Origin: Stenotrophomonas sp. 169
GTDB lineage: Bacteria > Pseudomonadota > Gammaproteobacteria > Xanthomonadales > Xanthomonadaceae
Assembly: GCF_014621775.1 (NCBI RefSeq)
Contig: NZ_CP061204.1
Coordinates: 3,926,501 to 3,990,500, forward strand
Direction: 5' to 3'
Length of the DNA: 64,000 nt
Part shown: positions 1 through 64,000 of the stretch, in pieces
Layout: each line of letters begins with the position of its first letter
How positions within the stretch are numbered: the first letter of the stretch is position 1
Notes under the pieces: generated by a model
Told to the model about the DNA's origin: nothing
Database searches by the model: none
Seen by the model: only the letters and a program-made list of their open reading frames with translations
Position numbers and translations under genes: made by a program

Positions 1-569
1 GCAACAGCAACAGCAACAGCAAGTGCAACAGCAACGGCAAGGGCAAGGGCCTGCAGGGCTGTGGGTTGGGCGGGGCAGGGTGGGTTGCCGGGGGACGGCA
101 AAAACTGCGTCCATGCGGGCCTTGTTTCGCGCCATCCATGGCGCTCAACACCCCCGCCAACCCACCCTGCCCCACCTTCGACAGGTCCATGGTGGCCATG
201 GGACCTGCGGGCATCGGTAGCGCCGACCCATGGTCGGCGAGCGCAGCGGGCCGTTAGCGGGAATATTCCGCCGACCATGGGTCGGCGCTACCGCAGGCGT
301 CGTTACCCGTCTGGTGGAGGGAGCCCCTGGGTCAGGGGCGGCCGCGAAGCGGCGGGGTGTGGGTGCTGGTGAGACGGGGCCCGCGGTTTGCGCGGCAAAG
401 CGTGGGAGCGGCAGCGCGAATGCGATGACGTGGACCCCGCCATGGATGGCACGAAACGAGGCACGCAGGACGCAGTTTTTGCCGTCCCCCGCGGCGCCCG
501 ACCGCCCGGCCCCAAGCTCGTAGCCTGCTGTCAGAGCCCTCCGCGAGGGGGTCTCACCCGTTCGCCGAC
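1..569. repeat. Repeat-rich intergenic region with nested inverted repeats
   Basis: No gene is credible here. Positions 1-50 are a degenerate GCAACA/GCAAGG tandem repeat. Positions 91-142 and 438-490 are inverted copies of about 52 bases (shared core GGGGGACGGCAAAAACTGCG and GCCATCCATGGCG), roughly 90% identical with a one-base indel. Between them lie a palindrome at 183-208 (CAGGTCC...GGACCTG type) and a pair of facing SMAG-like elements at 216-239 and 269-292 (GGTAGCGCCGACC arms). The outer repeat gives the region the look of a small non-autonomous element, but no target duplication or transposase is visible. Confidence 0.6.
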
Positions 570-1319
570 CTACTTGCTGGAAACGTACTTCTCGCGGCGG
601 ATCTGCGGGTTGCCCAGGCCGGCTGCCTTCAGCGCTTCGACACAGGTGTCCACCATGTCCGGGTTGCCGCACAGGTAGGCGATGTCCGTGGCCGCATCCG
701 GCGCGATGTCCGCCAACTGCTGCTGCACATAGCCATGGCGCACGTCCGGCCCCGGCGCAGCCGGCAACTCGCGCGACAGGCACGGCACATAGCGGAAGTT
801 CGGGTGCGCCGCCGCGAAGGCTTCGAAATCCTCGCTGTACAACAGCTCGGCCGGCGTCCGCGCACCCTGCAGCAGCACGACCTTCACCCCGCGCTCGGCC
901 ATCGCCGTTGCCAGCAGGGGCAGCATGGAGCGGTACGGGGTGACGCCGGTGCCGGTGGCGATCAGCAGGTAGCGGCCGTTATGGTCACCCGGCTGCAGGC
1001 AGAACCGGCCGTATGGGCCGCTGGCGCTGAGCTGGCCGCCGATATCCAGGCCCTCGAACAGGGCCGTGGCGGCCCCGCCAGGCACGAAACTCACCGCGAT
1101 ATCCACTGCCTCGCCCGGCCCGAGGGCATGGTCGTGGATCGTCGCCAGCGAGTAGCTGCGCTTGGTCTCGGTGCCATCGGCGTACTGGAAGTGGACCTGG
1201 ATGAACTGGCCCGGCTGGAAATCCAGCGGCTGGCCGTCATCGCGGAGGAACTGGTAATGGCCGACGGTGGGCGCCAGCATGCGGCGGTCGACCAGCTTGA
1301 TGGGAAATTGGACAGGCAC
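570..1319 (-). CDS. fpr: Ferredoxin--NADP reductase (Fpr family)
   Basis: Flavoprotein of 249 residues that passes electrons between NADPH and ferredoxin or flavodoxin in the cytoplasm, often tied to oxidative stress. Visible motifs: the FAD-binding RSYSLAT, the phosphate-binding stretch GPYGRF, the nicotinamide-binding GTGVTPYRSM and the late CGNPDMV segment; the protein ends EKYVSSK, close to the family's usual EKYx tail. Length matches E. coli Fpr (248). I chose the GTG at 1319 because upstream codons in the same frame read into low-quality sequence containing the divergent promoter. The gene is divergent from the ABC transporter at 1423. Function is well supported; physiological partner is inferred. 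Confidence 0.88.
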   Translation of the reverse strand: MPVQFPIKLVDRRMLAPTVGHYQFLRDDGQPLDFQPGQFIQVHFQYADGTETKRSYSLATIHDHALGPGEAVDIAVSFVPGGAATALFEGLDIGGQLSASGPYGRFCLQPGDHNGRYLLIATGTGVTPYRSMLPLLATAMAERGVKVVLLQGARTPAELLYSEDFEAFAAAHPNFRYVPCLSRELPAAPGPDVRHGYVQQQLADIAPDAATDIAYLCGNPDMVDTCVEALKAAGLGNPQIRREKYVSSK

Positions 1320-1364
1320 GGCGATGGGAACAGTGTGTAGCCGGGGCGAGCCCGTGGGGGGATC

Positions 1365-1370
1365 TATAAT
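1365..1370 (+). promoter_or_regulatory. Probable -10 box for the ABC transporter operon
   Basis: A perfect TATAAT lies between fpr and the ABC ATPase gene. No good -35 box is seen 17 bases upstream (CGGGGC). The site supports a start downstream of it, i.e. the TTG at 1423 rather than the long open frame beginning at 1267. Confidence 0.5.
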
Positions 1371-1422
1371 AGCCCCCCCTGAACCCCTCCATGCGCCACC
1401 TGCCGGCGCAAAGGCTTCGAGC

Positions 1423-2370
1423 TTGGCTTCCCTGAACGACAACGCGCCCGCCCTGCGCGTGCGCGACCTGCGCAAGACCTACGACAACGGCACCGTGGCG
1501 CTGAAGGGCGTTTCCCTGGAAGTGGCCCCGGGCGACTTCTTCGCCCTGTTGGGCCCGAACGGCGCCGGCAAGTCGACCCTGATCGGCATCGTCAGCTCGC
1601 TGGTGAACCTCAGCGATGGCCAAGTGGAGGTGTTCGGCACCGACCTGGTGCGTGAGCGCAGTGCCTCGATGCGGCTGATCGGCCTGGTCCCGCAGGAGAT
1701 CAACTTCAACCTGTTCGAAAAGCCGTTCGACATCCTGGTGAACTACGCCGGCTTCTACGGCGTGGACCGGGCCGAAGCGGAAAAGCGCGCCGAGGAAGAG
1801 CTCAAGCGCGCCCATCTGTGGGGCAAGGCACAGGTGATGAGCCGCACCCTGTCCGGTGGCATGAAGCGCAGGCTGATGATCGCCCGCGCGATGATGACCC
1901 GTCCGCGCCTGCTGATCCTTGACGAGCCGACTGCCGGCGTCGACATCGAGATCCGCCGCGACATGTGGCGGGTGCTGCAGGAGATCAACGTCGCCGGCAC
2001 CACCATCATCCTCACCACCCACTATCTGGAAGAAGCCGAGCACCTGTGCCGCAACCTGGCCATCATCAACCACGGCCAGATCGTCACCCAGGGCCCGATG
2101 CGTGAGCTGCTGGCCAAGCTGGACGTGGAAGGCTTCCTGTTCGACATCGACGGCGTGCTGCCGGCGGAGCTGCCGCAGATCGAGGGTGCGACGCTGACCG
2201 CCACCGACGGCCACACGCTGGACATCGACATGCCACGGGCGATGGACCTCAACCGGGTATTCGCCGCACTCAATGCGTCGGGTATCCGCGTGCGGTCCAT
2301 GCGCACCAAGAGCAACCGCCTGGAGGAGCTGTTCGTACGGCTCACCGGCAACCAGGAGAACGTGGCATGA
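1423..2370 (+). CDS. yadG: ABC transporter ATP-binding protein (YadG type)
   Basis: ATPase subunit (about 315 residues) of an ABC-2 type exporter at the inner membrane. Walker A is GPNGAGKST, the signature is LSGGMKRRL, Walker B is LLILDEP and the switch histidine is in LTTHYLEEAEHL. The C-terminal 80 residues are the small regulatory domain seen in YadG/CcmA-like ATPases. Its stop overlaps the start of the permease (ATGA), so the two are translationally coupled. The TTG at 1423 gives the family length and follows a TATAAT box at 1365; a longer frame begins at 1267 but would include the promoter. The transported substrate is unknown. Confidence 0.87.
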   Translation: MASLNDNAPALRVRDLRKTYDNGTVALKGVSLEVAPGDFFALLGPNGAGKSTLIGIVSSLVNLSDGQVEVFGTDLVRERSASMRLIGLVPQEINFNLFEKPFDILVNYAGFYGVDRAEAEKRAEEELKRAHLWGKAQVMSRTLSGGMKRRLMIARAMMTRPRLLILDEPTAGVDIEIRRDMWRVLQEINVAGTTIILTTHYLEEAEHLCRNLAIINHGQIVTQGPMRELLAKLDVEGFLFDIDGVLPAELPQIEGATLTATDGHTLDIDMPRAMDLNRVFAALNASGIRVRSMRTKSNRLEELFVRLTGNQENVA

Positions 2371-3167
2371 GCACCACCCCGACCCCCGTACTGACCGACG
2401 GGCAACGCAACCGCATCGCACTGGCCACCGTGGTCCGCCGCGAAGTGGCGCGCATCCTGCGCATCTGGGGCCAGACCCTGGTGCCGCCGGCAATCACCAT
2501 GACCCTGTACTTCCTGATCTTCGGCGGCCTGATCGGCTCGCGCGTCGGGGAGATGGGCGGCTACAGCTACATGCAGTTCATCGTGCCGGGCCTGGTGATG
2601 ATGAGCGTGATCCAGAACAGCTACGGCAACATCAGCTCGTCGTTCTTCGGCGCCAAATTCGGCCGCCACGTGGAAGAGCTGCTGGTCAGCCCGATGCCGA
2701 ACTGGGTGATCCTGTGGGGCTATGTGGCCGGTGCGGTGCTGCGCGGGCTGATGGTGGGCGTGATCGTGCTGATCATCGCCATGTTCTTCACCCCCGTGCG
2801 CATCCCGCACCCGCTGGTGACGCTGACCACGGTGCTGTTGGGCGCGACGATCTTCTCGCTGGCCGGCTTCATCAATGCCGTGTACGCGAAGAAGTTCGAT
2901 GACGTGGCCATCGTGCCGACCTTCATCCTGACCCCGCTGACCTACCTGGGTGGCGTGTTCTATTCGGTGAAGCTGCTGCCGGGCTGGGCCGAAGCCGCCA
3001 CGCATGCCAACCCGATCTTCTACATGGTCAACGCGTTCCGTTACGGCCTGCTGGGTACCAGCGATGTGCCGCTGTGGGTGGCCTATGCGTTGATGATCGG
3101 CTTCGTGGTCGCGCTGACCTTCGTGGCCCTGTGGCTGCTGCGCCGGGGCGTCGGCCTGCGGAGCTGA
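2367..3167 (+). CDS. yadH: ABC-2 type transporter permease (YadH type)
   Basis: Inner membrane permease of 266 residues with six hydrophobic segments and the ABC-2 family pattern, including the conserved LTPLTYLGGVFYSV stretch near residue 190 that precedes the last two membrane spans. It overlaps the ATPase gene by four bases (ATGA) and should assemble with it as a dimer of dimers. YadGH-like exporters have been linked to lipid, polysaccharide or drug export, but nothing in the sequence fixes the substrate. A perfect hairpin follows the stop. Confidence 0.87.
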   Translation: MSTTPTPVLTDGQRNRIALATVVRREVARILRIWGQTLVPPAITMTLYFLIFGGLIGSRVGEMGGYSYMQFIVPGLVMMSVIQNSYGNISSSFFGAKFGRHVEELLVSPMPNWVILWGYVAGAVLRGLMVGVIVLIIAMFFTPVRIPHPLVTLTTVLLGATIFSLAGFINAVYAKKFDDVAIVPTFILTPLTYLGGVFYSVKLLPGWAEAATHANPIFYMVNAFRYGLLGTSDVPLWVAYALMIGFVVALTFVALWLLRRGVGLRS

Positions 3168-3170
3168 CGT

Positions 3171-3193
3171 GATGCGGTTCAGCGAACCGCATC
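3171..3193 (+). terminator. Hairpin after the YadGH-type operon
   Basis: A 10-bp perfect stem (GATGCGGTTC / GAACCGCATC) with a 3-base loop begins four bases after the permease stop. There is no T-tract, so it may act as a transcript 3' stabiliser or with Rho rather than as a strict intrinsic terminator. Confidence 0.5.
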
Positions 3194-3272
3194 GTATTCG
3201 ATGATGAGCGTGGCGATCACGGCAGGGACAGCATGGATGACGGGTACCCGTTGTTCGTGCTGTCCTGTTGTC

Positions 3273-3830
3273 CTAAACGTGTCGTATGAGGATGCTCGCT
3301 ACAGACAGGCTGTTGATCGCGATGTGGTGAACTACCGATATCCAGTAGCCCTCAGACCTTTTCTGTGGGGAAAGTGCCAGCATTGACATGACAAAGAATC
3401 CAGGAATTACCGCTGCATAGGCTAGTTGCCCCGAAAGCAACATGTGAGCTGAGGCAGCCAAGAGTGCGGTAATCAAGGAGGTCATCACGTCGCTGACGAT
3501 CAGCCTCTTCACGACAAGCAGTGCGCCAAGGAGAAGCAGATTCTCCAATAGAGGAGCTACTGTAAGCCCATAAATCATTGCGCCTACAGTGATACCGTCT
3601 TCCACGCTGCGCCAACCGCCTTCGGGAAGCGTGTGCGCGAACAGAAATTCAATTGCGGAAACTATTCCACTTGAGACTGCAAAAGAAATCGGCGCCAAAA
3701 GAATAGCGATCAATACCAATTTCCGGATGTCCCGTCTCGCAGCCAAGTCCTCGCACCCCGCAATTGCAAATGACGGATACCTGCAGCAGCTTCGGTAACG
3801 AACGAAGGAAGCCGGCGCCTTCCTTTTCAC
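3273..3830 (-). CDS. Divergent CPBP-like integral membrane protein
   Basis: Hydrophobic protein of about 185 residues with five to six membrane segments. Three features resemble CPBP (Abi/Rce1-like) intramembrane proteases: a glutamate in VAPLLENLLLL where the family has EExxxR, a histidine in AASAHML where it has FxxxH, and HHIAINS matching HxxxN. The first motif lacks the second Glu and the Arg, so activity is doubtful. The frame starts with GTG at 3828-3830 without a clear ribosome site; a TTG near residue 29 is an alternative. GC is clearly lower than in both neighbours, suggesting transfer. Called from pattern only. Confidence 0.55.
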   Translation of the reverse strand: MKRKAPASFVRYRSCCRYPSFAIAGCEDLAARRDIRKLVLIAILLAPISFAVSSGIVSAIEFLFAHTLPEGGWRSVEDGITVGAMIYGLTVAPLLENLLLLGALLVVKRLIVSDVMTSLITALLAASAHMLLSGQLAYAAVIPGFFVMSMLALSPQKRSEGYWISVVHHIAINSLSVASILIRHV

Positions 3831-4028
3831 GTTGAAAAAGCAGCTGAGGCACCGTCGACGTTTCAGATATGCGTTACTTCAACATCTTTGAAGCCGCCGC
3901 TGTCACGACTCTACCCCGCCCGGAATCTGCGATCCATGCCTTATGGCAGCAACGCAGCAACGCTGTCGCGTGCACAGCGGGTCGGCTATAAACATATCCC
4001 TGTTTCCCGAACCTGGAGTGACCTGCAG

Positions 4029-4967
4029 ATGCGCATCCTGATCCTTGGCGCCGGTGGTACGGGCGGCTATTTCGGCGGACGCCTGGCCCAGGCCGGCGTC
4101 GACGTCACCTTCCTGGTGCGCCCGGCGCGTGCGGCCCAGCTGCAGCGCGACGGGCTGGTGATCCGCAGCCCGCTGGGCGATGCCGCGTTCCCGGTACAGC
4201 ACGTCACCGCCGAGACCCTGCCGGCGCTGGTCGCCGAGCGCCCCTTCGACCTGGTGGTGCTGAGCTGCAAGGCCTATGACCTGGACAGTGCGATCGAGGC
4301 CATTGCGCCGGCGGTCGGCACGCGCGCCAGCGTGCTGCCGATCCTCAACGGCCTGCGCCATTACGCCGCGTTGGATGCACGCTTCGGCCGCGATGCGGTG
4401 CTGGGCGGCCTGTGCTTCATCAGTGCCACCAAGGATGAAGACGGCGCCATACGGCACCTGGCCAAGGCCGCGAAGCTGACCTTCGGCGAACGCGACGACG
4501 TCGGGCTCAGTGCGCGCGTGCTGGCGCTGGCGGCGGCCTGTGTGCAGGCCGAGGTGGACCATGTCGCGAGCGAGGATATCGCCCAGGAGCAGTGGATCAA
4601 GTACACCTTCCTGACCGCGTTGGCGGCGGCCACCTGCCTGCGACGCGCCGACATCGGCACGATCGTGGCCGGCGACGGCGGCGATGCGTTTCTGCGTGGC
4701 CTGTACGCCGAGTGCGTGGCGGTCGCCGAGGCGTCGGGTGAGCCGATCCCCGCCGCCGCGCAGGAGACCGCACTGGGCGCGTTGACCCAGCCGGGCTCCG
4801 CCCTGAAGGCATCGATGCTGCGTGACCTGGAAGCCGGACAGCAGGTGGAAGCCGATCACATCGTGGGCGACATGGTGGCGCGTGCACAGGCCTTCGGCCA
4901 GCCCGCGCCCCTGCTGGCAGAAGCGTACGCGCAGCTGCAGGCGTATCAGGCCGAACGCGCAGGCTGA
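4029..4967 (+). CDS. 2-dehydropantoate 2-reductase family protein
   Basis: Cytoplasmic NADPH-dependent reductase of 312 residues in the ketopantoate reductase (PanE/ApbA) family, which makes pantoate for coenzyme A. The N-terminal Rossmann motif is LGAGGTGGYFGGRLA; SCKAYDLDSA and the lysine of KYTFLTALAAATC match the nucleotide- and substrate-binding regions. The ATG at 4029 directly precedes the Rossmann strand; the in-frame sequence upstream to 3888 is not protein-like. The next gene starts five bases after the stop, so both are likely co-transcribed. Genomes often carry paralogs of this family, so pantothenate synthesis itself is inferred. Confidence 0.82.
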   Translation: MRILILGAGGTGGYFGGRLAQAGVDVTFLVRPARAAQLQRDGLVIRSPLGDAAFPVQHVTAETLPALVAERPFDLVVLSCKAYDLDSAIEAIAPAVGTRASVLPILNGLRHYAALDARFGRDAVLGGLCFISATKDEDGAIRHLAKAAKLTFGERDDVGLSARVLALAAACVQAEVDHVASEDIAQEQWIKYTFLTALAAATCLRRADIGTIVAGDGGDAFLRGLYAECVAVAEASGEPIPAAAQETALGALTQPGSALKASMLRDLEAGQQVEADHIVGDMVARAQAFGQPAPLLAEAYAQLQAYQAERAG

Positions 4968-4972
4968 CGGCG

Positions 4973-5866
4973 ATGCACGACGTGCGCGCCCTGCCCCGCC
5001 GGGTGCTGATCCTGGGCATGGGCTACAGCGGGCGGTTGCTGGCCACCCGGCTGCAGTCGCTTGGCGTACAGGTCAGCGGCACGGTGCGCGATCCTGCCGC
5101 CGCGCCGCCGGACGGGTTGACCCGCCATGCGCTGGTCGCTGGCCGTGTTCCGGACGCGGCGCTGCTGGCCGCCGTGGATCAGGCCGACGCCGTGCTGAGC
5201 AGCGTGCCGCCCGATGCCGACGGCGACCCGGCACTGCGCGTGCTCCACGATGCCCTGCAGGCCAGTTCGGCCCTGCGCTGGGTCGGTTATCTGTCCTCGA
5301 CGGGCGTGTACGCCAACCGCGATGGCGGCTGGGTCGATGCGCGGTCCGAGGCCGATGGCCGCAGCAGCGCAGCGCTGCATCGACTGCGTGCTGAAGCGCA
5401 GTGGCAGGCGTTGGCCACAGCGCGCACGCTCGATTCAGCGGTATTCCGCCTGCCTGCGTTGTATGGGCGCGGCCGCAATGCACTGGTGCAGCTGGCCGAA
5501 GGCCGCGCACGGCAGGTGCTGCGACCGGGGCTGGTGTTCAACCGCCTGCACATCGAAGATCTGGCCGCCGTCATCATCGCAGCGTTGCGGCAGCCAAGCG
5601 GGCATACGTTGTACCTGCCTGCGGACGATGAACCTTCCCCACCCCAGGACGTGCTGGCCTACGCCGCACGTCTGAGCGGGCGGCCCATGCCGCCGGCGCA
5701 GGCGTGGGACGATGCCTCGGTCAGCCCGACGCTGCGCCGCTTCTACGAAAGCAACAAGCGCATCGACAGCCGCGAAACGCGGGCCCTGCTGCAGTGGCAA
5801 CCCCGTTTCCCCAGCTACCGGGAAGGGCTGCAGGACGCGTGGGTGCACGGCGACGGGCGTCAGTAA
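4973..5866 (+). CDS. SDR-family NAD(P)-binding protein (YeeZ-like)
   Basis: Extended short-chain dehydrogenase/epimerase-like protein of 297 residues. The nucleotide-binding loop is LGMGYSGRLLATRL and the mid-section GYLSSTGVYANRDGGW aligns with the family's YLSSTGVYGD region; FNRLHIEDLA is the usual substrate-domain boundary. It resembles E. coli YeeZ, whose substrate is unknown. It sits five bases behind the ketopantoate-reductase-family gene and converges with tatD. Confidence 0.75.
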   Translation: MHDVRALPRRVLILGMGYSGRLLATRLQSLGVQVSGTVRDPAAAPPDGLTRHALVAGRVPDAALLAAVDQADAVLSSVPPDADGDPALRVLHDALQASSALRWVGYLSSTGVYANRDGGWVDARSEADGRSSAALHRLRAEAQWQALATARTLDSAVFRLPALYGRGRNALVQLAEGRARQVLRPGLVFNRLHIEDLAAVIIAALRQPSGHTLYLPADDEPSPPQDVLAYAARLSGRPMPPAQAWDDASVSPTLRRFYESNKRIDSRETRALLQWQPRFPSYREGLQDAWVHGDGRQ

Positions 5867-5897
5867 CGCCCCGCCACGCTCGGCGGAACCTCCGCCA

Positions 5898-6707
5898 TCA
5901 CCCCGGCAGGCGGAAGAACGCCCGCGCGGCCGCCGTGGCATTCGCTGCGACGACCTCCACCGCTTCACCGCGATCCCGCGCAAGTTCTTCGACGATGTGG
6001 GCCAGGTACATCGGCTCGTTGCGACGGTCCTTCGGCATCGGCTTCAGTGACCGCGGCAGAAGGTAGGGCGCGTCGGTTTCAATCATCAAGCGATTGGCCG
6101 GGATGTGCTTGACCAGATCGCGCAGGTGCGCGCCACGGCGCTCGTCGCACAGCCAGCCGGTGATGCCGATGTACCAGTCCTGGTCCAGGTAGTCGAACAT
6201 TTCCTGCCGTTCGCCGGTGAAGCAGTGCACTACCGCCGCGCCGATGCGGCCCTCGAAATTCTTCATCTGCGCCATGAAATCGTCGTGCGCATCACGCTGA
6301 TGCAGGAACAGCGGCTTGCGTCCGCCGTCCGCAGCGCTGACCTCCGAGGCCAGCTGCAGCTGCCGCTCGAAGGCGCGGTGCTGCGCCGGGCGCGGGGCGA
6401 AATCGCGGAAGTAATCCAGCCCGCACTCACCCACGGCCACGACCTCGGCGTGCGCGTGCAGCGCGCGCATCTCGGTATCGCATTCGTCGGTGTATTCCAC
6501 CGCATGGTGGGGATGCACGCCGGCCGTGGCGTACAGGAAACCGGGATGCTGGCGGGCCAGCTGCAGGGCGAGCGGCGAGTGCTCGCGGCTGGCACCGGTG
6601 ATGACCATCTGTGCCACGCCCGCCTCGCGCGCACGCGCCAGCACGGCATCGCGGTCACGGTCGAAGGAGTCATGGGTCAGGTTGGCGCCGATATCGATCA
6701 GTTGCAT
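5898..6707 (-). CDS. tatD: TatD family metal-dependent hydrolase (DNase)
   Basis: Cytoplasmic TIM-barrel metallohydrolase of 269 residues with 3'-5' exonuclease activity in characterised homologs, linked to DNA repair. Metal-binding signatures are DIGANLTHDSF at the N-terminus, GVHPHH, GECGLDYFRD, the HQRD histidine, CFTGERQEM, and the ETDAPYLLP motif. I used the ATG at 6707; an ATG two codons upstream (6713) is possible. The gene is divergent from hrpB with only about 70 bases between them. Confidence 0.9.
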   Translation of the reverse strand: MQLIDIGANLTHDSFDRDRDAVLARAREAGVAQMVITGASREHSPLALQLARQHPGFLYATAGVHPHHAVEYTDECDTEMRALHAHAEVVAVGECGLDYFRDFAPRPAQHRAFERQLQLASEVSAADGGRKPLFLHQRDAHDDFMAQMKNFEGRIGAAVVHCFTGERQEMFDYLDQDWYIGITGWLCDERRGAHLRDLVKHIPANRLMIETDAPYLLPRSLKPMPKDRRNEPMYLAHIVEELARDRGEAVEVVAANATAAARAFFRLPG

Positions 6708-6774
6708 GGTCATCGCTGTGGGGAAAACGCCGCGCCATTGTACCCGTGGCCCCATGCGCCCTTATCCTTGCAGG

Positions 6775-9282
<2,508 letters not shown>

Positions 9283-9410
9283 GCTGGTCATCAGGAGGTG
9301 CGGGATTCCTGAATGGCGGCCATGGAGTCACGCCATCGGCCCGCTTGCCTGACATGCCGTTTACAGCGACCGCGCGACACTGGAGTCCGACCCGAGGCAA
9401 AGGACCCTAC

Positions 9411-9812
9411 ATGAGCAGACTGACCGTAATCACCGACCGTGCACTGGAACGCGCCCTTGACCTGGCCCACAGCGCCGGCGACGGCATCAAGCACGCAGGC
9501 GGCAACCTGGGCGGCAGCCTGCGTCATTTCGGGCCGACCGCTGCAGATTGGCTGAAGACCGGCGCCGCGCTGGGTGCCGTAAAGACCGGTGGCCGGATCG
9601 CGACCAAGGCCGTGCGCCGTAATCCGGCGGTGACGATCGCGGCAGCAGCGGTGGGCGTGGGCCTGCTGGGCTATGCGCTGTACCGCAAGCAGCAGAAGAA
9701 GAAGCTGGAAGGCGGTCATGTCGTCAACAGCCAGGCCAAGCGCGTGGCCGCCCGTGACCGTCGTGCCAACACGGTGGTGGACGAGCACAGCGATATCGGC
9801 AGCGATGCCTGA
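9411..9812 (+). CDS. Small membrane-anchored hypothetical protein
   Basis: Protein of 133 residues that I do not recognise. It has an amphipathic, Gly/Ala-rich N-terminal half, a basic KTGGRIATKAVRRNP stretch, a single membrane segment (about residues 67-87) followed directly by KQQKKK, and a charged cytoplasmic-looking tail. The layout resembles the small ElaB/YqjD-like or DUF883-like membrane proteins but no family motif is certain. ATG at 9411 is preceded by AGGCAAAGGA. Converges with rluE across a hairpin. Confidence 0.65.
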   Translation: MSRLTVITDRALERALDLAHSAGDGIKHAGGNLGGSLRHFGPTAADWLKTGAALGAVKTGGRIATKAVRRNPAVTIAAAAVGVGLLGYALYRKQQKKKLEGGHVVNSQAKRVAARDRRANTVVDEHSDIGSDA

Positions 9813-9864
9813 GCCGACGGGGTGGATCGATGATCCGCCTCCGGTTGTCCGCAACATCGCAGTA

Positions 9865-9896
9865 ACGAAGGGCGTGGTGCAGACCGCGCCCTTCGT
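9865..9896. terminator. Shared hairpin between convergent genes
   Basis: Arms ACGAAGGGCG (9865-9874) and CGCCCTTCGT (9887-9896) form a perfect 10-bp stem between the small membrane protein gene and the rluE stop at 9907. It is followed on the plus strand by CGTTTG, so the T-tract is weak; it may serve both directions. Confidence 0.55.
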
Positions 9897-9906
9897 CGTT
9901 TGCGCG

Positions 9907-10446
9907 TCAGTCCACCTGCCGCCATTGGCCAGGCTGCAGGTCATCCAGCCGATATGGCCCAATAGCCGCCCGCACCAGCCGCAGGGTCGGCAGACCGACC
10001 GCTGCGGTCATCCGACGAACCTGACGGTTGCGCCCTTCGCGCAGGGTCACGGCCAGCCACGCGTCGGGCACGCTCTTGCGGAAACGTACCGGCGGATCGC
10101 GCGGCCACAGGGCGGGGGTGGGCATGGATACGGCACTGGCAGGCAGCGACGGGCCATCATTGAGCACCACGCCACGCCGCAACTGGTCGAGCTGGTCGTC
10201 GGTTGGCTCCCCTTCCACCTGCACCCAGTAGGTCTTGTCGGCCTTGTGCCGTGGGTCGGTTAACCGATGCGCCAAGCCACCATCGTCGGTCAGCAGCAGC
10301 AGGCCTTCACTGTCGTGGTCCAAGCGACCGGCGGCGTACACCTGCGGCGGCAGGCCGAACCCGGCGAGGGTTGGGCGCGGCGGTACGCTGCGGTCAGTGA
10401 ACTGGCAGAGCACGTTGAAAGGTTTGTTGAAAAGGATCAGGGCCAT
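9907..10446 (-). CDS. rluE: 23S rRNA pseudouridine synthase (RluE-like)
   Basis: Pseudouridine synthase of 179 residues of the RsuA/RluB/RluE family. It lacks an S4 domain and opens with [16 protein letters not shown]. The catalytic aspartate is Asp43 in [14 protein letters not shown]; the second signature is [14 protein letters not shown] and the third [16 protein letters not shown]. coli RluE modifies U2457 of 23S rRNA; the same target is inferred. The ATG at 10446 begins exactly at the conserved N-terminus, so the longer frame to 10560 was rejected. Confidence 0.87.
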
Positions 10447-10587
10447 CAGTGCAGGGCTCGGTCCTGGCCGGCATTGCGATGCGTGCCCGGACGGACAGCA
10501 CATCCACCGGGCAGGCGTGGCAGGAGGAAAGTACGTCAAGTCTGACGCATGCCGTCCCATCCGTCACAGGGCCTGCCGGCGGAGTGC

Positions 10588-10614
10588 GGCGGGTGCCCTT
10601 GCAAGGCACCCGCC
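10588..10614 (-). terminator. Hairpin downstream of the exported methyltransferase-like gene
   Basis: GGCGGGTGCC (10588-10597) and GGCACCCGCC (10605-10614) form a perfect 10-bp stem with a 7-base loop, 18 bases past the stop of the minus-strand gene at 10633. No T-tract follows. Confidence 0.5.
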
Positions 10615-10632
10615 ACATCGCGTCACCCTGGA

Positions 10633-11496
10633 TCAGCTACGCGGCTTGATGAAGCGCAGCGTCATGCGGTCGCTTTCACCGATTGCCTTGTACTTCGCGG
10701 CGTCGGCGGCATCATGGTTGTTGGACGGTGGCAGGGTCCACACGCCGTTGGGATGATCCTTGGTGTCGCGCGGGTTGGCGTTGATCTCGCTGCTTGCGTC
10801 CAGCGTGAACCCTGCGGCCTTGGCCATGGCGATCACCTGCTGCTGTCCCACGTAGCCGGTGTCATCGTCATCACCGACGTCGGCCTTCGCACGGTGCTCC
10901 ACCACGCCCAGCACGCCACCCGGCTTCAGTACCTCGTAGAAGCCCTTGAACATGCCCGGCGCCTGGCCTGACTTGCGCCAGTTGTGCACGTTGCGGAAGG
11001 TCAGCACCACGTCGGCCGAACCCGGCTTGCCGAACACCGGGGCGGCTGGGTTGTAAGCGACCTCGGATGCCTTGTCGAACTGCGCCGGCGCGGAGCCGAA
11101 CTTTTTCTGCAGGCCCTCGCGGCTGCGCTGCTGGTAGTCCCGTCCACGTCCTTCCGGTACGGACATCGGATCCACGACGGCGGCCACGTACTGGCCCTGC
11201 TGGCGCACCAGCGGTGCCAGGATCTCGCTGTACCAGCCGTTGCCCGGGGTGATTTCGATGACGGTGCTGGTCGGCGTCACCTTGAAGAACGACAGCGTCT
11301 GCGCCGGATGGCGGTAGGCGTCGCGGGTAATGTTGGCCGGATCGCGCGTAGCGGACTTCACCGCCGCCTCGATCGCCGGGGATGCCTGCATATCCGCTGC
11401 GCCGGGGTTGGCAACAGGCGACAGGGCGTGCGCCGGTGCGGCGAGCACCATGGCCAGGGCAAGGCAACAGGCAGATGCGTTCAACAGGGTTTTCAT
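10633..11496 (-). CDS. Exported class I methyltransferase-like protein (COG4798 type)
   Basis: Protein of 287 residues with a clear Sec signal peptide (about residues 1-25, ending PAHALS). The mature part has a Rossmann methyltransferase core: VIEITPGNGWYSEILAPLV replaces the usual VLDxGxGxG motif I, ADVVLTFRNVHNW is motif IV-like, and EVLKPGGVLGVVEHRA is the standard motif VI. This is the pattern of predicted periplasmic methyltransferases grouped as COG4798. S-adenosylmethionine is not known in the periplasm, so catalysis is uncertain. ATG 11496 is supported by the signal peptide. Confidence 0.8.
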   Translation of the reverse strand: MKTLLNASACCLALAMVLAAPAHALSPVANPGAADMQASPAIEAAVKSATRDPANITRDAYRHPAQTLSFFKVTPTSTVIEITPGNGWYSEILAPLVRQQGQYVAAVVDPMSVPEGRGRDYQQRSREGLQKKFGSAPAQFDKASEVAYNPAAPVFGKPGSADVVLTFRNVHNWRKSGQAPGMFKGFYEVLKPGGVLGVVEHRAKADVGDDDDTGYVGQQQVIAMAKAAGFTLDASSEINANPRDTKDHPNGVWTLPPSNNHDAADAAKYKAIGESDRMTLRFIKPRS

Positions 11497-11665
11497 GGAT
11501 CGGCTCCCGCGGATGGTGGGCGCAGACTAGCAGCCGAGGCGCCCAGGGTGTTCACATAGCGTTATCGCAGCGCACGCGTGCGCAACACAGTTTTGTGGTC
11601 ACTGCCGCAGCGCGGTCATGCGACACGATCTATGCTGGATGTTCGGTTATCCAGGAGACCTTCGC

Positions 11666-12622
11666 ATGACAGCAACCCGCGAACTCGGCCGCTCCGGCCT
11701 GCAGGTGCATCCCATCGCGTTCGGCGGCAATGTATTCGGATGGAGTGCGGATGAGAAGCAGACCTTCGCCCTGCTGGATGCGTTCGTCGATGCAGGGTTC
11801 AATCTGGTCGATACCGCCGATGCCTATTCTGCGTGGGTGCCCGGCAACCAGGGCGGTGAGTCGGAGACGCTGATCGGCAGGTGGTTCGCCCGCAGCGGCA
11901 AGCGCGACAACGTCCTGCTGGCCACCAAGGTGGCGAAGTGGTCCGAGCGTCCCGGTCTATCCCCGGACAACATCAATGCCGCGGTGGAGGACTCCCTGCG
12001 CCGCCTGCAGACCGATCACATCGACCTGTACCAGGCGCACGAGGATGACGAGTCCACACCGCTGGAATCCACGCTGGGTGCGTTCGCCCGGTTGATCGAA
12101 CAGGGCAAGGTGCATGCGATCGGTGCCTCCAACTACAGTGCATCGCGCCTTGCGGACGCCCTGGAGGTCTCGGCGAACTACCACCTGCCCCGTTATGAAA
12201 GTCTGCAGCCGGAGTACAACCTGTACGACCGGGCCGGCTACGAATCGGAACTGGAAGCGCTGGTGGAGCGCGAACAGATCGGGGTGATCAGCTATTACTC
12301 GCTGGCCAGTGGTTTCCTCAGTGGCAAGTACCGCCGCGCCGAGGATGCCGCCAAGAGCCCGGCCCGTGGCAAGAGCGTGGTTGAGAAGTATCTCAATCCG
12401 CGCGGCCAACGCATCCTGACTGCGTTGGATGACATCGCCAGTCGGCATGCCGCGACGGCATCCCAGGTGGCACTGGCGTGGCTGATCGCACGTCCGTCGA
12501 TCACCGCGCCGATCGTCAGTGCGACCAGCGTGGAGCAGCTGCGCGACGTGCTGGCGGCGGCCCGCGTTGCCTTGTCCGCACAGGATGTCGCCGAGCTGGA
12601 GCAGGCCAGCGCGCAGGGCTGA
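11666..12622 (+). CDS. Aldo/keto reductase
   Basis: NADPH-dependent aldo/keto reductase of 318 residues in the AKR11/YajO-like group. The TIM barrel shows the catalytic set: Asp and Tyr in VDTADAYSAW, Lys in LATKVAKWS, His in LYQAHEDDE. The C-terminal SVEQLRDVLAAA segment matches the cofactor-binding end. ATG 11666 has a good Shine-Dalgarno (CAGGAGA) and the frame upstream is not protein-like. Substrate is unknown; the family reduces a wide range of carbonyls. Confidence 0.85.
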   Translation: MTATRELGRSGLQVHPIAFGGNVFGWSADEKQTFALLDAFVDAGFNLVDTADAYSAWVPGNQGGESETLIGRWFARSGKRDNVLLATKVAKWSERPGLSPDNINAAVEDSLRRLQTDHIDLYQAHEDDESTPLESTLGAFARLIEQGKVHAIGASNYSASRLADALEVSANYHLPRYESLQPEYNLYDRAGYESELEALVEREQIGVISYYSLASGFLSGKYRRAEDAAKSPARGKSVVEKYLNPRGQRILTALDDIASRHAATASQVALAWLIARPSITAPIVSATSVEQLRDVLAAARVALSAQDVAELEQASAQG

Positions 12623-12721
12623 AACGCCCCCTCCAGGCCATCCCACCGCGAGCGGCCCGGTGTGTGGCTCATGCTGGTTCCTCCTCGCGGGGTTGAATGG
12701 CGGCGATCTCGATCATGACCA

Positions 12722-15415
12722 TCAGGCCGCTTCCTGCGATTGGTCATCGGCGTCCGCTGAGGTCTCCGCACGGATGCGCTCGAAGCCTTCGCCTTTCAGC
12801 AGCCAGAGCACTTCATCTTCGGCGTATCGCGTATGGGGCCGCAGGTCATTGCGTCGCGCGAAGTCAAGCGTGGCCCCATCGTTCTCTGGCGCGAGCACCA
12901 GATTGCGCGCGCTGGTGCCGCTGCGCAGGAAGTAAAGCGTGCCGGGTGTTCCATCGTGATCCACGTAGCGGACTTCTTCGTCCTCCCATACAAAACGGGA
13001 TCGGGGCGGCAGCGTAGGGGGTGATGCCGGCCTGTCGGTAGTGGCGGGCATCAGAGCGCAGGCGATGGCTGGCCCGCTCACCTCGACGTCGTCCTGCTGT
13101 CGGCAAGGGGCAGCCATGTCGCCGGGAATCCAGCCCATGCCGCCGCGTTCAAACCGCTCGATCAGGTCCAGAAGCGGGTACTGATCACCGTCGTGCAGAT
13201 CGTGCAGGCCCATCAACCTTCGGGTGACGGCACTCTGCGGCGACCTCAGCATCACGTTTCCCGGCACCGACGTTGAGAGCAGCAGCGGTAGCGCGCCCAC
13301 CTGGCCGTGCTCGTCCATGTGCACCAGGATGTCAGTGCCCAATGAAAAGCTGTTCCGGTAAAGGATGGTCGGCTCGGCCTGCCCCGGCACGTGCACGCTC
13401 CTGGCGATCAGGAAGGGCAGATCGTCGTTCAGCATCTGCGGCCTGTAGCGCTCACCGCCGCACCATGTGGACTGCTCACGAACGAAGAGGTGGCGGGCGG
13501 GCAGGGCCAGGTCGGCCTCTTCATTCTCGCTGGACCCAGCGGCCGGCAAGGGCGTCGCCTCGAACCGGCAACCGGACATCTTCTGCGCACCTTCCACCAG
13601 TGCGTCGAGCGAGCTGCCCGTCAGGCCGAGCCCTGCTGCTTCATCGTGCACGGCGTACTCGCCATCGGCCATCGCGGTCACCTCCAGGAAACCCGCCCGC
13701 GCGCCGCGACACGGCGACGCGGCCGCGTTGATGAAGAAAACGAGAAACGTTTTCTGCAGTCCGGACGGCGCGCGGTGCTGCAGCAGGCGGAAACTGTTGC
13801 GGGCAAGCACCTGCGCAGACGGGACCAGCCGCCGGCGAAGCTGATCATCGTTGAGCACCGATACCGTCATCAGCGCGTACAGCGCATCGTCACCGAGCGC
13901 GGTGGCGTCGCGGGGCTCGGCGCGCTCGATCTGGCCCAGGCCGAAGTACTTGCTGGCCCCGGCGCGGCGCTGCGCGGCGGTGAGGTCCTCGGGCACCGCA
14001 TGGGTCTTGATCCAGGTTGCCGCCGCGTCGCGTGGCGAGGGCGCGGCGGCGAACGCATCCAGGAAGTCTGCGCGCATGCCAGGCGGCACGCAGAAAGCCG
14101 GCTGCAGCGGCAGGAAGCGCATCTTGCCAACCTGCAGGCGCGCCTCGCCGGTGTCGTGGAAGCGCAGGCAGGAAAGGGGCTCGGCTGATGGCTCGGTGGC
14201 CGGCGTGGTGTCCTGCCAAGCGGGTGGCGCGGCGGTATCGGGTGGTGCCAGCGGCATGCTGGCGTTGGTCGGCAGGATGGCCCGCAGGCCGGCGGGCGGC
14301 GGCGCAGGGGTGAGGCGCGCGTTGCGGCTCATGGCGGGATGGCCTGATTTGGTGCCATGGGCGATCGCCTGCTTGGCCACTGCCGTGCTTTCCTTTGCAT
14401 GCGGGGGCTGTTGGCCGGCGAGGCCCTGCGGGCGCCACGGCGGGGCCTGAGGATCGACCGCGCCGCGGCCGTCGCTGCCCAAGCGGCCATCCGGCCGCGC
14501 ATGCCACCGACGGTGGTGGTTAGTCCGGCTGCGGCCCGGAGGCGCAGCAGCACCGGTTCGGCCGCTACCCGTCTGCGACGCCGGTCGCGGTGGCTTTACC
14601 GGTACTTTCACCTTGACCTTCGCTACGCCGGCCTCGACGCCCTGCAGCGGCCAGGCACTTGCTTCGGTCCATGTCGGTGCGGCCTGCCCCCCTGCCAGCG
14701 ACGGCAGGGCAGGCCAGCCCGTCGATCCGACGCGCAGCAGGCCAGTAGCGTTGCGGTGTGCAGGGACGAACGCGACCGGCCTGCCCGCGGCCCGTGTGCG
14801 GCCAGACGCGGTGGCAGGCGGCAGTGCAGCATGCAGGCCTGCGAGCACACGCAGCCAGCCGATGCTCGCCACCAGAGCGCGTCCGGGGGCCGTCTGCGGC
14901 GGCGACATGGCGGGGCGTTGGCTGGCGCACAGCAGCGCACAGGCGGCCAAGCCCAGCACGATCGGTGCGATGTCGCCGTGCGCCGGCAGGCGTCCTCCCG
15001 TGATCTGGTGCAGGCTCGCCGCCAGCACCTGGAGCACCTGCGCAGGCGCCAGCGCGGAGAGCGGCAGCTGCTGCAGCGCGCTCACGATCTGTCCCTTGCC
15101 GGCCGCAGACAGCGCCGAGAACAGCTGATACGCCTGGTAGGGGAGACTGACACCGGGAATCAGCCGGTCAGCCTGCTGCACGGCACGGGAGAAACCGAGC
15201 ACGGTTCCCCAGTGGATCAGTTCGCTGCCTGCGCCGTGCAACACCGCGCGCACTTCGTTCTGCAGCGCGACGGGCAGCACCGGCAGCGGCAGGTTGCCGA
15301 CGCCGTAGACCGCACGTCCCGCAAGAGCGCCCAGCCCGTCGTGCAACGCGCGAGAGACGCTGAAGGTCATCTGCGAAGCGCAGCGGGCCTGCGCCAGCGG
15401 TGCTTCGGAACGCAT
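12722..15415 (-). CDS. Large protein of unknown function (897 residues)
   Basis: One uninterrupted frame with normal high-GC codon bias that I do not recognise. Residues 1-165 look helical and amphipathic and end in one hydrophobic segment (about 150-166, VLGLAACALLCA). Residues roughly 190-400 are a Pro/Arg/Gly-rich, probably disordered linker. Residues about 410-870 look globular, with Cys-containing motifs (PLSCLRFHD, STWCGGERY) and a charged C-terminus (DADDQSQEAA). No signal peptide, XVIPCD-type or RHS/VgrG motif is seen. The ATG at 15415 has a poor ribosome site; Met16 is an alternative. It converges with the aldo/keto reductase. Secreted effector or surface protein are possibilities only. 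Confidence 0.6.
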   Translation of the reverse strand: MRSEAPLAQARCASQMTFSVSRALHDGLGALAGRAVYGVGNLPLPVLPVALQNEVRAVLHGAGSELIHWGTVLGFSRAVQQADRLIPGVSLPYQAYQLFSALSAAGKGQIVSALQQLPLSALAPAQVLQVLAASLHQITGGRLPAHGDIAPIVLGLAACALLCASQRPAMSPPQTAPGRALVASIGWLRVLAGLHAALPPATASGRTRAAGRPVAFVPAHRNATGLLRVGSTGWPALPSLAGGQAAPTWTEASAWPLQGVEAGVAKVKVKVPVKPPRPASQTGSGRTGAAAPPGRSRTNHHRRWHARPDGRLGSDGRGAVDPQAPPWRPQGLAGQQPPHAKESTAVAKQAIAHGTKSGHPAMSRNARLTPAPPPAGLRAILPTNASMPLAPPDTAAPPAWQDTTPATEPSAEPLSCLRFHDTGEARLQVGKMRFLPLQPAFCVPPGMRADFLDAFAAAPSPRDAAATWIKTHAVPEDLTAAQRRAGASKYFGLGQIERAEPRDATALGDDALYALMTVSVLNDDQLRRRLVPSAQVLARNSFRLLQHRAPSGLQKTFLVFFINAAASPCRGARAGFLEVTAMADGEYAVHDEAAGLGLTGSSLDALVEGAQKMSGCRFEATPLPAAGSSENEEADLALPARHLFVREQSTWCGGERYRPQMLNDDLPFLIARSVHVPGQAEPTILYRNSFSLGTDILVHMDEHGQVGALPLLLSTSVPGNVMLRSPQSAVTRRLMGLHDLHDGDQYPLLDLIERFERGGMGWIPGDMAAPCRQQDDVEVSGPAIACALMPATTDRPASPPTLPPRSRFVWEDEEVRYVDHDGTPGTLYFLRSGTSARNLVLAPENDGATLDFARRNDLRPHTRYAEDEVLWLLKGEGFERIRAETSADADDQSQEAA

Positions 15416-15492
15416 GGGGGGAGCCCTGCCGTCATCAACTGACGATGATGGTGCACGCTGACGCGGCAGCGGACCACCAGGAATCGCGCGCG

Positions 15493-16410
15493 TCAGCCGG
15501 CGGTGGGGCGGGGACGGCTGTCTTCGGCTACCAGGGCATGATGGATGCCGACGCCGGCACGCACGCCCTCGGCGCTGGCCAAGGTGATGTTGCCGATCAC
15601 GCTAGCGTCCCCGGCGGCATAGACGCCCGGGACACTGGTCTGCTTCTGCGCATCAACGTCGATCAGTACGCCCAGCGGGCTGTCGACCAAGCGGCAGCCC
15701 AGTTGCTCGACCAGCGGCGTTGCCATGGCCTGCAGTGCAGGGGCGAACAGTGCCCGCTGCGCGCTGTGTCGGCCGTCGGCCAGCACCAGTTCGAGCCATT
15801 GCGGTTGCTCGCCCTGCACGGCGACCACCGGCGTGGTTTCGATCTGAACGCCGCGCTGCTGCAGGCTGGCCGCCTCGTCGTCGGTGATCGGCAGGCCTTG
15901 GCTGAAGAACGTGATCGTGCCCCAGTCGGCCAGCAACGCCGCCTTTGCAGCGGCACCCTCCACGCCCCCCAGTACACCGATGGCCCCGCCACCTACTTCG
16001 TAGCCATGGCAGTAGGGGCAGTGCAGTACGGTGCTGCCCCAGCGCTCGGCCAGGCCCGGGATGTCGGGCAGCTGGTCACTGATGCCGGTCGCAAGCAGCA
16101 GCTTGCGCGCGGTGGCGAGGGTGCCGTCTGCCAAGCTCACCTGCACGCCGTCGGCGCCGACGGCAGCCTCCACCGCTTCACCGCTGAGCCAGCGCACGCT
16201 GGGGTAATCCAGCAATTGCTGGCGCGCGGTCTTCAGCAGGTCGCTGCCGGCGATGCCATCCATCCCCAGCACGCCATGCGAATGGCTGGCAAAGCGATTG
16301 CGCGGCTTGCCGGCATCGATGACCAGCACATCGCGGCGGGCACGGGCGAGCATGAGCGCGGCGGACAGGCCGGCGAAGCTACCGCCAACTATGATGACTT
16401 CAGTCTGCAT
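15493..16410 (-). CDS. Thioredoxin-reductase-like NAD(P)/FAD oxidoreductase
   Basis: Flavoprotein of 305 residues. The FAD motif is IIVGGSFAGLSAALML at the N-terminus, the redox-active disulfide is CPYC at 131-134, the pyridine nucleotide motif is GVLGGVEGAAAKAAL and the second FAD motif is GVYAAGDAS. This is the fold of TrxB, but the sequence is closer to the YumC/TrxB-like flavoproteins found with Rrf2 regulators than to housekeeping TrxB. Its ATG at 16408-16410 lies inside the 3' end of the upstream regulator gene (11-base overlap), so the pair is one operon, and disulfide or thiol stress is a plausible inducer. Confidence 0.83.
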   Translation of the reverse strand: MQTEVIIVGGSFAGLSAALMLARARRDVLVIDAGKPRNRFASHSHGVLGMDGIAGSDLLKTARQQLLDYPSVRWLSGEAVEAAVGADGVQVSLADGTLATARKLLLATGISDQLPDIPGLAERWGSTVLHCPYCHGYEVGGGAIGVLGGVEGAAAKAALLADWGTITFFSQGLPITDDEAASLQQRGVQIETTPVVAVQGEQPQWLELVLADGRHSAQRALFAPALQAMATPLVEQLGCRLVDSPLGVLIDVDAQKQTSVPGVYAAGDASVIGNITLASAEGVRAGVGIHHALVAEDSRPRPTAG

Positions 16411-16852
16411 GGTGCGCTCCGTGGTGGTGGTGCTGCAGGTGGCGGGCAAATTCCGCCCCCAGCGTGTCAAGCGTGGTCGAGCGCAGGCGTGCTTCCAGCA
16501 GGCGTTGTGCCTCCACGGCGCCTTCGTGCAGCGCCTGATCGACGAGCTGGCGGATCGGGCAGCCGATACCCTCGTGCTGCGCCTGGCCCTGCACCAGCGA
16601 GGGCGCGCCGACAGCAAGGTAGATGTCATGCAGCGAGATCGTTGCGGGCGGTCGGGCCAGCATGCTGCCGCCGCCGTGGCCGCGCGCGCTGTGCACCAGG
16701 CCTGCCTGCTGCATCTGCGAAAGCAGCCGCCGGATCACCACCGGATGGGTGGGAAGGCACGTGGCCAGCTGCGTGGAGGTCATCGGCATGGTCTGGCCCA
16801 CCAGATGGGCCATGACGTGCAGGGCGTCGGACAATGGGTTGGCAGCTTTCAT
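16400..16852 (-). CDS. Rrf2 family transcriptional regulator
   Basis: DNA-binding protein of 150 residues with the Rrf2 winged helix: SDALHVMAHL then the recognition helix region PTHPVVIRRLLSQMQQAGLV and the wing GHGGGSML. It lacks the three clustered cysteines of IscR but has single cysteines at LATC and GCPI that could sense thiol oxidation, and a His-rich C-terminus (HLQHHHHGAHH). The ATG at 16852 sits at the edge of a perfect 21-base palindrome, implying autoregulation. It overlaps the flavoprotein gene it probably controls. Confidence 0.83.
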   Translation of the reverse strand: MKAANPLSDALHVMAHLVGQTMPMTSTQLATCLPTHPVVIRRLLSQMQQAGLVHSARGHGGGSMLARPPATISLHDIYLAVGAPSLVQGQAQHEGIGCPIRQLVDQALHEGAVEAQRLLEARLRSTTLDTLGAEFARHLQHHHHGAHHAD

Positions 16853-16871
16853 GTAACTAACATAGTTACAT
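16851..16871. promoter_or_regulatory. Perfect palindrome, probable Rrf2 operator
   Basis: Two 9-base arms (ATGTAACTA and TAGTTACAT) flank the spacer ACA, with no mismatch. The left arm includes the start codon of the Rrf2 gene on the minus strand. AT-rich palindromes with this size and location are typical Rrf2/NsrR-type operators; repression of the regulator-flavoprotein operon is the direct prediction. Confidence 0.7.
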
Positions 16872-16979
16872 TTAATGCTGATGTCTATGGTCTTGATTCG
16901 TTCCATAGACGCAGACTCAAGCGCTATCACGAAGCTTTCATCTCATTGAATGCAACACAAACCGTGACCGAATTGGCAC

Positions 16980-17006
16980 TTAAGCGGGGCGTTGTTTGAC
17001 CGATAC
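16980..17006 (+). promoter_or_regulatory. Sigma-28-like (FliA) promoter candidate for the chemoreceptor
   Basis: TTAA followed after 15 bases by ACCGATAC resembles the flagellar sigma-28 pattern TAAA-N15-GCCGATAA. It ends 29 bases before the ATG of the chemoreceptor at 17036, the position expected for a class III chemotaxis gene. The -35 half is weak. Confidence 0.4.
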
Positions 17007-17035
17007 CGGAATTCCCTTCCCGGATCAGACAGCTC

Positions 17036-19159
17036 ATGCGCACCGCCAGCCCGGCTTCCTCCCTTCCTGCGCGTGGCATCCAGTTCAAGCTGGTCGGTGC
17101 TACGGCGCTGGGCTTGTTGCTGTTGGTCGCTAGTGCCCTGGCTGGCCTGGCGTCGGCCTGGTTTGACCTGGGCACCGCAATGCCTGCCTCTTATGCGGTG
17201 AACCGCGATGCGGAGAAGCTGCAGCGCGAGTTCCGCCTGCAGGTGCAGGAATGGAAGAACGTGCTGCTGCGCGGCAGCGACGATGCGCTGCGCGAGAAGC
17301 ATACGGCTGCACTGGTCGAAGAAGGCCGCAAGGTGCGCGATCTGGCGGCCACCGTTGGCCGTGCTGACGATGCGACGACCCGCGAACAGGTGGCCGCCTT
17401 CATGGCCGATCAGGACACGCTGGAGCGCGATTACCAGAGCGCACTCCAGGCCTACATTGCATCCGGTTACGACCCGGCTGCCGGCGATGCGCCGGTGCGC
17501 GGGCGCGACCGGCCCTTGGCCCAGGCGTTGGATACGCTTGCCGCACATACCGCGAAGGTCGCCGATGCGGCCATCGCCCAGCGCGCTACGGATGCGCGCG
17601 AACTTCTGGTGACCAGCGCCGTCGTGACCGTCGTCGCCGCGCTGTTGCTGCTGCTTGCCTTGGCTTGGTGGCTGCGCCGCGCCGTTGTGCGCCCGGTGGC
17701 GGCGGTGGAAGCGGCCGCACGTGCAGTGGCGGCCGGCGACCTTGATTACCGGGTGCCGGTGCAGGGCAATGACGAAATCGGTCGACTGGCCAAGGCGATG
17801 CAGGACGTGCAGAGCACGCTGCGTGGCGTGCTGGCCGCGCAGGCGGAAATGGCCCGTACCCACGACGCCGGGCAGATCAGCTACCGCATGCAGGCCGACG
17901 CCTTCCCCGGCGCGTATGGGCGCATGGTCGCCGATTGCAACGCACTGGTTGCGGCCCATATCCAGGTGAAGATGCGGGTGATCGACATCGTCAGCCGCTA
18001 CGCGGTGGGTGACCTGTCCGAAGACATGGACCGACTGCCCGGCGAAAAGCAGGTGATCACCGATACGCTGGATCGGGCGAAGGTGAATCTGGGCGCGATC
18101 AATGCGCAGATCAAGCAGCTTGCCGGTGCTGCTGCGTCGGGCGACTTCAGCCAGCGGGGCGACGTGGCACGCTTCGATCATGACTTCGCCGACATGGTCG
18201 CTGGCCTCAACCAGTTGATGCAGGTGACCGATGGCAATCTGGGCCAGGTGTCGACCATGCTGCGCGCCATCGCCGATGGTGACCTGCGTGCGCGGATGCA
18301 TGGCGAATTCCACGGCGTGTTCGCGCGCATCGCCGGCGATGCCAACACGACGGCGGCGCAGCTGGCCACGATCGTCGCCGACATCAAGCAGGTGGCGAAC
18401 AGCGTGCAGGATGCGGCCGCCGAGATCGCCACGGGCAACAACGATCTATCGCAGCGCACCGAACAGCAGGCGGCCAATCTGGAAGAAACCGCCGCCTCGA
18501 TGGAGGAACTGACGTCCACCGTTCGCCAGAACGCTGACCATGCGCGCACGGCGAACGAGCTGGCACACCGCGCCGCGACGGTCGCCTCGGAGGGCGGCGA
18601 GGTGGTTGGCCAGGTAGTGGCCACGATGAGCGGCATCGAAGCCTCGTCGCGACGCATCGCCGATATCATCACGGTGATCGACGGCATCGCGTTCCAGACC
18701 AACATCCTGGCGTTGAACGCAGCCGTGGAAGCCGCGCGCGCCGGTGATCAGGGTCGCGGCTTCGCGGTGGTGGCCAGCGAAGTACGCACGCTGGCACAAC
18801 GCTCCGCTGCCGCCGCGAAGGAGATCAAAGACCTGATCGCGACCTCGGTGGACACCGTGGCCGAGGGGTCCGCGCTGGTGCGTCAGGCCGGTGCCACGAT
18901 GGGCGACATCGTCGCATCGGTGCAGCGGGTCACCGACATCATGGCCGACATCTCCGCGGCGTCCCAGGAACAGAGCGCCGGCATCGAACAGGTCAACCAG
19001 ACCATCGTGCAGATGGACGGTGCGACCCAGCAGAATGCCGCACTGGTGGAAGAGGCCTCGGCCGCCGCCCGCAGCATGGAACAGCAGGCAGCGCGGCTGA
19101 CGGACGCGGTCGGCGTGTTCACGCTGGATGCGGCGCGTCGTCCGATGGCCACCGCGTAA
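17036..19159 (+). CDS. Methyl-accepting chemotaxis protein
   Basis: Inner membrane chemoreceptor of 707 residues. A first membrane span (about 17-38) and a second (about 190-212) bracket a helical periplasmic sensor of 150 residues; a HAMP domain follows ([20 protein letters not shown]), then a longer than usual linker with a second HAMP-like section (residues about 300-420). The signalling hairpin tip [20 protein letters not shown] is near residue 570-590. The C-terminus (ARRPMATA) has no CheR-tethering pentapeptide. Ligand unknown. Confidence 0.9.
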
Positions 19160-19191
19160 CGGCCATCGCGTCTGCTGGTCGTGCGGAGGGG

Positions 19192-20100
19192 TCAGGCAAC
19201 GGGTACGAACGGCGCCCGTTGCATTTCCGCGGCCAGCACGTCGAGGAACGAGCGTACGCGCGCTGACACCGCCGTGTTGCGGTAGTACACCGCGTGGATG
19301 GGCTGGAAGACATCAAGGGTCTGCGCCGACAACACCGGTACCAGGCTGCCGGCAGCCCGGTCGCTGTGGGTCAGGAAATCGGACAGGCAGGTGATGCCGG
19401 CGCCTTCCACCGCCAGCCGGCGCAACGTTTCGCCGCTCGACGCGGCGATGTCCGGGCGGATCCGCAGCTGCCCCTCATCATCACCGGGCACTGGCCAACG
19501 GTTGAGCGACTCAGGCTCGTTGAATCCCAGCAGGGTATGCCGCTGCAGGGCCGATAGGCTGTCCGGCGTGCCGTGCCGCTGCAGGTATCCCGGGCCCGCC
19601 ACCAGCTGCAACCTGCACCGGCCCAGCACGCGCGCATGCAGAGTCGAGTCGGCCAGTGGGCCGATGCGGATGGCCAGGTCGGTTCGTCGTTCCAACAGAT
19701 CGATGTAGCGCTCCGAGCTGTTGACCTCCAGGGCGACGTCCGGGAACTGATCGCGATAGCGGGCCACCAAGGGGGCGATGACATGCAGCACGAAGGGCAT
19801 CGCCGCGTCCACGCGCAGACGGCCGGCCGGACGCTGGCGACGCAGCGCCATCTGCTCTTCGGCCGTCTCCACCGCTTCCACGATGTGCCGCGCCTGGCGT
19901 ACGAATGCCTCGCCTTCGGCGGTCAGGTGCAGCCGCCGCGTCGTGCGGGTCAGCAGCGTGGTGCCGAGCTTTTGTTCCAGGCGCGCCAGTGCACGGCTTA
20001 CCCCTGACGTGGTCTGGCCGAGCTGCTCCGCTGCCGCGCTGAGGGTGCCGCAGTCGATGACCGCCAGCAGCGCCTGCATCTCATCAAGGGTTGTCTTCAT
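19192..20100 (-). CDS. LysR family transcriptional regulator
   Basis: Regulator of 302 residues. The N-terminal winged helix is standard (ALLAVIDCGTLSAAAEQLG, then GVSRALARLEQKLG), followed by the periplasmic-binding-like effector domain (RLRVDAAMPFVLHVIAPL). It is divergent from the MFS transporter at 20206, with about 105 bases between start codons; the usual LysR arrangement predicts control of that transporter and the following reductase gene. Effector unknown. It converges with the chemoreceptor gene. Confidence 0.87.
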   Translation of the reverse strand: MKTTLDEMQALLAVIDCGTLSAAAEQLGQTTSGVSRALARLEQKLGTTLLTRTTRRLHLTAEGEAFVRQARHIVEAVETAEEQMALRRQRPAGRLRVDAAMPFVLHVIAPLVARYRDQFPDVALEVNSSERYIDLLERRTDLAIRIGPLADSTLHARVLGRCRLQLVAGPGYLQRHGTPDSLSALQRHTLLGFNEPESLNRWPVPGDDEGQLRIRPDIAASSGETLRRLAVEGAGITCLSDFLTHSDRAAGSLVPVLSAQTLDVFQPIHAVYYRNTAVSARVRSFLDVLAAEMQRAPFVPVA

Positions 20101-20205
20101 GGAGCCATTATTGACCATGACGCAAGAGTGATTGGCGTGAAGATGGCTTCCGGCGCAAAGGTACGCGGCGCAGACTGCGCTCCTTCCTCCTCGCTGGACC
20201 CTGTC

Positions 20206-21420
20206 ATGACCCGTGGCATTCCCCTCGCCCTTCTGGCTTTGACTCTCGGCGCCTTTGCCATCGGCACCACGGAGTTCGTCATTGTCGGGCTGCTGCCCAC
20301 CATCGCCGCCGACCTGCAGGTCAGCCTGCCCTCGGCAGGGCTGCTGGTGTCCCTCTACGCATTGGGGGTGGCGATCGGTGCCCCCGTGCTTACCGCGCTC
20401 ACCGGCCGCGTACCGCGCAAAACCCTCCTGGTCGCGCTGATGGTGGTGTTCACCCTCGGCAACCTGGTCGCCTTCCTGGCCCCCGGTTACAGCTCACTGA
20501 TCGTCGCGCGCATCCTCACGGGCCTGGCGCATGGCGTGTTCTTCTCCATCGGCTCGATCATCGCCACCTCGGTCGTGCCGAAGGACAAGGCCGCCAGCGC
20601 GATCGCGATCATGTTCACCGGCCTGACTGTCGCCCTGGTGACCGGCGTGCCGCTGGGCACCTTCATCGGCCAGCACATGGGATGGCGTGCGACGTTCCTT
20701 GCGGTCTCCGCGCTGGGTGTCGTGGCCCTGCTGGGCAGCCTGTTGTTCGTCCCACGCAACCTGGCACAGAGCGTGCCGGCGACGTTCGGGCAACAACTCG
20801 GGGTGCTGGCACAGCCGCGCCTGCTGCTGGTGTACGCCATGACCGCGCTGGGCTACGGCGGCACGTTCCTTTCCTTCACCTATCTCGCCCCGATCCTGCA
20901 GGATGTCACCGGCTTCTCGGCCAACGCCGTGAGCGGCGTGCTGCTGGTGTATGGCATCTCGGTGGCATTCGGCAATGTGTGGGGCGGCCGACTGGCCGAC
21001 CGGCTGGGCCCGATTCCCGCGCTGAAGCGCATCTTCGCGCTGCTTGCGCTGGTGCTGCTGGTGCTGACGTTCACCGCGTACAACCCCTGGCTGGTCCTGC
21101 TGACCGTGCTGGCACTGGGTGCGGTGGCGTTCGGCAACGTGCCCGGCCTGCAGGTCTACGTGGTCAAGCAGGCGCAGCGTTACGCACCGCAGGCAACGGA
21201 TGTGGCGTCCGGCCTGAACATCGCCGCCTTCAACATCGGCATCGCCCTCGGCGCCTCGCTGGGCGGCCTGGTGGTGGAACACGTCGGCTTGATGCACACG
21301 CCCTGGTTGGGGGCCGTGGTGGTCCTGGGCGCGCTCGGGTTGACGGCGCTGAGCGGCCGCCTGGATCGACGCGATGGCATCGATGAGCAGGCCAACGGTA
21401 TCGCCGTTGCCGCGCATTGA
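20206..21420 (+). CDS. MFS transporter (DHA1/AraJ-like)
   Basis: Inner membrane proton-driven exporter of 404 residues and 12 predicted spans. The start [20 protein letters not shown] is the signature of the AraJ/YdhP/SotB-type drug:H+ antiporters, and motif A appears as [14 protein letters not shown] between spans 2 and 3. The ATG at 20206 opens the first span; an upstream in-frame ATG (20128) lies in the LysR-MFS intergenic region and is unlikely. It is followed by dkgB and faces a LysR gene. Substrate not inferable. Confidence 0.85.
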
Positions 21421-21509
21421 GCACCATCCCGCCGCCACGACGCAGCGTTGCCCGCATGCACACACCCCCTGCCCTACCCTCTTTCCATCCCCTGCTGGAG
21501 TTCTCCCCC

Positions 21510-22313
21510 ATGACCCTTCCTGCTCTCGGCCTCGGCACCTTTCGCCTGAAAGGCCAAGCGGTGATCGATTCGGTGCGCAACGCACTCGACGTCGGCTACC
21601 GCGCCATCGATACCGCGCAGATCTACGGCAATGAAGCGGAGGTCGGTCAGGCGCTCGCCGAATCCGATGTGTCGCGCGATGACGTGTACCTGACCACCAA
21701 GATCTGGATCAGCGACTTCCAGCCCGATGCGCTGATCGCCAGCCTGGAGGCCAGCGTGCAGAAGCTGCGCACCGATCGGGTCGACATGACCCTGATCCAC
21801 TGGCCCTCACCGGACGACGCGGTGCCGATGGAGACCTACCTGCCCGCCCTTGCCGACGCCAAGGCGCGCGGGTTGACGCGCGCCATCGGCATCTCCAACT
21901 TCACCATCGCCCAGACCCGCCGCGCCATCGGCATCCTCGGCGCGGACCAGATCGCGACCAATCAGGTGGAGATCCATCCTTACCTGCAGAACCGCCTGCT
22001 GGTGCCGTTCCTGCAGGAACAGGGCATCCACATCACGGCGTACATGAGCCTGGCCTACGGTGAGGTAATCAAGGATCCGGTGATCCAGGCCATCGCAGGG
22101 CGCCATCAGGCGACGGCTGCCCAGGTCGCGCTGGCCTGGGCACTGCAGCAGGGCTTCGCGGTCATCCCCTCTTCGACCAAGCGCGCGAACCTGGCCAGCA
22201 ACCTGGAAGCGGCCCGCCTGCGGCTGACCGACGAGGACCTGGCGCAGATCGCCAAACTGGACCGCGGTCATCGACTCGCCAATCCCGAGGGCATCGCCCC
22301 GGCGTGGGACTGA
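21510..22313 (+). CDS. dkgB: 2,5-didehydrogluconate reductase DkgB
   Basis: Aldo/keto reductase (AKR5 type) of 267 residues, the same length as E. coli DkgB. Catalytic residues: Asp/Tyr in [10 protein letters not shown], Lys in [10 protein letters not shown] and His in [10 protein letters not shown]; the cofactor end reads [17 protein letters not shown]. The family reduces 2,5-diketo-D-gluconate and methylglyoxal. It follows the MFS gene in the same direction with about 90 bases between, so co-regulation by the LysR protein is plausible. Confidence 0.85.
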
Positions 22314-22349
22314 TCGAGCCGGTTCGGCGGGCCCCTTTGTCGCGCTTTG

Positions 22350-22373
22350 GTAGCGCCGAGCCATGCTCGGCGG
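22350..22373. repeat. SMAG-like palindromic repeat (single)
   Basis: GTAGCGCCGAGCC begins a 19-base palindrome (CGCCGAGC / GCTCGGCG around CAT, 22354-22372) located between convergent dkgB and the hydrolase gene. It may also act as their shared 3' hairpin. Confidence 0.75.
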
Positions 22374-22379
22374 ATTGCG

Positions 22380-23081
22380 TCAGTCCCGCAGCAACCACGC
22401 GCGCAGCGCCGCGCTGACCTCGGCCGGTTTCTCCATCGGCACCAGATGCCCGCTGCCAGGCACGACGACCAGCGTGGAATGCGGCACCAGCGCCTGCATT
22501 TCCTCGCTGATCGAGACGGGGGTGATGCGGTCATTCGCCCCACAGACGATCAACAACGGGTCCTGATAGCCGGACAGCACATCGTGCCCGTCCACCCGCT
22601 GCAGCGCGCTCTGCTGCAGGAACACCCCGGCGCCCAGCCGGGCCGTCATCGCACGCACGCGCTGTACCAGCCCCTCGTCATCCAGCCGCGAGACATCGAT
22701 GTAACTGCGCATCAGCGTGTCACCGAACCCATTGAACCGACCCGGAAGACGCACGCTGGCCACCTGGGTGGCGCGCTGCGCAGCGCGTTCGGGCGAATCA
22801 GCACGAATCGAGGTGCCGATCAGGGCCAGCCGGAGAACACGCTCGGGTGCCGTGCGAACAATCTGTTGGGCGACAAAACCGCCCATCGAGAATCCGGCCA
22901 GTGCAAAACGCGGTGGCGCCTGCGCCAGTACGGCGTCGGTCACCGCCTGCATCGTATCGCCCCGGGTCAGATCGCCGACGGTGCACGCCGCGATATCCTC
23001 GAGTGCGGTCAATTGGTCGCGCCACAGCTCTGCATCATTGAGCAGGCCGGGGAGCAGCAGCAGCGGGATGCGTTCGGTCAT
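22380..23081 (-). CDS. Alpha/beta hydrolase
   Basis: Cytoplasmic hydrolase of 233 residues. The nucleophile is Ser65 in GFSMGG, the acid is in CGANDRITP and the base in GSGHLVPMEKP. The oxyanion region LLLLPGLLNDAELW is standard. Its substrate cannot be read from the sequence. It shares direction with pat upstream but is separated by about 25 bases, so it may be the last gene of that unit. Confidence 0.82.
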   Translation of the reverse strand: MTERIPLLLLPGLLNDAELWRDQLTALEDIAACTVGDLTRGDTMQAVTDAVLAQAPPRFALAGFSMGGFVAQQIVRTAPERVLRLALIGTSIRADSPERAAQRATQVASVRLPGRFNGFGDTLMRSYIDVSRLDDEGLVQRVRAMTARLGAGVFLQQSALQRVDGHDVLSGYQDPLLIVCGANDRITPVSISEEMQALVPHSTLVVVPGSGHLVPMEKPAEVSAALRAWLLRD

Positions 23082-23106
23082 TCGTGCATTATCGCCGGTC
23101 CGCGCA

Positions 23107-25821
23107 TCACGCCAACAAGGTAGACGCCACCTGTTGCACCGGCAGGCTGACCATCATCACCGTGGAGTCGTCCGGGTCCAGCCGGGTAGTGAAGCCCAGG
23201 CTCTGGCACATCGCGATCATCGTGCTGTTCTCGCGCAGCACCTGGCCTTCCACGGTGTCCAGGCCCAGCCACTTCGCGTACTCGATCATGATCGTCATCA
23301 GACGCCAGCCGATGCCGTGGCCCTTCAGGTCCGACCGGATCAGGATGCCGTACTCGCCGCTGTGGTAATCGGCATCGGCATGCAGGCGGACCGCGCCGAG
23401 CATCTCGCCCGATCGCGGATCAAGGGCGACCAGCGCAATGGAGCGTGCGTAATCAAGCTGGGTCAGGCGCGCGATGAACTCATGGCTGAAGTGCTTCACT
23501 GACTGGAAAAAACGCAATCGCAGATCTTCGTCACTGACCCGGGCGAAGAACGCACGGAACAGCGCATCGTCCTCCGGACGGACGGGCCGCACGAAGGCGG
23601 TGCTGCCATCGGACAGCACCAGTTCGCGCTCCCATTCCTTGGGATACGGGAACACCGCAAACCGCGGGTGGCCACGTCCCTTGTGCAGGATGCGCGATGG
23701 CGCGACGGCCACGCGGGCATCCAGTGCAAGGATGCCTTCGCGATCGGCCAGCAGGGGATTGATATCCAGGGTGCGGATCTCGGGGATGTCCGCGGCGAGC
23801 TGCGCAAGCTTGACCAGTACCAGCGCCACGGCGCGCTCGTCGGCCGCCGGGAAATCACTGTACGGCTTGAGGATGCGCGACACGCGCGTGCGGCCGATCA
23901 GCTCGTGGGCCAGCCGTAGATCCAGCGGCGGTAGCGCCAGCGCCTTGTCATTGATCACTTCGACGGCGGTACCGCCGCGGCCGAACACGATCACCGGCCC
24001 GAACGTCGCATCGTCGGCGATGCCGGCAATCAGTTCGCGCGCTTTCGGGCGCACGATGGTGGGCTGCACCAGCAGGCCGTCGATGCGCGCATCGGGACGC
24101 AGTTCGCGCGCGCGAGACAGGATGCTGATCGCTGCTGCCTGCACCGCCGCGAGGGTGGACAGATTCAGGCGTACACCGTCCACCTCGGACTTGTGCGGAA
24201 TATCGGGCGACAGGATCTTCAAGGCCACGCTGGCACCCTGCTCCAGCAAGGGCTGGGCCAGGTCCATCGCCTCGTGGGCATCGCGGGCATGCAGCACGGG
24301 TGCGGAGGGAATGCCATAGGCCTTCAGCAGCGCATGCGTCGCCAAGGGGTCAAGCCAGCGCTGGCCGGCAGCCAGTGCCGCCTCGACGATCGCGCGCGCC
24401 GCGCCGGCATCGACGACGAAATCCTGCGGCAGGCTGGGCGGGGTCTCCATCAGCGCACTCTGCGCATCGCGATAGCGCACCAGGTGCTGGAAGCCGCGCA
24501 CGGCCTCGGCTTCGGTGGGATAAGTCGGTACGCGCGCGGCGTTCAAGGTGGCCGTGGCGCGCTCGTCGTTGCCCAGCCAGACGGCGAATACCGGCTTGTC
24601 CCGCTGATGCCGTGGCCGCAGGCCCAGTGTGCGGGTGAGTGCCTGCGCAGCGTCGGCCGATGAGGTGAAGGCCGTGGGCACGTTGACCACCAGCAGGGCG
24701 TCGTTTTCGTTGTCGGCCAGCAGCGCTTCGATGGCGGCGGCATACCGATCGCCATCGGCGTCGACCACGATGTCCACCGGGTTGGAGCGTGACCACCCGC
24801 GCGGCAGCACCGCATCGAGCTGCTTGACGGTGCTGTCGGACAGGCCGGCCAGCGTGCCGCGCAGTGCCGACAATTGATCTACCGCGAGCCTGCCCACACC
24901 GCCCCCGTTGCTCAGGATGGCCAACCGGCGGCCGGGGAACGCACCCAACCGGCCCAGGGTCTCTGCCGCGGTGAACAGCTCGTCCAGCGCGCTCACCCGC
25001 AGCAGGCCCGCACGGTTGAACGCCGCGCCATACACATCATCGGCACGTGCCAGCGCCTGCACGTGGGTGTCATTGCCCGGCATGATCCGTTCGGCACGCC
25101 CCGACTTCACCACCATCACCGGCTTGGAGCGCGCGGCTGCACGCGCAGCAGACATGAACTTGCGCGCGTCCTTGATCTGTTCGACATACAGCAGGATCGC
25201 GCGCGTGCGGTAGTCGGTGGCGAAATAATCCAGCAGGTCGCCGAAGTCGACGTCCATCGTGTCACCCAGCGACACCACGGCGGAAAACCCGACCGAGCGC
25301 GCCACGCCCCACTCCACCAGAGCAGCGGCGATGGCACTGGATTCAGAGATCAAGGCAAGGTCGCCGGCCTGCGGCACGTGCGCGGCGATGCTGGCATTCA
25401 ATCGTGCATGGGGAGCGATCACGCCCAGGCAATGCGGGCCGAGGATGCGCAGGCCCTTGGCGCGCGCGCTGGCTTCGACCTGCGCCGCCAACGAACCGGG
25501 CCCCTCCCCCAGGTGCGCGGTAAGGATGATGGCCGCCGCAACGCCCAGCGCCGCTGCATCGGCGATCACCTGCGGCACGATGCTGGCCGGCGCGGTCACC
25601 ACCACCAGCTCCGGCACCCAGTCCAGGTCTTTGAGGCGCTTGACGGTGCGCGTGCCATCGATCTCCGCATGGCGTGGATTGACCCACGCCACCTTGCCGG
25701 CGAAGCCCGCCCCGCGCAGGTTGCGCATCACCGCACGGCCCGCCGAACGATCACGCGGACTGCCCCCGATAACGGCAACGGACTGCGGGCGGAACACGGA
25801 CTGCAGGTTGTAGGTGCTCAT
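23107..25821 (-). CDS. pat: Protein lysine acetyltransferase Pat (acyl-CoA synthetase-like + GNAT)
   Basis: Protein of 904 residues with a CoA-binding domain at the N-terminus (VAVIGGSPRDRSAGRAVMRN), the succinyl-CoA-ligase-like flavodoxin and ATP-grasp domains (KILSPDIPHKSEVDGV; VIFGRGGTAVEV) and a GNAT domain at about 740-890 with the acetyl-CoA loop LKGHGIGWRLM. This is the architecture of E. coli YfiQ/PatZ and Salmonella Pat, which acetylate and inactivate acetyl-CoA synthetase and other enzymes. The ATG has no obvious Shine-Dalgarno, and a 36-bp perfect hairpin stands 16 bases upstream. Confidence 0.87.
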   Translation of the reverse strand: MSTYNLQSVFRPQSVAVIGGSPRDRSAGRAVMRNLRGAGFAGKVAWVNPRHAEIDGTRTVKRLKDLDWVPELVVVTAPASIVPQVIADAAALGVAAAIILTAHLGEGPGSLAAQVEASARAKGLRILGPHCLGVIAPHARLNASIAAHVPQAGDLALISESSAIAAALVEWGVARSVGFSAVVSLGDTMDVDFGDLLDYFATDYRTRAILLYVEQIKDARKFMSAARAAARSKPVMVVKSGRAERIMPGNDTHVQALARADDVYGAAFNRAGLLRVSALDELFTAAETLGRLGAFPGRRLAILSNGGGVGRLAVDQLSALRGTLAGLSDSTVKQLDAVLPRGWSRSNPVDIVVDADGDRYAAAIEALLADNENDALLVVNVPTAFTSSADAAQALTRTLGLRPRHQRDKPVFAVWLGNDERATATLNAARVPTYPTEAEAVRGFQHLVRYRDAQSALMETPPSLPQDFVVDAGAARAIVEAALAAGQRWLDPLATHALLKAYGIPSAPVLHARDAHEAMDLAQPLLEQGASVALKILSPDIPHKSEVDGVRLNLSTLAAVQAAAISILSRARELRPDARIDGLLVQPTIVRPKARELIAGIADDATFGPVIVFGRGGTAVEVINDKALALPPLDLRLAHELIGRTRVSRILKPYSDFPAADERAVALVLVKLAQLAADIPEIRTLDINPLLADREGILALDARVAVAPSRILHKGRGHPRFAVFPYPKEWERELVLSDGSTAFVRPVRPEDDALFRAFFARVSDEDLRLRFFQSVKHFSHEFIARLTQLDYARSIALVALDPRSGEMLGAVRLHADADYHSGEYGILIRSDLKGHGIGWRLMTIMIEYAKWLGLDTVEGQVLRENSTMIAMCQSLGFTTRLDPDDSTVMMVSLPVQQVASTLLA

Positions 25822-25836
25822 GGCCGTAGTAGAGCA

Positions 25837-25921
25837 AAAAAAGGGGACGGAGGGGATTAAGTCGCAATCGGCTCGCTACGCAGCGGCCGATTGCGACTTA
25901 ATCCCCTCCGTCCCCTTTTTT
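25837..25921. repeat. 36-bp perfect inverted repeat between mgtE and pat
   Basis: Arms 25837-25872 and 25886-25921 are exact reverse complements (outer part AAAAAAGGGGACGGAGGGGA, inner part GTCGCAATCGGC), with a 13-base loop that holds a further CGCT/AGCG stem. The right arm touches the mgtE stop codon. Read on the minus strand, the hairpin is followed by seven T, so it is also a strong intrinsic terminator for mgtE; the purine-rich end means the same holds on the plus strand. The GGGGACGGAGGGGATTAAG motif looks like the REP/RAYT-type hairpins common in Xanthomonadaceae. Confidence 0.85.
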
Positions 25922-27291
25922 CACAGCAGGGTGCCGTGGAGGATCGTGGCGGCAATGCTGAAGTAGATGACCAGCCCGGTGACGTCGACCAGGGTGGCAA
26001 CGAACGGGGCCGAGGCGCTGGCCGGGTCGAAGCCCAGCCGCTTGAGGGCGAACGGCAGCATCGAGCCGGACAATGAGCCGAACGTGACGATGCCGACCAG
26101 TGCTGCCGCGACGGTGAAGCCGAGCAGCAGCCAGTGTTCGCCGTAATCGTGCAGTCCGCCCAGCTGCCACACCGTGATGCGGGCCATCGCCAGCGTGCCC
26201 AGGATGGTACCCAGCACGATGCCCGTAGGCAGTTCACGCAGGGCCACTTTCCACCAGTCGCGCAGGCGCAGTTCGCGCAGTGCCAGGCTGCGGATCAGCA
26301 GAGAGGTCGCCTGCGAACCGGAGTTGCCGCCGGAGCTCATGATCAGCGGGATGAACAGCGTCAGCACCACCGCACGGGCGAGCTCGTGTTCGTAGTGCTG
26401 CATCGCGCTTGCCGTCAGCATCTCGCCGAGGAACAACACGCTCAGCCAGCCGCCGCGCTTGCGCAGCATCTCCAGGAAACCGATCTGCATGTACTGCTTT
26501 TCCAGCGCCTCCATGCCGCCGAACTTATGCGCGTCCTCGGTGGACTCTTCGATCAGCGCATCCAGGATGTCGTCCACGGTGACGATGCCCAGCACGCGCT
26601 GCCCTGCATCCACCACCGGGATCGCCAACAGATCGTGGCGCCGGATCAGCTGCGCGACTTCTTCCTGGTCCATCTGCACGTCCACGGTGACCGGTGCGTT
26701 GACCTGCGCCACGTCGAGGATGGCGTCCTGCGCCCGACCGGTGATCAAGCGGCGCATCGTCACCACCTGCTGCAGGCGCTGGCTGGCCGGGTCGAGCACA
26801 TAGATCGCGTACACGGTCTCGCGCGTGCGCTCCACATCACGGATGTGCTGCAGGGTCTGCCCGACCGTCCACGTGGCAGGCACGCTGACGAATTCGGTCG
26901 TCATCAGTGCACCGGCGGTATGCGGTGGATAGCTCAACAGCTGCTGGATCACCTGCCGTGCGTCGGCGCTGATCAGGGGCACCAGCCGGGCGCGCTCTTC
27001 TTCATCCAGCTGATGGACGATATCGGTGGCGCGGTCATCGGCCATCAACCCAAGCAGCGCGGCGGCGCGGGCCGGCGGCAATGCAGCCACGAGGTCGCCG
27101 GCGCGCTGCAGCTCCGGCGCTTCCAGCAGCTTCACCGCGCGCGGCAACGGAAGCGCGCCCAGCAGTTCCACGGCGCGGGACAGCAACAAGGTGTTGAGGT
27201 ATTCGACCGCATCGGCCGTGTTGAAACCGGCCAGGGGTGCGGCAAGGGTGGCGGCGTCGGTAGCGGGACGCAGCATCTGCTTCTGGTTCAT
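25921..27291 (-). CDS. mgtE: Magnesium transporter MgtE
   Basis: Magnesium channel of 456 residues. N-terminal helical superhelix domain (residues about 30-145), two CBS domains (about 150-275, with TTEFVSVPATWTVGQTL and LLAIPVVDAGQRVLGIV), and five membrane segments. The pore contains GGNSGSQATSLLIRSLAL, the conserved MgtE selectivity region, and the last span starts with the conserved PFALKRLGFDPA. The ATG at 27291 was chosen over the longer frame to 27600 because the N-domain aligns from there. It is divergent from the KefB/C-type gene and preceded by a nested hairpin. Confidence 0.92.
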   Translation of the reverse strand: MNQKQMLRPATDAATLAAPLAGFNTADAVEYLNTLLLSRAVELLGALPLPRAVKLLEAPELQRAGDLVAALPPARAAALLGLMADDRATDIVHQLDEEERARLVPLISADARQVIQQLLSYPPHTAGALMTTEFVSVPATWTVGQTLQHIRDVERTRETVYAIYVLDPASQRLQQVVTMRRLITGRAQDAILDVAQVNAPVTVDVQMDQEEVAQLIRRHDLLAIPVVDAGQRVLGIVTVDDILDALIEESTEDAHKFGGMEALEKQYMQIGFLEMLRKRGGWLSVLFLGEMLTASAMQHYEHELARAVVLTLFIPLIMSSGGNSGSQATSLLIRSLALRELRLRDWWKVALRELPTGIVLGTILGTLAMARITVWQLGGLHDYGEHWLLLGFTVAAALVGIVTFGSLSGSMLPFALKRLGFDPASASAPFVATLVDVTGLVIYFSIAATILHGTLL

Positions 27292-27294
27292 CGT

Positions 27295-27339
27295 GGTTCG
27301 CCTTCGTGGTTGCAAGCGCAACGCCAACGCAGGCGAACC
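27295..27339 (-). promoter_or_regulatory. Structured leader immediately upstream of mgtE
   Basis: On the minus strand a 9-bp stem GGTTCGCCT / AGGCGAACC (27331-27339 with 27295-27303) encloses a second perfect stem GTTGC / GCAAC (27309-27313, 27318-27322, loop GCTT). The structure ends three bases before the mgtE ATG and buries the only plausible Shine-Dalgarno (AAGG), so it could switch translation. It matches no riboswitch I can name. Confidence 0.45.
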
Positions 27340-27617
27340 GTCCCTGTCAGGCGGTCGCCGTCGCTGGCGTCGAACGAGGTCGACTTCTACTGTCGCTGGA
27401 CATGGGGGTTGGACTCCGGAAGGGTGTGCCGACGGGCATGCCGTGGCGGGGGGCAGGATGGACCTGTCGGCAGGGTGGGTCAACCCCATCGCGGCGCCGG
27501 GTAGGGTCGCACTCAGTTTCCGCGCTGCGCCGTGGGCAACACGCGGCGCATAATGACCGCCGAGGGTCCGGTGCTTCGCATCCGGCCCGTTCCCCCGCAT
27601 CCCAGACGTTCCTCCCC
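27340..27617. other. Divergent intergenic region, mgtE / KefB-C type gene
   Basis: About 280 further bases between the two divergent starts. Apart from the mgtE leader I see no gene, repeat or clear promoter. Open frames crossing it are shadows or N-terminal extensions. Confidence 0.5.
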
Positions 27618-29414
27618 ATGCATAGCGGTGTGCTTGAACTCGCGTTGGTCCTGCTGCTTGCGGCGGTGATTGCCGTCCCCGTATTCCGCCGCCTCGGCTT
27701 CGGGGCAGTGCTGGGCTACCTGGCCGCCGGCGTGGTGCTGGGGCCCGATGGCCTGGGCTTCGTGCAGGATGCAGACCGCATCCTCGGCGCGGCTGAGATC
27801 GGCGTGGTGATGCTGCTGTTCGTCATCGGCCTGGAACTATCGCCGTCGCGACTGAAGGTGATGCGACGTTCGGTGTTCGGCGCCGGCGCGCTGCAGGTCG
27901 CCAGTTGCGGACTCGTGCTGGGCGGCCTGCTGATGCTCGATCATTTCCAATGGAAGAGCGCGTTGGTCGTGGGCATCGCCCTGGCCCTGTCATCCACGGC
28001 GGTGGGCCTGCAGCTGCTGTCCGAGCACAAGGCGCTGAACAGCAATCATGGCCGACTGGCCTTCGCGATCCTGCTGTTCCAGGACCTCATCGCCATCCCG
28101 TTGTTGGCCGCGATTCCGCTGCTGGGCGGCGCGCGCAACCAGACCCTGCACTGGCAGGATGCCGCCATCGCGATCGGTGCGCTGGCGGTGGTCATCCTGT
28201 GCGGACGCCCGCTGCTGCGCCGCGTGTTCGGCGTGGTCGCACGCAGCCGCAGCCCGGAGGTATTCACCGCCACGGCGTTGCTGGTGGTGCTGGGCACGGC
28301 GTGGTTCATGCAGGAGGCGGGGCTGAGTGCCAGCCTTGGGGCGTTCCTGGCCGGAGTGCTGCTGTCTGATTCGGAGTTCCGGCACGAGCTGGAAGCGCAG
28401 ATCGAGCCCTTCAAGGGGTTGTTCCTCGGCCTGTTCTTCATTGCCGTCGGCATGGGCATCGATCTGGACCGCATCATCGCCGAGCCGGGCATGATCGCCG
28501 CCGGCGTGGGCATCCTGCTGGTGGTCAAGTTCGGCATTCTTTACGCCATCGGCCGCTTGGCCAAGCTGCCGTCGCGACAGGCGCTGCTGCTGGGCAGCGT
28601 GCTGTGGCTGGGCGGTGAGTTCGCCTTCGTCGTGTTCAACGAGGCACAGCGCGCGCAGTTGCTGGGCAGTGCCAATCATGATCGGCTGGTCGCCATCGTC
28701 GGTCTGTCGATGGCGCTGACACCGCTGCTGATGATCGTGCTCTTGCGGCTGCTGGGGCGCGAAGCGAGCACGACCACCCAGGCCCCACCGGCTGACGACG
28801 TCGCACCGGATAATCGGCCGAAGGTGCTGATTGCCGGCATGGGACGCTTCGGCCAGGTGGTGGCACGGCTGCTGACGGCGCAGAAGGTGCCTTTCGTCGC
28901 ACTGGAAGCCAACCCGGATACCGTGGCCGACCTGAGGCGATTCGGTAACCAGCTTTACTACGGTGATCCGACCCGCCCGGAGATGCTGCGCGCAGCCGGC
29001 GGCGCCGAGATCGCGGTGTTCGTGGTGACGATGGATGATCCCGAAACCAACCTGCGCGCGACGCGGTTGATCCGCAGGCTGTATCCGGACGCGCGCGTGC
29101 TGGCGCGTGCGCGTAACCGCCAGCATGCGTGGCGCTTGATGGACATGGCCGCCGAACCGTTCCGCGAAGTCTTCGGGACCAGCCTGGAGCTAAGCGAACG
29201 GGTACTGATCGCGTTGGGCATCCCGGGCGACACGGCGAAGCGGCACGTGCAGCGTTTCCGCGAGCACGACGAGAAGCTGCTGCGTGACCAGTACCTGGTG
29301 TACGACGATGAGACCGCCGTGATCCAGACCTCGCGTGACGCCCGCGCCGATCTGATGCATCTGTTCGAGGCCGACGCAGGCCACGATGGGGACCGTTCGC
29401 GCGAGGACCAGTGA
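27618..29414 (+). CDS. Monovalent cation:proton antiporter-2, KefB/KefC type
   Basis: Inner membrane protein of 598 residues, like E. coli KefB (601). Twelve hydrophobic segments fill residues 1-385, with the ion-pathway region ILLFQDLIAIPLLA and the polar VFNEAQRA site. A cytoplasmic RCK/TrkA-N domain begins near 402 (VLIAGMGRFGQVVARLL) and binds NAD(H) and, in the Kef family, glutathione. The family exports K+ in exchange for protons during electrophile stress. A KefF/KefG partner is not adjacent. Confidence 0.87.
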   Translation: MHSGVLELALVLLLAAVIAVPVFRRLGFGAVLGYLAAGVVLGPDGLGFVQDADRILGAAEIGVVMLLFVIGLELSPSRLKVMRRSVFGAGALQVASCGLVLGGLLMLDHFQWKSALVVGIALALSSTAVGLQLLSEHKALNSNHGRLAFAILLFQDLIAIPLLAAIPLLGGARNQTLHWQDAAIAIGALAVVILCGRPLLRRVFGVVARSRSPEVFTATALLVVLGTAWFMQEAGLSASLGAFLAGVLLSDSEFRHELEAQIEPFKGLFLGLFFIAVGMGIDLDRIIAEPGMIAAGVGILLVVKFGILYAIGRLAKLPSRQALLLGSVLWLGGEFAFVVFNEAQRAQLLGSANHDRLVAIVGLSMALTPLLMIVLLRLLGREASTTTQAPPADDVAPDNRPKVLIAGMGRFGQVVARLLTAQKVPFVALEANPDTVADLRRFGNQLYYGDPTRPEMLRAAGGAEIAVFVVTMDDPETNLRATRLIRRLYPDARVLARARNRQHAWRLMDMAAEPFREVFGTSLELSERVLIALGIPGDTAKRHVQRFREHDEKLLRDQYLVYDDETAVIQTSRDARADLMHLFEADAGHDGDRSREDQ

Positions 29415-29450
29415 CGACAGGGGCTCGTCACTGGCCAGCGGCGCAGCGCT

Positions 29451-32400
29451 TCATTCGCGCAGGAAACGCGCCATCGATGACACGCCCGGGACCCGGGGTG
29501 CGAACTCACCTGCCACGTCGATGAAACCGCGCATCACCGCGATCTCGCGCGGGCTGCGGTTGAGTGTGTCGCGTGCCTCGGGGTCCGCTCCTGCACGCAA
29601 CAGGCGCTGGACCAGCAGCGGCAGTCCATGCAATGCGGCCAGGTGCAGCGGCCCGAACCCGCGTGGATCGCGGACGTCCAGCGATACGTCTTCATCCAGC
29701 AGGCGTTCGACGCCGGCCAGCACCACCTGCTCGTCGCAGGCCGTGCCCGGTTCGGCACGCGCGCCCAGCAGCAACAGCAGCGGGGTTACGTCACCTGCAG
29801 CGGACTGATCCGGTTCGGCCCCTGCCAGCAGCAGGGTATCGAGCAGCGCCAGCAGGCGCGAACGATCACGCGCGGAGAATCCGTACAGCGCGGCGCAATG
29901 CAGCGGCGCCAGTTGCTGTGCATCGCACGCGTGGACGTCGGCACCGGCGCTGAGCAGACGCGCCACGATGTCGGGCAGGCCCAGGGCCGATGCCAGCATC
30001 AACACCGTGACGCCGCCCGGCAGCCGGTGTTCCAGCTGCGCACCGGCGTCCAGCAGGGCCGACACGATATCCATCTGGCGCATGCTGACCGCCGCTGACA
30101 ACGGCGTGGCACCGCTGGCCGAGGCATGTTGCGGATCCGCCTGGCGGGCCAGCAGCAGGTCCACCACGGCCAGGTGCCCGCCGCCTGCGGCACGCAGCAG
30201 GGCGGTACAGCCCTGCGCATCGACGCTGTCGACGGCGAAACCCAGGTCGATCAGGCGACGCACGGCATCGACATCGCCGGTAGTGGCGGCCGCGGCCACG
30301 TCCGACTCGCGCAGGGTGCGGCGCGGCAGGGCCCATACCCGCCAGTCCAGCCAATCGGCCAGATCGCGGCGGCCACTGGACAGCGCCACGCCCAGCGGCG
30401 TCTGGCCATCGGCGGCACGGGCTTCCGGCGATGCGCCATGGCGGACGAGCGTCTTCAATGCGGCTTCGCGACCGAGCGCGGTCGCCAGATGCAGGGCCGT
30501 CATGCCATGGCTGTCGCGTGCTTCGCGGTCCACGCCCAGGCTCAACAGGCCCGTCTGCAGGCGCAACCAGCCCAAACGCACGGCCAGCGACAGCGGCGGA
30601 TCACCTGCCGGGGACGCCGCGAACGGATCCGCGCCCCGCTCCAGCAGCTCCAGCGCCAGTTGTTCAAGTCCGCGACTGGCGTGGTCATGCTGTGCACACG
30701 CCGCCAGGAACCGTGCCAGGCCGCCGGCGCCGGCGGGCGATACGCCCTGCTCCAGCATGGCCTGCAAGGCAGGCACGGCGTCCACGCCACGCGCGAGCAA
30801 CGCGAACATCGGCGTGTCGGTGCAGGCATCGAGCGCGTCATGCGAGGCGCCGTGCTGCAGCAGCCAGCTGACCGCGCGCGGATCCAGTGCCAGTTCGGGA
30901 TCGTGCAGCAGCGCGCCCAGTTCGTCAGGGCGGCACAACCGGACCAGCGCCTCCAGGCCGTCCAGATTGCCGAAGCCCAAGGACTCGCGCAGCAGTTCCA
31001 ACGGCGGCCGGTCAGGCAGCAGCGACGCCCCGCCTTCGCTGCCTTCGGCGGCCGCGAGGCCGTCGCTGACCGCAGCGGGCAGCGGATACGCGGGGTCGAG
31101 CATGCTGACGATGGCCCAACGGCCCGCTTCGGCAGCGCTATCCACCGCGCGTCGTGCCACGGGATCTGCCAGGTCGGCGACCAGACCCAGGTCCAGCAGG
31201 CGACGGACCAGCTGCGGGGGGACGTCCGTTGCCATCGCGGCCAGCATCAGCGCGTTGCGGCCGTCACCGTCCACTGCCGCCAGGTCGGGCTTGTGCGGCA
31301 GCAGGTGTTCCAGCACGGCGGCACGACCGCCTGCGGCAGCCTCCAGCAGCGGGGTGCGGCCCAGGGCATCACGCGCTTCCAGGTTGGCTCCGGCCGCCAA
31401 CAGCGCATCGATGATGGCTGAGTGGCCTGCCAGCGCCGCTTCATGCAGCGCGCTGCGGCGCTGGGCGTCACGCGCATCGGCGCGCGCCTTGTGCTTGAGC
31501 AGCAGCTGGACGCCCGCGGGATCATCATCGTCGGTGGCCGCAGCGGCCAGCAGCACCGGAATGCCTTCCACGGGCTCGGCCCGCGCGCCGCGTTCCAGCA
31601 GGAAACGCGCCAGCCGCCAGTTGCCGACCTGACAGGCCACCGCCAGCGGTGACCAGCCTTCATTGTTCAGTGCGTCGATTTCGGCGGCGGCGTCACGCAG
31701 CAGCGCGGCCACCCCGGGATCCGAGCTGCGCGCGGCATGGTGCAGGGGCGTATTGCCATCGGCGTCGGTGGCGCGCGAATCGGCGCCATTGGCGAGCAGC
31801 GTCATCACCGCTTCGGGACGACCGTGCCAGCTGTCACGGGTCGCCGCCAGCAGCGGCGTCATTCCCTTGTGCGGTGCATTGACGTCGACGCCGCGCGCGA
31901 TCAGTTCGCGCAGCAGGCGCAGGTCTGGCAGCACCGCGGCCAGCACCGGAAGATTACGTTGGTCGCGCCATTGCGGGTCCGGCGCAGCACGCGGGTCCGC
32001 GCCGGCCTGCAGCAGCTGCAGCGCGCGCTCGATGCGGCCATGTCGCGCCGCTTCGTAGAGGGCCGGGCCCAAGGCATCGGCCTGCATCGGCTCCAGTGCC
32101 GTGGGCACGGCGTCGACCCTGGGCTCGTTTGCTTCCCACGCGGTACGCAGCGCGTCCGTGTGGGTCGCCGGGGCCACGCGCCCCGTGCCGGCCGGTGCGA
32201 TCCGCTGCAGCATCAGGTGCAGCAACGGCGACAGCAGCACAATGGCAGCGACGGCAGGCCAGCGCAGCGCCGCCGGCAGCAGCGCCGGCCACGCTGGCAA
32301 CACGACAAGCGCACTAATCGCCAGTACCAGGGCCGCCACGGCCAGTCCGCGCCACGCACCAAGGTCGCGGCCGGACAGGCCTGCCCCATGCCGCTGCAGG

Positions 32401-32786
32401 CCACCGGCCAGACGTTCCACGTCGCTCCACAACGGCCAGGTACGCCAGACGGCGAGCAACGCGACCCCCAGCAGCACCGCCAGTCCCAGCGCGGCGGCCA
32501 GGCTGCCGCTTTCACGCAGCGCAGCCAAGGGCCAGGCCATCAGCAGCGCCAAGACCGCAGGGCCGGCCAACCACAGCGCCAACAGCGCGGGAACCTCTTC
32601 GCGCAGCACCTGCGGCACGGCGCGCGGTACGCGGCTGCGACGGGCCCATGACACGCCCAGCGCATACACCGGCTGCGCCAGCGCCGCCAGCACCGCGCCG
32701 GGGATACCCCCGATGGCGGCACCCAGCGACAGCAACGCGCCCAGCCCCAGGGCGCCGTATACCTCGCGCGGCCTGCGGTCAGTCAT
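29451..32786 (-). CDS. Very large membrane-anchored ankyrin repeat protein
   Basis: Protein of 1111 residues. The first 210 residues hold about six hydrophobic segments in three hairpins; the remaining 880 are ankyrin repeats, more than 20 of them, readable as G.TPLHLAA...GH..VV..LL..GAD units (for example [37 protein letters not shown]). The last repeat ends close to the C-terminus ([16 protein letters not shown]). It should be an inner membrane protein with a long solenoid used for protein binding. Its start overlaps the end of ycgL by eight bases. Some xanthomonads carry similar proteins of unknown role. Confidence 0.83.
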
Positions 32787-33039
32787 TGTGGCGCGGCATC
32801 ATGCTGGTGATGCTGGGCGGCACCTGCAGGTAGAACCCGCGACTGGCCAGCTCGGCACGCACCAGCGCCGCGTCGGCGCGGGCAAGGCGGCGATCTTCGG
32901 TCAGCGCGACTTCCATCACCAGATCGAGTTTTCCCAGCGAGGCAGCCAGCGGTGCAGGCAGCACAGCGAAGCCATCACGCTCGGCGAGATAGACGTAGGT
33001 GTCGTCTTTACGGTGGCTTTTGTAGACGTAGGCTTGCAT
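32779..33039 (-). CDS. ycgL: YcgL domain protein
   Basis: Small cytoplasmic protein of 86 residues. The N-terminal [20 protein letters not shown] and the following [19 protein letters not shown] are diagnostic of the YcgL family (one domain, often next to rnd in gammaproteobacteria). Function unresolved. It overlaps the ankyrin gene downstream and is probably translated with it. Confidence 0.87.
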
Positions 33040-33167
33040 GCTTTCAGGTTTTACCCTTTAAGACATGATTGTGTCGGAAACCCGTCACGGGCGGAAGGCG
33101 TCACAGCCCCGACAGCGCCACTGCGGCGAACTTTCGTGCACCGGGTTCATCATTGTCCGCGGGCCGT

Positions 33168-34418
33168 TCAGGCTGCCGAGGCGTCGAAACGCGCAAACAC
33201 CAGCGACGTATTGATGCCGCCGAAGGCGAAGTTGTTGCTCATCACGTGGTCCACCTGCAACGTACGGCCGTCGCCGATGATGTGGTCCAGCGCGGCACAG
33301 CGGGGATCCGGGTCTTCCAGGTTCAGGGTGGGGGCGAACCAGCCGCTGCGCATCATCTCGATGCTCACCCAGGCCTCGAACGCGCCGCACGCGCCCAACA
33401 TGTGGCCGACGTAACTCTTCAGCGAACTGATCGGCACGGCGCTGCCGAATACCTCGGCGGTCGCCTGGCTTTCGGCGATGTCCCCGTGCTCGGTCGCCGT
33501 ACCGTGCGCGTTGATATAGCCGATCCGTGCAGCGTCCAGCCCGGCATCCTCCAGCGCCAGGCGCATCGCCTGGGCCATGGTCGGGCTGCTGGGCTGGGTG
33601 ACATGCTGGCCATCGCTGTTGCTGGCATAGCCGCGCACCTCGGCCAGGATCGTGGCACCGCGTTCAAGCGCGTGCTGCAGATCCTCCAGCACCAGGGTGC
33701 AGGCGCCTTCACCCAGCACCAGGCCATCGCGCCCGGCATCGAACGGACGCGGCGTGGTGGCTGGGGCCGCGTTGCGCACACTGGTGGCGAACAGGGTGTC
33801 GAACACCGCCGCGGCGGTCGCATCAAGTTGTTCGGCACCGCCGGCCAGCATCACGGTCTGGCGCCCCGCGCGAATGGTTTCGTACGCTTCGCCCACCCCT
33901 TGGCTGCCGGATGTGCACGCACTGGAGGTGGTATGGATGCGCCCGCTGAGACCGAAGAACACGCCGATGTTGACCGGCGCGGTGTGGCTCATCATCTTCA
34001 GGTAGGTGGTGGCGGTGATGCCATCGGTGCTGAAGCTGCTGAGCATCCGGCCGAACTCGCCCACCGCTTCATGGCTGCCGGAAGACGATCCGTAGGACAC
34101 CCCGGTGCGTCCACCACGCAGCACCGGGTGGTCGATCAGTCCGGCCTGCTGCAGGGCCAGCTCGCTGGCGCGCACCGCCATCAAGGCGACCCGTCCCATC
34201 GAACGGGTGGTCTTGCGGTTGTAGTGCGGTGGCAGCTCGAAAGGCGCGGCAGGCGCAGCCAGCCGGGTATTCAACCCTTCATAGACATCCCACTCCGGCA
34301 TCGCGCGTACGGCATTGCGCAGTGCGCGCAGCCGCGCGTGGATGGTGGCCCAGTCGTGGCCCAACGGACTGATGGCGGCCGCACCGGTCACCACGACGCG
34401 GCGCCCGTCACGTGCCAT
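33168..34418 (-). CDS. apeR: Beta-ketoacyl-ACP synthase of the aryl polyene pathway (ApeR-like)
   Basis: Condensing enzyme of 416 residues, FabF-like. Active-site Cys168 lies in SSACTSG, the two histidines in NAHGTATEHGD and SYVGHMLGACGAFEA. It is the last gene of the pigment operon and overlaps apeQ (TGATG). In aryl polyene clusters a second KS beyond ApeO/ApeC is the usual ApeR; it is thought to act early in the chain. Symbol assigned by synteny with the ape clusters of E. coli and Xenorhabdus. Confidence 0.8.
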   Translation of the reverse strand: MARDGRRVVVTGAAAISPLGHDWATIHARLRALRNAVRAMPEWDVYEGLNTRLAAPAAPFELPPHYNRKTTRSMGRVALMAVRASELALQQAGLIDHPVLRGGRTGVSYGSSSGSHEAVGEFGRMLSSFSTDGITATTYLKMMSHTAPVNIGVFFGLSGRIHTTSSACTSGSQGVGEAYETIRAGRQTVMLAGGAEQLDATAAAVFDTLFATSVRNAAPATTPRPFDAGRDGLVLGEGACTLVLEDLQHALERGATILAEVRGYASNSDGQHVTQPSSPTMAQAMRLALEDAGLDAARIGYINAHGTATEHGDIAESQATAEVFGSAVPISSLKSYVGHMLGACGAFEAWVSIEMMRSGWFAPTLNLEDPDPRCAALDHIIGDGRTLQVDHVMSNNFAFGGINTSLVFARFDASAA

Positions 34419-35149
34419 CAGGCAAGCCCGCCATTGACCGAGATCACCTGCCGGGTGATATAGGCAGCGTCAGGGGACAGCAGGAATGCGACGGTGGCAG
34501 CGACCTCGTCGGGCGTCCCGACACGACCGGCCGGAATGCCCTTCAAGGCGTGTTCCAGCACGCCGGCATCCAGCATGTCGGTGTCGATCAGGCCAGGGGC
34601 CACGCAATTGACCGTGATGCGGCGGCTGGCCAGCTCGACCGCCAGCGCCTTGCTGGCGCCGATGATGCCGGCCTTGGCCGCGCTGTAGTTGACCTGGCCG
34701 CGGTTGCCGATCAGGCCGGATACCGATGCCAGCGTCACGATGCGGCCGGGCTGGCGACGGCGCACCATCGGCATCACCAGCGGGTGCAGCACGTTGTAGA
34801 AGCCGTCCAGGTTGGTGTGCAGCACCTGGTCCCAGTCGTCTTCGCTGAGCGCAGGGAACGCGCCATCGCGGGCGATACCGGCATTGCAGACCACACCATA
34901 GTAAGCGCCGTGCGCTTCGACATCGGCGTCCAGGGCGGCACGTGCCGCGGCGCGATCGGCGATATCGAACGGGAGTACCCGCGCCTGCCGTCCCATCGCG
35001 GTTATCTCATCGGCCACGGCCTGCGCTTCTTCCACGCGGCTGCGGCAATGCACGGTCACGTCGAAGCCGTCGCGCGCGGCGCGCAGCGCGATTGCACGGC
35101 CGATGCCCCGGCTTGCGCCGGTCACCAGCACCGCCAGGTTGGCTGTCAT
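34418..35149 (-). CDS. apeQ: 3-ketoacyl-ACP reductase (ApeQ, FabG-like)
   Basis: Classical SDR of 243 residues. NADP-binding TGASRGIG at 10-17, NAG at the CNAGIA motif, catalytic Ser in ASVSG and YSAAK for Tyr/Lys. It would reduce the 3-keto group after each elongation of the polyene on the ACP. Overlaps apeP (ATGA) and apeR (TGATG), so tightly coupled. Confidence 0.87.
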   Translation of the reverse strand: MTANLAVLVTGASRGIGRAIALRAARDGFDVTVHCRSRVEEAQAVADEITAMGRQARVLPFDIADRAAARAALDADVEAHGAYYGVVCNAGIARDGAFPALSEDDWDQVLHTNLDGFYNVLHPLVMPMVRRRQPGRIVTLASVSGLIGNRGQVNYSAAKAGIIGASKALAVELASRRITVNCVAPGLIDTDMLDAGVLEHALKGIPAGRVGTPDEVAATVAFLLSPDAAYITRQVISVNGGLA

Positions 35150-35598
35150 GCGGTTCCACTCTCCAGATAGGCCTGCGCGTCAGCGGGCTCGAACACCGAC
35201 ACGTTCGCTTCCACCCATGTCTCCCCGCCCACGTCGATCCGGCAGGCGAACATGCCCAGGCCATTGTCACCCATCAGTTCGCGGCGCGCGTAAACCTCCA
35301 GCCGGGTGCCGGCGGGAAACAGATCGCGCTGGCTGCTGTAGCGGCGGCTGCCGAGCAGGAACCCGATCTTCGGTTCGCCGCCATCACGGCGCGCACGGCA
35401 GCCGGCCCAGGCCGCGATGGCCTGCGCCATGTACTCGATGCCGATCCACGCCGGCACGCCGTCAGGCCCGGCGAATGCACCCTTCGACGGCACCACCAGG
35501 GCGGCATGGATGCTGTCATCGTCCCAGTGCACCAGCTCGTCCAACAGCAGCAGGCTGGCCCGGTGCGGCACGACATCCCGGATGGGATACACGGTCAT
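35146..35598 (-). CDS. apeP: ApeP-like hotdog dehydratase
   Basis: Hotdog-fold protein of 150 residues. The N-terminal VVPHRASLLLLDELVHW and the central GIEYMAQAIAAWAGCRAR match the 3-hydroxylacyl-ACP dehydratase-like ApeP family, which pairs with ApeI to form the active dehydratase. The ApeI partner is here part of the fused ligase-dehydratase gene. Four-base overlaps with both neighbours. Confidence 0.82.
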   Translation of the reverse strand: MTVYPIRDVVPHRASLLLLDELVHWDDDSIHAALVVPSKGAFAGPDGVPAWIGIEYMAQAIAAWAGCRARRDGGEPKIGFLLGSRRYSSQRDLFPAGTRLEVYARRELMGDNGLGMFACRIDVGGETWVEANVSVFEPADAQAYLESGTA

Positions 35599-36788
35599 GC
35601 CGCCGTACTCCGCTGCAGGGCAAGCACGGCGTTGCTGCCGCCGAAAGCAAACGAGCTGCTGAGCATCCGCTGCAGGGGGACCGGTGAACAGTCGCCCGGG
35701 GTGACCAGCCTGAGTGCCGGCAGGTCCGGATCGATATCGCCGTCATACCAGTGCGGCGGCAGGCGATTATCGGGATTGTCGACCAGCGCGATCCAGCACA
35801 GGGCGGCTTCAATGGCACCGGAGGCACCCAGCGCGTGGCCGGTGAGTGGCTTGGTCGAGCTGGCTGGCACCGTGCTGCCCAGCACGCCGGCCACTGCCCG
35901 GGACTCCATCGCATCGTTGTGCCGCGTGGCCGTGCCATGCAGATTGATGTAGTCCACCTCGTCCGGTGACCACCCTGCACGCTGCAATGCCTCGAGCAGC
36001 GCAGCCGTGGCGCCGGCGCCGCTGGGGTCCGGCGCGGACATGTGGTGGGCATCGGAGCTCTCCCCCCACCCGGCCAGCTGCACCGGGCCCGGCTCACGGC
36101 TCAGCAGGAACAACGCCGCCCCTTCGCCGATGTTGATGCCCGTGCGGTTGCGCGAGAACGGCAGGCAGCGCGTGGCCGAGATCGACTCCAACGCGCTGAA
36201 ACCGGCGACGGTGAAGTGGCACAGCGAGTCGGCCCCACCGGCGATCACCGCATCGACGACCCCGGCGCGCAGCAGCCGCGCCGCCGAAGCCAACGCTTTC
36301 GCACTCGACGAACAGGCCGTGGACAAGGTCCATGCCGGGCCGCCGGCCCCGCTGCGATGGCGCACGAACGATGCCGCACTGCCCATCTCCTGCTGCCCGT
36401 AGGAGAAGCCGGCAGGCCATTGGCCATCAGACTGCAGCGCGCGAAGCGCAGGTTCGGTCTCACCGATGCCGGATGTGCTGGTGCCGATGATCACGGCGAC
36501 ACGCTCGGCACCATGTCGGCTGATGGCCTGCTTCACCAGCGGTGCGATCTGCACCAGCGCCGCATCCAGCAGGGCATTGTTGCGACCACGAAGCGAGATC
36601 GGCAGCGTCGAGAGGTCTGGCAGCGCGTCCCGTACGCGCCCCAGCGCGAGGGTCCGCCCGCGCACCACGTCATCGCAGTCGGACAGCCCGCCAGGGGCCG
36701 CGGCAAACAGCCCCTTGGCCACGCTGTGGCGGTCTGCGCCCAGGGCGCACACCACGCCCAGTCCATTGAGATACACCGCAGCGGTCAC
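35595..36788 (-). CDS. apeO: Beta-ketoacyl-ACP synthase (ApeO-like)
   Basis: Elongating KS of 397 residues. Cys159 in STACSSS, histidines in NLHGTATRHND and LTGHALGASGAIEA. Starts with GTG overlapping the apeN stop (GTGA). ApeO forms a KS-CLF heterodimer with ApeC in characterised systems; ApeC is the first gene of this operon, so the partner is present. Confidence 0.83.
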   Translation of the reverse strand: MTAAVYLNGLGVVCALGADRHSVAKGLFAAAPGGLSDCDDVVRGRTLALGRVRDALPDLSTLPISLRGRNNALLDAALVQIAPLVKQAISRHGAERVAVIIGTSTSGIGETEPALRALQSDGQWPAGFSYGQQEMGSAASFVRHRSGAGGPAWTLSTACSSSAKALASAARLLRAGVVDAVIAGGADSLCHFTVAGFSALESISATRCLPFSRNRTGINIGEGAALFLLSREPGPVQLAGWGESSDAHHMSAPDPSGAGATAALLEALQRAGWSPDEVDYINLHGTATRHNDAMESRAVAGVLGSTVPASSTKPLTGHALGASGAIEAALCWIALVDNPDNRLPPHWYDGDIDPDLPALRLVTPGDCSPVPLQRMLSSSFAFGGSNAVLALQRSTAA

Positions 36789-37375
36789 CGAGGGGTCTCC
36801 TGCGCCGGTGCAGCTGCGCCATCCACCGAACGGATGGTCAATGAGTATCCTTCGCGCAGGTTGTCCAACTGCAGGCTGCCATCGGCATGGCGCTGCAGAT
36901 GCAGTGCCTCCTGGCCGGCGTGCTGCAGGCGGCGATGTTCACCATCGTCGGTGACCGTCCACTCGGCCGGCAGTACGGCGGCGATGGCGGCGGTGGGCCA
37001 GAGTGCGAACTGCAGATCATCCAGCACCCGTTCGGCACGCACCTGGCGTGGCAGCCACGGGGCGCGCTGTTCGTCCAGGTGCTGGCCATCCCAGCGCACG
37101 CGGAAGCCGGTCTGGCCCATCGCCTGCACCAGCAGTTGCACCTGCGCGTCGTCGGCCTCCAGCAACGCATCCAGATCACGCTCCACCCGGCCGAAGCGGA
37201 AGTGGAGTTGCTGCTGCAGCGCGAGGGTGCCCTGCAGGCTGGCCGGCGACAGCCGCAGCGGTGGCAGATCGCCACCGGGCCGCGTGGGCCGGCCGGCGCA
37301 CGCGGCAAGCGCGGCGAGTACGGTCATTGCCGCCAACAAGCGCAGGGCCGGGCGAACGCAGCGCATCCAACGCAT
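36785..37375 (-). CDS. apeN: DUF3261 lipoprotein (ApeN-like)
   Basis: Lipoprotein of 196 residues with a lipobox LAAC at the end of the signal peptide (cysteine near residue 26). The rest is a DUF3261 beta-rich domain. The product is exported to the outer membrane side and thought to help move aryl polyene lipids. TGATG overlap with apeM. Confidence 0.78.
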   Translation of the reverse strand: MRWMRCVRPALRLLAAMTVLAALAACAGRPTRPGGDLPPLRLSPASLQGTLALQQQLHFRFGRVERDLDALLEADDAQVQLLVQAMGQTGFRVRWDGQHLDEQRAPWLPRQVRAERVLDDLQFALWPTAAIAAVLPAEWTVTDDGEHRRLQHAGQEALHLQRHADGSLQLDNLREGYSLTIRSVDGAAAPAQETPR

Positions 37376-39735
37376 CAGGTGGACTCCTTTGTTTCATGCA
37401 CACCGGCGGGCCGGAACAGCGGTGACAACAGCCAGACCAGGCCGATACCCAACAGCAGGGTAAGGCCGAAGGCACGCAGCGCCGGCGTGGCCGACAGCCC
37501 GAGCAGCCCGAAGGACAGCCAGGTACTGGCCGCGCCCACGCAGACCGCCACCCACGCACTGGGGTCACCCCGATGCTCCAGCAGGAAGATGCCGTAATCG
37601 ATGCCCATGCCCAGCAGCAGCATCAGGGCGAGCACATTGAACAGCTGCACGGGCTGGCCGAACAAGGACAGCAGGGCGACGGTGAGCGTCCCCGCCAACA
37701 ACGTCGGCACCATCACCCGCCACGCATCGCGACGATAGCGCCACCACAGCGCAGCGAACACCAGTGCAATGCCTGCCAGCAGCATGACGCTCATCAGACT
37801 GCGGTAATGACCGAGCAAGCGCGAGAAATCATCGGTGCGGTCAACCCAGCGCACGCCGTCCAGTCCCGCTCCGGCACCCTGCAGGTCGCGCAGCGCCTGC
37901 GGCTGCGACAGGTCATCCACCAGCACCACGCTGGCGACCCCGTCGCCCAGCCGGCCCAACCACAAGGGGCGGACCGGCAACGACGCCGGAGAGGCCACGA
38001 AGCGTTCGATGGTCATCGGCGCTGCGGTGAACGCCGGGCGCTCCAGCGTTTCGCCACTGACCTCCGCCACGGCCCGCAGTACGCCCGCCTCGATGCCACG
38101 CGTCAGTGCGGCATCGGCCTGCTGCTGCGCCGCTGAAGGCAACCAGTCGCTGATCGCGCGATGGCTGCCGATGCGGCCGTCGTGCTCCAGCGCGCGCAGC
38201 CGCCGGGTCAGGGCCTCTTCGCGTTGCAGCAGCTGTTCGGCATCTCCCCCCTGCACCAGGAAGAACTGCGCGGGGCTGGGCATCCCCAGCAGCCGCGAGA
38301 TACGGATCTGCTGCTCCATCAATGCCGGGGGCGAGGACTGCAGGCTGCGCAGGTCATCGTCCACCTTCAATCGGGTCATGCCCGCAGCGGACACAACCAC
38401 CAGACCGACCAGCACCAGCAGCAGGCGTCGCCCGGCAAGCCGTGGCCAGCGCTGCAGCGTGCCGCCAAGCCAGCGCGAAAAACCGGTCTGCCGCACCTGG
38501 CCGCCGTCCAGCCACGGAAACCACAAGATCACCGTCACGAACGCAGCGGACAATCCGACCACCGAGAACAGTGCCATCTGCCGCAGCCCCGGGAACGGCG
38601 CCATCGCCAGCGCCAGGTAAGCCAGCGCACTCGTCAGCAGGGCCAGCCACAGGCCCGGCAGCAGGTGCCGCAGCAGGGTCCAACGGCTCTCACGTGGGGC
38701 CGCCTGGCGCGACGCGAACCAGTGGATGCCGTAGTCCTCGGCGACGCCGACCAGCGAGGCACCGAACACCAGCGTGAGCAGGTGCACCTTGCCGAACACC
38801 AGCACGGTCACGGCCAAGGCGACGCCACACCCCACCAGCAGCGACACCGCCACCAGCAGGATCGGTCGCAGCGAGCGGAACGCCAGCCAGACCAGCAACA
38901 GCACGGCCGCCAACGAGCCCCAGCCGATCGTATTGATCTCCCGGTTGGCCTGCACGGCGGCGGCTTCGGCATGCAACGGAACACCGGCATGCAGGATTTC
39001 CAGCCCGGGCGCCGCGCCACGTGCTGCCGTGCCCGCGCGCTCCAGCAGCGCGTCGATATGCGGCTCGCCATCCAGCTGGAAGGCGGAATCACGGGTATCG
39101 AAACGGAGCACCGCCCAGTGCTTGCCATCGGCCTGCACCAAGCCATCGTCGCCCAGGCGCAGACCTGCCGCCTTGGCCTGCTGTTGCCACCATGCCGGCC
39201 ACAGCGCCAAAGGGTCCTGCAGCCACGCCGTCAAACGCGGACCGCCCATCGGCCCGTACAGGGACGCAAGCGCCTGCCCTGCCAGATCGCCGGCGCCGGT
39301 CTGTTGCAGCTGATCGCGCTGGGATGGCGTCAGCAGGCGATCCCGGTACGGGGCGTAGAACCCGCGTGCCTGGTCGAACCACCCGTCCATCGCACCGGCA
39401 GGCCGCAGCAGGCCGCTGTCCGCATCGTCGGCCATGGCCTGCGCGAATGCCTCCTGCGCACGCAGAGCGGCTGCGCTGTCATCGCTGCCCAGCAGCACCA
39501 CCACGTCGCGCGAGTTCGCATCGGCGATGCGCCGGGTAGCATCCGACAGCAGGCGATCGTGGGCGTCCTGCGGGAGCATTGCCAGAATGTCGGTGTCGAT
39601 CGGTGGCTGCTGGCGCCACTGCAGGGCCTGCTGCACACCCAGCGCCAGCAGCACCAGCAGCCACGCCAGGGCCAGCCAGCGCCAGGCGCGGTGTGGGCTG
39701 GCGGCCGCGGCCGCGCCAGGGCGCATGTCAGTCAA
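37375..39735 (-). CDS. apeM: MMPL/RND family exporter (ApeM-like)
   Basis: Membrane protein of 786 residues with twelve predicted spans in two halves, each with a large periplasmic loop (SRDVVVLLGSDDSAA and QIRISRLLGMPSPAQ mark them). MMPL-type exporters move lipid-like products across the inner membrane. The TTG at 39735 has GAGG nine bases upstream; the ATG at 39726 is the alternative and lies one base after the apeL stop. Confidence 0.83.
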   Translation of the reverse strand: MTDMRPGAAAAASPHRAWRWLALAWLLVLLALGVQQALQWRQQPPIDTDILAMLPQDAHDRLLSDATRRIADANSRDVVVLLGSDDSAAALRAQEAFAQAMADDADSGLLRPAGAMDGWFDQARGFYAPYRDRLLTPSQRDQLQQTGAGDLAGQALASLYGPMGGPRLTAWLQDPLALWPAWWQQQAKAAGLRLGDDGLVQADGKHWAVLRFDTRDSAFQLDGEPHIDALLERAGTAARGAAPGLEILHAGVPLHAEAAAVQANREINTIGWGSLAAVLLLVWLAFRSLRPILLVAVSLLVGCGVALAVTVLVFGKVHLLTLVFGASLVGVAEDYGIHWFASRQAAPRESRWTLLRHLLPGLWLALLTSALAYLALAMAPFPGLRQMALFSVVGLSAAFVTVILWFPWLDGGQVRQTGFSRWLGGTLQRWPRLAGRRLLLVLVGLVVVSAAGMTRLKVDDDLRSLQSSPPALMEQQIRISRLLGMPSPAQFFLVQGGDAEQLLQREEALTRRLRALEHDGRIGSHRAISDWLPSAAQQQADAALTRGIEAGVLRAVAEVSGETLERPAFTAAPMTIERFVASPASLPVRPLWLGRLGDGVASVVLVDDLSQPQALRDLQGAGAGLDGVRWVDRTDDFSRLLGHYRSLMSVMLLAGIALVFAALWWRYRRDAWRVMVPTLLAGTLTVALLSLFGQPVQLFNVLALMLLLGMGIDYGIFLLEHRGDPSAWVAVCVGAASTWLSFGLLGLSATPALRAFGLTLLLGIGLVWLLSPLFRPAGVHETKEST

Positions 39736-40354
39736 GGCGCGCGGCCTCTTCAGCGCTCAGCGTGGCCGGCGTTTCGGTCAATGCGCTGAAGGTGATAAGG
39801 GTGCGGTCATTGCCCGCTTCCACGATCTCCACGTCACGTACGTAGCGGTCACCGCGCAGCCGCAGCGAGGTGAATGCCTTTGCCAGCATCGCCGACTTCG
39901 GCGTGAGCTGCAGCGTCCAGCCCGCCCCTTCGCGCCGCGCATCGACATTGAACTGGCTGGACAGTGCCTGCACGTCACCGCTCATCAGCGCGAACAGCGT
40001 GGCGTTCACCGAGCGCATTGCCGGCTGCTCGCGTGCATCGAGTTCCACGCGGGTGCTGCCATCGGCCTGCCGGCTGAGGATGCGGTCGGCGGTGATGACC
40101 ATCTCCGAGGGGAACGGCTTCAGGGTGGACCAGATGACACCGCGCTGGTGCGCCACCACGAAGCGCCCCTGCGACTGCAATGGATTGCGGAATCCCGCCA
40201 CCTGCTTCTGCTGGCTGAAGCTGCCACGCAGCACGGCAGGACGCGCGACATCCCGGGTGATCGATTCGATGACCGCGTCGGCGGCGCTGGTTGCCGACGC
40301 CAGCAGACACAGCGACATGACCGCCAACAGACGGAGCGGAGCGAACAGTTTCAT
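39728..40354 (-). CDS. apeL: LolA-like periplasmic carrier protein (ApeL-like)
   Basis: Exported protein of 208 residues. A signal peptide (about 1-24, ending ATSAAD) precedes a LolA-type beta-barrel: LRGSFSQQKQVAGFRNPL is the family signature (FxQxKxLxxxxxPL). It should carry the polyene lipid or an intermediate between membranes, with ApeM and ApeN. Start at the ATG 40354; the longer frame to 40396 lacks a signal peptide. Confidence 0.82.
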   Translation of the reverse strand: MKLFAPLRLLAVMSLCLLASATSAADAVIESITRDVARPAVLRGSFSQQKQVAGFRNPLQSQGRFVVAHQRGVIWSTLKPFPSEMVITADRILSRQADGSTRVELDAREQPAMRSVNATLFALMSGDVQALSSQFNVDARREGAGWTLQLTPKSAMLAKAFTSLRLRGDRYVRDVEIVEAGNDRTLITFSALTETPATLSAEEAARLD

Positions 40355-40773
40355 GGTGCGGATACTCCCAGCTTCTGCCACAGGATCGGGGGACACAGGT
40401 ACTGCATCTCGCCGCTGTCGGCGGCGACGGCGACCTGGATGGTATGGGCGCGGGTCAGGCGCTCACCGCTGAGCGCATCGAAAATCTCGTAGGTGATCTT
40501 CAAGCGGTTCTCCCACTCGACGATGCGTGCCACCACGCGCAGCGCCTGCTGGAAACGCAACGGGCGGATGTACTTGACCCGCGCGTCCACCACCGGCCAC
40601 AGGAAGCCGGACGCCTGCATCTGCGGGTAGTCGTAATCATGCCGCTGCAGCAGCGCGCAGCGGGCGATCTCGAAGTACTTGAAATAGTTTCCGTGCCAGA
40701 CCACCTGCATCGGGTCGCAGTCGTGGAACGCGGGCGACAGGGCGATTTCTTCCGTCAGATCATGCATCAGCAT
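40351..40773 (-). CDS. apeK: Acyl-CoA/ACP thioesterase (ApeK-like)
   Basis: 4-hydroxybenzoyl-CoA thioesterase-type hotdog of 140 residues. The catalytic acid is in FHDCDPMQVVWHGNYFKYFE, which is the standard DxDxxxHVxNxxYxxxFE region with Val replaced. It probably releases or corrects the polyene chain. It overlaps the ammonia-lyase by 14 bases if the ATG at 40773 is used, or eight bases with Met3 (40767). Confidence 0.82.
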   Translation of the reverse strand: MLMHDLTEEIALSPAFHDCDPMQVVWHGNYFKYFEIARCALLQRHDYDYPQMQASGFLWPVVDARVKYIRPLRFQQALRVVARIVEWENRLKITYEIFDALSGERLTRAHTIQVAVAADSGEMQYLCPPILWQKLGVSAP

Positions 40774-42310
40774 AGATCACCCACGCGCGTCCGCGGATGT
40801 CCTGCAGCAGCTGGCGCAGCTCGCCGTCCAACGCGCGATCTTCCTCGACCAGCGCGATGCGCCCGACGAGATCGGTATTCATCGCATCCAGCGCACCCTG
40901 CAGCTGCGCCTGCAGGCCGACCCGCTGGCGCAGCGCCACGGCCTGACGTGCCGCGATCAGCATCGCCGCCACCACCTGCTCCACCAACTCGATCACGCGC
41001 AGGCAGTCACGCGCGGCGATGGTGCCCATGCTGACCTTGTCCTGGTTGTGGCATTCCGTGGAACGCGAGAACACCGAGGCAGGCAGGGTATTTTTCAGCG
41101 CCTCGGCCGTCCACGCCGAGACACTGATCTGCAGCGCCTTCAGCCCGTGGTTGATGGCCGCGCGCGGCCCCGTGGCGGCAGACAGGTTGGCCGGCAGGCC
41201 ATGGCTGTAGCGTGCATCGACCAGCAGCGCCAGCTGCCGGTCCAGCAGGTCGGCGATGTTGGCGACGGTGTTCTTCAAGGTATCCATGGCCAGCGCGATG
41301 TGGCCGCCATAGAAGTGGCCACCGTGCAGCACGCGCTCTTCGTCCGGGTCGATCAGTGGGTTGTCGTTGGCGCTGTTGAGTTCGGTTTCGATCAACTGCC
41401 GCAGGAACGGCAACGTATCCTCCAATACGCCGATCACATGCGGGGCACAGCGCAACGAATAGCGATCCTGCAGTCGCTGCGCGTTGCGCGGCGGCTTCTC
41501 GCTGTGCAGGTCCGCGCGCAGGCGGGCGGCGATGCGTGCCTGGCCCGGATGCGGCTTGGCCGCGAACAGGGTCTCGTCGAAATGATGGGCGTTGCCATCA
41601 CTGGCCAACACGTTGAATGCCGTCAAGCGGGTCGCCAGGCGGCTGAGATAGTCGGCACGGTGCCAGGCCAGGCAGGCCAGCCCGGTCATCACCGCAGTGC
41701 CATTCATCAACGCCAGGCCTTCCTTCGGTCGCAGCCGCAGCGGCACCATGCCGATCCGCGGCAGCACCTCGGCCGCAGGCTGCACGCGTCCTTCGAACAG
41801 GACGTCGCGCTCCCCGCACAGCACGGCCGCCACGTAGGACAGCGGGGTCAAGTCACCGCTTGCGCCGACCGATCCTTCCGCCGGGATGCGCGGCAGCACG
41901 TCGTGCTGGAGCAGCGAAGTGATCCCTTCCAGCAGCGCCACGCTGGTGCCGGACATGCCTTGTGACAGCGAGGCGAGGCGAGCCGCCAAGACGGCCCGCG
42001 TTTCCTGTGCATCCAGGAAACGACCCAGCCCGCAGCCGTGGTAGGTGTACAGGTGATGCGGCAGCTCGGCGACCAACGAGGGCGGGATCACCGTCGTGCA
42101 CGAGTCGCCGTAGCCGGTGGTGACGCCATAGATGACCCCGTCCTCGCGCAGCAGGCGGTCGAGGAAATCGGCACCGCGCTGGATGCGCGCACGGAAAGCC
42201 GGTGCATCGCTGAGCTCGGCACGTGCACGCCGGTCTGCCAGCGCGACCACGTCTTCGATGGTCAGCGCAGCGGCGCCGAAGTGGCAGGAAGGGGAAAGAT
42301 CAGTCGGCAT
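40760..42310 (-). CDS. MIO-type aromatic amino acid ammonia-lyase in the pigment operon
   Basis: Lyase of 516 residues of the HAL/PAL/TAL fold. The self-cyclising Ala150-Ser151-Gly152 is in GASGDLTPLSYV, the catalytic Tyr61 in YGVTTGYGD, and GNAHHFDETLF plus the C-terminal Asn/Gln motifs are present. The specificity position, which is His-Leu in tyrosine, Phe-Leu in phenylalanine and Ser-His in histidine lyases, aligns to Tyr90-His91 in TYHGCGLG, so the substrate cannot be read with confidence. Its place inside the ape operon suggests it makes an aryl-acrylate starter or recycles one. Overlaps the acyltransferase upstream and apeK. Confidence 0.82.
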   Translation of the reverse strand: MPTDLSPSCHFGAAALTIEDVVALADRRARAELSDAPAFRARIQRGADFLDRLLREDGVIYGVTTGYGDSCTTVIPPSLVAELPHHLYTYHGCGLGRFLDAQETRAVLAARLASLSQGMSGTSVALLEGITSLLQHDVLPRIPAEGSVGASGDLTPLSYVAAVLCGERDVLFEGRVQPAAEVLPRIGMVPLRLRPKEGLALMNGTAVMTGLACLAWHRADYLSRLATRLTAFNVLASDGNAHHFDETLFAAKPHPGQARIAARLRADLHSEKPPRNAQRLQDRYSLRCAPHVIGVLEDTLPFLRQLIETELNSANDNPLIDPDEERVLHGGHFYGGHIALAMDTLKNTVANIADLLDRQLALLVDARYSHGLPANLSAATGPRAAINHGLKALQISVSAWTAEALKNTLPASVFSRSTECHNQDKVSMGTIAARDCLRVIELVEQVVAAMLIAARQAVALRQRVGLQAQLQGALDAMNTDLVGRIALVEEDRALDGELRQLLQDIRGRAWVIYADA

Positions 42311-43238
42311 CAGGTGCCTGGTCCCAGAAAGGAAAGAAGTTGAACCAATCCAGCGGTGACTGGGTCACCTGCTGTTCCAGCCACTGCGCATAGCGATGGG
42401 CGCAGTCCTGCAGGGCGGCGTCGCGTGCCCCGCGGGGCAGGCTGATGCGCTCCGCGAACAGATCGAAACGAACGCGATAACCGTCGCCGTGGTGCAGGCA
42501 CGACAGGGTGTAGACCGGGCAAGCCAGCGCCGACGCCATGACATAGCCGCCCACCGGGAAGGGCGCGCGGTGACCCAGGAAATCGGCATGCGCCACCCGC
42601 TCGCTGTTCACCGGCACCCGGTCACCCACGATGGCGACGAAGCCACCCGCGGCGACCCGACGACCGAGCGCCATCGCCATTGCCGGGCCCACCTCGGTCA
42701 CCTGCAGCAGTTCTACCGATGCCAACGGATCCAGGCGCGCCAGCAGGCTGTTGAAGCGCTGCGCATGCTTGGTGTGGACCAGCACGGTGAGGTGCAGCCC
42801 CGGCACTTTTTCGGCCAATACCTGGCACAGCTCCAGGCAGCCCACGTGCGCGGTCAGGAACACGCCTCCTTCGGCACGGCCGATGCGCTGCAGCGCCGCG
42901 TTGTCATGCAACTGCAGCTGCTGCGCCGGATAACGGCGTCCCAGCGCCAGCAGCTTGTCCAGCATGGTGTCGCCGAACAGGGCGAAGTGGCGCAGGCTGT
43001 CACGCCAGCCGGGCGTGTGGCCCAATGCCCCGGTGTGGGCCTGCAGGCGCTGCAGGTACTGCATGGAGGCACGCCGCGCCAGGCCGTTTCCCAACCAGTG
43101 GCAGGCCACCGCTGGCCATGCGCCCATCCGGTAGGGCCAGCGTCCGAGCCAGCGGTGCACCCAGCACAGCAGCAGCACGCCGCTGACGGAGGTGCGCTCG
43201 CCGATGTCCGCCCAGTGCGGCGCCGGTCGGGCGGCCAT
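42300..43238 (-). CDS. LpxL/HtrB-type acyltransferase (ApeJ C-terminal half)
   Basis: Acyltransferase of 312 residues. AHVGCLELCQ holds the HxxxxE catalytic pair of lauroyl/myristoyl acyltransferases and GDRVPVNSERVAHADFLG the acceptor region. It should attach the aryl polyene acyl chain or a fatty acid to the glycolipid carrier. In other clusters this domain is fused with the glycosyltransferase; here it is a separate gene starting one base inside the GT stop (TGATG). Confidence 0.8.
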   Translation of the reverse strand: MAARPAPHWADIGERTSVSGVLLLCWVHRWLGRWPYRMGAWPAVACHWLGNGLARRASMQYLQRLQAHTGALGHTPGWRDSLRHFALFGDTMLDKLLALGRRYPAQQLQLHDNAALQRIGRAEGGVFLTAHVGCLELCQVLAEKVPGLHLTVLVHTKHAQRFNSLLARLDPLASVELLQVTEVGPAMAMALGRRVAAGGFVAIVGDRVPVNSERVAHADFLGHRAPFPVGGYVMASALACPVYTLSCLHHGDGYRVRFDLFAERISLPRGARDAALQDCAHRYAQWLEQQVTQSPLDWFNFFPFWDQAPDAD

Positions 43239-44008
43239 CAGCGCGTGCCTCGCAGGCGGCGACGCAGCAATCGCGGCGCACGCCGCAGCATGCCGCCGAA
43301 CAGCCGCGCGTGCATGCCACTGATACGCACGTTGTCGCGCCATACATCGAAATGTGAAACGCCGTCGCGTGGGTAGGTCACCGGCGTCGCCAAGTGCAGC
43401 ACCGCGATGTCACGCCAATACAGCCGCACCAGGATCTCGGTATCGAAATCCATGCGGCGGCCAATGGTTTCCTCGGCAATCAGCCGGATGACAGGCGGCA
43501 GCGGGTACACCCGGAAGCCACACATCGAATCACGCAGATGCAGCGAAAGCGTGTTGATCCACACCCACACATGGGTGGCGTAGCGGCCGTACAGGCGGAT
43601 TTTTGGCACCGTTTCATCGTAGGCCGGGATGCCACAGATCACGGCGTGCGGATGCGCCTGCGACAAGGCCACGAAGCGTTCGAGCTCATTGGTGTTGTGC
43701 TGGCCATCGGCATCGATCTGCAGCACGTGGCTGTAGCCCAGCCGTGATGCCTCGCGGAAGCCGGCCAGCATGGCGCCGCCCTTGCCTTCGTTGCGCGGCA
43801 ACCGCAGCAGCCCCACCCCATCGCCCGCGCTGAGCGCACGCAGCACGGCGGCACAGGCGTCGTGCGAGCCGTCATCGACCAGCAGGCAAGGCAGGCCGGC
43901 GGCGCGGATGCCTGCCACCACCTCGACGATGGCGTGTTCGTGGTCGTACACCGGCACCACCACCAGCGGGGCATGGTCAATGGCAGCGGACGGGGATTCA
44001 ATCGGCAT
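43238..44008 (-). CDS. apeJ: Family 2 glycosyltransferase (ApeJ N-terminal half)
   Basis: GT-A glycosyltransferase of 256 residues. VVVPVYDHEH and LLVDDGSHD bind the sugar nucleotide, QIDADGQH is the DXD region and PRNEGKGGAMLAG the donor loop. It likely builds the sugar part of the pigment's lipid anchor. Partners: the acyltransferase 42300-43238. No membrane segment is present. Confidence 0.82.
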   Translation of the reverse strand: MPIESPSAAIDHAPLVVVPVYDHEHAIVEVVAGIRAAGLPCLLVDDGSHDACAAVLRALSAGDGVGLLRLPRNEGKGGAMLAGFREASRLGYSHVLQIDADGQHNTNELERFVALSQAHPHAVICGIPAYDETVPKIRLYGRYATHVWVWINTLSLHLRDSMCGFRVYPLPPVIRLIAEETIGRRMDFDTEILVRLYWRDIAVLHLATPVTYPRDGVSHFDVWRDNVRISGMHARLFGGMLRRAPRLLRRRLRGTR

Positions 44009-45710
44009 CGGCGAACACTACTTTGCCACTGGCATGGATGCCGTGACCGGAGCTGAACCGGAATGCGAGCATGCGGCGCGACGCGTCCCAGTCCAGTTGC
44101 AGCAGGAGGGTGTCACCCGGGCGCGCCACCCGCTGGAACTTCAGCGCGTCGATACGCACGAAGCGCGCCGGCAGGGCGAACACCGTCTGGGCCAAGCGGA
44201 TCGCCCAGTCGACCTGGGCCACTCCGGGCAGCACCGGCACCCCGGGGAAGTGCCCATCGAACGCACGCAGGTCGGGTTGCAGGGTCAACTGCGCGCTGGC
44301 CGAGGCCGGTCCACACTGCAGCCACTGCACCGGCGGCAGGTCCACCTGCTCCGGCTGCTCCGGCTGGAACAACGACAGCAGGGCGGCCTGGGTCGTCTTG
44401 CCCTGCGCATTGAGGGGCAGTGCATCGACGAAGCGCCAGCGCCGTGGCCGCGCGACGGCGTCGTGGGCATCGGCAAGGGCGTTGGACAACTGACGGCCGG
44501 CGGCACGGCGGCCGGCCTCGTCAGCCTGCAGCAGGCGGGTATCGCGCGGCACCACCACGGCCGCCAACTGTTCGCGTTGGCCCGGCAGCAGCAGCACGCG
44601 GGCGTCGGCGACGGCGGGGTGCGCGCGCAGCGCATGTTCCAGCGCGTCCAGCGACACACGCCGCTCTTCTACCTTGACGATGCGGTCGGCGCGACCCAAC
44701 AGGCGGAAACCGCCCTGCGCGTCAGCCTCGGCACGATCCTCGCTGCGCCACCAGCCGCCATCGGGCAGGTGCGCGGAGGCAACAGCCAACTGGCCCTCGT
44801 CGATCCGCCACTGCACGCCCGGCAGCGGCTGCCACGCGCTGGTCGATGCATCACCGCCACGCCAGGCAATGCCGCCGGTCTCACTGCTGCCGAACACCTC
44901 GATCGGCACACGGTCCAGCAGCGCGCGGACATCGACGGCCGCCTGCGCAGGTAGCGGACCACCGGAGGAGAACACCGCGCGTAGATGCGTGCGCGCAGCG
45001 CGCCAGTCCAGTTGCGCCGGCAGCCGTTTCAGGTGGGCAGGCGTGGCAACGAGCACGCACGGCCCGGTCGACAGCGCCGCCACCAGATCTTCGTGAAAGA
45101 AGCGCCGTGGCAGGATCGCCCGACCCGCCGACAAGGGCCACAACACCCGGAACAGCAGGCCGTAAATGTGTTGGTGTGACACGGTGCCGTGAACCTGCGC
45201 ACCCTCCAGCAGCGCACCAAAGGCCTGCTCCAGCGCACCCACTTCGCAGGCCAACTGGTCCAGGCGTTTCTCGATCGCGACCGGCGCCCCGGTGCTGCCG
45301 GAGGTGAACACCACCAACCGGCAGGCGCGTTCGTCCAGCATGATCGGCGCGATGGCATCGGCCCCCACCGCAGACGGGGCCAGCGGTTGCCAGTGCAGGT
45401 CGACGTCACCGGCAACGCCGTCGACCTGCGGCCGCAGCGCCTGCAGCGTGGCCGGCAGGTTGTCGGAAGGCAGGTACACGCGCTTGCCCGCTGACCACGC
45501 GCCCAACAGGGCAGCGGCGAACGCCAGGCTGTCATCGAAGTACAGGGCCCAGTCGCGTCCTCCCGCCTGCGAGAACGCCACGCGCCACGCCGCCACCCGG
45601 GCCAGCAGCCCGGCGTGGTCGATACGATCCGCACCGGCACCGCCAATCCAGCGGTCCGGCCGCGCCGGGCCCAGCAGCTGGTGCAGCGGGATCCACTCAG
45701 CCATGGCCAT
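43998..45710 (-). CDS. apeHI: Fused aryl-acid ligase and dehydratase (ApeH-ApeI)
   Basis: Protein of 570 residues. Residues 1-400 are an adenylate-forming ligase: VFTSGSTGAPV (135-145), the SETGG acyl-binding turn, and GRADRIVKVEERRVS with the hinge. Residues about 465-570 are a FabZ/FabA hotdog dehydratase: His487 in GHFPGVPVLPG (486-496). In most ape clusters these are the two genes apeH and apeI. The fusion means starter activation and dehydration would be physically linked. Ligase substrate (benzoate, hydroxybenzoate or coumarate type) is inferred from pathway. Confidence 0.85.
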   Translation of the reverse strand: MAMAEWIPLHQLLGPARPDRWIGGAGADRIDHAGLLARVAAWRVAFSQAGGRDWALYFDDSLAFAAALLGAWSAGKRVYLPSDNLPATLQALRPQVDGVAGDVDLHWQPLAPSAVGADAIAPIMLDERACRLVVFTSGSTGAPVAIEKRLDQLACEVGALEQAFGALLEGAQVHGTVSHQHIYGLLFRVLWPLSAGRAILPRRFFHEDLVAALSTGPCVLVATPAHLKRLPAQLDWRAARTHLRAVFSSGGPLPAQAAVDVRALLDRVPIEVFGSSETGGIAWRGGDASTSAWQPLPGVQWRIDEGQLAVASAHLPDGGWWRSEDRAEADAQGGFRLLGRADRIVKVEERRVSLDALEHALRAHPAVADARVLLLPGQREQLAAVVVPRDTRLLQADEAGRRAAGRQLSNALADAHDAVARPRRWRFVDALPLNAQGKTTQAALLSLFQPEQPEQVDLPPVQWLQCGPASASAQLTLQPDLRAFDGHFPGVPVLPGVAQVDWAIRLAQTVFALPARFVRIDALKFQRVARPGDTLLLQLDWDASRRMLAFRFSSGHGIHASGKVVFADAD

Positions 45711-46248
45711 GTGCCGCCTTCACCCGGCGCCTCACCGTCCACTCCACCGCATGCAGCACGCCCATCAGCAGATAAGCCAGCAGGCCGTTGTACAGCGCCC
45801 AGGTCGCATCGGACGCCCACAGCGCGGTGGCCAGCGCCAGACCGCCATTGATGACGAAGAAACCGCACCACACCTGGGTGACCCGCCGGGTGTAGACGAT
45901 GGCAAACGGGGGCAGCTGGGGTTCCTGCATGCGCGCAAAGCGCTCGGCCATGCTCGGTGGCCAACGCAGGCTGGCCAGGAACACCGCCAACAGCACCGCA
46001 TTGACCAGGGCCGGATACAGCTTCAGCGGCAAGGCCTGGTTGCCCAGCAACGCCACCACGGCCAGCAGCCCGGTGCCCGCAGCGGCCCACATCCACACCG
46101 CTTCACGGCTGCCGAGCGCGCGCAACACGGCCAACGCAAACAGCAACAACGACAGCCAGCGCGGCTCGAAGCGCCCCATCGCGGCGTACATCAGCAGCGG
46201 GTACGCCAGCGATACGGCGACGAAGGCGACTTTGCGGAAGGAGGGCAC
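45697..46248 (-). CDS. apeG: Inner membrane protein (COG4648/ApeG-like)
   Basis: Hydrophobic protein of about 183 residues with five or six spans (VAFVAVSLAYPLLMYAAMGR, LSLLLFALAVLRALGS, GTGLLAVVALLGN). The IVYTRRVTQVWCGFFVINGG stretch is conserved in COG4648 proteins of ape clusters. The GTG at 46246-46248 was chosen to follow the ACP gene; its ribosome site is weak, so the start is uncertain. Role in the pathway unknown. Confidence 0.75.
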   Translation of the reverse strand: MPSFRKVAFVAVSLAYPLLMYAAMGRFEPRWLSLLLFALAVLRALGSREAVWMWAAAGTGLLAVVALLGNQALPLKLYPALVNAVLLAVFLASLRWPPSMAERFARMQEPQLPPFAIVYTRRVTQVWCGFFVINGGLALATALWASDATWALYNGLLAYLLMGVLHAVEWTVRRRVKAAHGHG

Positions 46249-46270
46249 GGCGGCGGTCCGCAGCGCGCGG

Positions 46271-46528
46271 TCAGGCAGCGGCCTGGTCGGGCAGCAGGCC
46301 ATGAACGACATCGACCACGTCCTGCACGGTGCGCACGGCCTTGAAGGCATCGGGCTGCAGGTTGCGGCCAAGCAGTGGCTTCAGCTGCACGATCAGGTCC
46401 ACCGCGTCGATGCTGTCGATGTCCAGGTCTTCATGCAGGCGGGCGCCCGGCACGATGAGCGCCGGCTCGATCTCGAACCCGGCGGTCAGCAGCTGGGCGA
46501 TGTGGTCGAACAGTTCGGTCTTGGTCAT
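46271..46528 (-). CDS. apeF: Acyl carrier protein 2 (ApeF-like)
   Basis: ACP of 85 residues. The phosphopantetheine serine is Ser39 in DLDIDSIDAVDLI. It carries starter or growing chain. A Met four codons upstream of a better ribosome site makes ATG 46528 the start; the open frame to 46549 is longer. The two ACPs in tandem are typical of aryl polyene clusters. Confidence 0.85.
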   Translation of the reverse strand: MTKTELFDHIAQLLTAGFEIEPALIVPGARLHEDLDIDSIDAVDLIVQLKPLLGRNLQPDAFKAVRTVQDVVDVVHGLLPDQAAA

Positions 46529-46545
46529 GGCGATACCAGAGAAGG

Positions 46546-46803
46546 TCACGCGCGGCTGCTGGCGACGAAGGCGGCAAGCGCCTGCACGCTGCCGAAATGG
46601 CGGCGGGTTTCTTCGGAGTCGGCAGACAGGCTGACGCCGTACTGCTTCTGCAGGGCCAGGCCCAGTTCCAGTGCATCGATCGAATCCAGGCCGAGGCCTT
46701 CGCCGAACAGCGGCGCGGTCGTATCGATGTCGTTGGCGGAGATGTCTTCCAGCGACAACGCGGAAATGATCAGCTCCTTGATCTCGTGCTCAAGTTCCTG
46801 CAC
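46546..46803 (-). CDS. apeE: Acyl carrier protein 1 (ApeE-like)
   Basis: ACP of 85 residues with the GTG start at 46801-46803 preceded by GGAG at a good distance. Ser41 of LGLDSIDALELGLAL is the prosthetic group site. It overlaps the acyltransferase gene upstream by 14 bases. The longer in-frame ORF (to 47040) reads through that gene and is not real. Confidence 0.83.
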   Translation of the reverse strand: MQELEHEIKELIISALSLEDISANDIDTTAPLFGEGLGLDSIDALELGLALQKQYGVSLSADSEETRRHFGSVQALAAFVASSRA

Positions 46804-47596
46804 GGGGCAGCTCTCCACAGGGTTGGAAGTAACGGGTGAGATGGTCGGTGACGCGGCGCGCGGCCAGGGATTCCCCTCCTGCCACAGCGACGTCGTCGAC
46901 AAACGTACCGATCGGAATGTCCTCACCGACCTCCAGCGAGACATGGAAGCGACGCGGGGGCACACGATACCATTTCCCTCCCTTTTCCAGCGTCGGCGGG
47001 GCACAGCGGATCCGTACCGGGGTGATGTCCAGGCCGCCACGCACGGCGATGTTGGCCGCCCCGCGGCGCAGCTGCAGGGGGTGGCCCGGCGTGCTTCGGG
47101 TGCCTTCCGGGAAGATCACCAGGCAGCCCCCCTCCCGTACGGCATCGATGCCGGCCTGCACCAGGGCGGGCCCGTCATCGTTGACGATGTAGCCGGCGGC
47201 CCTGACCGTCCCGCGCATGAACGGGTTGCGCGCCACCGCCCGTTTGACCACGCAGTCCGCGTCCGGTAGCAGCGCCACCAGCAGCACCACGTCGATCAGG
47301 GTGGGGTGGTTGGCGAGCACCAGCAGGCCCTTGCGCTGCAAGCGGTGGGCGCCGGTGACCTCGAAGGTCATCACGCCGAGGCCGCGCATGATCGCCACGT
47401 GCAGCGCGAAACTGCGCTGCACCCATGTGCGGGCCAGTCGGCGCCGACGTGCGGGGGGATGCACCAGCACCAGCAAGGCCGGCGCGACCACGATGCCGGC
47501 GATCAGTCCACCGACGCCGAACAGGGCGAAGCTGAAGCCGGTGGCCAACGTCCGCCATGCCCGGCCGAACAGGCCGGATCCGGGATCAGCCGACAC
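46790..47596 (-). CDS. apeD: 1-acylglycerol-3-phosphate-type acyltransferase (ApeD-like)
   Basis: PlsC-like acyltransferase of 268 residues. His97 to Asp102 of NHPTLID make the HX4D motif and FPEGTRSTPGHPLQL is the second motif (EGTRS). One N-terminal membrane segment. The GTG at 47594-47596 has GGAG eight bases upstream and leaves an 11-base overlap with apeC; the ATG at 47620 would give a 276-residue form with a weaker site. Probably acylates the pigment's lipid anchor. Confidence 0.8.
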   Translation of the reverse strand: MSADPGSGLFGRAWRTLATGFSFALFGVGGLIAGIVVAPALLVLVHPPARRRRLARTWVQRSFALHVAIMRGLGVMTFEVTGAHRLQRKGLLVLANHPTLIDVVLLVALLPDADCVVKRAVARNPFMRGTVRAAGYIVNDDGPALVQAGIDAVREGGCLVIFPEGTRSTPGHPLQLRRGAANIAVRGGLDITPVRIRCAPPTLEKGGKWYRVPPRRFHVSLEVGEDIPIGTFVDDVAVAGGESLAARRVTDHLTRYFQPCGELPRAGT

Positions 47597-48326
47597 GCTG
47601 CCAGCTCCAGCGCTGGCCATCGATCACCCGTTCATCGTGGCGCTGGCCGGACAGCAGGAAACGATGCAGGTCCAGCGCGTGCGGCAGCGGGCCGGGCGGA
47701 TCGTCCTGGGCGGTATCGCCCCGCCATGCCAGCCGCAGTCGGGTGCCCTCCGGCGACGCCGCAGCGATCCGCCAGCACCAGGCGTAGTAAGGCGCCGGCT
47801 CGTCGATGAACTCGGCATACAGCTCAGGCAACGGGGGGTCGTAGGCAATGATGCGCACCTCTGCCGCACCGTCGGCCAGCAGGCCAACGGCTTCCAGGCA
47901 AGCGGCTTCGACCGTCGCCTTGCCGGCGGCCAATGCCAGATTGTTGCCGCGGTGACCGCGGGTGATCGAATACAGCGCACCGATGGCGTTGTGCACCGAG
48001 AGACCAAAGGTGGTGGGCGACAGGGCCTCATCGGCGACCAGCGAGCGCAGCAGCTCCATCGACCGCTCCACGTCACCGTGGCGGCTGGCAAAGATCAACG
48101 GCACCGTACTGTCCGCGCCCTGTTCCGGCTCACACCAGCACGCGGCCTGGATCGCCATCCGCCCCAGGCGCTCGATTCGCCGCCGCTGCATGGCGGGCAC
48201 TTCGGAAAGACCCGGCGTGCCCTCGCCTTCCGGCGGCCACGGCGCCCGCGCCCAGGCCTGCCAGTCACTACGGGTAGTCAGGCCCGGGGCCCAGGCGGCC
48301 CAGTCGACGACGGAAAACTCGATCAT
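47586..48326 (-). CDS. apeC: Beta-ketoacyl synthase chain-length factor (ApeC-like)
   Basis: Partial thiolase-fold protein of 246 residues that lacks a KS active-site cysteine: HNAIGALYSITRGHRGNNLA replaces the nucleophile region. This is the profile of chain-length factors (Ketoacyl-synt_2), which pair with ApeO. It is the first gene of the operon; the ATG at 48326 was preferred to the GTG at 48344, though neither has a good ribosome site. Confidence 0.8.
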   Translation of the reverse strand: MIEFSVVDWAAWAPGLTTRSDWQAWARAPWPPEGEGTPGLSEVPAMQRRRIERLGRMAIQAACWCEPEQGADSTVPLIFASRHGDVERSMELLRSLVADEALSPTTFGLSVHNAIGALYSITRGHRGNNLALAAGKATVEAACLEAVGLLADGAAEVRIIAYDPPLPELYAEFIDEPAPYYAWCWRIAAASPEGTRLRLAWRGDTAQDDPPGPLPHALDLHRFLLSGQRHDERVIDGQRWSWQRVG

Positions 48327-48695
48327 TGCGGAAGCGGCAGTCACACGGAGCCGCGCACGCTAGCACGCCCGCTGTCTGCAGACGGTGGCTGGGGCTCGGA
48401 TCGGACGGTTTCCGGCACCGCTGCGCTCGCCGAGCATGGCTCGGCGCTACCCCGTCGGCCTGCACGGAGATCCCCGTCGGCAGGGGCGGCAATCTCGCTC
48501 GGCAGGCGCGGCGATGCGGGCCCCCCGGTAGCGCCGAGCCACGCTCGGCGAGCGCAGCGGCAAGAAGACAGGCCGATGGCGACGCCTGCCCCTGCGTCAA
48601 AGTGAAGCACAGCGTCATCGGGTCGCATCCCTTCTTAACGGAAACCCACCCAGACTGGTCCGGTATCCCCACCCGCGCCCGGCAGGAGGCGTCAC
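48327..48695. other. Divergent ape/cydA intergenic region
   Basis: No gene. It contains two facing SMAG-like elements (48418-48451 and 48527-48560) and the cydA ribosome site AGGAGG at 48684-48689. No convincing Anr/FNR box (TTGAT-N4-ATCAA) or -10/-35 was found. Confidence 0.5.
48418..48560. repeat. SMAG-like repeat pair in inverted orientation
   Basis: CGCCGAGCATGGCTCGGCG ends a 34-base element at 48418-48451; GGTAGCGCCGAGCC begins its inverted copy at 48527-48560, with 75 bases between. Both extend to the same CCGCTGCGCT/AGCGCAGCGG outer sequence, so they can also pair with each other. Confidence 0.8.
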
Positions 48696-50093
48696 TTGGA
48701 CGCATTGTTGTTGTCCCGTTTCCAGTTCGGATTCGTGGTCAGTTTCCACGTGCTGTTCCCCGCCTTCACCATCGGCACGGCCAGCTGGCTGGCCTTCATC
48801 GAGTGGCGCTGGCTGCGCACGCGCGATCCGATCTGGCGCGAACTTTATTTCTTCTGGCAGAAGATCTTTGCCGTGTCCTTCGGCATGGGCGTGGTCAGCG
48901 GCATCGTCATGGCCTTCCAGTTCGGCACCAACTGGCCGCGGCTGACCCAGTTCGCCGGCTCGGTGATCGGTCCGCTGCTGACCTACGAAGTGCTGACCGC
49001 CTTCTTCCTCGAGGCCAGCTTCCTCGGGGTGATGATGTTCGGCTGGGGCCGTGTATCGCCCCGCCTGCATTTCTTTTCCACCTGCATGGTGGCGCTGGGC
49101 ACGCTGGTGTCCACGTTCTGGATCCTGGCATCCAACAGTTGGCTGCACACCCCGGCCGGCTATGAAATCGTCAATGGCATCGTGCACCCCAGCGACTGGT
49201 GGCAGGTGGTGTTCAATCCTTCATTCCCCTACCGCCTCGCACACATGGCGCTGGGCTCGTTCATCACCACCTGCTTCGTGATCGGCGGCATCGGTGCCTG
49301 GTACCTGCGGCGTGGCAAGCACGTCGAGGAAGGCCGCCGCATGCTGGTGGCCGCCGTGATTTTCGCGGCGATCACCGTGCCTGCGCAGATCTTCGTCGGC
49401 GACATGCACGGCCTCAACACGCTCAAACACCAGCCGATGAAGATCGCCGCCATGGAAGCGCACTGGCACGAGGGTAAGGAGGGGGCCGGTGTGCCACTGG
49501 TGGTGTTCGCGCTGCCCAACGAAAAGGAAGAGCGCAACGATTTCGAGGTGGCCATCCCGCGCTTGGGCAGTTTCATCCTGACCCATTCGCTGGACGGCAC
49601 CTTCGAGCCCCTGACGTCGGTCCCGGCCAGTGAGCGACCGCCGGTGACGCCGGTGTTCTTCGCCTTCCGCATCATGGTCGGGCTGGGCACGCTGATGCTG
49701 GTGCTGGCATGGTTGTCGGCCATCGCGCTGTGGCGCGGCAAGCTGCTGCAGTCTGCGTGGCTGCTGCGGGGCTGGAACTGGATGCTGCCGGCCGGCTTCA
49801 TCGCCCTGGTGTCGGGGTGGTTCGTCACTGAAATGGGGCGCCAGCCATGGGTGGTCTACGGGCTGCTGCGCACTGCCGATGCGGTGGGACCACAAAGTGC
49901 GTGGATGACCGCGCTGTCGCTGGGCGTGTACATCGTGGGCTACGCCTTCGTGTTCGGCTGGGGCATCTGGTACCTGGTGAAGATCCTGCGCCAAGGGCCC
50001 AGGCCGTACGAGGACGGGCCGGCGCTTGATGGTGGAAGCCATACCCCGGCGCGGCCGCTGTCGGCCGCCGATGAACCGCTGGAGGAGCGCTGA
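48696..50093 (+). CDS. cydA: Cytochrome bd-type quinol oxidase subunit I (cyanide-insensitive type)
   Basis: Membrane protein of 465 residues with nine spans. Haem ligand His18 is in RFQFGFVVSFHVLFP, the EVLTAFFLEASFLG stretch holds the conserved Glu residues and MGRQPWVVYG is the family's haem d region. The quinol-binding Q-loop is short, the mark of CioA-type enzymes. Start is TTG at 48696 behind a perfect AGGAGG. It would support respiration at low oxygen or with cyanide or nitrosative stress. Confidence 0.9.
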   Translation: MDALLLSRFQFGFVVSFHVLFPAFTIGTASWLAFIEWRWLRTRDPIWRELYFFWQKIFAVSFGMGVVSGIVMAFQFGTNWPRLTQFAGSVIGPLLTYEVLTAFFLEASFLGVMMFGWGRVSPRLHFFSTCMVALGTLVSTFWILASNSWLHTPAGYEIVNGIVHPSDWWQVVFNPSFPYRLAHMALGSFITTCFVIGGIGAWYLRRGKHVEEGRRMLVAAVIFAAITVPAQIFVGDMHGLNTLKHQPMKIAAMEAHWHEGKEGAGVPLVVFALPNEKEERNDFEVAIPRLGSFILTHSLDGTFEPLTSVPASERPPVTPVFFAFRIMVGLGTLMLVLAWLSAIALWRGKLLQSAWLLRGWNWMLPAGFIALVSGWFVTEMGRQPWVVYGLLRTADAVGPQSAWMTALSLGVYIVGYAFVFGWGIWYLVKILRQGPRPYEDGPALDGGSHTPARPLSAADEPLEER

Positions 50094-50094
50094 G

Positions 50095-51108
50095 ATGGAG
50101 ATGACAACCTGGCTGCCGGTGGCATGGTTCGCGGTGATCGGCTTCGGCGTGCTGATGTACGTGTTGCTGGACGGCTTCGTGCTGGGCATCGGCATCCTGG
50201 CCCCGTTCGCCCACAGCGAGGACGAGCTGGACCAGATGATGAACACCGCCGCGCCGATCTGGGACGGCAACGAAACGTGGCTGGTGCTGGGCGGAGCGGG
50301 TCTGCTGGCGGCGTTCCCGAAGGCCTATTCTGCGCTGCTGTCGGCGTTGTACCTGCCGGTGCTGCTGCTCGTGATGGCGCTGGTATTCCGCGGCGTGGCG
50401 TTCGAGTTCCGCTTCAAGGCGCACCGTTCACGGCGCCTGTGGAGCGTGGCGTTTGCCGTCGGCTCGGTGCTGGCCACCTTCGCGCAGGGCGTGATCCTGG
50501 GGGCCTTGGTGCAGGGACTGGATATCGTCGATGGTGTCTACCAGGGCGGCGCGTTCGGCTGGTTGAGCCCGTTCGCGCTGGTCACCGGCGTCGCCTTGAT
50601 CGCCGGGTACGCGCTGCTGGGCAGTACCTGGCTGCTGTTGAAGACCAACGGCCCGGTGCAGGCACTGGCACGGAAGATGACGCGGCCCTTGGTGGTGGCC
50701 GTGATCGTGGCCATGGGCGTGGTCAGCTGCTGGCTTCCGTTCCTGCAGTCGCGCCTGATGGCACGGTGGTTCAGTGACGGCAATTTCTGGTGGCTGTCCC
50801 CCGTACCGCTGCTGACGCTCGGGGTCGCTTTTGCACTATGGCGCAGCGCCATCCATCCAAAGCGGGACCTGCCGCCCTTCCTGCTCAGCATGGCGCTGTT
50901 CGTGCTCGGCTTTGCCGGGCTGGTGCTGGGCATGTGGCCCTACCTGCTGCCGCCGACGATGACCCTGTGGGATGCCGCCGCCCCCGCCTCGTCACTGGGC
51001 TTCAGCCTGGTCGGGTTGGTGGTGTTGTTGCCGGTGATTCTGGGGTACACCGCGTGGTCGTATCGCGTGTTCCGCGGCAAGGTGGAAGCAGGCGCGGGTT
51101 ACCACTGA
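50095..51108 (+). CDS. cydB: Cytochrome bd-type quinol oxidase subunit II
   Basis: Membrane protein of 337 residues with eight to nine spans. The start FGVLMYVLLDGFVLGIGIL and the WDGNETWLVLGGAGLLAAFP stretch are diagnostic of CydB. The ATG at 50095 lies one base after the cydA stop, with GGAGGAG overlapping the end of cydA. Forms the heterodimer with CydA; no cydX was found behind it. Confidence 0.9.
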   Translation: MEMTTWLPVAWFAVIGFGVLMYVLLDGFVLGIGILAPFAHSEDELDQMMNTAAPIWDGNETWLVLGGAGLLAAFPKAYSALLSALYLPVLLLVMALVFRGVAFEFRFKAHRSRRLWSVAFAVGSVLATFAQGVILGALVQGLDIVDGVYQGGAFGWLSPFALVTGVALIAGYALLGSTWLLLKTNGPVQALARKMTRPLVVAVIVAMGVVSCWLPFLQSRLMARWFSDGNFWWLSPVPLLTLGVAFALWRSAIHPKRDLPPFLLSMALFVLGFAGLVLGMWPYLLPPTMTLWDAAAPASSLGFSLVGLVVLLPVILGYTAWSYRVFRGKVEAGAGYH

Positions 51109-51135
51109 CCCGGCATCGCGATGCCGAACACAGGC

Positions 51136-51262
51136 GGCTCGGCGCTACCGTGCTCGCGGCATCCCGTTGTAGCGCCGAGCCACGCTCGGCGGAATCCCTC
51201 CGGGACCGCGATGCCGGACACAGCCCGCGCTGCGCGCTCGCCGAGCGTGGCTCGGCGCTACC
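51136..51262. repeat. Three SMAG-like repeats between cydB and the DPP gene
   Basis: Half-element at 51136-51152 (GGCTCGGCGCTACC), full palindrome at 51169-51192 (GTAGCGCCGAGCC...GCTCGGCGG) and full inverted element at 51233-51262. A direct duplicate of CGCGATGCCG(A/G)ACACAG is found at 51117 and 51208, consistent with unit duplication. Confidence 0.75.
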
Positions 51263-51375
51263 GTGCCGGCGGCAGGAAGGCTTTGCCTGCCGCGGCGGCA
51301 TGACCTGTGGGCCAGCCGCCGCGGGAAGCGGGCTGCTACCCTTGGCCGGTTTTCCATCCTTGGTGCCGTCCGCCC

Positions 51376-53745
51376 ATGTTCCGAGTGCTGCCTCTTTCCC
51401 TGTTGTTGTCCGCCGCACTCGCTGCGCCGGCGGCGTACGCCGCGCCCACCCCGATCACCATCGAACAGGCCATGGCCGATCCGGACTGGATCGGACCACC
51501 GGTCGAGCGGGCATGGTGGTCGTGGAACAGCCAGCAGGTGGAATACCAGCTCAAGCGCAAGGGCAGCGCGGTCCGCGACACCTTCCGCCAGCCGCTTGCC
51601 GGGGGCGTGGCCACGCAGGTCGCCGACGACCAGCGCGGCACCCTCGACGTCGCCAACCCGATCTACGACAGCAGCCGCACGCGCATGGCGTTCGTGCGCA
51701 ACGGCGATGTGTTCGTCCGTGACCTGCGCAGTGGTGCGCTGACCCAGCTGACCCGTGGCAACGAGCGTGCCGCCGGCGTCGACTTCGCCGTCGATGGCGG
51801 CGTGATCTGGCGCACCGGGCAGAACTGGTTCCACTGGACCGCCGCCAGCGGCGTCGCCCAGGTGGCCAGCCTGAAGGCAGAGAAAAATCCGTCCGATCCC
51901 CCCAAGGCCGATACCCTGCGCGAGCAGCAACTGCGAACGCTGGAAACCCTGCGTCGCGACCGCGAACAGCGCGAAGCCCTGAAAGAACAGGACCAGCGTT
52001 GGCGCGAAGCGGACAGCACCCGCGCGCCGGGCCCGGTGTTCCTCGGGGCCGACGTGGAGATCGTCGACAGCGTGCTGTCGCCGGACCTGGTGCACCTGCT
52101 GGTGGTGACCAAGCCGAAGGATTTCGAGGAAGGCCGCACCAGCAAGATGCCGCTGTACGTGACCGAATCCGGTTACGAGGAAACCGAAGACACCCGCACC
52201 CGCGTCGGCCGCAACGATCCGGAACCGCATACGCTCTGGCGTGTCGATGCGCGTAGCGGCAAGGTGGAAAAAGTGTCGCTGGATGCGCTTCCCGGCATCG
52301 GCACCGACCCGCTGGCTGCGCTGCGCAAGAAGGCGGGCAAGGACGCGCTGAAGGGCAACCGTGCGCTGGAGGTGATGAGCGACTTCATGGGTGGCGGCAT
52401 CCGCTGGAGCGCGGATGGCCAGCAGGTTGCGATCATGCTGCGCGCCAACGACAACAAGGACCGCTGGATCATCAGCCTGGCCGCTGCCGATGGCCGCCTG
52501 CAGACCCGCGATCGGCTGACCGATGAGGCGTGGATCAACTGGGGCTTCAATGATTTCGGCTGGATGGCCGATGGCCGCACGCTGTGGCTGCTGTCCGAAG
52601 CATCCGGTTACTCGCACCTGTACACCCAGACCGGCACCGGCAAGCCGCAGGCACTGACCAGCGGCAAGTGGGAGACCTCCGCGCCGACGCTGTCCGCCGA
52701 TGGCAAGGGGTTCTACTTCCTGTGCAACCAGCAGGCCCCGCACGATTACGAAGTGTGCAGCGTGGACGTGGCCAGCCGCCAGGTGCGCGAGCTGACCAGC
52801 CTCAACGGCGTGGAAGACTTCACGGTGTCGCCGGATGGCCAGCAGCTGCTGGTGCGTTACTCCGCGGCCTACCTGCCTGCGCAGCTGGCCGTGGTGCCGG
52901 CCGGCGGTGGCCAGCCGCGCGTACTGACCGATACCCGCAGCGCCGAGTTCAAGGCACGGGAGTGGATCCAGCCGAAGCTGGTGGCGGTGCCGTCCCAGCA
53001 CGGTGCCGGCGTGGTCTGGGCGAAGTACTACGAGCCGCAGAACAAGGAACCCGGCAAGAAGTATCCGATCGTGATGTTCGTGCATGGTGCCGGCTACCTG
53101 CAGAACGTGCACCAGCGCTACCCCGCCTATTTCCGTGAGCAGATGTTCCATAACCTGCTGGTGCAGCAGGGCTACATCGTGCTGGACATGGATTACCGTG
53201 GCAGCGAAGGCTACGGCCGCGACTGGCGTACGGCGATCTACCGCAACATGGGCCACCCGGAACTGGAAGATTACAAGGATGGGCTGGATTGGCTGGTGGA
53301 CACGCAGCAGGGCGACCGTGATCGCGCCGGCATCTACGGCGGTTCGTACGGCGGCTTCATGACCTTCATGGCGCTGTTCCGTTCGCCGGGTACGTTCAAG
53401 GCCGGTGCCGCGCTGCGCCCGGTGGTGGATTGGCACAACTACAACCACGCGTACACCGCCAACATCCTCAATACGCCGGACATCGACCCCGAGGCCTACC
53501 GCGTTTCCTCGCCCATCGAATATGCGCAGAACCTGCAGGACCACCTGTTGATCGGCCACGGCATGATGGATGACAACGTGTTCTTCCAGGATTCGGTGAA
53601 CCTGAGCCAGCGCCTGATCGAACTGCACAAGGACAACTGGTCCATCGCACCGTATCCGCTGGAACGCCACGGCTACACCCGTGCCGACTCGTGGCTGGAC
53701 CAGTACAAGCGCATCCTCAAGCTGTTCAACGAGAACGTGAAGTGA
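51376..53745 (+). CDS. Secreted S9-family peptidase (dipeptidyl peptidase IV type)
   Basis: Protein of 789 residues with a Sec signal peptide (1-22, ending AYAAP). An eight-bladed beta propeller is followed by the alpha/beta hydrolase domain. Catalytic Ser is in GIYGGSYGGFM (near 656), Asp in GHGMMDDNVFF and His in LERHGYTRAD. Such periplasmic or secreted DPP IV-like enzymes release dipeptides (often Xaa-Pro) during growth on protein. A 13-bp perfect hairpin follows the stop. Confidence 0.87.
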   Translation: MFRVLPLSLLLSAALAAPAAYAAPTPITIEQAMADPDWIGPPVERAWWSWNSQQVEYQLKRKGSAVRDTFRQPLAGGVATQVADDQRGTLDVANPIYDSSRTRMAFVRNGDVFVRDLRSGALTQLTRGNERAAGVDFAVDGGVIWRTGQNWFHWTAASGVAQVASLKAEKNPSDPPKADTLREQQLRTLETLRRDREQREALKEQDQRWREADSTRAPGPVFLGADVEIVDSVLSPDLVHLLVVTKPKDFEEGRTSKMPLYVTESGYEETEDTRTRVGRNDPEPHTLWRVDARSGKVEKVSLDALPGIGTDPLAALRKKAGKDALKGNRALEVMSDFMGGGIRWSADGQQVAIMLRANDNKDRWIISLAAADGRLQTRDRLTDEAWINWGFNDFGWMADGRTLWLLSEASGYSHLYTQTGTGKPQALTSGKWETSAPTLSADGKGFYFLCNQQAPHDYEVCSVDVASRQVRELTSLNGVEDFTVSPDGQQLLVRYSAAYLPAQLAVVPAGGGQPRVLTDTRSAEFKAREWIQPKLVAVPSQHGAGVVWAKYYEPQNKEPGKKYPIVMFVHGAGYLQNVHQRYPAYFREQMFHNLLVQQGYIVLDMDYRGSEGYGRDWRTAIYRNMGHPELEDYKDGLDWLVDTQQGDRDRAGIYGGSYGGFMTFMALFRSPGTFKAGAALRPVVDWHNYNHAYTANILNTPDIDPEAYRVSSPIEYAQNLQDHLLIGHGMMDDNVFFQDSVNLSQRLIELHKDNWSIAPYPLERHGYTRADSWLDQYKRILKLFNENVK

Positions 53746-53751
53746 CCCCCG

Positions 53752-53781
53752 CCGCGGCGACGATACGGATCGTCGCCGCGG
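53752..53781 (+). terminator. Hairpin after the S9 peptidase gene
   Basis: CCGCGGCGACGAT (53752-53764) and its perfect complement (53769-53781) with a 4-base loop, eight bases past the stop. No T-tract. Confidence 0.6.
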
Positions 53782-53998
53782 TGATCGATGATGGGCGTTT
53801 CGGCTGCAAAGGTTAGCCGCCGCCCAGATGGTCGGCGCGGACGCCTGGGTCTACCACGCGCCATATAGCTGGCTCGCGCTTGATAACGCGACCTTATCCA
53901 AGCTCGCCACGTCATAGACAAGCAACGTGATCGATGCAGCCGCTGCAGCGAAAGACCCTTGGACTCAACTTACGGACACTGCGCTGGACAATATTCCG

Positions 53999-54250
53999 CT
54001 ATCTGCTATCCGAAGCTTTACGCTCCGCTCTCCAGCCGAAGTACAGGCAGAGCGCTGCAAATAGAACGGTAAGAATCATGGCGAAGTGAACCTGTTTGCA
54101 GCGCAGGGATTCTGCGAGTAGCGAAAATTCACCTTTGCAATATCCGGACGCAAGACTCGCTGCCGAGAACATCCATAGAAAGCAGTAGAGCGACGCAAGT
54201 GCGCTGAGGATTGATCCCACTATGTACCAAGGGCGCGATCTAATCTTCAT
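53999..54250 (-). CDS. Small two-span membrane protein (immunity-like)
   Basis: Protein of 83 residues: basic N-terminus (KIRSRPW), span at about 9-30, a loop with two cysteines (YCKGEF, LRCKQ), span at about 57-74. I recognise no family. It is the last small gene of the decayed RHS locus and, like the others, is AT-richer than the chromosome; an immunity protein is the best guess by position. Confidence 0.5.
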   Translation of the reverse strand: MKIRSRPWYIVGSILSALASLYCFLWMFSAASLASGYCKGEFSLLAESLRCKQVHFAMILTVLFAALCLYFGWRAERKASDSR

Positions 54251-54268
54251 ATCCGACCGACGGCGGTC

Positions 54269-54394
54269 TCAAGATGTGAGCGCAGCACGTGAATTGAATT
54301 GAACAACCTTCTTTACCTTTGCTTCCTTCGGCTCGTTCCAGCCAAGCGTCTTGCGTAGGTGAGCATTCATGAGGTCTGCCACGTTTTTTGACAT
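54269..54394 (-). CDS. Candidate small protein, 41 residues
   Basis: Short frame starting MSKNVADLMNAHLRKTLGWN and ending NSRAALTS, with a GAGGCGGAAAC ribosome-site-like stretch before the ATG. It ends 18 bases before the membrane protein start at 54250. The composition is protein-like and basic, but the frame is short and could be a fragment. Confidence 0.35.
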   Translation of the reverse strand: MSKNVADLMNAHLRKTLGWNEPKEAKVKKVVQFNSRAALTS

Positions 54395-54589
54395 GTTTCC
54401 GCCTCGCCTTGGACGTGCCCGCGCACTTTGACATGAACTGGCTCAGCAACCCGCTTTTCTTTCTGTTGTTGCTTCGATGCCAAGGGGCATGCAGACCAGT
54501 TCCCCGGTCGTATGTGAGGCTGTCTCAAGATACGGTGGGCGCTTTTCCAGGTGTCTACCAGCCTTCAACCGCGCGCCGGCAAGACAGGT

Positions 54590-55057
54590 CTACTCTTGCG
54601 ACTTCTTCGCGCCCGGGCAGTAGAGAGGGCTCTCCACGTTCGTGTGCCAGTAGGTTGAAGTGTGTATCAGTGCGCGCTTTGCCCGGCCCTTTATCTCAAG
54701 TCGATGTGCGAATCGGCCATCGCAAAATATCAACAAGCGCCCATCAGCCTTTAATTGGTCGACTTGAGTCGTCCAACCTCGACGATTGGCCACGGAGCTG
54801 AAATAAGCAGTGGCAGCCTCTGCTCCAAGATCGGTAGCTACATCTCTGGATATACCCATATAGGTTCCCCTCGAGAAATACTTGCCCGCCGAGATGCTGC
54901 TGCGTGGAGGTACCTCCAGGCGTGAGTTCATCTGCTCCAGGTACGACTCATTGGGCTTGTTGGACCAATCGCCCGTTACGACGCTTTTTCCGACGGTCAG
55001 CCACGATGCACCAATTAAGCAGCCCCCAATTACCGCATAGACAACGTTCCGCTTCAC
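54590..55057 (-). CDS. Exported or membrane-anchored hypothetical protein (immunity candidate)
   Basis: Protein of 155 residues starting with GTG that overlaps the stop of the gene upstream (GTGA). An N-terminal hydrophobic segment (NVVYAVIGGCLIGASWL) would export or anchor it; the rest has a charged AHRLEIKGRAKR region and ends CPGAKKSQE. It is coupled to a tail fragment that has a second decayed copy near 57,930, so it looks like the immunity partner of an RHS C-terminal module. Confidence 0.5.
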   Translation of the reverse strand: MKRNVVYAVIGGCLIGASWLTVGKSVVTGDWSNKPNESYLEQMNSRLEVPPRSSISAGKYFSRGTYMGISRDVATDLGAEAATAYFSSVANRRGWTTQVDQLKADGRLLIFCDGRFAHRLEIKGRAKRALIHTSTYWHTNVESPLYCPGAKKSQE

Positions 55058-55209
55058 CAGCCACCTCCCCAGCTGCCGCTGCGGCTTGAGAGCTCGCCTG
55101 GCGAGACGCCTCCTCCAATCCCGGCTCCCATCTCAAAAGATGCGCCACCTCCGCCTGGAGAATAGTTGACACCACCATCAATACCTATGTAATCACTGGT
55201 AATAGACAT
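55054..55209 (-). CDS. Gly-rich tail fragment of an RHS-type toxin module
   Basis: Short frame (51 residues from Met at 55209; the ORF can extend to 55260) ending GASFEMGAGIGGGVSPGELS plus RSGSWGGGW. A decayed copy of the same tail lies at 57904-57972. Both copies stand directly before an immunity-like gene, so I read it as the C-terminal end of a toxin whose N-terminal part has been lost, rather than an independent gene. Confidence 0.4.
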   Translation of the reverse strand: MSITSDYIGIDGGVNYSPGGGGASFEMGAGIGGGVSPGELSSRSGSWGGGW

Positions 55210-55407
55210 TTTCCCTTTCGCCGTTCCGTTCCGTTCGCAATCAATCAAAGCACAGCCCATCTAGCGACGCACCCAACGTCTTCCGACTCCAGCTTGCCGG
55301 CCACCGGCCGGCACTGCCTTCGGATTTCATGCAAGTTTTTTAGCTACTCCCTTCCGTTAGTATAAGGCAGCGAATTTTTCTAAACTCATAAACTAACCTA
55401 AAAAAGT

Positions 55408-55755
55408 CTATCTAGTTGCACCTTCCGAAGTCTCCTGGTTAACCTCCTTCACAACTGCACCATGTTCGTCGTAGTACCTCCAGATTCCAGTCGCTTTCCC
55501 GCGGGTGAACTGCCCGCGGATGCGAACATACCCTCCCTCCGCGGCAACAAATGGCCCTTCCCGCAGGTAACACCCGTCAGATTTACCATTCATACCCCAA
55601 GGATTTATCATGGCACGCGTAGGGGCAGGGCAGTTTACTCGCGGCCTGCTTAATGCCTCATAATCGGTGTCGGTGGCTGCAGGCCGCGAAGGGGCGCAGG
55701 ACGTAGATGTCACTACAGCAGCAATGAGGAGAATAATTTTCACTTTAGATTTCAT
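55408..55755 (-). CDS. Lipoprotein, candidate immunity protein of the RHS toxin
   Basis: Protein of 115 residues. A signal peptide ([19 protein letters not shown]) with a loose lipobox precedes an exported domain that ends in a MORN-like strand ([19 protein letters not shown]). The ATG overlaps the stop of the RHS toxin domain gene (ATGA). A periplasmic lipoprotein immunity would fit a toxin that acts on cell wall or periplasmic targets. Confidence 0.6.
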
Positions 55756-56845
55756 CTGAGCCCCTGAACCTTTGAGTTCAACAACCGTTGATCTTTGTCG
55801 CGCTGCTTTCCTTTCTGAGCTTGATCCATTGCGTTCCACAACACTCGAGTCGTAAAGACTCTGCACTGATTATCCCAAGTCCAGCTTCCCAGCTGCTGTC
55901 CAGCCTGGAGCTGCTCATTAACCAACCCCTCGTCGACTCCTGATACCTTACTGCACGAGGAACTGGGCTCGTTACTCCTCTTGTCGTGCTCAACCACTTG
56001 GACGGGGTCTCCGTATTGATCGCTCGCTACATTTCCCGCATCTCTTCCGGCGGCAGCAGTGCCCATTCCGGCCTCAAGTGTGCTTGTCTTTATCCATTGG
56101 TGGTTTACCGACACCCTTCCATTAAAAGCTGGCTGTCCGCAAAGAAAAACGTCCCGTCCGTATGGGTCGATCCAGCTCATCGGATTACCAGCTGCATACG
56201 CGTATGTATTGACGCCACCCTGCAAACCGATCGGATCACTCTGCACATAGCGCGCGATCCCCGCGTCATAGTCCCGAAAACCGTTGTACCAGAGCCCTGT
56301 TTCCGCATCATAGTATTGACCTGGAAACCCGATGTTCAGCCCGCCAACATCATCCTACGTAACGCTACGCCCATAGGCATAGTTGCACGCTTTCCACACT
56401 GTCTGCCGGCTTGCATTGGTCACAAACTCCGGCCGGCCGAGGTGGTCAGTGTGCACGTAGTTCACCTGCCCATTGCGTGCAAGCCCTACAAGCTCGCCCT
56501 CGAACCACAGATAGTTCGTCCAGACGTTCCCGGTCAACTCGGAAAGCAGCTGGTTCTGACCCATGTAGTGATAGCGATTCGTCCCTGCATCGTTTGACTT
56601 CGCCACGCGCTGGCCCTGTGCATTGACCAGGTACTGCGTCACACGACCATCCACGTTGCTTTGGCTCATTAATCCAGCACACGATTGTTACCGGGATCGA
56701 TACGGTATTGGATCAGCTTGTCTCCACCCTGATACCGGTCATGATTGCCGCCGGCGTCGTAGGACAGGTGATTATTGATGCCATAGCGCTCCAATCGGGT
56801 CAGACGACGTAGCGCGTCGTAGCCCATCTTCTGGGCGAAAAAAAG
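55752..56845 (-). pseudogene. RHS protein 3' core and C-terminal toxin domain, broken
   Basis: Minus-strand RHS sequence with two lesions. From 56845 it reads YDALRRLTRLERYGINNHLS and DPGNNRVLD, then hits TAA at 56669-56671 through a frameshift; the next frame resumes at 56669 (NVDGRVTQYLVNAQGQRV) and stops at an in-frame TAG (56355-56357, after AYGRSVT); the same frame goes on [20 protein letters not shown] and [12 protein letters not shown]. The RHS core ends at WIDPYGR. The 133-residue C-terminal domain (55752-56153) has His in [16 protein letters not shown] and Cys in [13 protein letters not shown]. The order His-then-Cys fits a permuted papain-like amidase/peptidase, but this is inference. 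Confidence 0.75.
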
Positions 56846-56903
56846 TCAGGCAGCGGCATTCAACCAGATTGAAAAATAGCGTAATTATCGGACTTTTTAA
56901 AAA

Positions 56904-57089
56904 CTATTTTTTCGTCTCCCACCCCAGTTTCTTAATAACCATAGAAACAATCTTTGCAGAACCAAATAGCCACGCAATGGCAATAATCACCGTAAACTTT
57001 TTGACTACTGGAGTATTTTGAGCGATAAGCAGCCCTGAAGAATAGATCAGCAAAAATGCAGTGTATCCGCAGGCCTTCTTCAGCAACAT
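56904..57089 (-). CDS. Small membrane protein, immunity-like (61 residues)
   Basis: Two hydrophobic segments (KACGYTAFLLIYSSGLLIA and KFTVIIAIAWLFGSAKIV) and a basic C-terminus (KKLGWETKK). It lies in the decayed RHS region in the same orientation as the other small genes. A second frame overlapping it is also open, so assignment is moderate. Confidence 0.4.
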   Translation of the reverse strand: MLLKKACGYTAFLLIYSSGLLIAQNTPVVKKFTVIIAIAWLFGSAKIVSMVIKKLGWETKK

Positions 57090-57188
57090 AATATTCACCG
57101 CGGAAGTATGTGAGTAGTCGGCATTCCAACAACCGGTGCAGCGCATAGAAATAATTTACGCACGTGCACATTGGCAACTCATAGACCC

Positions 57189-57389
57189 CTACTTTGACAT
57201 TAGTAAGCGGTAAGTTATTACTGCCGCCACCACACCAAAAATTCCAGCAGCGAAAAGAATGATATCTTCAGCACCCAGTGCAATACCGGAAGATAATTTA
57301 AAGACAATCGTAATCATGAAATTAAAAGGGAGCAGTGCAAGTCCAACAACTCCTAGCCAGTACAATAGGCGCATATTATTTCCTAACAT
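57189..57389 (-). CDS. Small membrane protein, immunity-like (66 residues)
   Basis: Two membrane spans (LLYWLGVVGLALLPFNFMI, DIILFAAGIFGVVAAVIT). The ATG at 57389 overlaps the stop of a toxin tail fragment that ends VKDPCEC, the standard toxin-immunity arrangement; Met6 (57374) is an alternative start. Confidence 0.55.
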   Translation of the reverse strand: MLGNNMRLLYWLGVVGLALLPFNFMITIVFKLSSGIALGAEDIILFAAGIFGVVAAVITYRLLMSK

Positions 57390-57598
57390 TCGCAGGGATC
57401 TTTCACCAATTCCTCATTCGCGGCTTTCGCGATCTCGTCAGAATGCCCATGGCGCCCTGCGGCCCAAGCGATGCGCCACCAATCTCTCAAATCCCGACAG
57501 TCGGGCTATTCCAGCAGATTAGTTTCGGATATTATTCCCACCATCGCGAGCCCCGACGCGCCCGCACTTGCAGAAGGCCTGCCGAGTAAAACACCGCC
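57383..57598 (-). pseudogene. Displaced RHS C-terminal toxin fragment
   Basis: In one minus-strand frame: ASGLAMVGIISETNLLE (the SGLA end of an RHS core), an in-frame TAG at 57506-57508, then PDCRDLRDWWRIAWAAGRHG and HSDEIAKAANEELVKDPCEC with the stop overlapping the immunity-like gene start. It looks like the tail of an earlier C-terminal toxin left behind by module exchange. Confidence 0.6.
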
Positions 57599-57604
57599 CT
57601 GGAA

Positions 57605-57880
57605 TTAATTTCTATTTATTTTGATGAACTTCTTGCGTGCACTAGGTAGCCAGCCCAAGCATCCGCTAAGCGCAACAACGACAATAAACCCGACCAGCAT
57701 TAAGTCAAGGTAGAAATCTGTTGTTTCGGGCATATCATCACATGACGCAGCTATTTCTCCAGTAACCGCAAGTTCATAGCACTGGCGTAGCAATTTATAG
57801 TTTCCCGCAGCGATACCCTTTCCGTAGATAGATGCGCCTATGCCTGCGGATGCAAGCAGTCTGCTCAGCAATGATCTCAC
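57605..57880 (-). CDS. Small membrane protein, immunity-like (91 residues)
   Basis: An N-terminal basic amphipathic segment, a central CYELAVTGEIAASCDD region with two cysteines, and one long membrane span (FYLDLMLVGFIVVVALSG) followed by a basic tail (ARKKFIKINRN). It starts 24 bases after the stop of a tail remnant at 57904-57972. Confidence 0.5.
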   Translation of the reverse strand: MRSLLSRLLASAGIGASIYGKGIAAGNYKLLRQCYELAVTGEIAASCDDMPETTDFYLDLMLVGFIVVVALSGCLGWLPSARKKFIKINRN

Positions 57881-57903
57881 TATCCTCTCCTACTCGCATT
57901 TCT

Positions 57904-57972
57904 CTACCGACTGCCGCTATTTGATAGATCGCTTGGCGAAACGCATCCTCCAGTCCTAACTTCCATCTCAAA
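57904..57972 (-). pseudogene. Remnant of a Gly-rich RHS-type toxin tail
   Basis: FEMEVRTGGCVSPSDLS is a diverged copy of FEMGAGIGGGVSPGELS at 55054-55209. Both stand in the same orientation directly before an immunity-like gene. The 57.9 kb copy has lost its upstream frame. Confidence 0.5.
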
Positions 57973-58182
57973 ACCGGTAGCCCTCCAAATGCTTGTCAAC
58001 GTCTTCAGCGGTGGGCAGTTTTTACTTCGTCAGCCAGCCATCACTAACTATCCTTTCCTAATGAGCGTTGGGATTAGGATCATGCTTCAGGGGCTAGAAG
58101 ACCAATCTATCGGGGACTCTAAATCCTCGCTCCATTGAATGTGTTGGTCGCGCTCCCACTCCTTGGATTTCGGAGATTAATT

Positions 58183-58377
58183 TTAATTCTCGTGCCACTT
58201 TAGAATTATTATTAATCTTCCACATATCCATTGACATACCGGGAACCAAATGACGGCAAATACGACGCTTGCGCCTGAATATTTCGACAAGGCTGCCCAA
58301 GCGGTGAACAATCCCGCCATGAATATAAAAAGGAAGAATGTGTGAATGGCAATCTTCCGTTTCTTTTCCGTTTTCAT
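58183..58377 (-). CDS. Small two-span membrane protein, immunity-like (64 residues)
   Basis: Starts MKTEKKRKIAIHTFFLFIF, with spans IAIHTFFLFIFMAGLFTAW and SVVFAVIWFPVCQWICGRL. The ATG overlaps the TGA of an upstream toxin tail (ATGA), so the toxin-immunity reading is consistent. Confidence 0.55.
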   Translation of the reverse strand: MKTEKKRKIAIHTFFLFIFMAGLFTAWAALSKYSGASVVFAVIWFPVCQWICGRLIIILKWHEN

Positions 58378-58514
58378 TTTTTCCACGGCGTCTGCCTGAT
58401 CGTGGGCATACCTGCACCTGGTGCCGCGCACAAATTATCGTCCTTTTGAAGGAAGTCCGCTATCCCGTCTCTGTCGCAGTCAATTTCTGCACACCCCATC
58501 ACCTCGGCCTCCAA
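58374..58514 (-). pseudogene. Displaced RHS toxin tail fused to the truncated N-terminal RHS part
   Basis: Frame reading EVMGCAEIDCDRDGIADFLQ then KDDNLCAAPGAGMPTIRQTP and WKK stop. It overlaps the immunity-like gene start (ATGA). It lies directly after the point where the RHS N-terminal frame ends, in another frame, so a fusion followed by a frameshift is likely. Confidence 0.55.
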
Positions 58515-59122
58515 GAAAGTAGTAACAAGCGATAGCCACCGTCAGGGTTACGGACGATGTACGAAATGGGCTGCGCCTTATCCTCGAACCATTGGCCTGA
58601 AGCAGCGTCACGCAGGTAGCGCACGCGTCTTCCGTCGGTCCGCTGGGCCCAGAGGACATCTCCATTCTGAGATGGCACCAGCGACAAGTCGAAATTGCTC
58701 AGCCAGTGGTTACCAAAGATGCCGGTGGCGCTCCAGTGGTGATTGTATGTTCGCGCAAGAAACAGGCCCATCTCGCCTACTGACGAAAAATCCAGTTCGT
58801 GCTCTACCTTGTTGCCGGTGTAAAGCACGACCGGGTTGCCACCGGTCTCGCCGTCTCCGTCGCAGCCCTTGCGGTGATCGGTTTCCTGTGACTTCGCTGT
58901 CCGGGCCAAGCGCGCTGCCAGAGGCGCACCGATGCCCCGCTCCATGCGGTGACTCAACCCGGGCGTGTACGTTTCTCCCCAACGCTTGGCCCACACCTCG
59001 ACTCGAGGGTCCTCGGGCTTTTTTTCCTTGCTGGGGTCCAGTGCGGCGGCGCTGAAATGCCAGAAAAAAGGCGCCAGCATCAATCCACGATAGAAACCAG
59101 TCCGGTTCGGGGTACGTGCCAT
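58499..59122 (-). pseudogene. N-terminal fragment of an RHS protein
   Basis: Frame of 207 residues. A hydrophobic N-terminal stretch (FYRGLMLAPFFWHFSAAAL) is followed by the start of an RHS protein: GNPVVLYTGNKVEHELDFSS, FLARTYNHHWSATGIFGNHW and VRNPDGGYRLLL. It ends at LSWRPR stop, where an intact RHS would continue for over 1000 residues. The core between this and 56845 is missing and is replaced by small immunity-like genes. Confidence 0.75.
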
Positions 59123-59400
59123 GCGTCTCGTCCTTTCTCTTTTCCCAGAGCGTCTTGCTCAGGCGCAGGCCTTGACTAAAACCGACGGTCTCCCAGCGCA
59201 CTTCCAGAAATCGCGCATCTTCATGCAGCGTCCACCCATTCAGCTCCCAAGCCATAAATCGCCGAGCTGATCTGGATTCCCCTGCTCCCACCCCACGGGG
59301 TGTGCTTGGCAGCACTGAGCGAAGGCCATATCCTGCCCGCCGCACGTACCCTCTACGCCACGCGCTGATCTCCAGCGCGCGCCTGCCTCAAGGACACCGG
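59123..59400. other. Region upstream of the RHS fragment
   Basis: No assured gene. One minus-strand frame from the ATG at 59255 (MAWELNGWTLHEDARFLEVR) looks protein-like but has no independent stop before the RHS start; it could be the end of a neighbouring gene fused out of frame. Confidence 0.3.
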
Positions 59401-59961
59401 ATGTCATCAGCCCCTCCTACCCTCGGCGCTCCCCGCATGACGCCGCCGCGCACGGATTTCGTGCGTCCGCTGGCCCTGACCACGTTGCTGGTCTGCGCGG
59501 CGATGGTGCTGTGGTTTCTGTTCCAGGCGCTGCTGGCCTGGCCGCTGGGTGCCAGCCATCCGTGGCAGCTGCTGGTGGACGCCGCGACCGAACATGACTG
59601 GCCACGCAGCCTGCGCTGGATGCTGGCCCACCTCGTGTTGACCAGCCTGCTGATGGGCGCCGTGTGCGTGCCTTCGCTGGTCTCCAGCTGGGGCCTTTAC
59701 AAAGGCACCCGATGGGGACTGATCAGTTACGTCTGGCTGCTGGTCATCACCGGCATCGGCAATATCGGCGTGGCGTGGTGGCTTGACCGCGTGGCGGCCG
59801 CGCTGATCATGAAGCTGGGTGACGCGCCAGTTGTCGAAGAGCTGCAGGCCCAGCGCCTGCTGTTCACCTTCACCGTGCTCGGCAGCTGCGTGCTGTTCGC
59901 CGCGCTGCAGGGCTGGCTGGCGTGGCGATTGATGCGTCCGGATATCCGTTCGCGCTACTGA
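59401..59961 (+). CDS. Four-span inner membrane protein of unknown function
   Basis: Protein of 186 residues with membrane spans at about 22-45, 70-96, 105-125 and 160-180. No family motif recognised. ATG 59401 chosen (the longer frame to 59302 reads into non-coding sequence). It precedes the exported Cys-rich protein by 41 bases and may share its transcript. Confidence 0.6.
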   Translation: MSSAPPTLGAPRMTPPRTDFVRPLALTTLLVCAAMVLWFLFQALLAWPLGASHPWQLLVDAATEHDWPRSLRWMLAHLVLTSLLMGAVCVPSLVSSWGLYKGTRWGLISYVWLLVITGIGNIGVAWWLDRVAAALIMKLGDAPVVEELQAQRLLFTFTVLGSCVLFAALQGWLAWRLMRPDIRSRY

Positions 59962-60002
59962 AGCCGTTGCTCTGTCTTTTTCTGTTTTCCCTGGAGTCCC
60001 CC

Positions 60003-61286
60003 ATGTCACTGAAAACGCCTGTGCGCCTGCTGCGCGCGTTGCTCCCCTTTGCCCTGCTGGCCGCCACGGGCAGCCTCGCTGCGCAGGACTGCGCGGTGTA
60101 TGACGACGCCACCTGCGGTAACCAGCTGTACACCGCCGAAGCACCGCAACTGCAGCGCTGGTGCGAGCAGGGCACGATGGCCGCGTGCAGCGGGCTGCTG
60201 CGCGAGTGGACCAGTGAGGCGCGCAGTGCCGACACGCGCCCGCAGAATGATGACCCGGTGCTGCAGGAACCCGCTGTGTGCAAGGAAGCGGATCCTGCCT
60301 TCGATGAGCAGGCGTGCGAGGAGGCAGCCAAGGCGGCCCTGTCCAAGGCGATGGGGATGGCCCTCGTCGGTATCTTCGACCAGCGGCAGATCGTACTGCC
60401 GGCTGCACGCCGGCAGACACTGCAGCAGCTTTGCCTGGCACACCCGGAAGGGGAGTTCTGCCGCGAGGTCGCGCAGGCGCAGTGGACGGCCGGCAGCTAC
60501 GACACGGCGCTGGCCGCGCTGAAGGCCGGCTGCGCGGGTGGCGATGAAAGCGCCTGTGAACTGCACGCACCGCTGCAGTCACTGGGCACCGCGCCGCGGC
60601 CGCTGCCTGCCACTGCGGTCCCCTGCGGCGAGTACAGCAGCGAAGGCGGCATGCTGGATACGCTGGAGTTCGGCGATGGCGGGCTGGCGGGGTTCGGCCT
60701 CGGTGACCATGCCCGGGCACGGTTGGAAGACGGCGCGATCCGGATCCGCCACGACAAGGGCGGCGACTTCGTGTTCAAGGCGTTGGCCGGTGGGCATCTG
60801 GTCGGCATGGACGATTGGACGCAGATGCGGGTCTACCGCCGCGTCGGCGGTGCTGCGCAGTGCAGCCCGGCCGTGGTGTTCAAGGCCGTGCCGCTGCCGC
60901 AGGATTGCCCTGGTGCGACCGCTGAGGGCGCGGCGGAGGCGTGCTGCGCAGCGGGGCGGCTGCAGGGCTGCAACGTGCTGGGGAACCAGCTGGCGCTGGA
61001 CGAAAAGTGGCCGCAGGCCGCCACGCACTACCAGACGGTATGCCGTGCCGGTGTGCGCGAAGGCTGCGAGAACCTGGTCAGCGCGCAGGACAGCAGTGCC
61101 GAGGTGGACGCGCGTGCAGCCCTGGAGCACCTGTGCAAGGCCGATGCCAGCGGCACGGCCGTGGCCTGCGACGTCCTGGCCACGACCAACTGGGACATGA
61201 TCGCGATGGGCCGGATGCTGCAGGAAGCAGCCGACGACGTGGCCGAACCTGAGGCGCCTGCGCGCACTCGCAACCATAAGCGGTAA
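60003..61286 (+). CDS. Exported cysteine-rich protein of unknown function
   Basis: Protein of 427 residues with a signal peptide (about 1-26, ending SLAAQD). It has more than 20 cysteines, many in C-x(n)-C pairs such as RWCEQGTMAACSGLL, LKAGCAGGDESACELH and AEACCAAGRLQGCNVLG. These look like helical Sel1/SLR-type repeats stabilised by disulfides in the periplasm, with a beta-rich domain (residues about 215-300) between them. Function unknown. SMAG-like repeats follow. Confidence 0.65.
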   Translation: MSLKTPVRLLRALLPFALLAATGSLAAQDCAVYDDATCGNQLYTAEAPQLQRWCEQGTMAACSGLLREWTSEARSADTRPQNDDPVLQEPAVCKEADPAFDEQACEEAAKAALSKAMGMALVGIFDQRQIVLPAARRQTLQQLCLAHPEGEFCREVAQAQWTAGSYDTALAALKAGCAGGDESACELHAPLQSLGTAPRPLPATAVPCGEYSSEGGMLDTLEFGDGGLAGFGLGDHARARLEDGAIRIRHDKGGDFVFKALAGGHLVGMDDWTQMRVYRRVGGAAQCSPAVVFKAVPLPQDCPGATAEGAAEACCAAGRLQGCNVLGNQLALDEKWPQAATHYQTVCRAGVREGCENLVSAQDSSAEVDARAALEHLCKADASGTAVACDVLATTNWDMIAMGRMLQEAADDVAEPEAPARTRNHKR

Positions 61287-61308
61287 GCCGCCTGCGGTGA
61301 TGCAGGTC

Positions 61309-61485
61309 GGTAGTGCCGGGCCACGCTCGGCGAGCGCGCAGCGCGGCCTGCGTCGGGCACCTCGGTGCCTGAGCCACTCCGCCGAGCGCGGCTCGGCGCT
61401 ACCGTCAGGATGCGGGCCTGCGTCGGGCACCTCGGTGCCTGAGCCACTCCGCCGAGCGCGGCTCGGCGCTACCGTCAGGATGCCG
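61309..61485. repeat. SMAG-like repeat followed by two tandem 70-base units
   Basis: A single element at 61309-61334 (GGTAGTGCCGGGCC) precedes two direct copies of a 70-base unit, 61346-61415 and 61416-61485, that differ at one base. Each unit holds a GGCACC/GGTGCC hairpin and the palindrome GCCGAGCGCGGCTCGGC. A few bases of a third unit follow. Confidence 0.85.
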
Positions 61486-61524
61486 GCCTGCAGCGGGTGA
61501 CGGGCACCGGCTAAACTGCACGGC

Positions 61525-62421
61525 ATGAACGAATTCGACCGTGTACGCGCCTACCTCACCGACCTGCAGGACCGCATCTGCGCCGCCATCGAGGGCGCCG
61601 ACGGCCAGGCTCGATTCCAGGAAGACCAGTGGCAGCGCGCCGAGGGGGGCGGTGGCCGCACCCGTATCCTGCGCGATGGCGCGGTGTTCGAGCAGGCCGG
61701 CATCGGCTTTTCCGACGTGGCCGGCAGCCGCCTGCCGCCTTCCGCATCGGCCAACCGTCCGGAGCTGGCGGGCGCCACCTGGCGGGCCACTGGCGTGTCG
61801 CTGGTGTTCCATCCGCTCAACGCCATGGTGCCGACCACCCACGCCAACGTGCGCTTCTTCCAGGCGCAGCGCGATGGTGAGACGGTAGCCAGCTGGTTCG
61901 GCGGCGGCTTCGACCTGACGCCGTTCTACCCCTTCGACGAAGACGTGCAGCACTGGCACGGCACCGCCCGCGACCTGTGCGCGCCCTTCGGGCCGGAGCG
62001 GTATCCCGCCCACAAGCGCTGGTGCGATGAATACTTCTTCCTGCGCCACCGCAACGAGACGCGTGGCGTCGGCGGGCTGTTCTTCGATGACCTGCACGGC
62101 GACTTCGAGCGGGATTTCGATTACCTGCGTGCGGTCGGTGATGGCTTCCTCGATGCCTACCTGCCGATCGTGCAGCGCCGCAAGGACACCGTGCATGGCG
62201 AGCGCGAGCGCGAGTTCCAGCTGTACCGCCGGGGCCGCTACGTGGAGTTCAACCTGGTCTACGACCGCGGCACGTTGTTCGGGCTGCAGAGCGGTGGCCG
62301 CAGCGAAAGCATCCTGATGAGCCTGCCGCCGCGCGTACGCTGGGAGTACGGGTTCGAGCCGGAGGCCGGCAGTGCCGAGGCGCGGCTCGCGGATTACCTG
62401 GTGCCGCGCGACTGGGTGTGA
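61525..62421 (+). CDS. hemF: Oxygen-dependent coproporphyrinogen III oxidase
   Basis: Haem synthesis enzyme of 298 residues that decarboxylates coproporphyrinogen III in the cytoplasm. Motifs: [48 protein letters not shown] and [19 protein letters not shown]. Length and order match E. coli HemF (299). The 3' end is followed by a repeat-rich region. Confidence 0.93.
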
Positions 62422-62489
62422 GGCAGGGGGCGGTGGCGCGGCTGTAATGGGTGATGGCGGGGGGACGACAGCCGGAGACAGTCGAAGCC

Positions 62490-62533
62490 AGCCGACTGAA
62501 GTCGGCTCTACCGGTCGGCTCTACCGGTCGGCG
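62490..62533. repeat. Second palindromic repeat family with short tandem repeats
   Basis: A palindrome AGCCGACT-GA-AGTCGGCT (62490-62507) is followed by two exact copies of TCGGCTCTACCGG (62502-62514 and 62515-62527) and a partial third. It is unrelated in sequence to the SMAG-like elements. Confidence 0.7.
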
Positions 62534-62563
62534 CCATCAGTCGGCGCTGCGTACCGGGGCTGG

Positions 62564-62603
62564 AAATAAAAAGCCCCGCTGACCAGGGGGAGGTCAACGG
62601 GGC
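62564..62603 (-). terminator. Intrinsic terminator of polA and/or the adjacent sRNA
   Basis: On the minus strand a 12-bp stem (GCCCCGTTGACC / GGTCAGCGGGGC, one U-G pair, 7-base loop) is followed by TTTTTATTT. It is the best intrinsic terminator in the window and ends any transcript coming from polA or from the structured region between. Confidence 0.85.
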
Positions 62604-62690
62604 CGGGGAACGGGTGCTTGGGGAGGAGCCCCCGTTCCAAGATCTTCTCCAGGGGATGGGAGAGATCCACAACAGGCGTTGCGCCTGTTG
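62564..62690 (-). ncRNA. Probable small RNA downstream of polA
   Basis: About 125 bases. A 5' hairpin with a 9-bp perfect stem (CAACAGGCG/CGCCTGTTG, loop CAA, 62670-62690), a middle hairpin with stem GGAACGGG/CCCGTTCC (62607-62614 with 62631-62638) whose loop contains CUCCUCCCC, and a strong terminator. A -10 TATAGC (62694-62699) lies at the right distance, with a weak -35 TTCATC 17 bases before it. The place next to polA is where Spot 42 sits in enterobacteria and ErsA in Pseudomonas. The C-rich loop could pair with ribosome sites. Alternatively it is only the polA 3' UTR. Confidence 0.6.
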
Positions 62691-62809
62691 ATGGCTATAA
62701 AAGCACTACGAACATTGATGAATCGTGAAGGCGGCCCATTTAGCCTTTCCTGCCCCGTGCAATATTCATCGTTTAGTCAGACTGTCGCGGCAGCAGACGT
62801 ATTCAGGCT

Positions 62810-64000
62810 TCAATGCGCCTCGTCCCAGTTGAGTCCATGGCCCGTGTCGACCACCAGCGGAACCCGCAACTGAGCTGCCTGCGAAATGTGTTTGACGACC
62901 TCGGTACGCAGCTCGTCGATGTAGCCGGCCTCGCATTCGAAGACGAGTTCATCGTGCACCTGCAGGATCATCTTCGCCGGCGCGGCCGACTCGCGAAGCC
63001 AGGTATCCACCTTCACCATCGCCTTTTTGATGATGTCCGCCGCCGTGCCCTGCATCGGCGCATTGATCGCGGCACGCTCCGCGCCTGCCCGCAGCCCTTG
63101 GTTGCGTGCGTTGATGTCGTTCAGGTACAGGCGTCGGCCGAACAGCGTTTCCACGTAGCCCTGCTCACGCGCCTGTTGCCGCATCCTCTCCATGAAATCG
63201 CGCACGCCGGGGTAGCGGCTGAAGTACAGCGCCACGTAGTCCTGCGCCTGCCCGCGGTCGATGCCCAGGTTGCGCGCCAATCCGAAGGCGCTCATGCCGT
63301 ACATCAGCCCGAAGTTGATCGCCTTCGCGGCACGTCGCTCGTTGCTGGTGACCTCCTCCAGGGAACGACCGAACACTTCTGCCGCGGTGGCGCGGTGCAC
63401 GTCCGCGCCCTGTTCGAATGCCCCCACCAGACCGGGGTCGCCAGACAGGTGCGCCATGATCCGCAGTTCGATCTGCGAGTAGTCGGCCGCCAACAACAGC
63501 TTGCCTTCCGGCGCGATGAACGCGCGGCGGATACGGCGGCCGTCTTCCGTTCGGATCGGGATGTTCTGCAGGTTCGGGTCGGATGACGACAGGCGGCCCG
63601 TGGCGGCGCCTGACTGGTGATAGCTGGTGTGTACGCGGCCGGTATCGGCGTTGATCATTTCCGGCAGCTTGTCGGTGTAGGTGCTGCGCAGCTTGGCCAG
63701 CCCGCGGTACTCCAGGATCACCCGCGGCAGTTCATGCTGCTCGGCGATCGCTTCCAGTGCCTCTTCGTTGGTGCTCGGCTGGCCCTTGGGCGTCTTCACC
63801 AGCGCAGGCAGCTTCAGCTCGTCGAACAACACCGCCTGCAGCTGCTTGGGCGAATCCAGGTTGAAGCTGCGGCCGGCCAGCTCGGTGGCCTTCTGCTGGG
63901 CGGCCAGCATGCGCGTGGACAGGTCCTGGCTCTGTCGCCGCAGCTCCGCCATGTCCACTTGCACGCCATGGGCCTCGATGCGGGTCAGCACCGGTACCAG
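62810..64000 (-). CDS. polA: DNA polymerase I, C-terminal part (runs off the window)
   Basis: Polymerase domain of DNA polymerase I; the gene continues beyond 64000. Visible motifs: motif [14 protein letters not shown], motif [21 protein letters not shown], motif [10 protein letters not shown]. The thumb [18 protein letters not shown] is also present. About 396 codons are in the window. It fills gaps and removes RNA primers. The stop at 62810 is followed by the probable sRNA region and a terminator. Confidence 0.95.

Follow-up and report, generated by a model that had tools for sequence, protein, structure and literature searches.

sX13 downstream of polA in Stenotrophomonas sp. 169, its candidate 5' hairpin and its likely distant relative ErsA

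Background

The closest described system is sX13, a small RNA (sRNA) reported from Xanthomonas, Xylella, Stenotrophomonas maltophilia and Pseudoxanthomonas (Schmidtke et al. 2013, PMC3771888). Its gene always follows polA, and the authors liken this place to those of Spot 42 and the alpha-r7 family. The published RNA is 115 nt long. In Xanthomonas it is abundant, constitutive and Hfq-independent, with 63 regulated genes, and its C-rich loops act on mRNAs with G-rich motifs near their start codons. GGGG motifs are over-represented close to the start codons of the mRNAs that sX13 represses, and reporter fusions are repressed only with both the C-rich loops and the G-rich motifs in place; in Xanthomonas hfq the G-motif is reported nine nucleotides downstream of AUG. 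Masking of a translation enhancer or ribosome-binding site by loop-motif pairing is the authors' proposal. Direct pairing is not proven, since in Xanthomonas mutated targets did not come back under control when sX13 carried compensatory mutations, which the authors account for by G-motifs doubling as translation enhancers. A question that the 2013 paper leaves open is if other bacteria, too, have sRNAs of this sort at their polA locus, and if these act alike.

ErsA of Pseudomonas is described as a sigma22-dependent RNA of 132 nt, located between polA and engB. Its SL1 is followed by domain II, which is rich in U, unstructured and comprises, among others, nt 31-54; on anr ErsA acts with Hfq required.

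Identity and structure of the locus

In the window (the whole 64,000-nucleotide stretch of the Stenotrophomonas sp. 169 genome that was analysed), the locus between polA and hemF is, judged by its sequence, the known sRNA sX13 and not a new RNA. The Rfam model RF02232 (sX13; 115 positions) matches the minus strand at 62680-62567 with 120.9 bits (cmscan; E 9.5e-24, gathering score 50), and this is its single match in the whole window genome. A sequence-only reading had proposed a small RNA next to polA, and the window does encode an RNA of the kind described; what that reading overlooked is that the family already has a name.

The 3' part of polA (DNA polymerase I; Pfam DNA_pol_A), cut by the window edge, occupies 62813-64000 of the minus strand, with the stop codon at 62812-62810, and the convergent neighbour hemF (coproporphyrinogen III oxidase; Pfam Coprogen_oxidas) lies at 61525-62421 of the plus strand. 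The sRNA follows polA directly, on the same strand and 119 nt 3' of its stop, with no terminator-like site between the two. The predicted fold of 62564-62700 on the minus strand has an energy of -71.2 kcal/mol, versus -43.2 +/- 3.7 for 200 dinucleotide shuffles (z -7.6, no shuffle as low), and comprises four stem-loops with the terminator counted: H0 (CAACAGGCG-CAA-CGCCUGUUG, 62670-62690), H1 (62641-62667), H2 (62607-62638) and the intrinsic terminator hairpin H3 (62572-62604), after which comes the T-run TTTTATTT. The apical loops CAUCCCCU (H1, 62658-62651), CCUCCCCA (H2, 62626-62619) and UCCCCCU (H3, 62591-62585) are all predicted unpaired and carry the 4C, 4C and 5C motifs of sX13. The fold and the Pfam neighbours thus agree with the three hairpins and U-tract terminator that had been read from the minus strand of the polA-hemF gap. 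The C-rich sequence said to be exposed in the middle loop is also there, with CUCCUCCCC at 62628-62620 and with CCUCCCCA as the 8-nt H2 loop at an unpaired probability of 1.0.

Covariance search against relatives, which the same reading had named as its check, gave an RF02232 match at E<=1e-3 for 146 of the 299 genomes from this order, 84 of which exceed the cut-off, and for none of 14 control genomes, and the H0 stem covaries, as described below. In the search that gave the single match in the window genome, 1 of 14 control genomes was matched as well, below the cut-off. Among 70 sX13-type loci, polA was inside the fetched stretch in 61; the other nine are L036, L037, L058 and L059, over the sX13 cut-off, and L062, L063, L065, L066 and L069, under it. 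The closest of the named polA loci belongs to a Stenotrophomonas MAG (88% identity), records very near the window genome being possibly absent from that set.

The 5' hairpin and the transcript start

The window locus agrees with sX13 in sequence, in the three C-rich stem-loops, in its place after polA and in the host family, and differs from RF02232 in being extended by a covarying 5' hairpin, which the family model halves: the first base of the model (62680) falls in the H0 loop, at AACGCC, and the upstream arm of H0 lies outside. With this hairpin, the sRNA gene spans 62567-62693 of the minus strand in our own models R1 (145.2 bits) and R2 (121.4 bits), scores that are high by construction, because the window sequence is among the training sequences of both.

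Covariation of H0 was assessed separately for the two sides of the family. The first alignments were built without L062, L064, L065, L066 and L069 (poor or doubtful matches), the following ones also without L050, L063 and L070 (other register or family), and identical rows were merged. In 39 Xanthomonadaceae-side sequences (MAFFT), 98.4% of 312 cells are paired and 6 of the 8 pairs changed on both sides. In 13 sister-family sequences, in which the register is shifted by one, the corresponding values are 98.7% of 78 cells and 3 of 6 pairs. Slid-register controls reach at most 55% in either set. The shuffle controls ignore relatedness, but from one family to the other the GCAA core stays almost the same while the arms around it differ; in the 13-sequence set one of five measures, further pair types (5), is not above the shuffles, of which 499 of 500 attain it. 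RNAalifold on MAFFT alignment A1 was judged to misplace H1/H2, and the structure used for counting pairs was therefore chosen by hand. The main H2 stem gives 75.1% paired, a poor count put down to an alignment shift there, and H1 was left out of the counting.

According to the non-Watson-Crick cells, which comprise 27 G-U, 2 A-C and 4 others of 256 on the Xanthomonadaceae side and 2 G-U, no A-C and 1 other of 72 in the sister family, H0 appears to be an RNA stem on the minus strand, because the mismatched cells are G-U rather than A-C. It could instead be a dyad in the DNA that serves as an operator at the start site, with sX13 truly beginning at 62680. The Rfam model does start at this base, its 115 positions equal the published length, and the paper reports that the 5' region is single-stranded in vitro in the 115-nt RNA, which is without the upstream arm. 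A palindrome, however, would not be expected to show the G-U excess, which disfavours the operator; moreover, the arms covary while the central CAA stays, and the TATA box and the TC element of the sister family stand at -19 and -21 relative to 62680, too far for either promoter type and right for a start at H0. We therefore regard the dyad as quite improbable.

The same geometry favours a start at H0 over 62680: a 5' end near 62688 would fit the covarying hairpin and the promoter spacing better than the Rfam start does. In the proposed scheme the primary transcript would start at about 62688-62690 from a TATA-box promoter and carry H0 at its 5' end, and the 115-nt form would arise by cleavage in the H0 loop, unless its mapped end is not the true start. 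The plant phenotype was the same when the 115-nt RNA lacked its first 14 nt (PMC3771888), and H0 may be unimportant for that function of sX13; our guess at its role is a protected 5' end. The omission of H0 from the sX13 model goes beyond the published descriptions found.

Promoter

A -10-like box, TTATAG at 62700-62695 of the minus strand, stands 4 bases 5' of H0, as the sequence-only reading had stated; a scan of 62300-63000 for sigma70 consensus promoters returned none. TATA occupies a fixed place in 40 of 50 Xanthomonadaceae-side loci. As for the sister family, 46 of 50 loci have AAC-N17..19-TC, a sigmaE-type spacing (shuffles: mean 1.0, maximum 4), and the upstream DNA resembles, at a fixed place, an ECF/sigmaE promoter of about (G/C)AACTT-N16-TCTAA. 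This anatomy matches the named loci of Rhodanobacter (L337), Luteibacter (L334) and Rudaea (L332). On the Xanthomonadaceae side 29 of 50 loci keep the AAC-N17..19-TC spacing, at -43/-42. Of the same-genus loci examined, 9 of 18 have it. It is absent from the window genome (L001) and from seven loci of genus g5 (L002-L008), where TATA is present, and the named Xanthomonas locus L324 reads as the window genome does (TATA).

The rpoE gene regulates itself through a site of this GAAC..TC type. Of 17 genomes whose rpoE loci were read by eye, 14 have GAAC/GAAAC..TC sites at a distance of 65-101 nt from the matched rpoE stretch, on its upstream side; the site of the window genome (L131) is GAACTTTTTCCGGGATTGGCAGTCTCAT, and in L134, L137 and L140 the matches listed lie farther off and are doubtful. 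The ancestral sigmaE/ECF-type promoter of a polA-linked sRNA would, according to our explanation, have decayed in the window genome.

The promoter data also bear on the plainest alternative, that the stretch is merely the 3' UTR and terminator of polA, processed and not separately transcribed. The distance of 119 nt to the polA stop, the shared strand and the lack of a terminator-like site between them all agree with it. Against this, TATA or the sigmaE-type spacing stands at a fixed distance ahead of H0, two genomes have 4 or 5 tandem copies, each with a promoter-like site (by eye, some degenerate), and the copy in L037 (1988-2110), with no polA in its 4.1 kb and with much of its upstream DNA different, still has GAACCA and TGGTCATAT. 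A mere 3' UTR is thus very improbable, and a separately transcribed sX13 gene is preferred.

Xanthomonadaceae loci share a conserved block, CTTCACGAACCATCAATG, some 33-50 nt 5' of the Rfam start (about 62730-62713 of the minus strand in the window), and it exceeds a -35 element in length; a further conserved ATGAAT lies about 88 nt upstream in these loci. Second RNA copies without polA in the stretch are seen in L037 and also in L066 and L069 (Lysobacterales); what L037 retains of the promoter is chiefly its -35/-10-like elements.

Mode of action and the hfq motif

With its three C-rich loops present, the RNA of this genome very probably acts, by orthology, in the known way of sX13, in which C-rich loops are directed at G-rich motifs close to start codons. 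One conserved target of this orthologous mechanism would be hfq: its GGGG is kept in all 8 genomes compared, the window genome included, at 0-based offset 8 from AUG, reading AAGGGGCAA, approximately where sX13 control was shown in Xanthomonas. The motif may stem partly from coding constraint on a conserved Lys-Gly; in two neighbouring genes, 10 of the 60 glycines are encoded by GGG. The suggestion that the RNA could be a global regulator proved apt in kind, given that sX13 of Xanthomonas is a trans-acting sRNA with the 63 regulated genes mentioned above.

Relatives beyond the order

Outside the order the family was followed with R1 and R2. R1, which includes H0, has matches in 15 of 369 genomes of the class. 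Ten of these genomes are from outside the order; their best matches are downstream of polA in 8 cases and beside engB in a ninth (L123), and a GAAC..TC element precedes 7 of the 8 polA-linked ones (by eye). For the class survey, 105 of 342 polA-bearing genomes were taken by polA-similarity rank, with several R1-matched ones skipped; three stretches were too short, so that 102 were counted, and 100 of these were given to R1. A stricter promoter motif occurs in 36 of these 102 further polA downstream regions, compared with 7 on the opposite strand and a Markov expectation of 10.9 (maximum 18), and of the 100 loci given to R1, 31 have a match at E<0.01 on the polA strand and 2 on the opposite one (strand sense judged by eye).

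The training set of R2 consists of 76 matches in 73 chosen loci. It includes two weak second matches (L162, L188) and leaves out the R1-matched L163, L166, L173, L180, L183, L247 and L249; by handle, f171, to which G459, G713 and G927 belong, is not among the families represented. On 80 named polA loci (372 kb) R2 has 56 matches at E<0.1, every one of them downstream of polA and in its sense, and 55 at E<0.01, where 25 loci remain without a match; L363 is the same contig as the training locus L060, so the Lysobacterales matches in this set are not independent. AAC-N17..19-TC precedes 51 of 55 R2 matches versus 1-6 of 54-55 at nine control offsets, the spacing being due to chance in at least L324, L326 and L328. 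No R2 match was found in 71 kb of rpoE loci, and within the window the only match beyond sX13 is a weak one (14.8 bits, E 0.27). When the phylum was searched under stricter filters, 21 of 398 genomes had an R2 match; ten belong to the order, six to the rest of the class, and five lie outside the class. The matches outside the class (L304-L307, L310) were set aside as evidence, having no polA or engB in the fetched stretch.

Comparison with ErsA and other families

The position after polA had been likened to that of both ErsA and Spot 42, and justly, as ErsA and the Spot 42 gene of Edwardsiella both follow polA. The accompanying remark that the sequence is not obviously either RNA is right for close similarity, neither model matching 58000-64000 up to E 10. 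For Spot 42 (RF00021, cut-off 80 bits) this result disposes of a Spot 42-like reading; R2 has no match at the Edwardsiella Spot 42 locus (L382), and beyond the shared place the comparative models show no sign of kinship. As for ErsA (RF01719, ErsA/Pseudomon-1), the genome likewise has no match at E<=1e-3, leaving the 50-bit cut-off unreached, and the AAC-N17..19-TC spacing expected of its sigma22 (sigmaE-type) promoter is absent.

ErsA loci are nevertheless recognised by a model trained without their family. Of 203 genomes of the class, 8 have a match to RF01719 itself and one of these exceeds the cut-off; 7 of the matches lie after polA and the eighth beside engB. At the ErsA locus of G459, R2 scores 41.4 bits (E 5.3e-6), and it matches 24 of 26 loci titled Pseudomonas, Halopseudomonas or Pseudomonadaceae, although ErsA-type loci reach only 30-46 bits, with rough E-values. 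In an Rfam run on 20 of the 80 named loci, ErsA was called in 6 of 7 such Pseudomonas-type loci and in one titled Pantoea; every call overlaps an R2 match, and the seventh locus, L347, has neither. In the phylum search R2 matched two f171 genomes between polA and engB (L308, L309) and missed three others, the ErsA genome G459, G705 and G709, under the stricter filters.

R2 aligns H0 with ErsA SL1 and H3 with the ErsA terminator; the middle differs. Thus, ErsA and sX13 share the place after polA, a first stem-loop aligned with H0, SL2 near H2 and a C-rich terminator loop, and ErsA loci share with the proposed family the sigmaE-type promoter spacing upstream. They differ in that ErsA has the unstructured domain II in place of H1 and needs Hfq on anr (published descriptions), and in that the window promoter is without the AAC element. 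The R2 match in L256 is 130 nt long, near the 132 nt of ErsA, compared with 116 positions of the RF01719 model, and by analogy sX13 should start with its hairpin as well. On the strength of the models, ErsA is likely a distant relative of sX13. The window locus, which is not ErsA by the cut-off and has no promoter of the ErsA type, probably works like sX13 and shares ancestry with ErsA. No paper dealing with two of sX13, ErsA, Pseudomon-1 and anti-hemB was found in a search whose coverage excludes most subscription papers, and a wider sX13-ErsA family goes beyond the published descriptions found.

Among the remaining Rfam families, sub-threshold matches on 20 loci from the search outside the order reach 47.7 bits for anti-hemB, 48.3 for sX13, 38.6 for ar14 and 37.1 for ErsA, and none of these four belongs to an Rfam clan. 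The anti-hemB model (RF02837) matches 97 of 203 class genomes at E<=1e-3, of which 10 exceed its cut-off of 49.5, together with 3 of 14 control genomes below it. Of its matches, 50 rows with E up to about 1.2e-5 and a listed polA place were compared; 28 of them lie at most 1.5 kb downstream of polA in sense orientation, and of the other 22, 12 were looked at, with engB in the stretch of 8. In many gammaproteobacterial families the model picks up RNAs linked to polA or engB, mostly with scores under its cut-off, and its strongest locus (L264) has neither polA nor engB within 1.5 kb. Its sole listed match in the window genome, G000:C1:460181-460257, is outside the window (26.2 bits, E 9.1e-4), and we do not claim the window locus as a member. 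The alphaproteobacterial models ar14 (RF02344) and Atu_C7 (RF02501) give weak full-length matches at the locus, with 32.1 and 29.2 bits, below their cut-offs of 58.8 and 45; ar14 also has C-rich loops.

These comparisons have to be weighed against convergence, that is, polA-linked RNAs of other families, ErsA included, being unrelated to sX13 and having arrived independently at C-rich hairpins and terminators. The contrasting domain II and Hfq requirement of ErsA, the low R2 scores at ErsA-type loci, the phylum result of 21 in 398 genomes with five genomes outside the class without polA or engB nearby, the missed f171 genomes (perhaps an effect of the stricter filters) and the anti-hemB matches in control genomes all agree with it. 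Chance resemblance, however, would hardly place all 56 R2 matches in 372 kb downstream of polA and in its sense, leave the rpoE loci empty and the window with sX13 alone below E 0.27, put the matches of a curated ErsA model after polA or beside engB in all 8 genomes, and set the sigmaE-type spacing before 51 of 55 matches. We consider convergence unlikely, though the most serious of the alternatives, and common descent is preferred.

Proposed history of the locus

According to the explanation that we favour with considerable confidence, the locus is an sX13 gene with an orthologous mechanism and a start at H0, and shares with ErsA an ancestor whose envelope-stress promoter has since decayed. 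The ancestral sRNA of the polA/engB locus would have had a 5' hairpin and C-rich hairpins and been switched on by an envelope-stress sigma factor; from this polA-linked, sigmaE/ECF-driven RNA both the sX13 gene and ErsA of Pseudomonas would descend. Xanthomonas and the window genome would have exchanged the sigmaE-type promoter for a housekeeping one, by which an envelope-stress regulator became constitutive. The window locus shows the H0 hairpin, C-rich loops, terminator and place after polA of the proposed family, and its genome is without the sigmaE-type promoter. The broader statement, that sX13 and ErsA form one ancient gammaproteobacterial polA/engB-locus family with an ancestral envelope-stress switch and a swapped promoter, and that the published sX13 is without its true 5' hairpin, is held with less assurance, as probable.

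If the wider reading is true, two separately studied virulence-linked sRNAs, sX13 and ErsA, are one family with one ancestral switch, the 2013 question on polA-locus sRNAs is answered, and results become transferable between the two. It would also provide a testable 5' end for sX13 and predict an envelope-stress sRNA in several little-studied gammaproteobacterial groups. The gene itself being already known, the lasting value would lie in the missed H0 hairpin and the proposed sX13-ErsA family.

Further observations

Tandem arrays of sX13/anti-hemB-like RNAs follow polA in L116 (four copies, 1501-2255, minus strand) and L247 (five copies, 123-863, plus strand), with a sigmaE-type promoter-like site before each copy, some of them degenerate (by eye). 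In L277, L280 and L289 the RNA lies beside engB, with no polA in the stretch and a di-haem cytochrome-like frame (CxxCH, by eye) nearby. In the window, GTAGAGCCGAC repeats stand right behind the terminator (62501-62524, minus strand) and also at 217-291; with at most one mismatch there are 4 matches, compared with a chance mean of 0.85 and 2 of 100 shuffles reaching this number. We take these repeats to resemble the GTAG-type REP elements of Stenotrophomonas.
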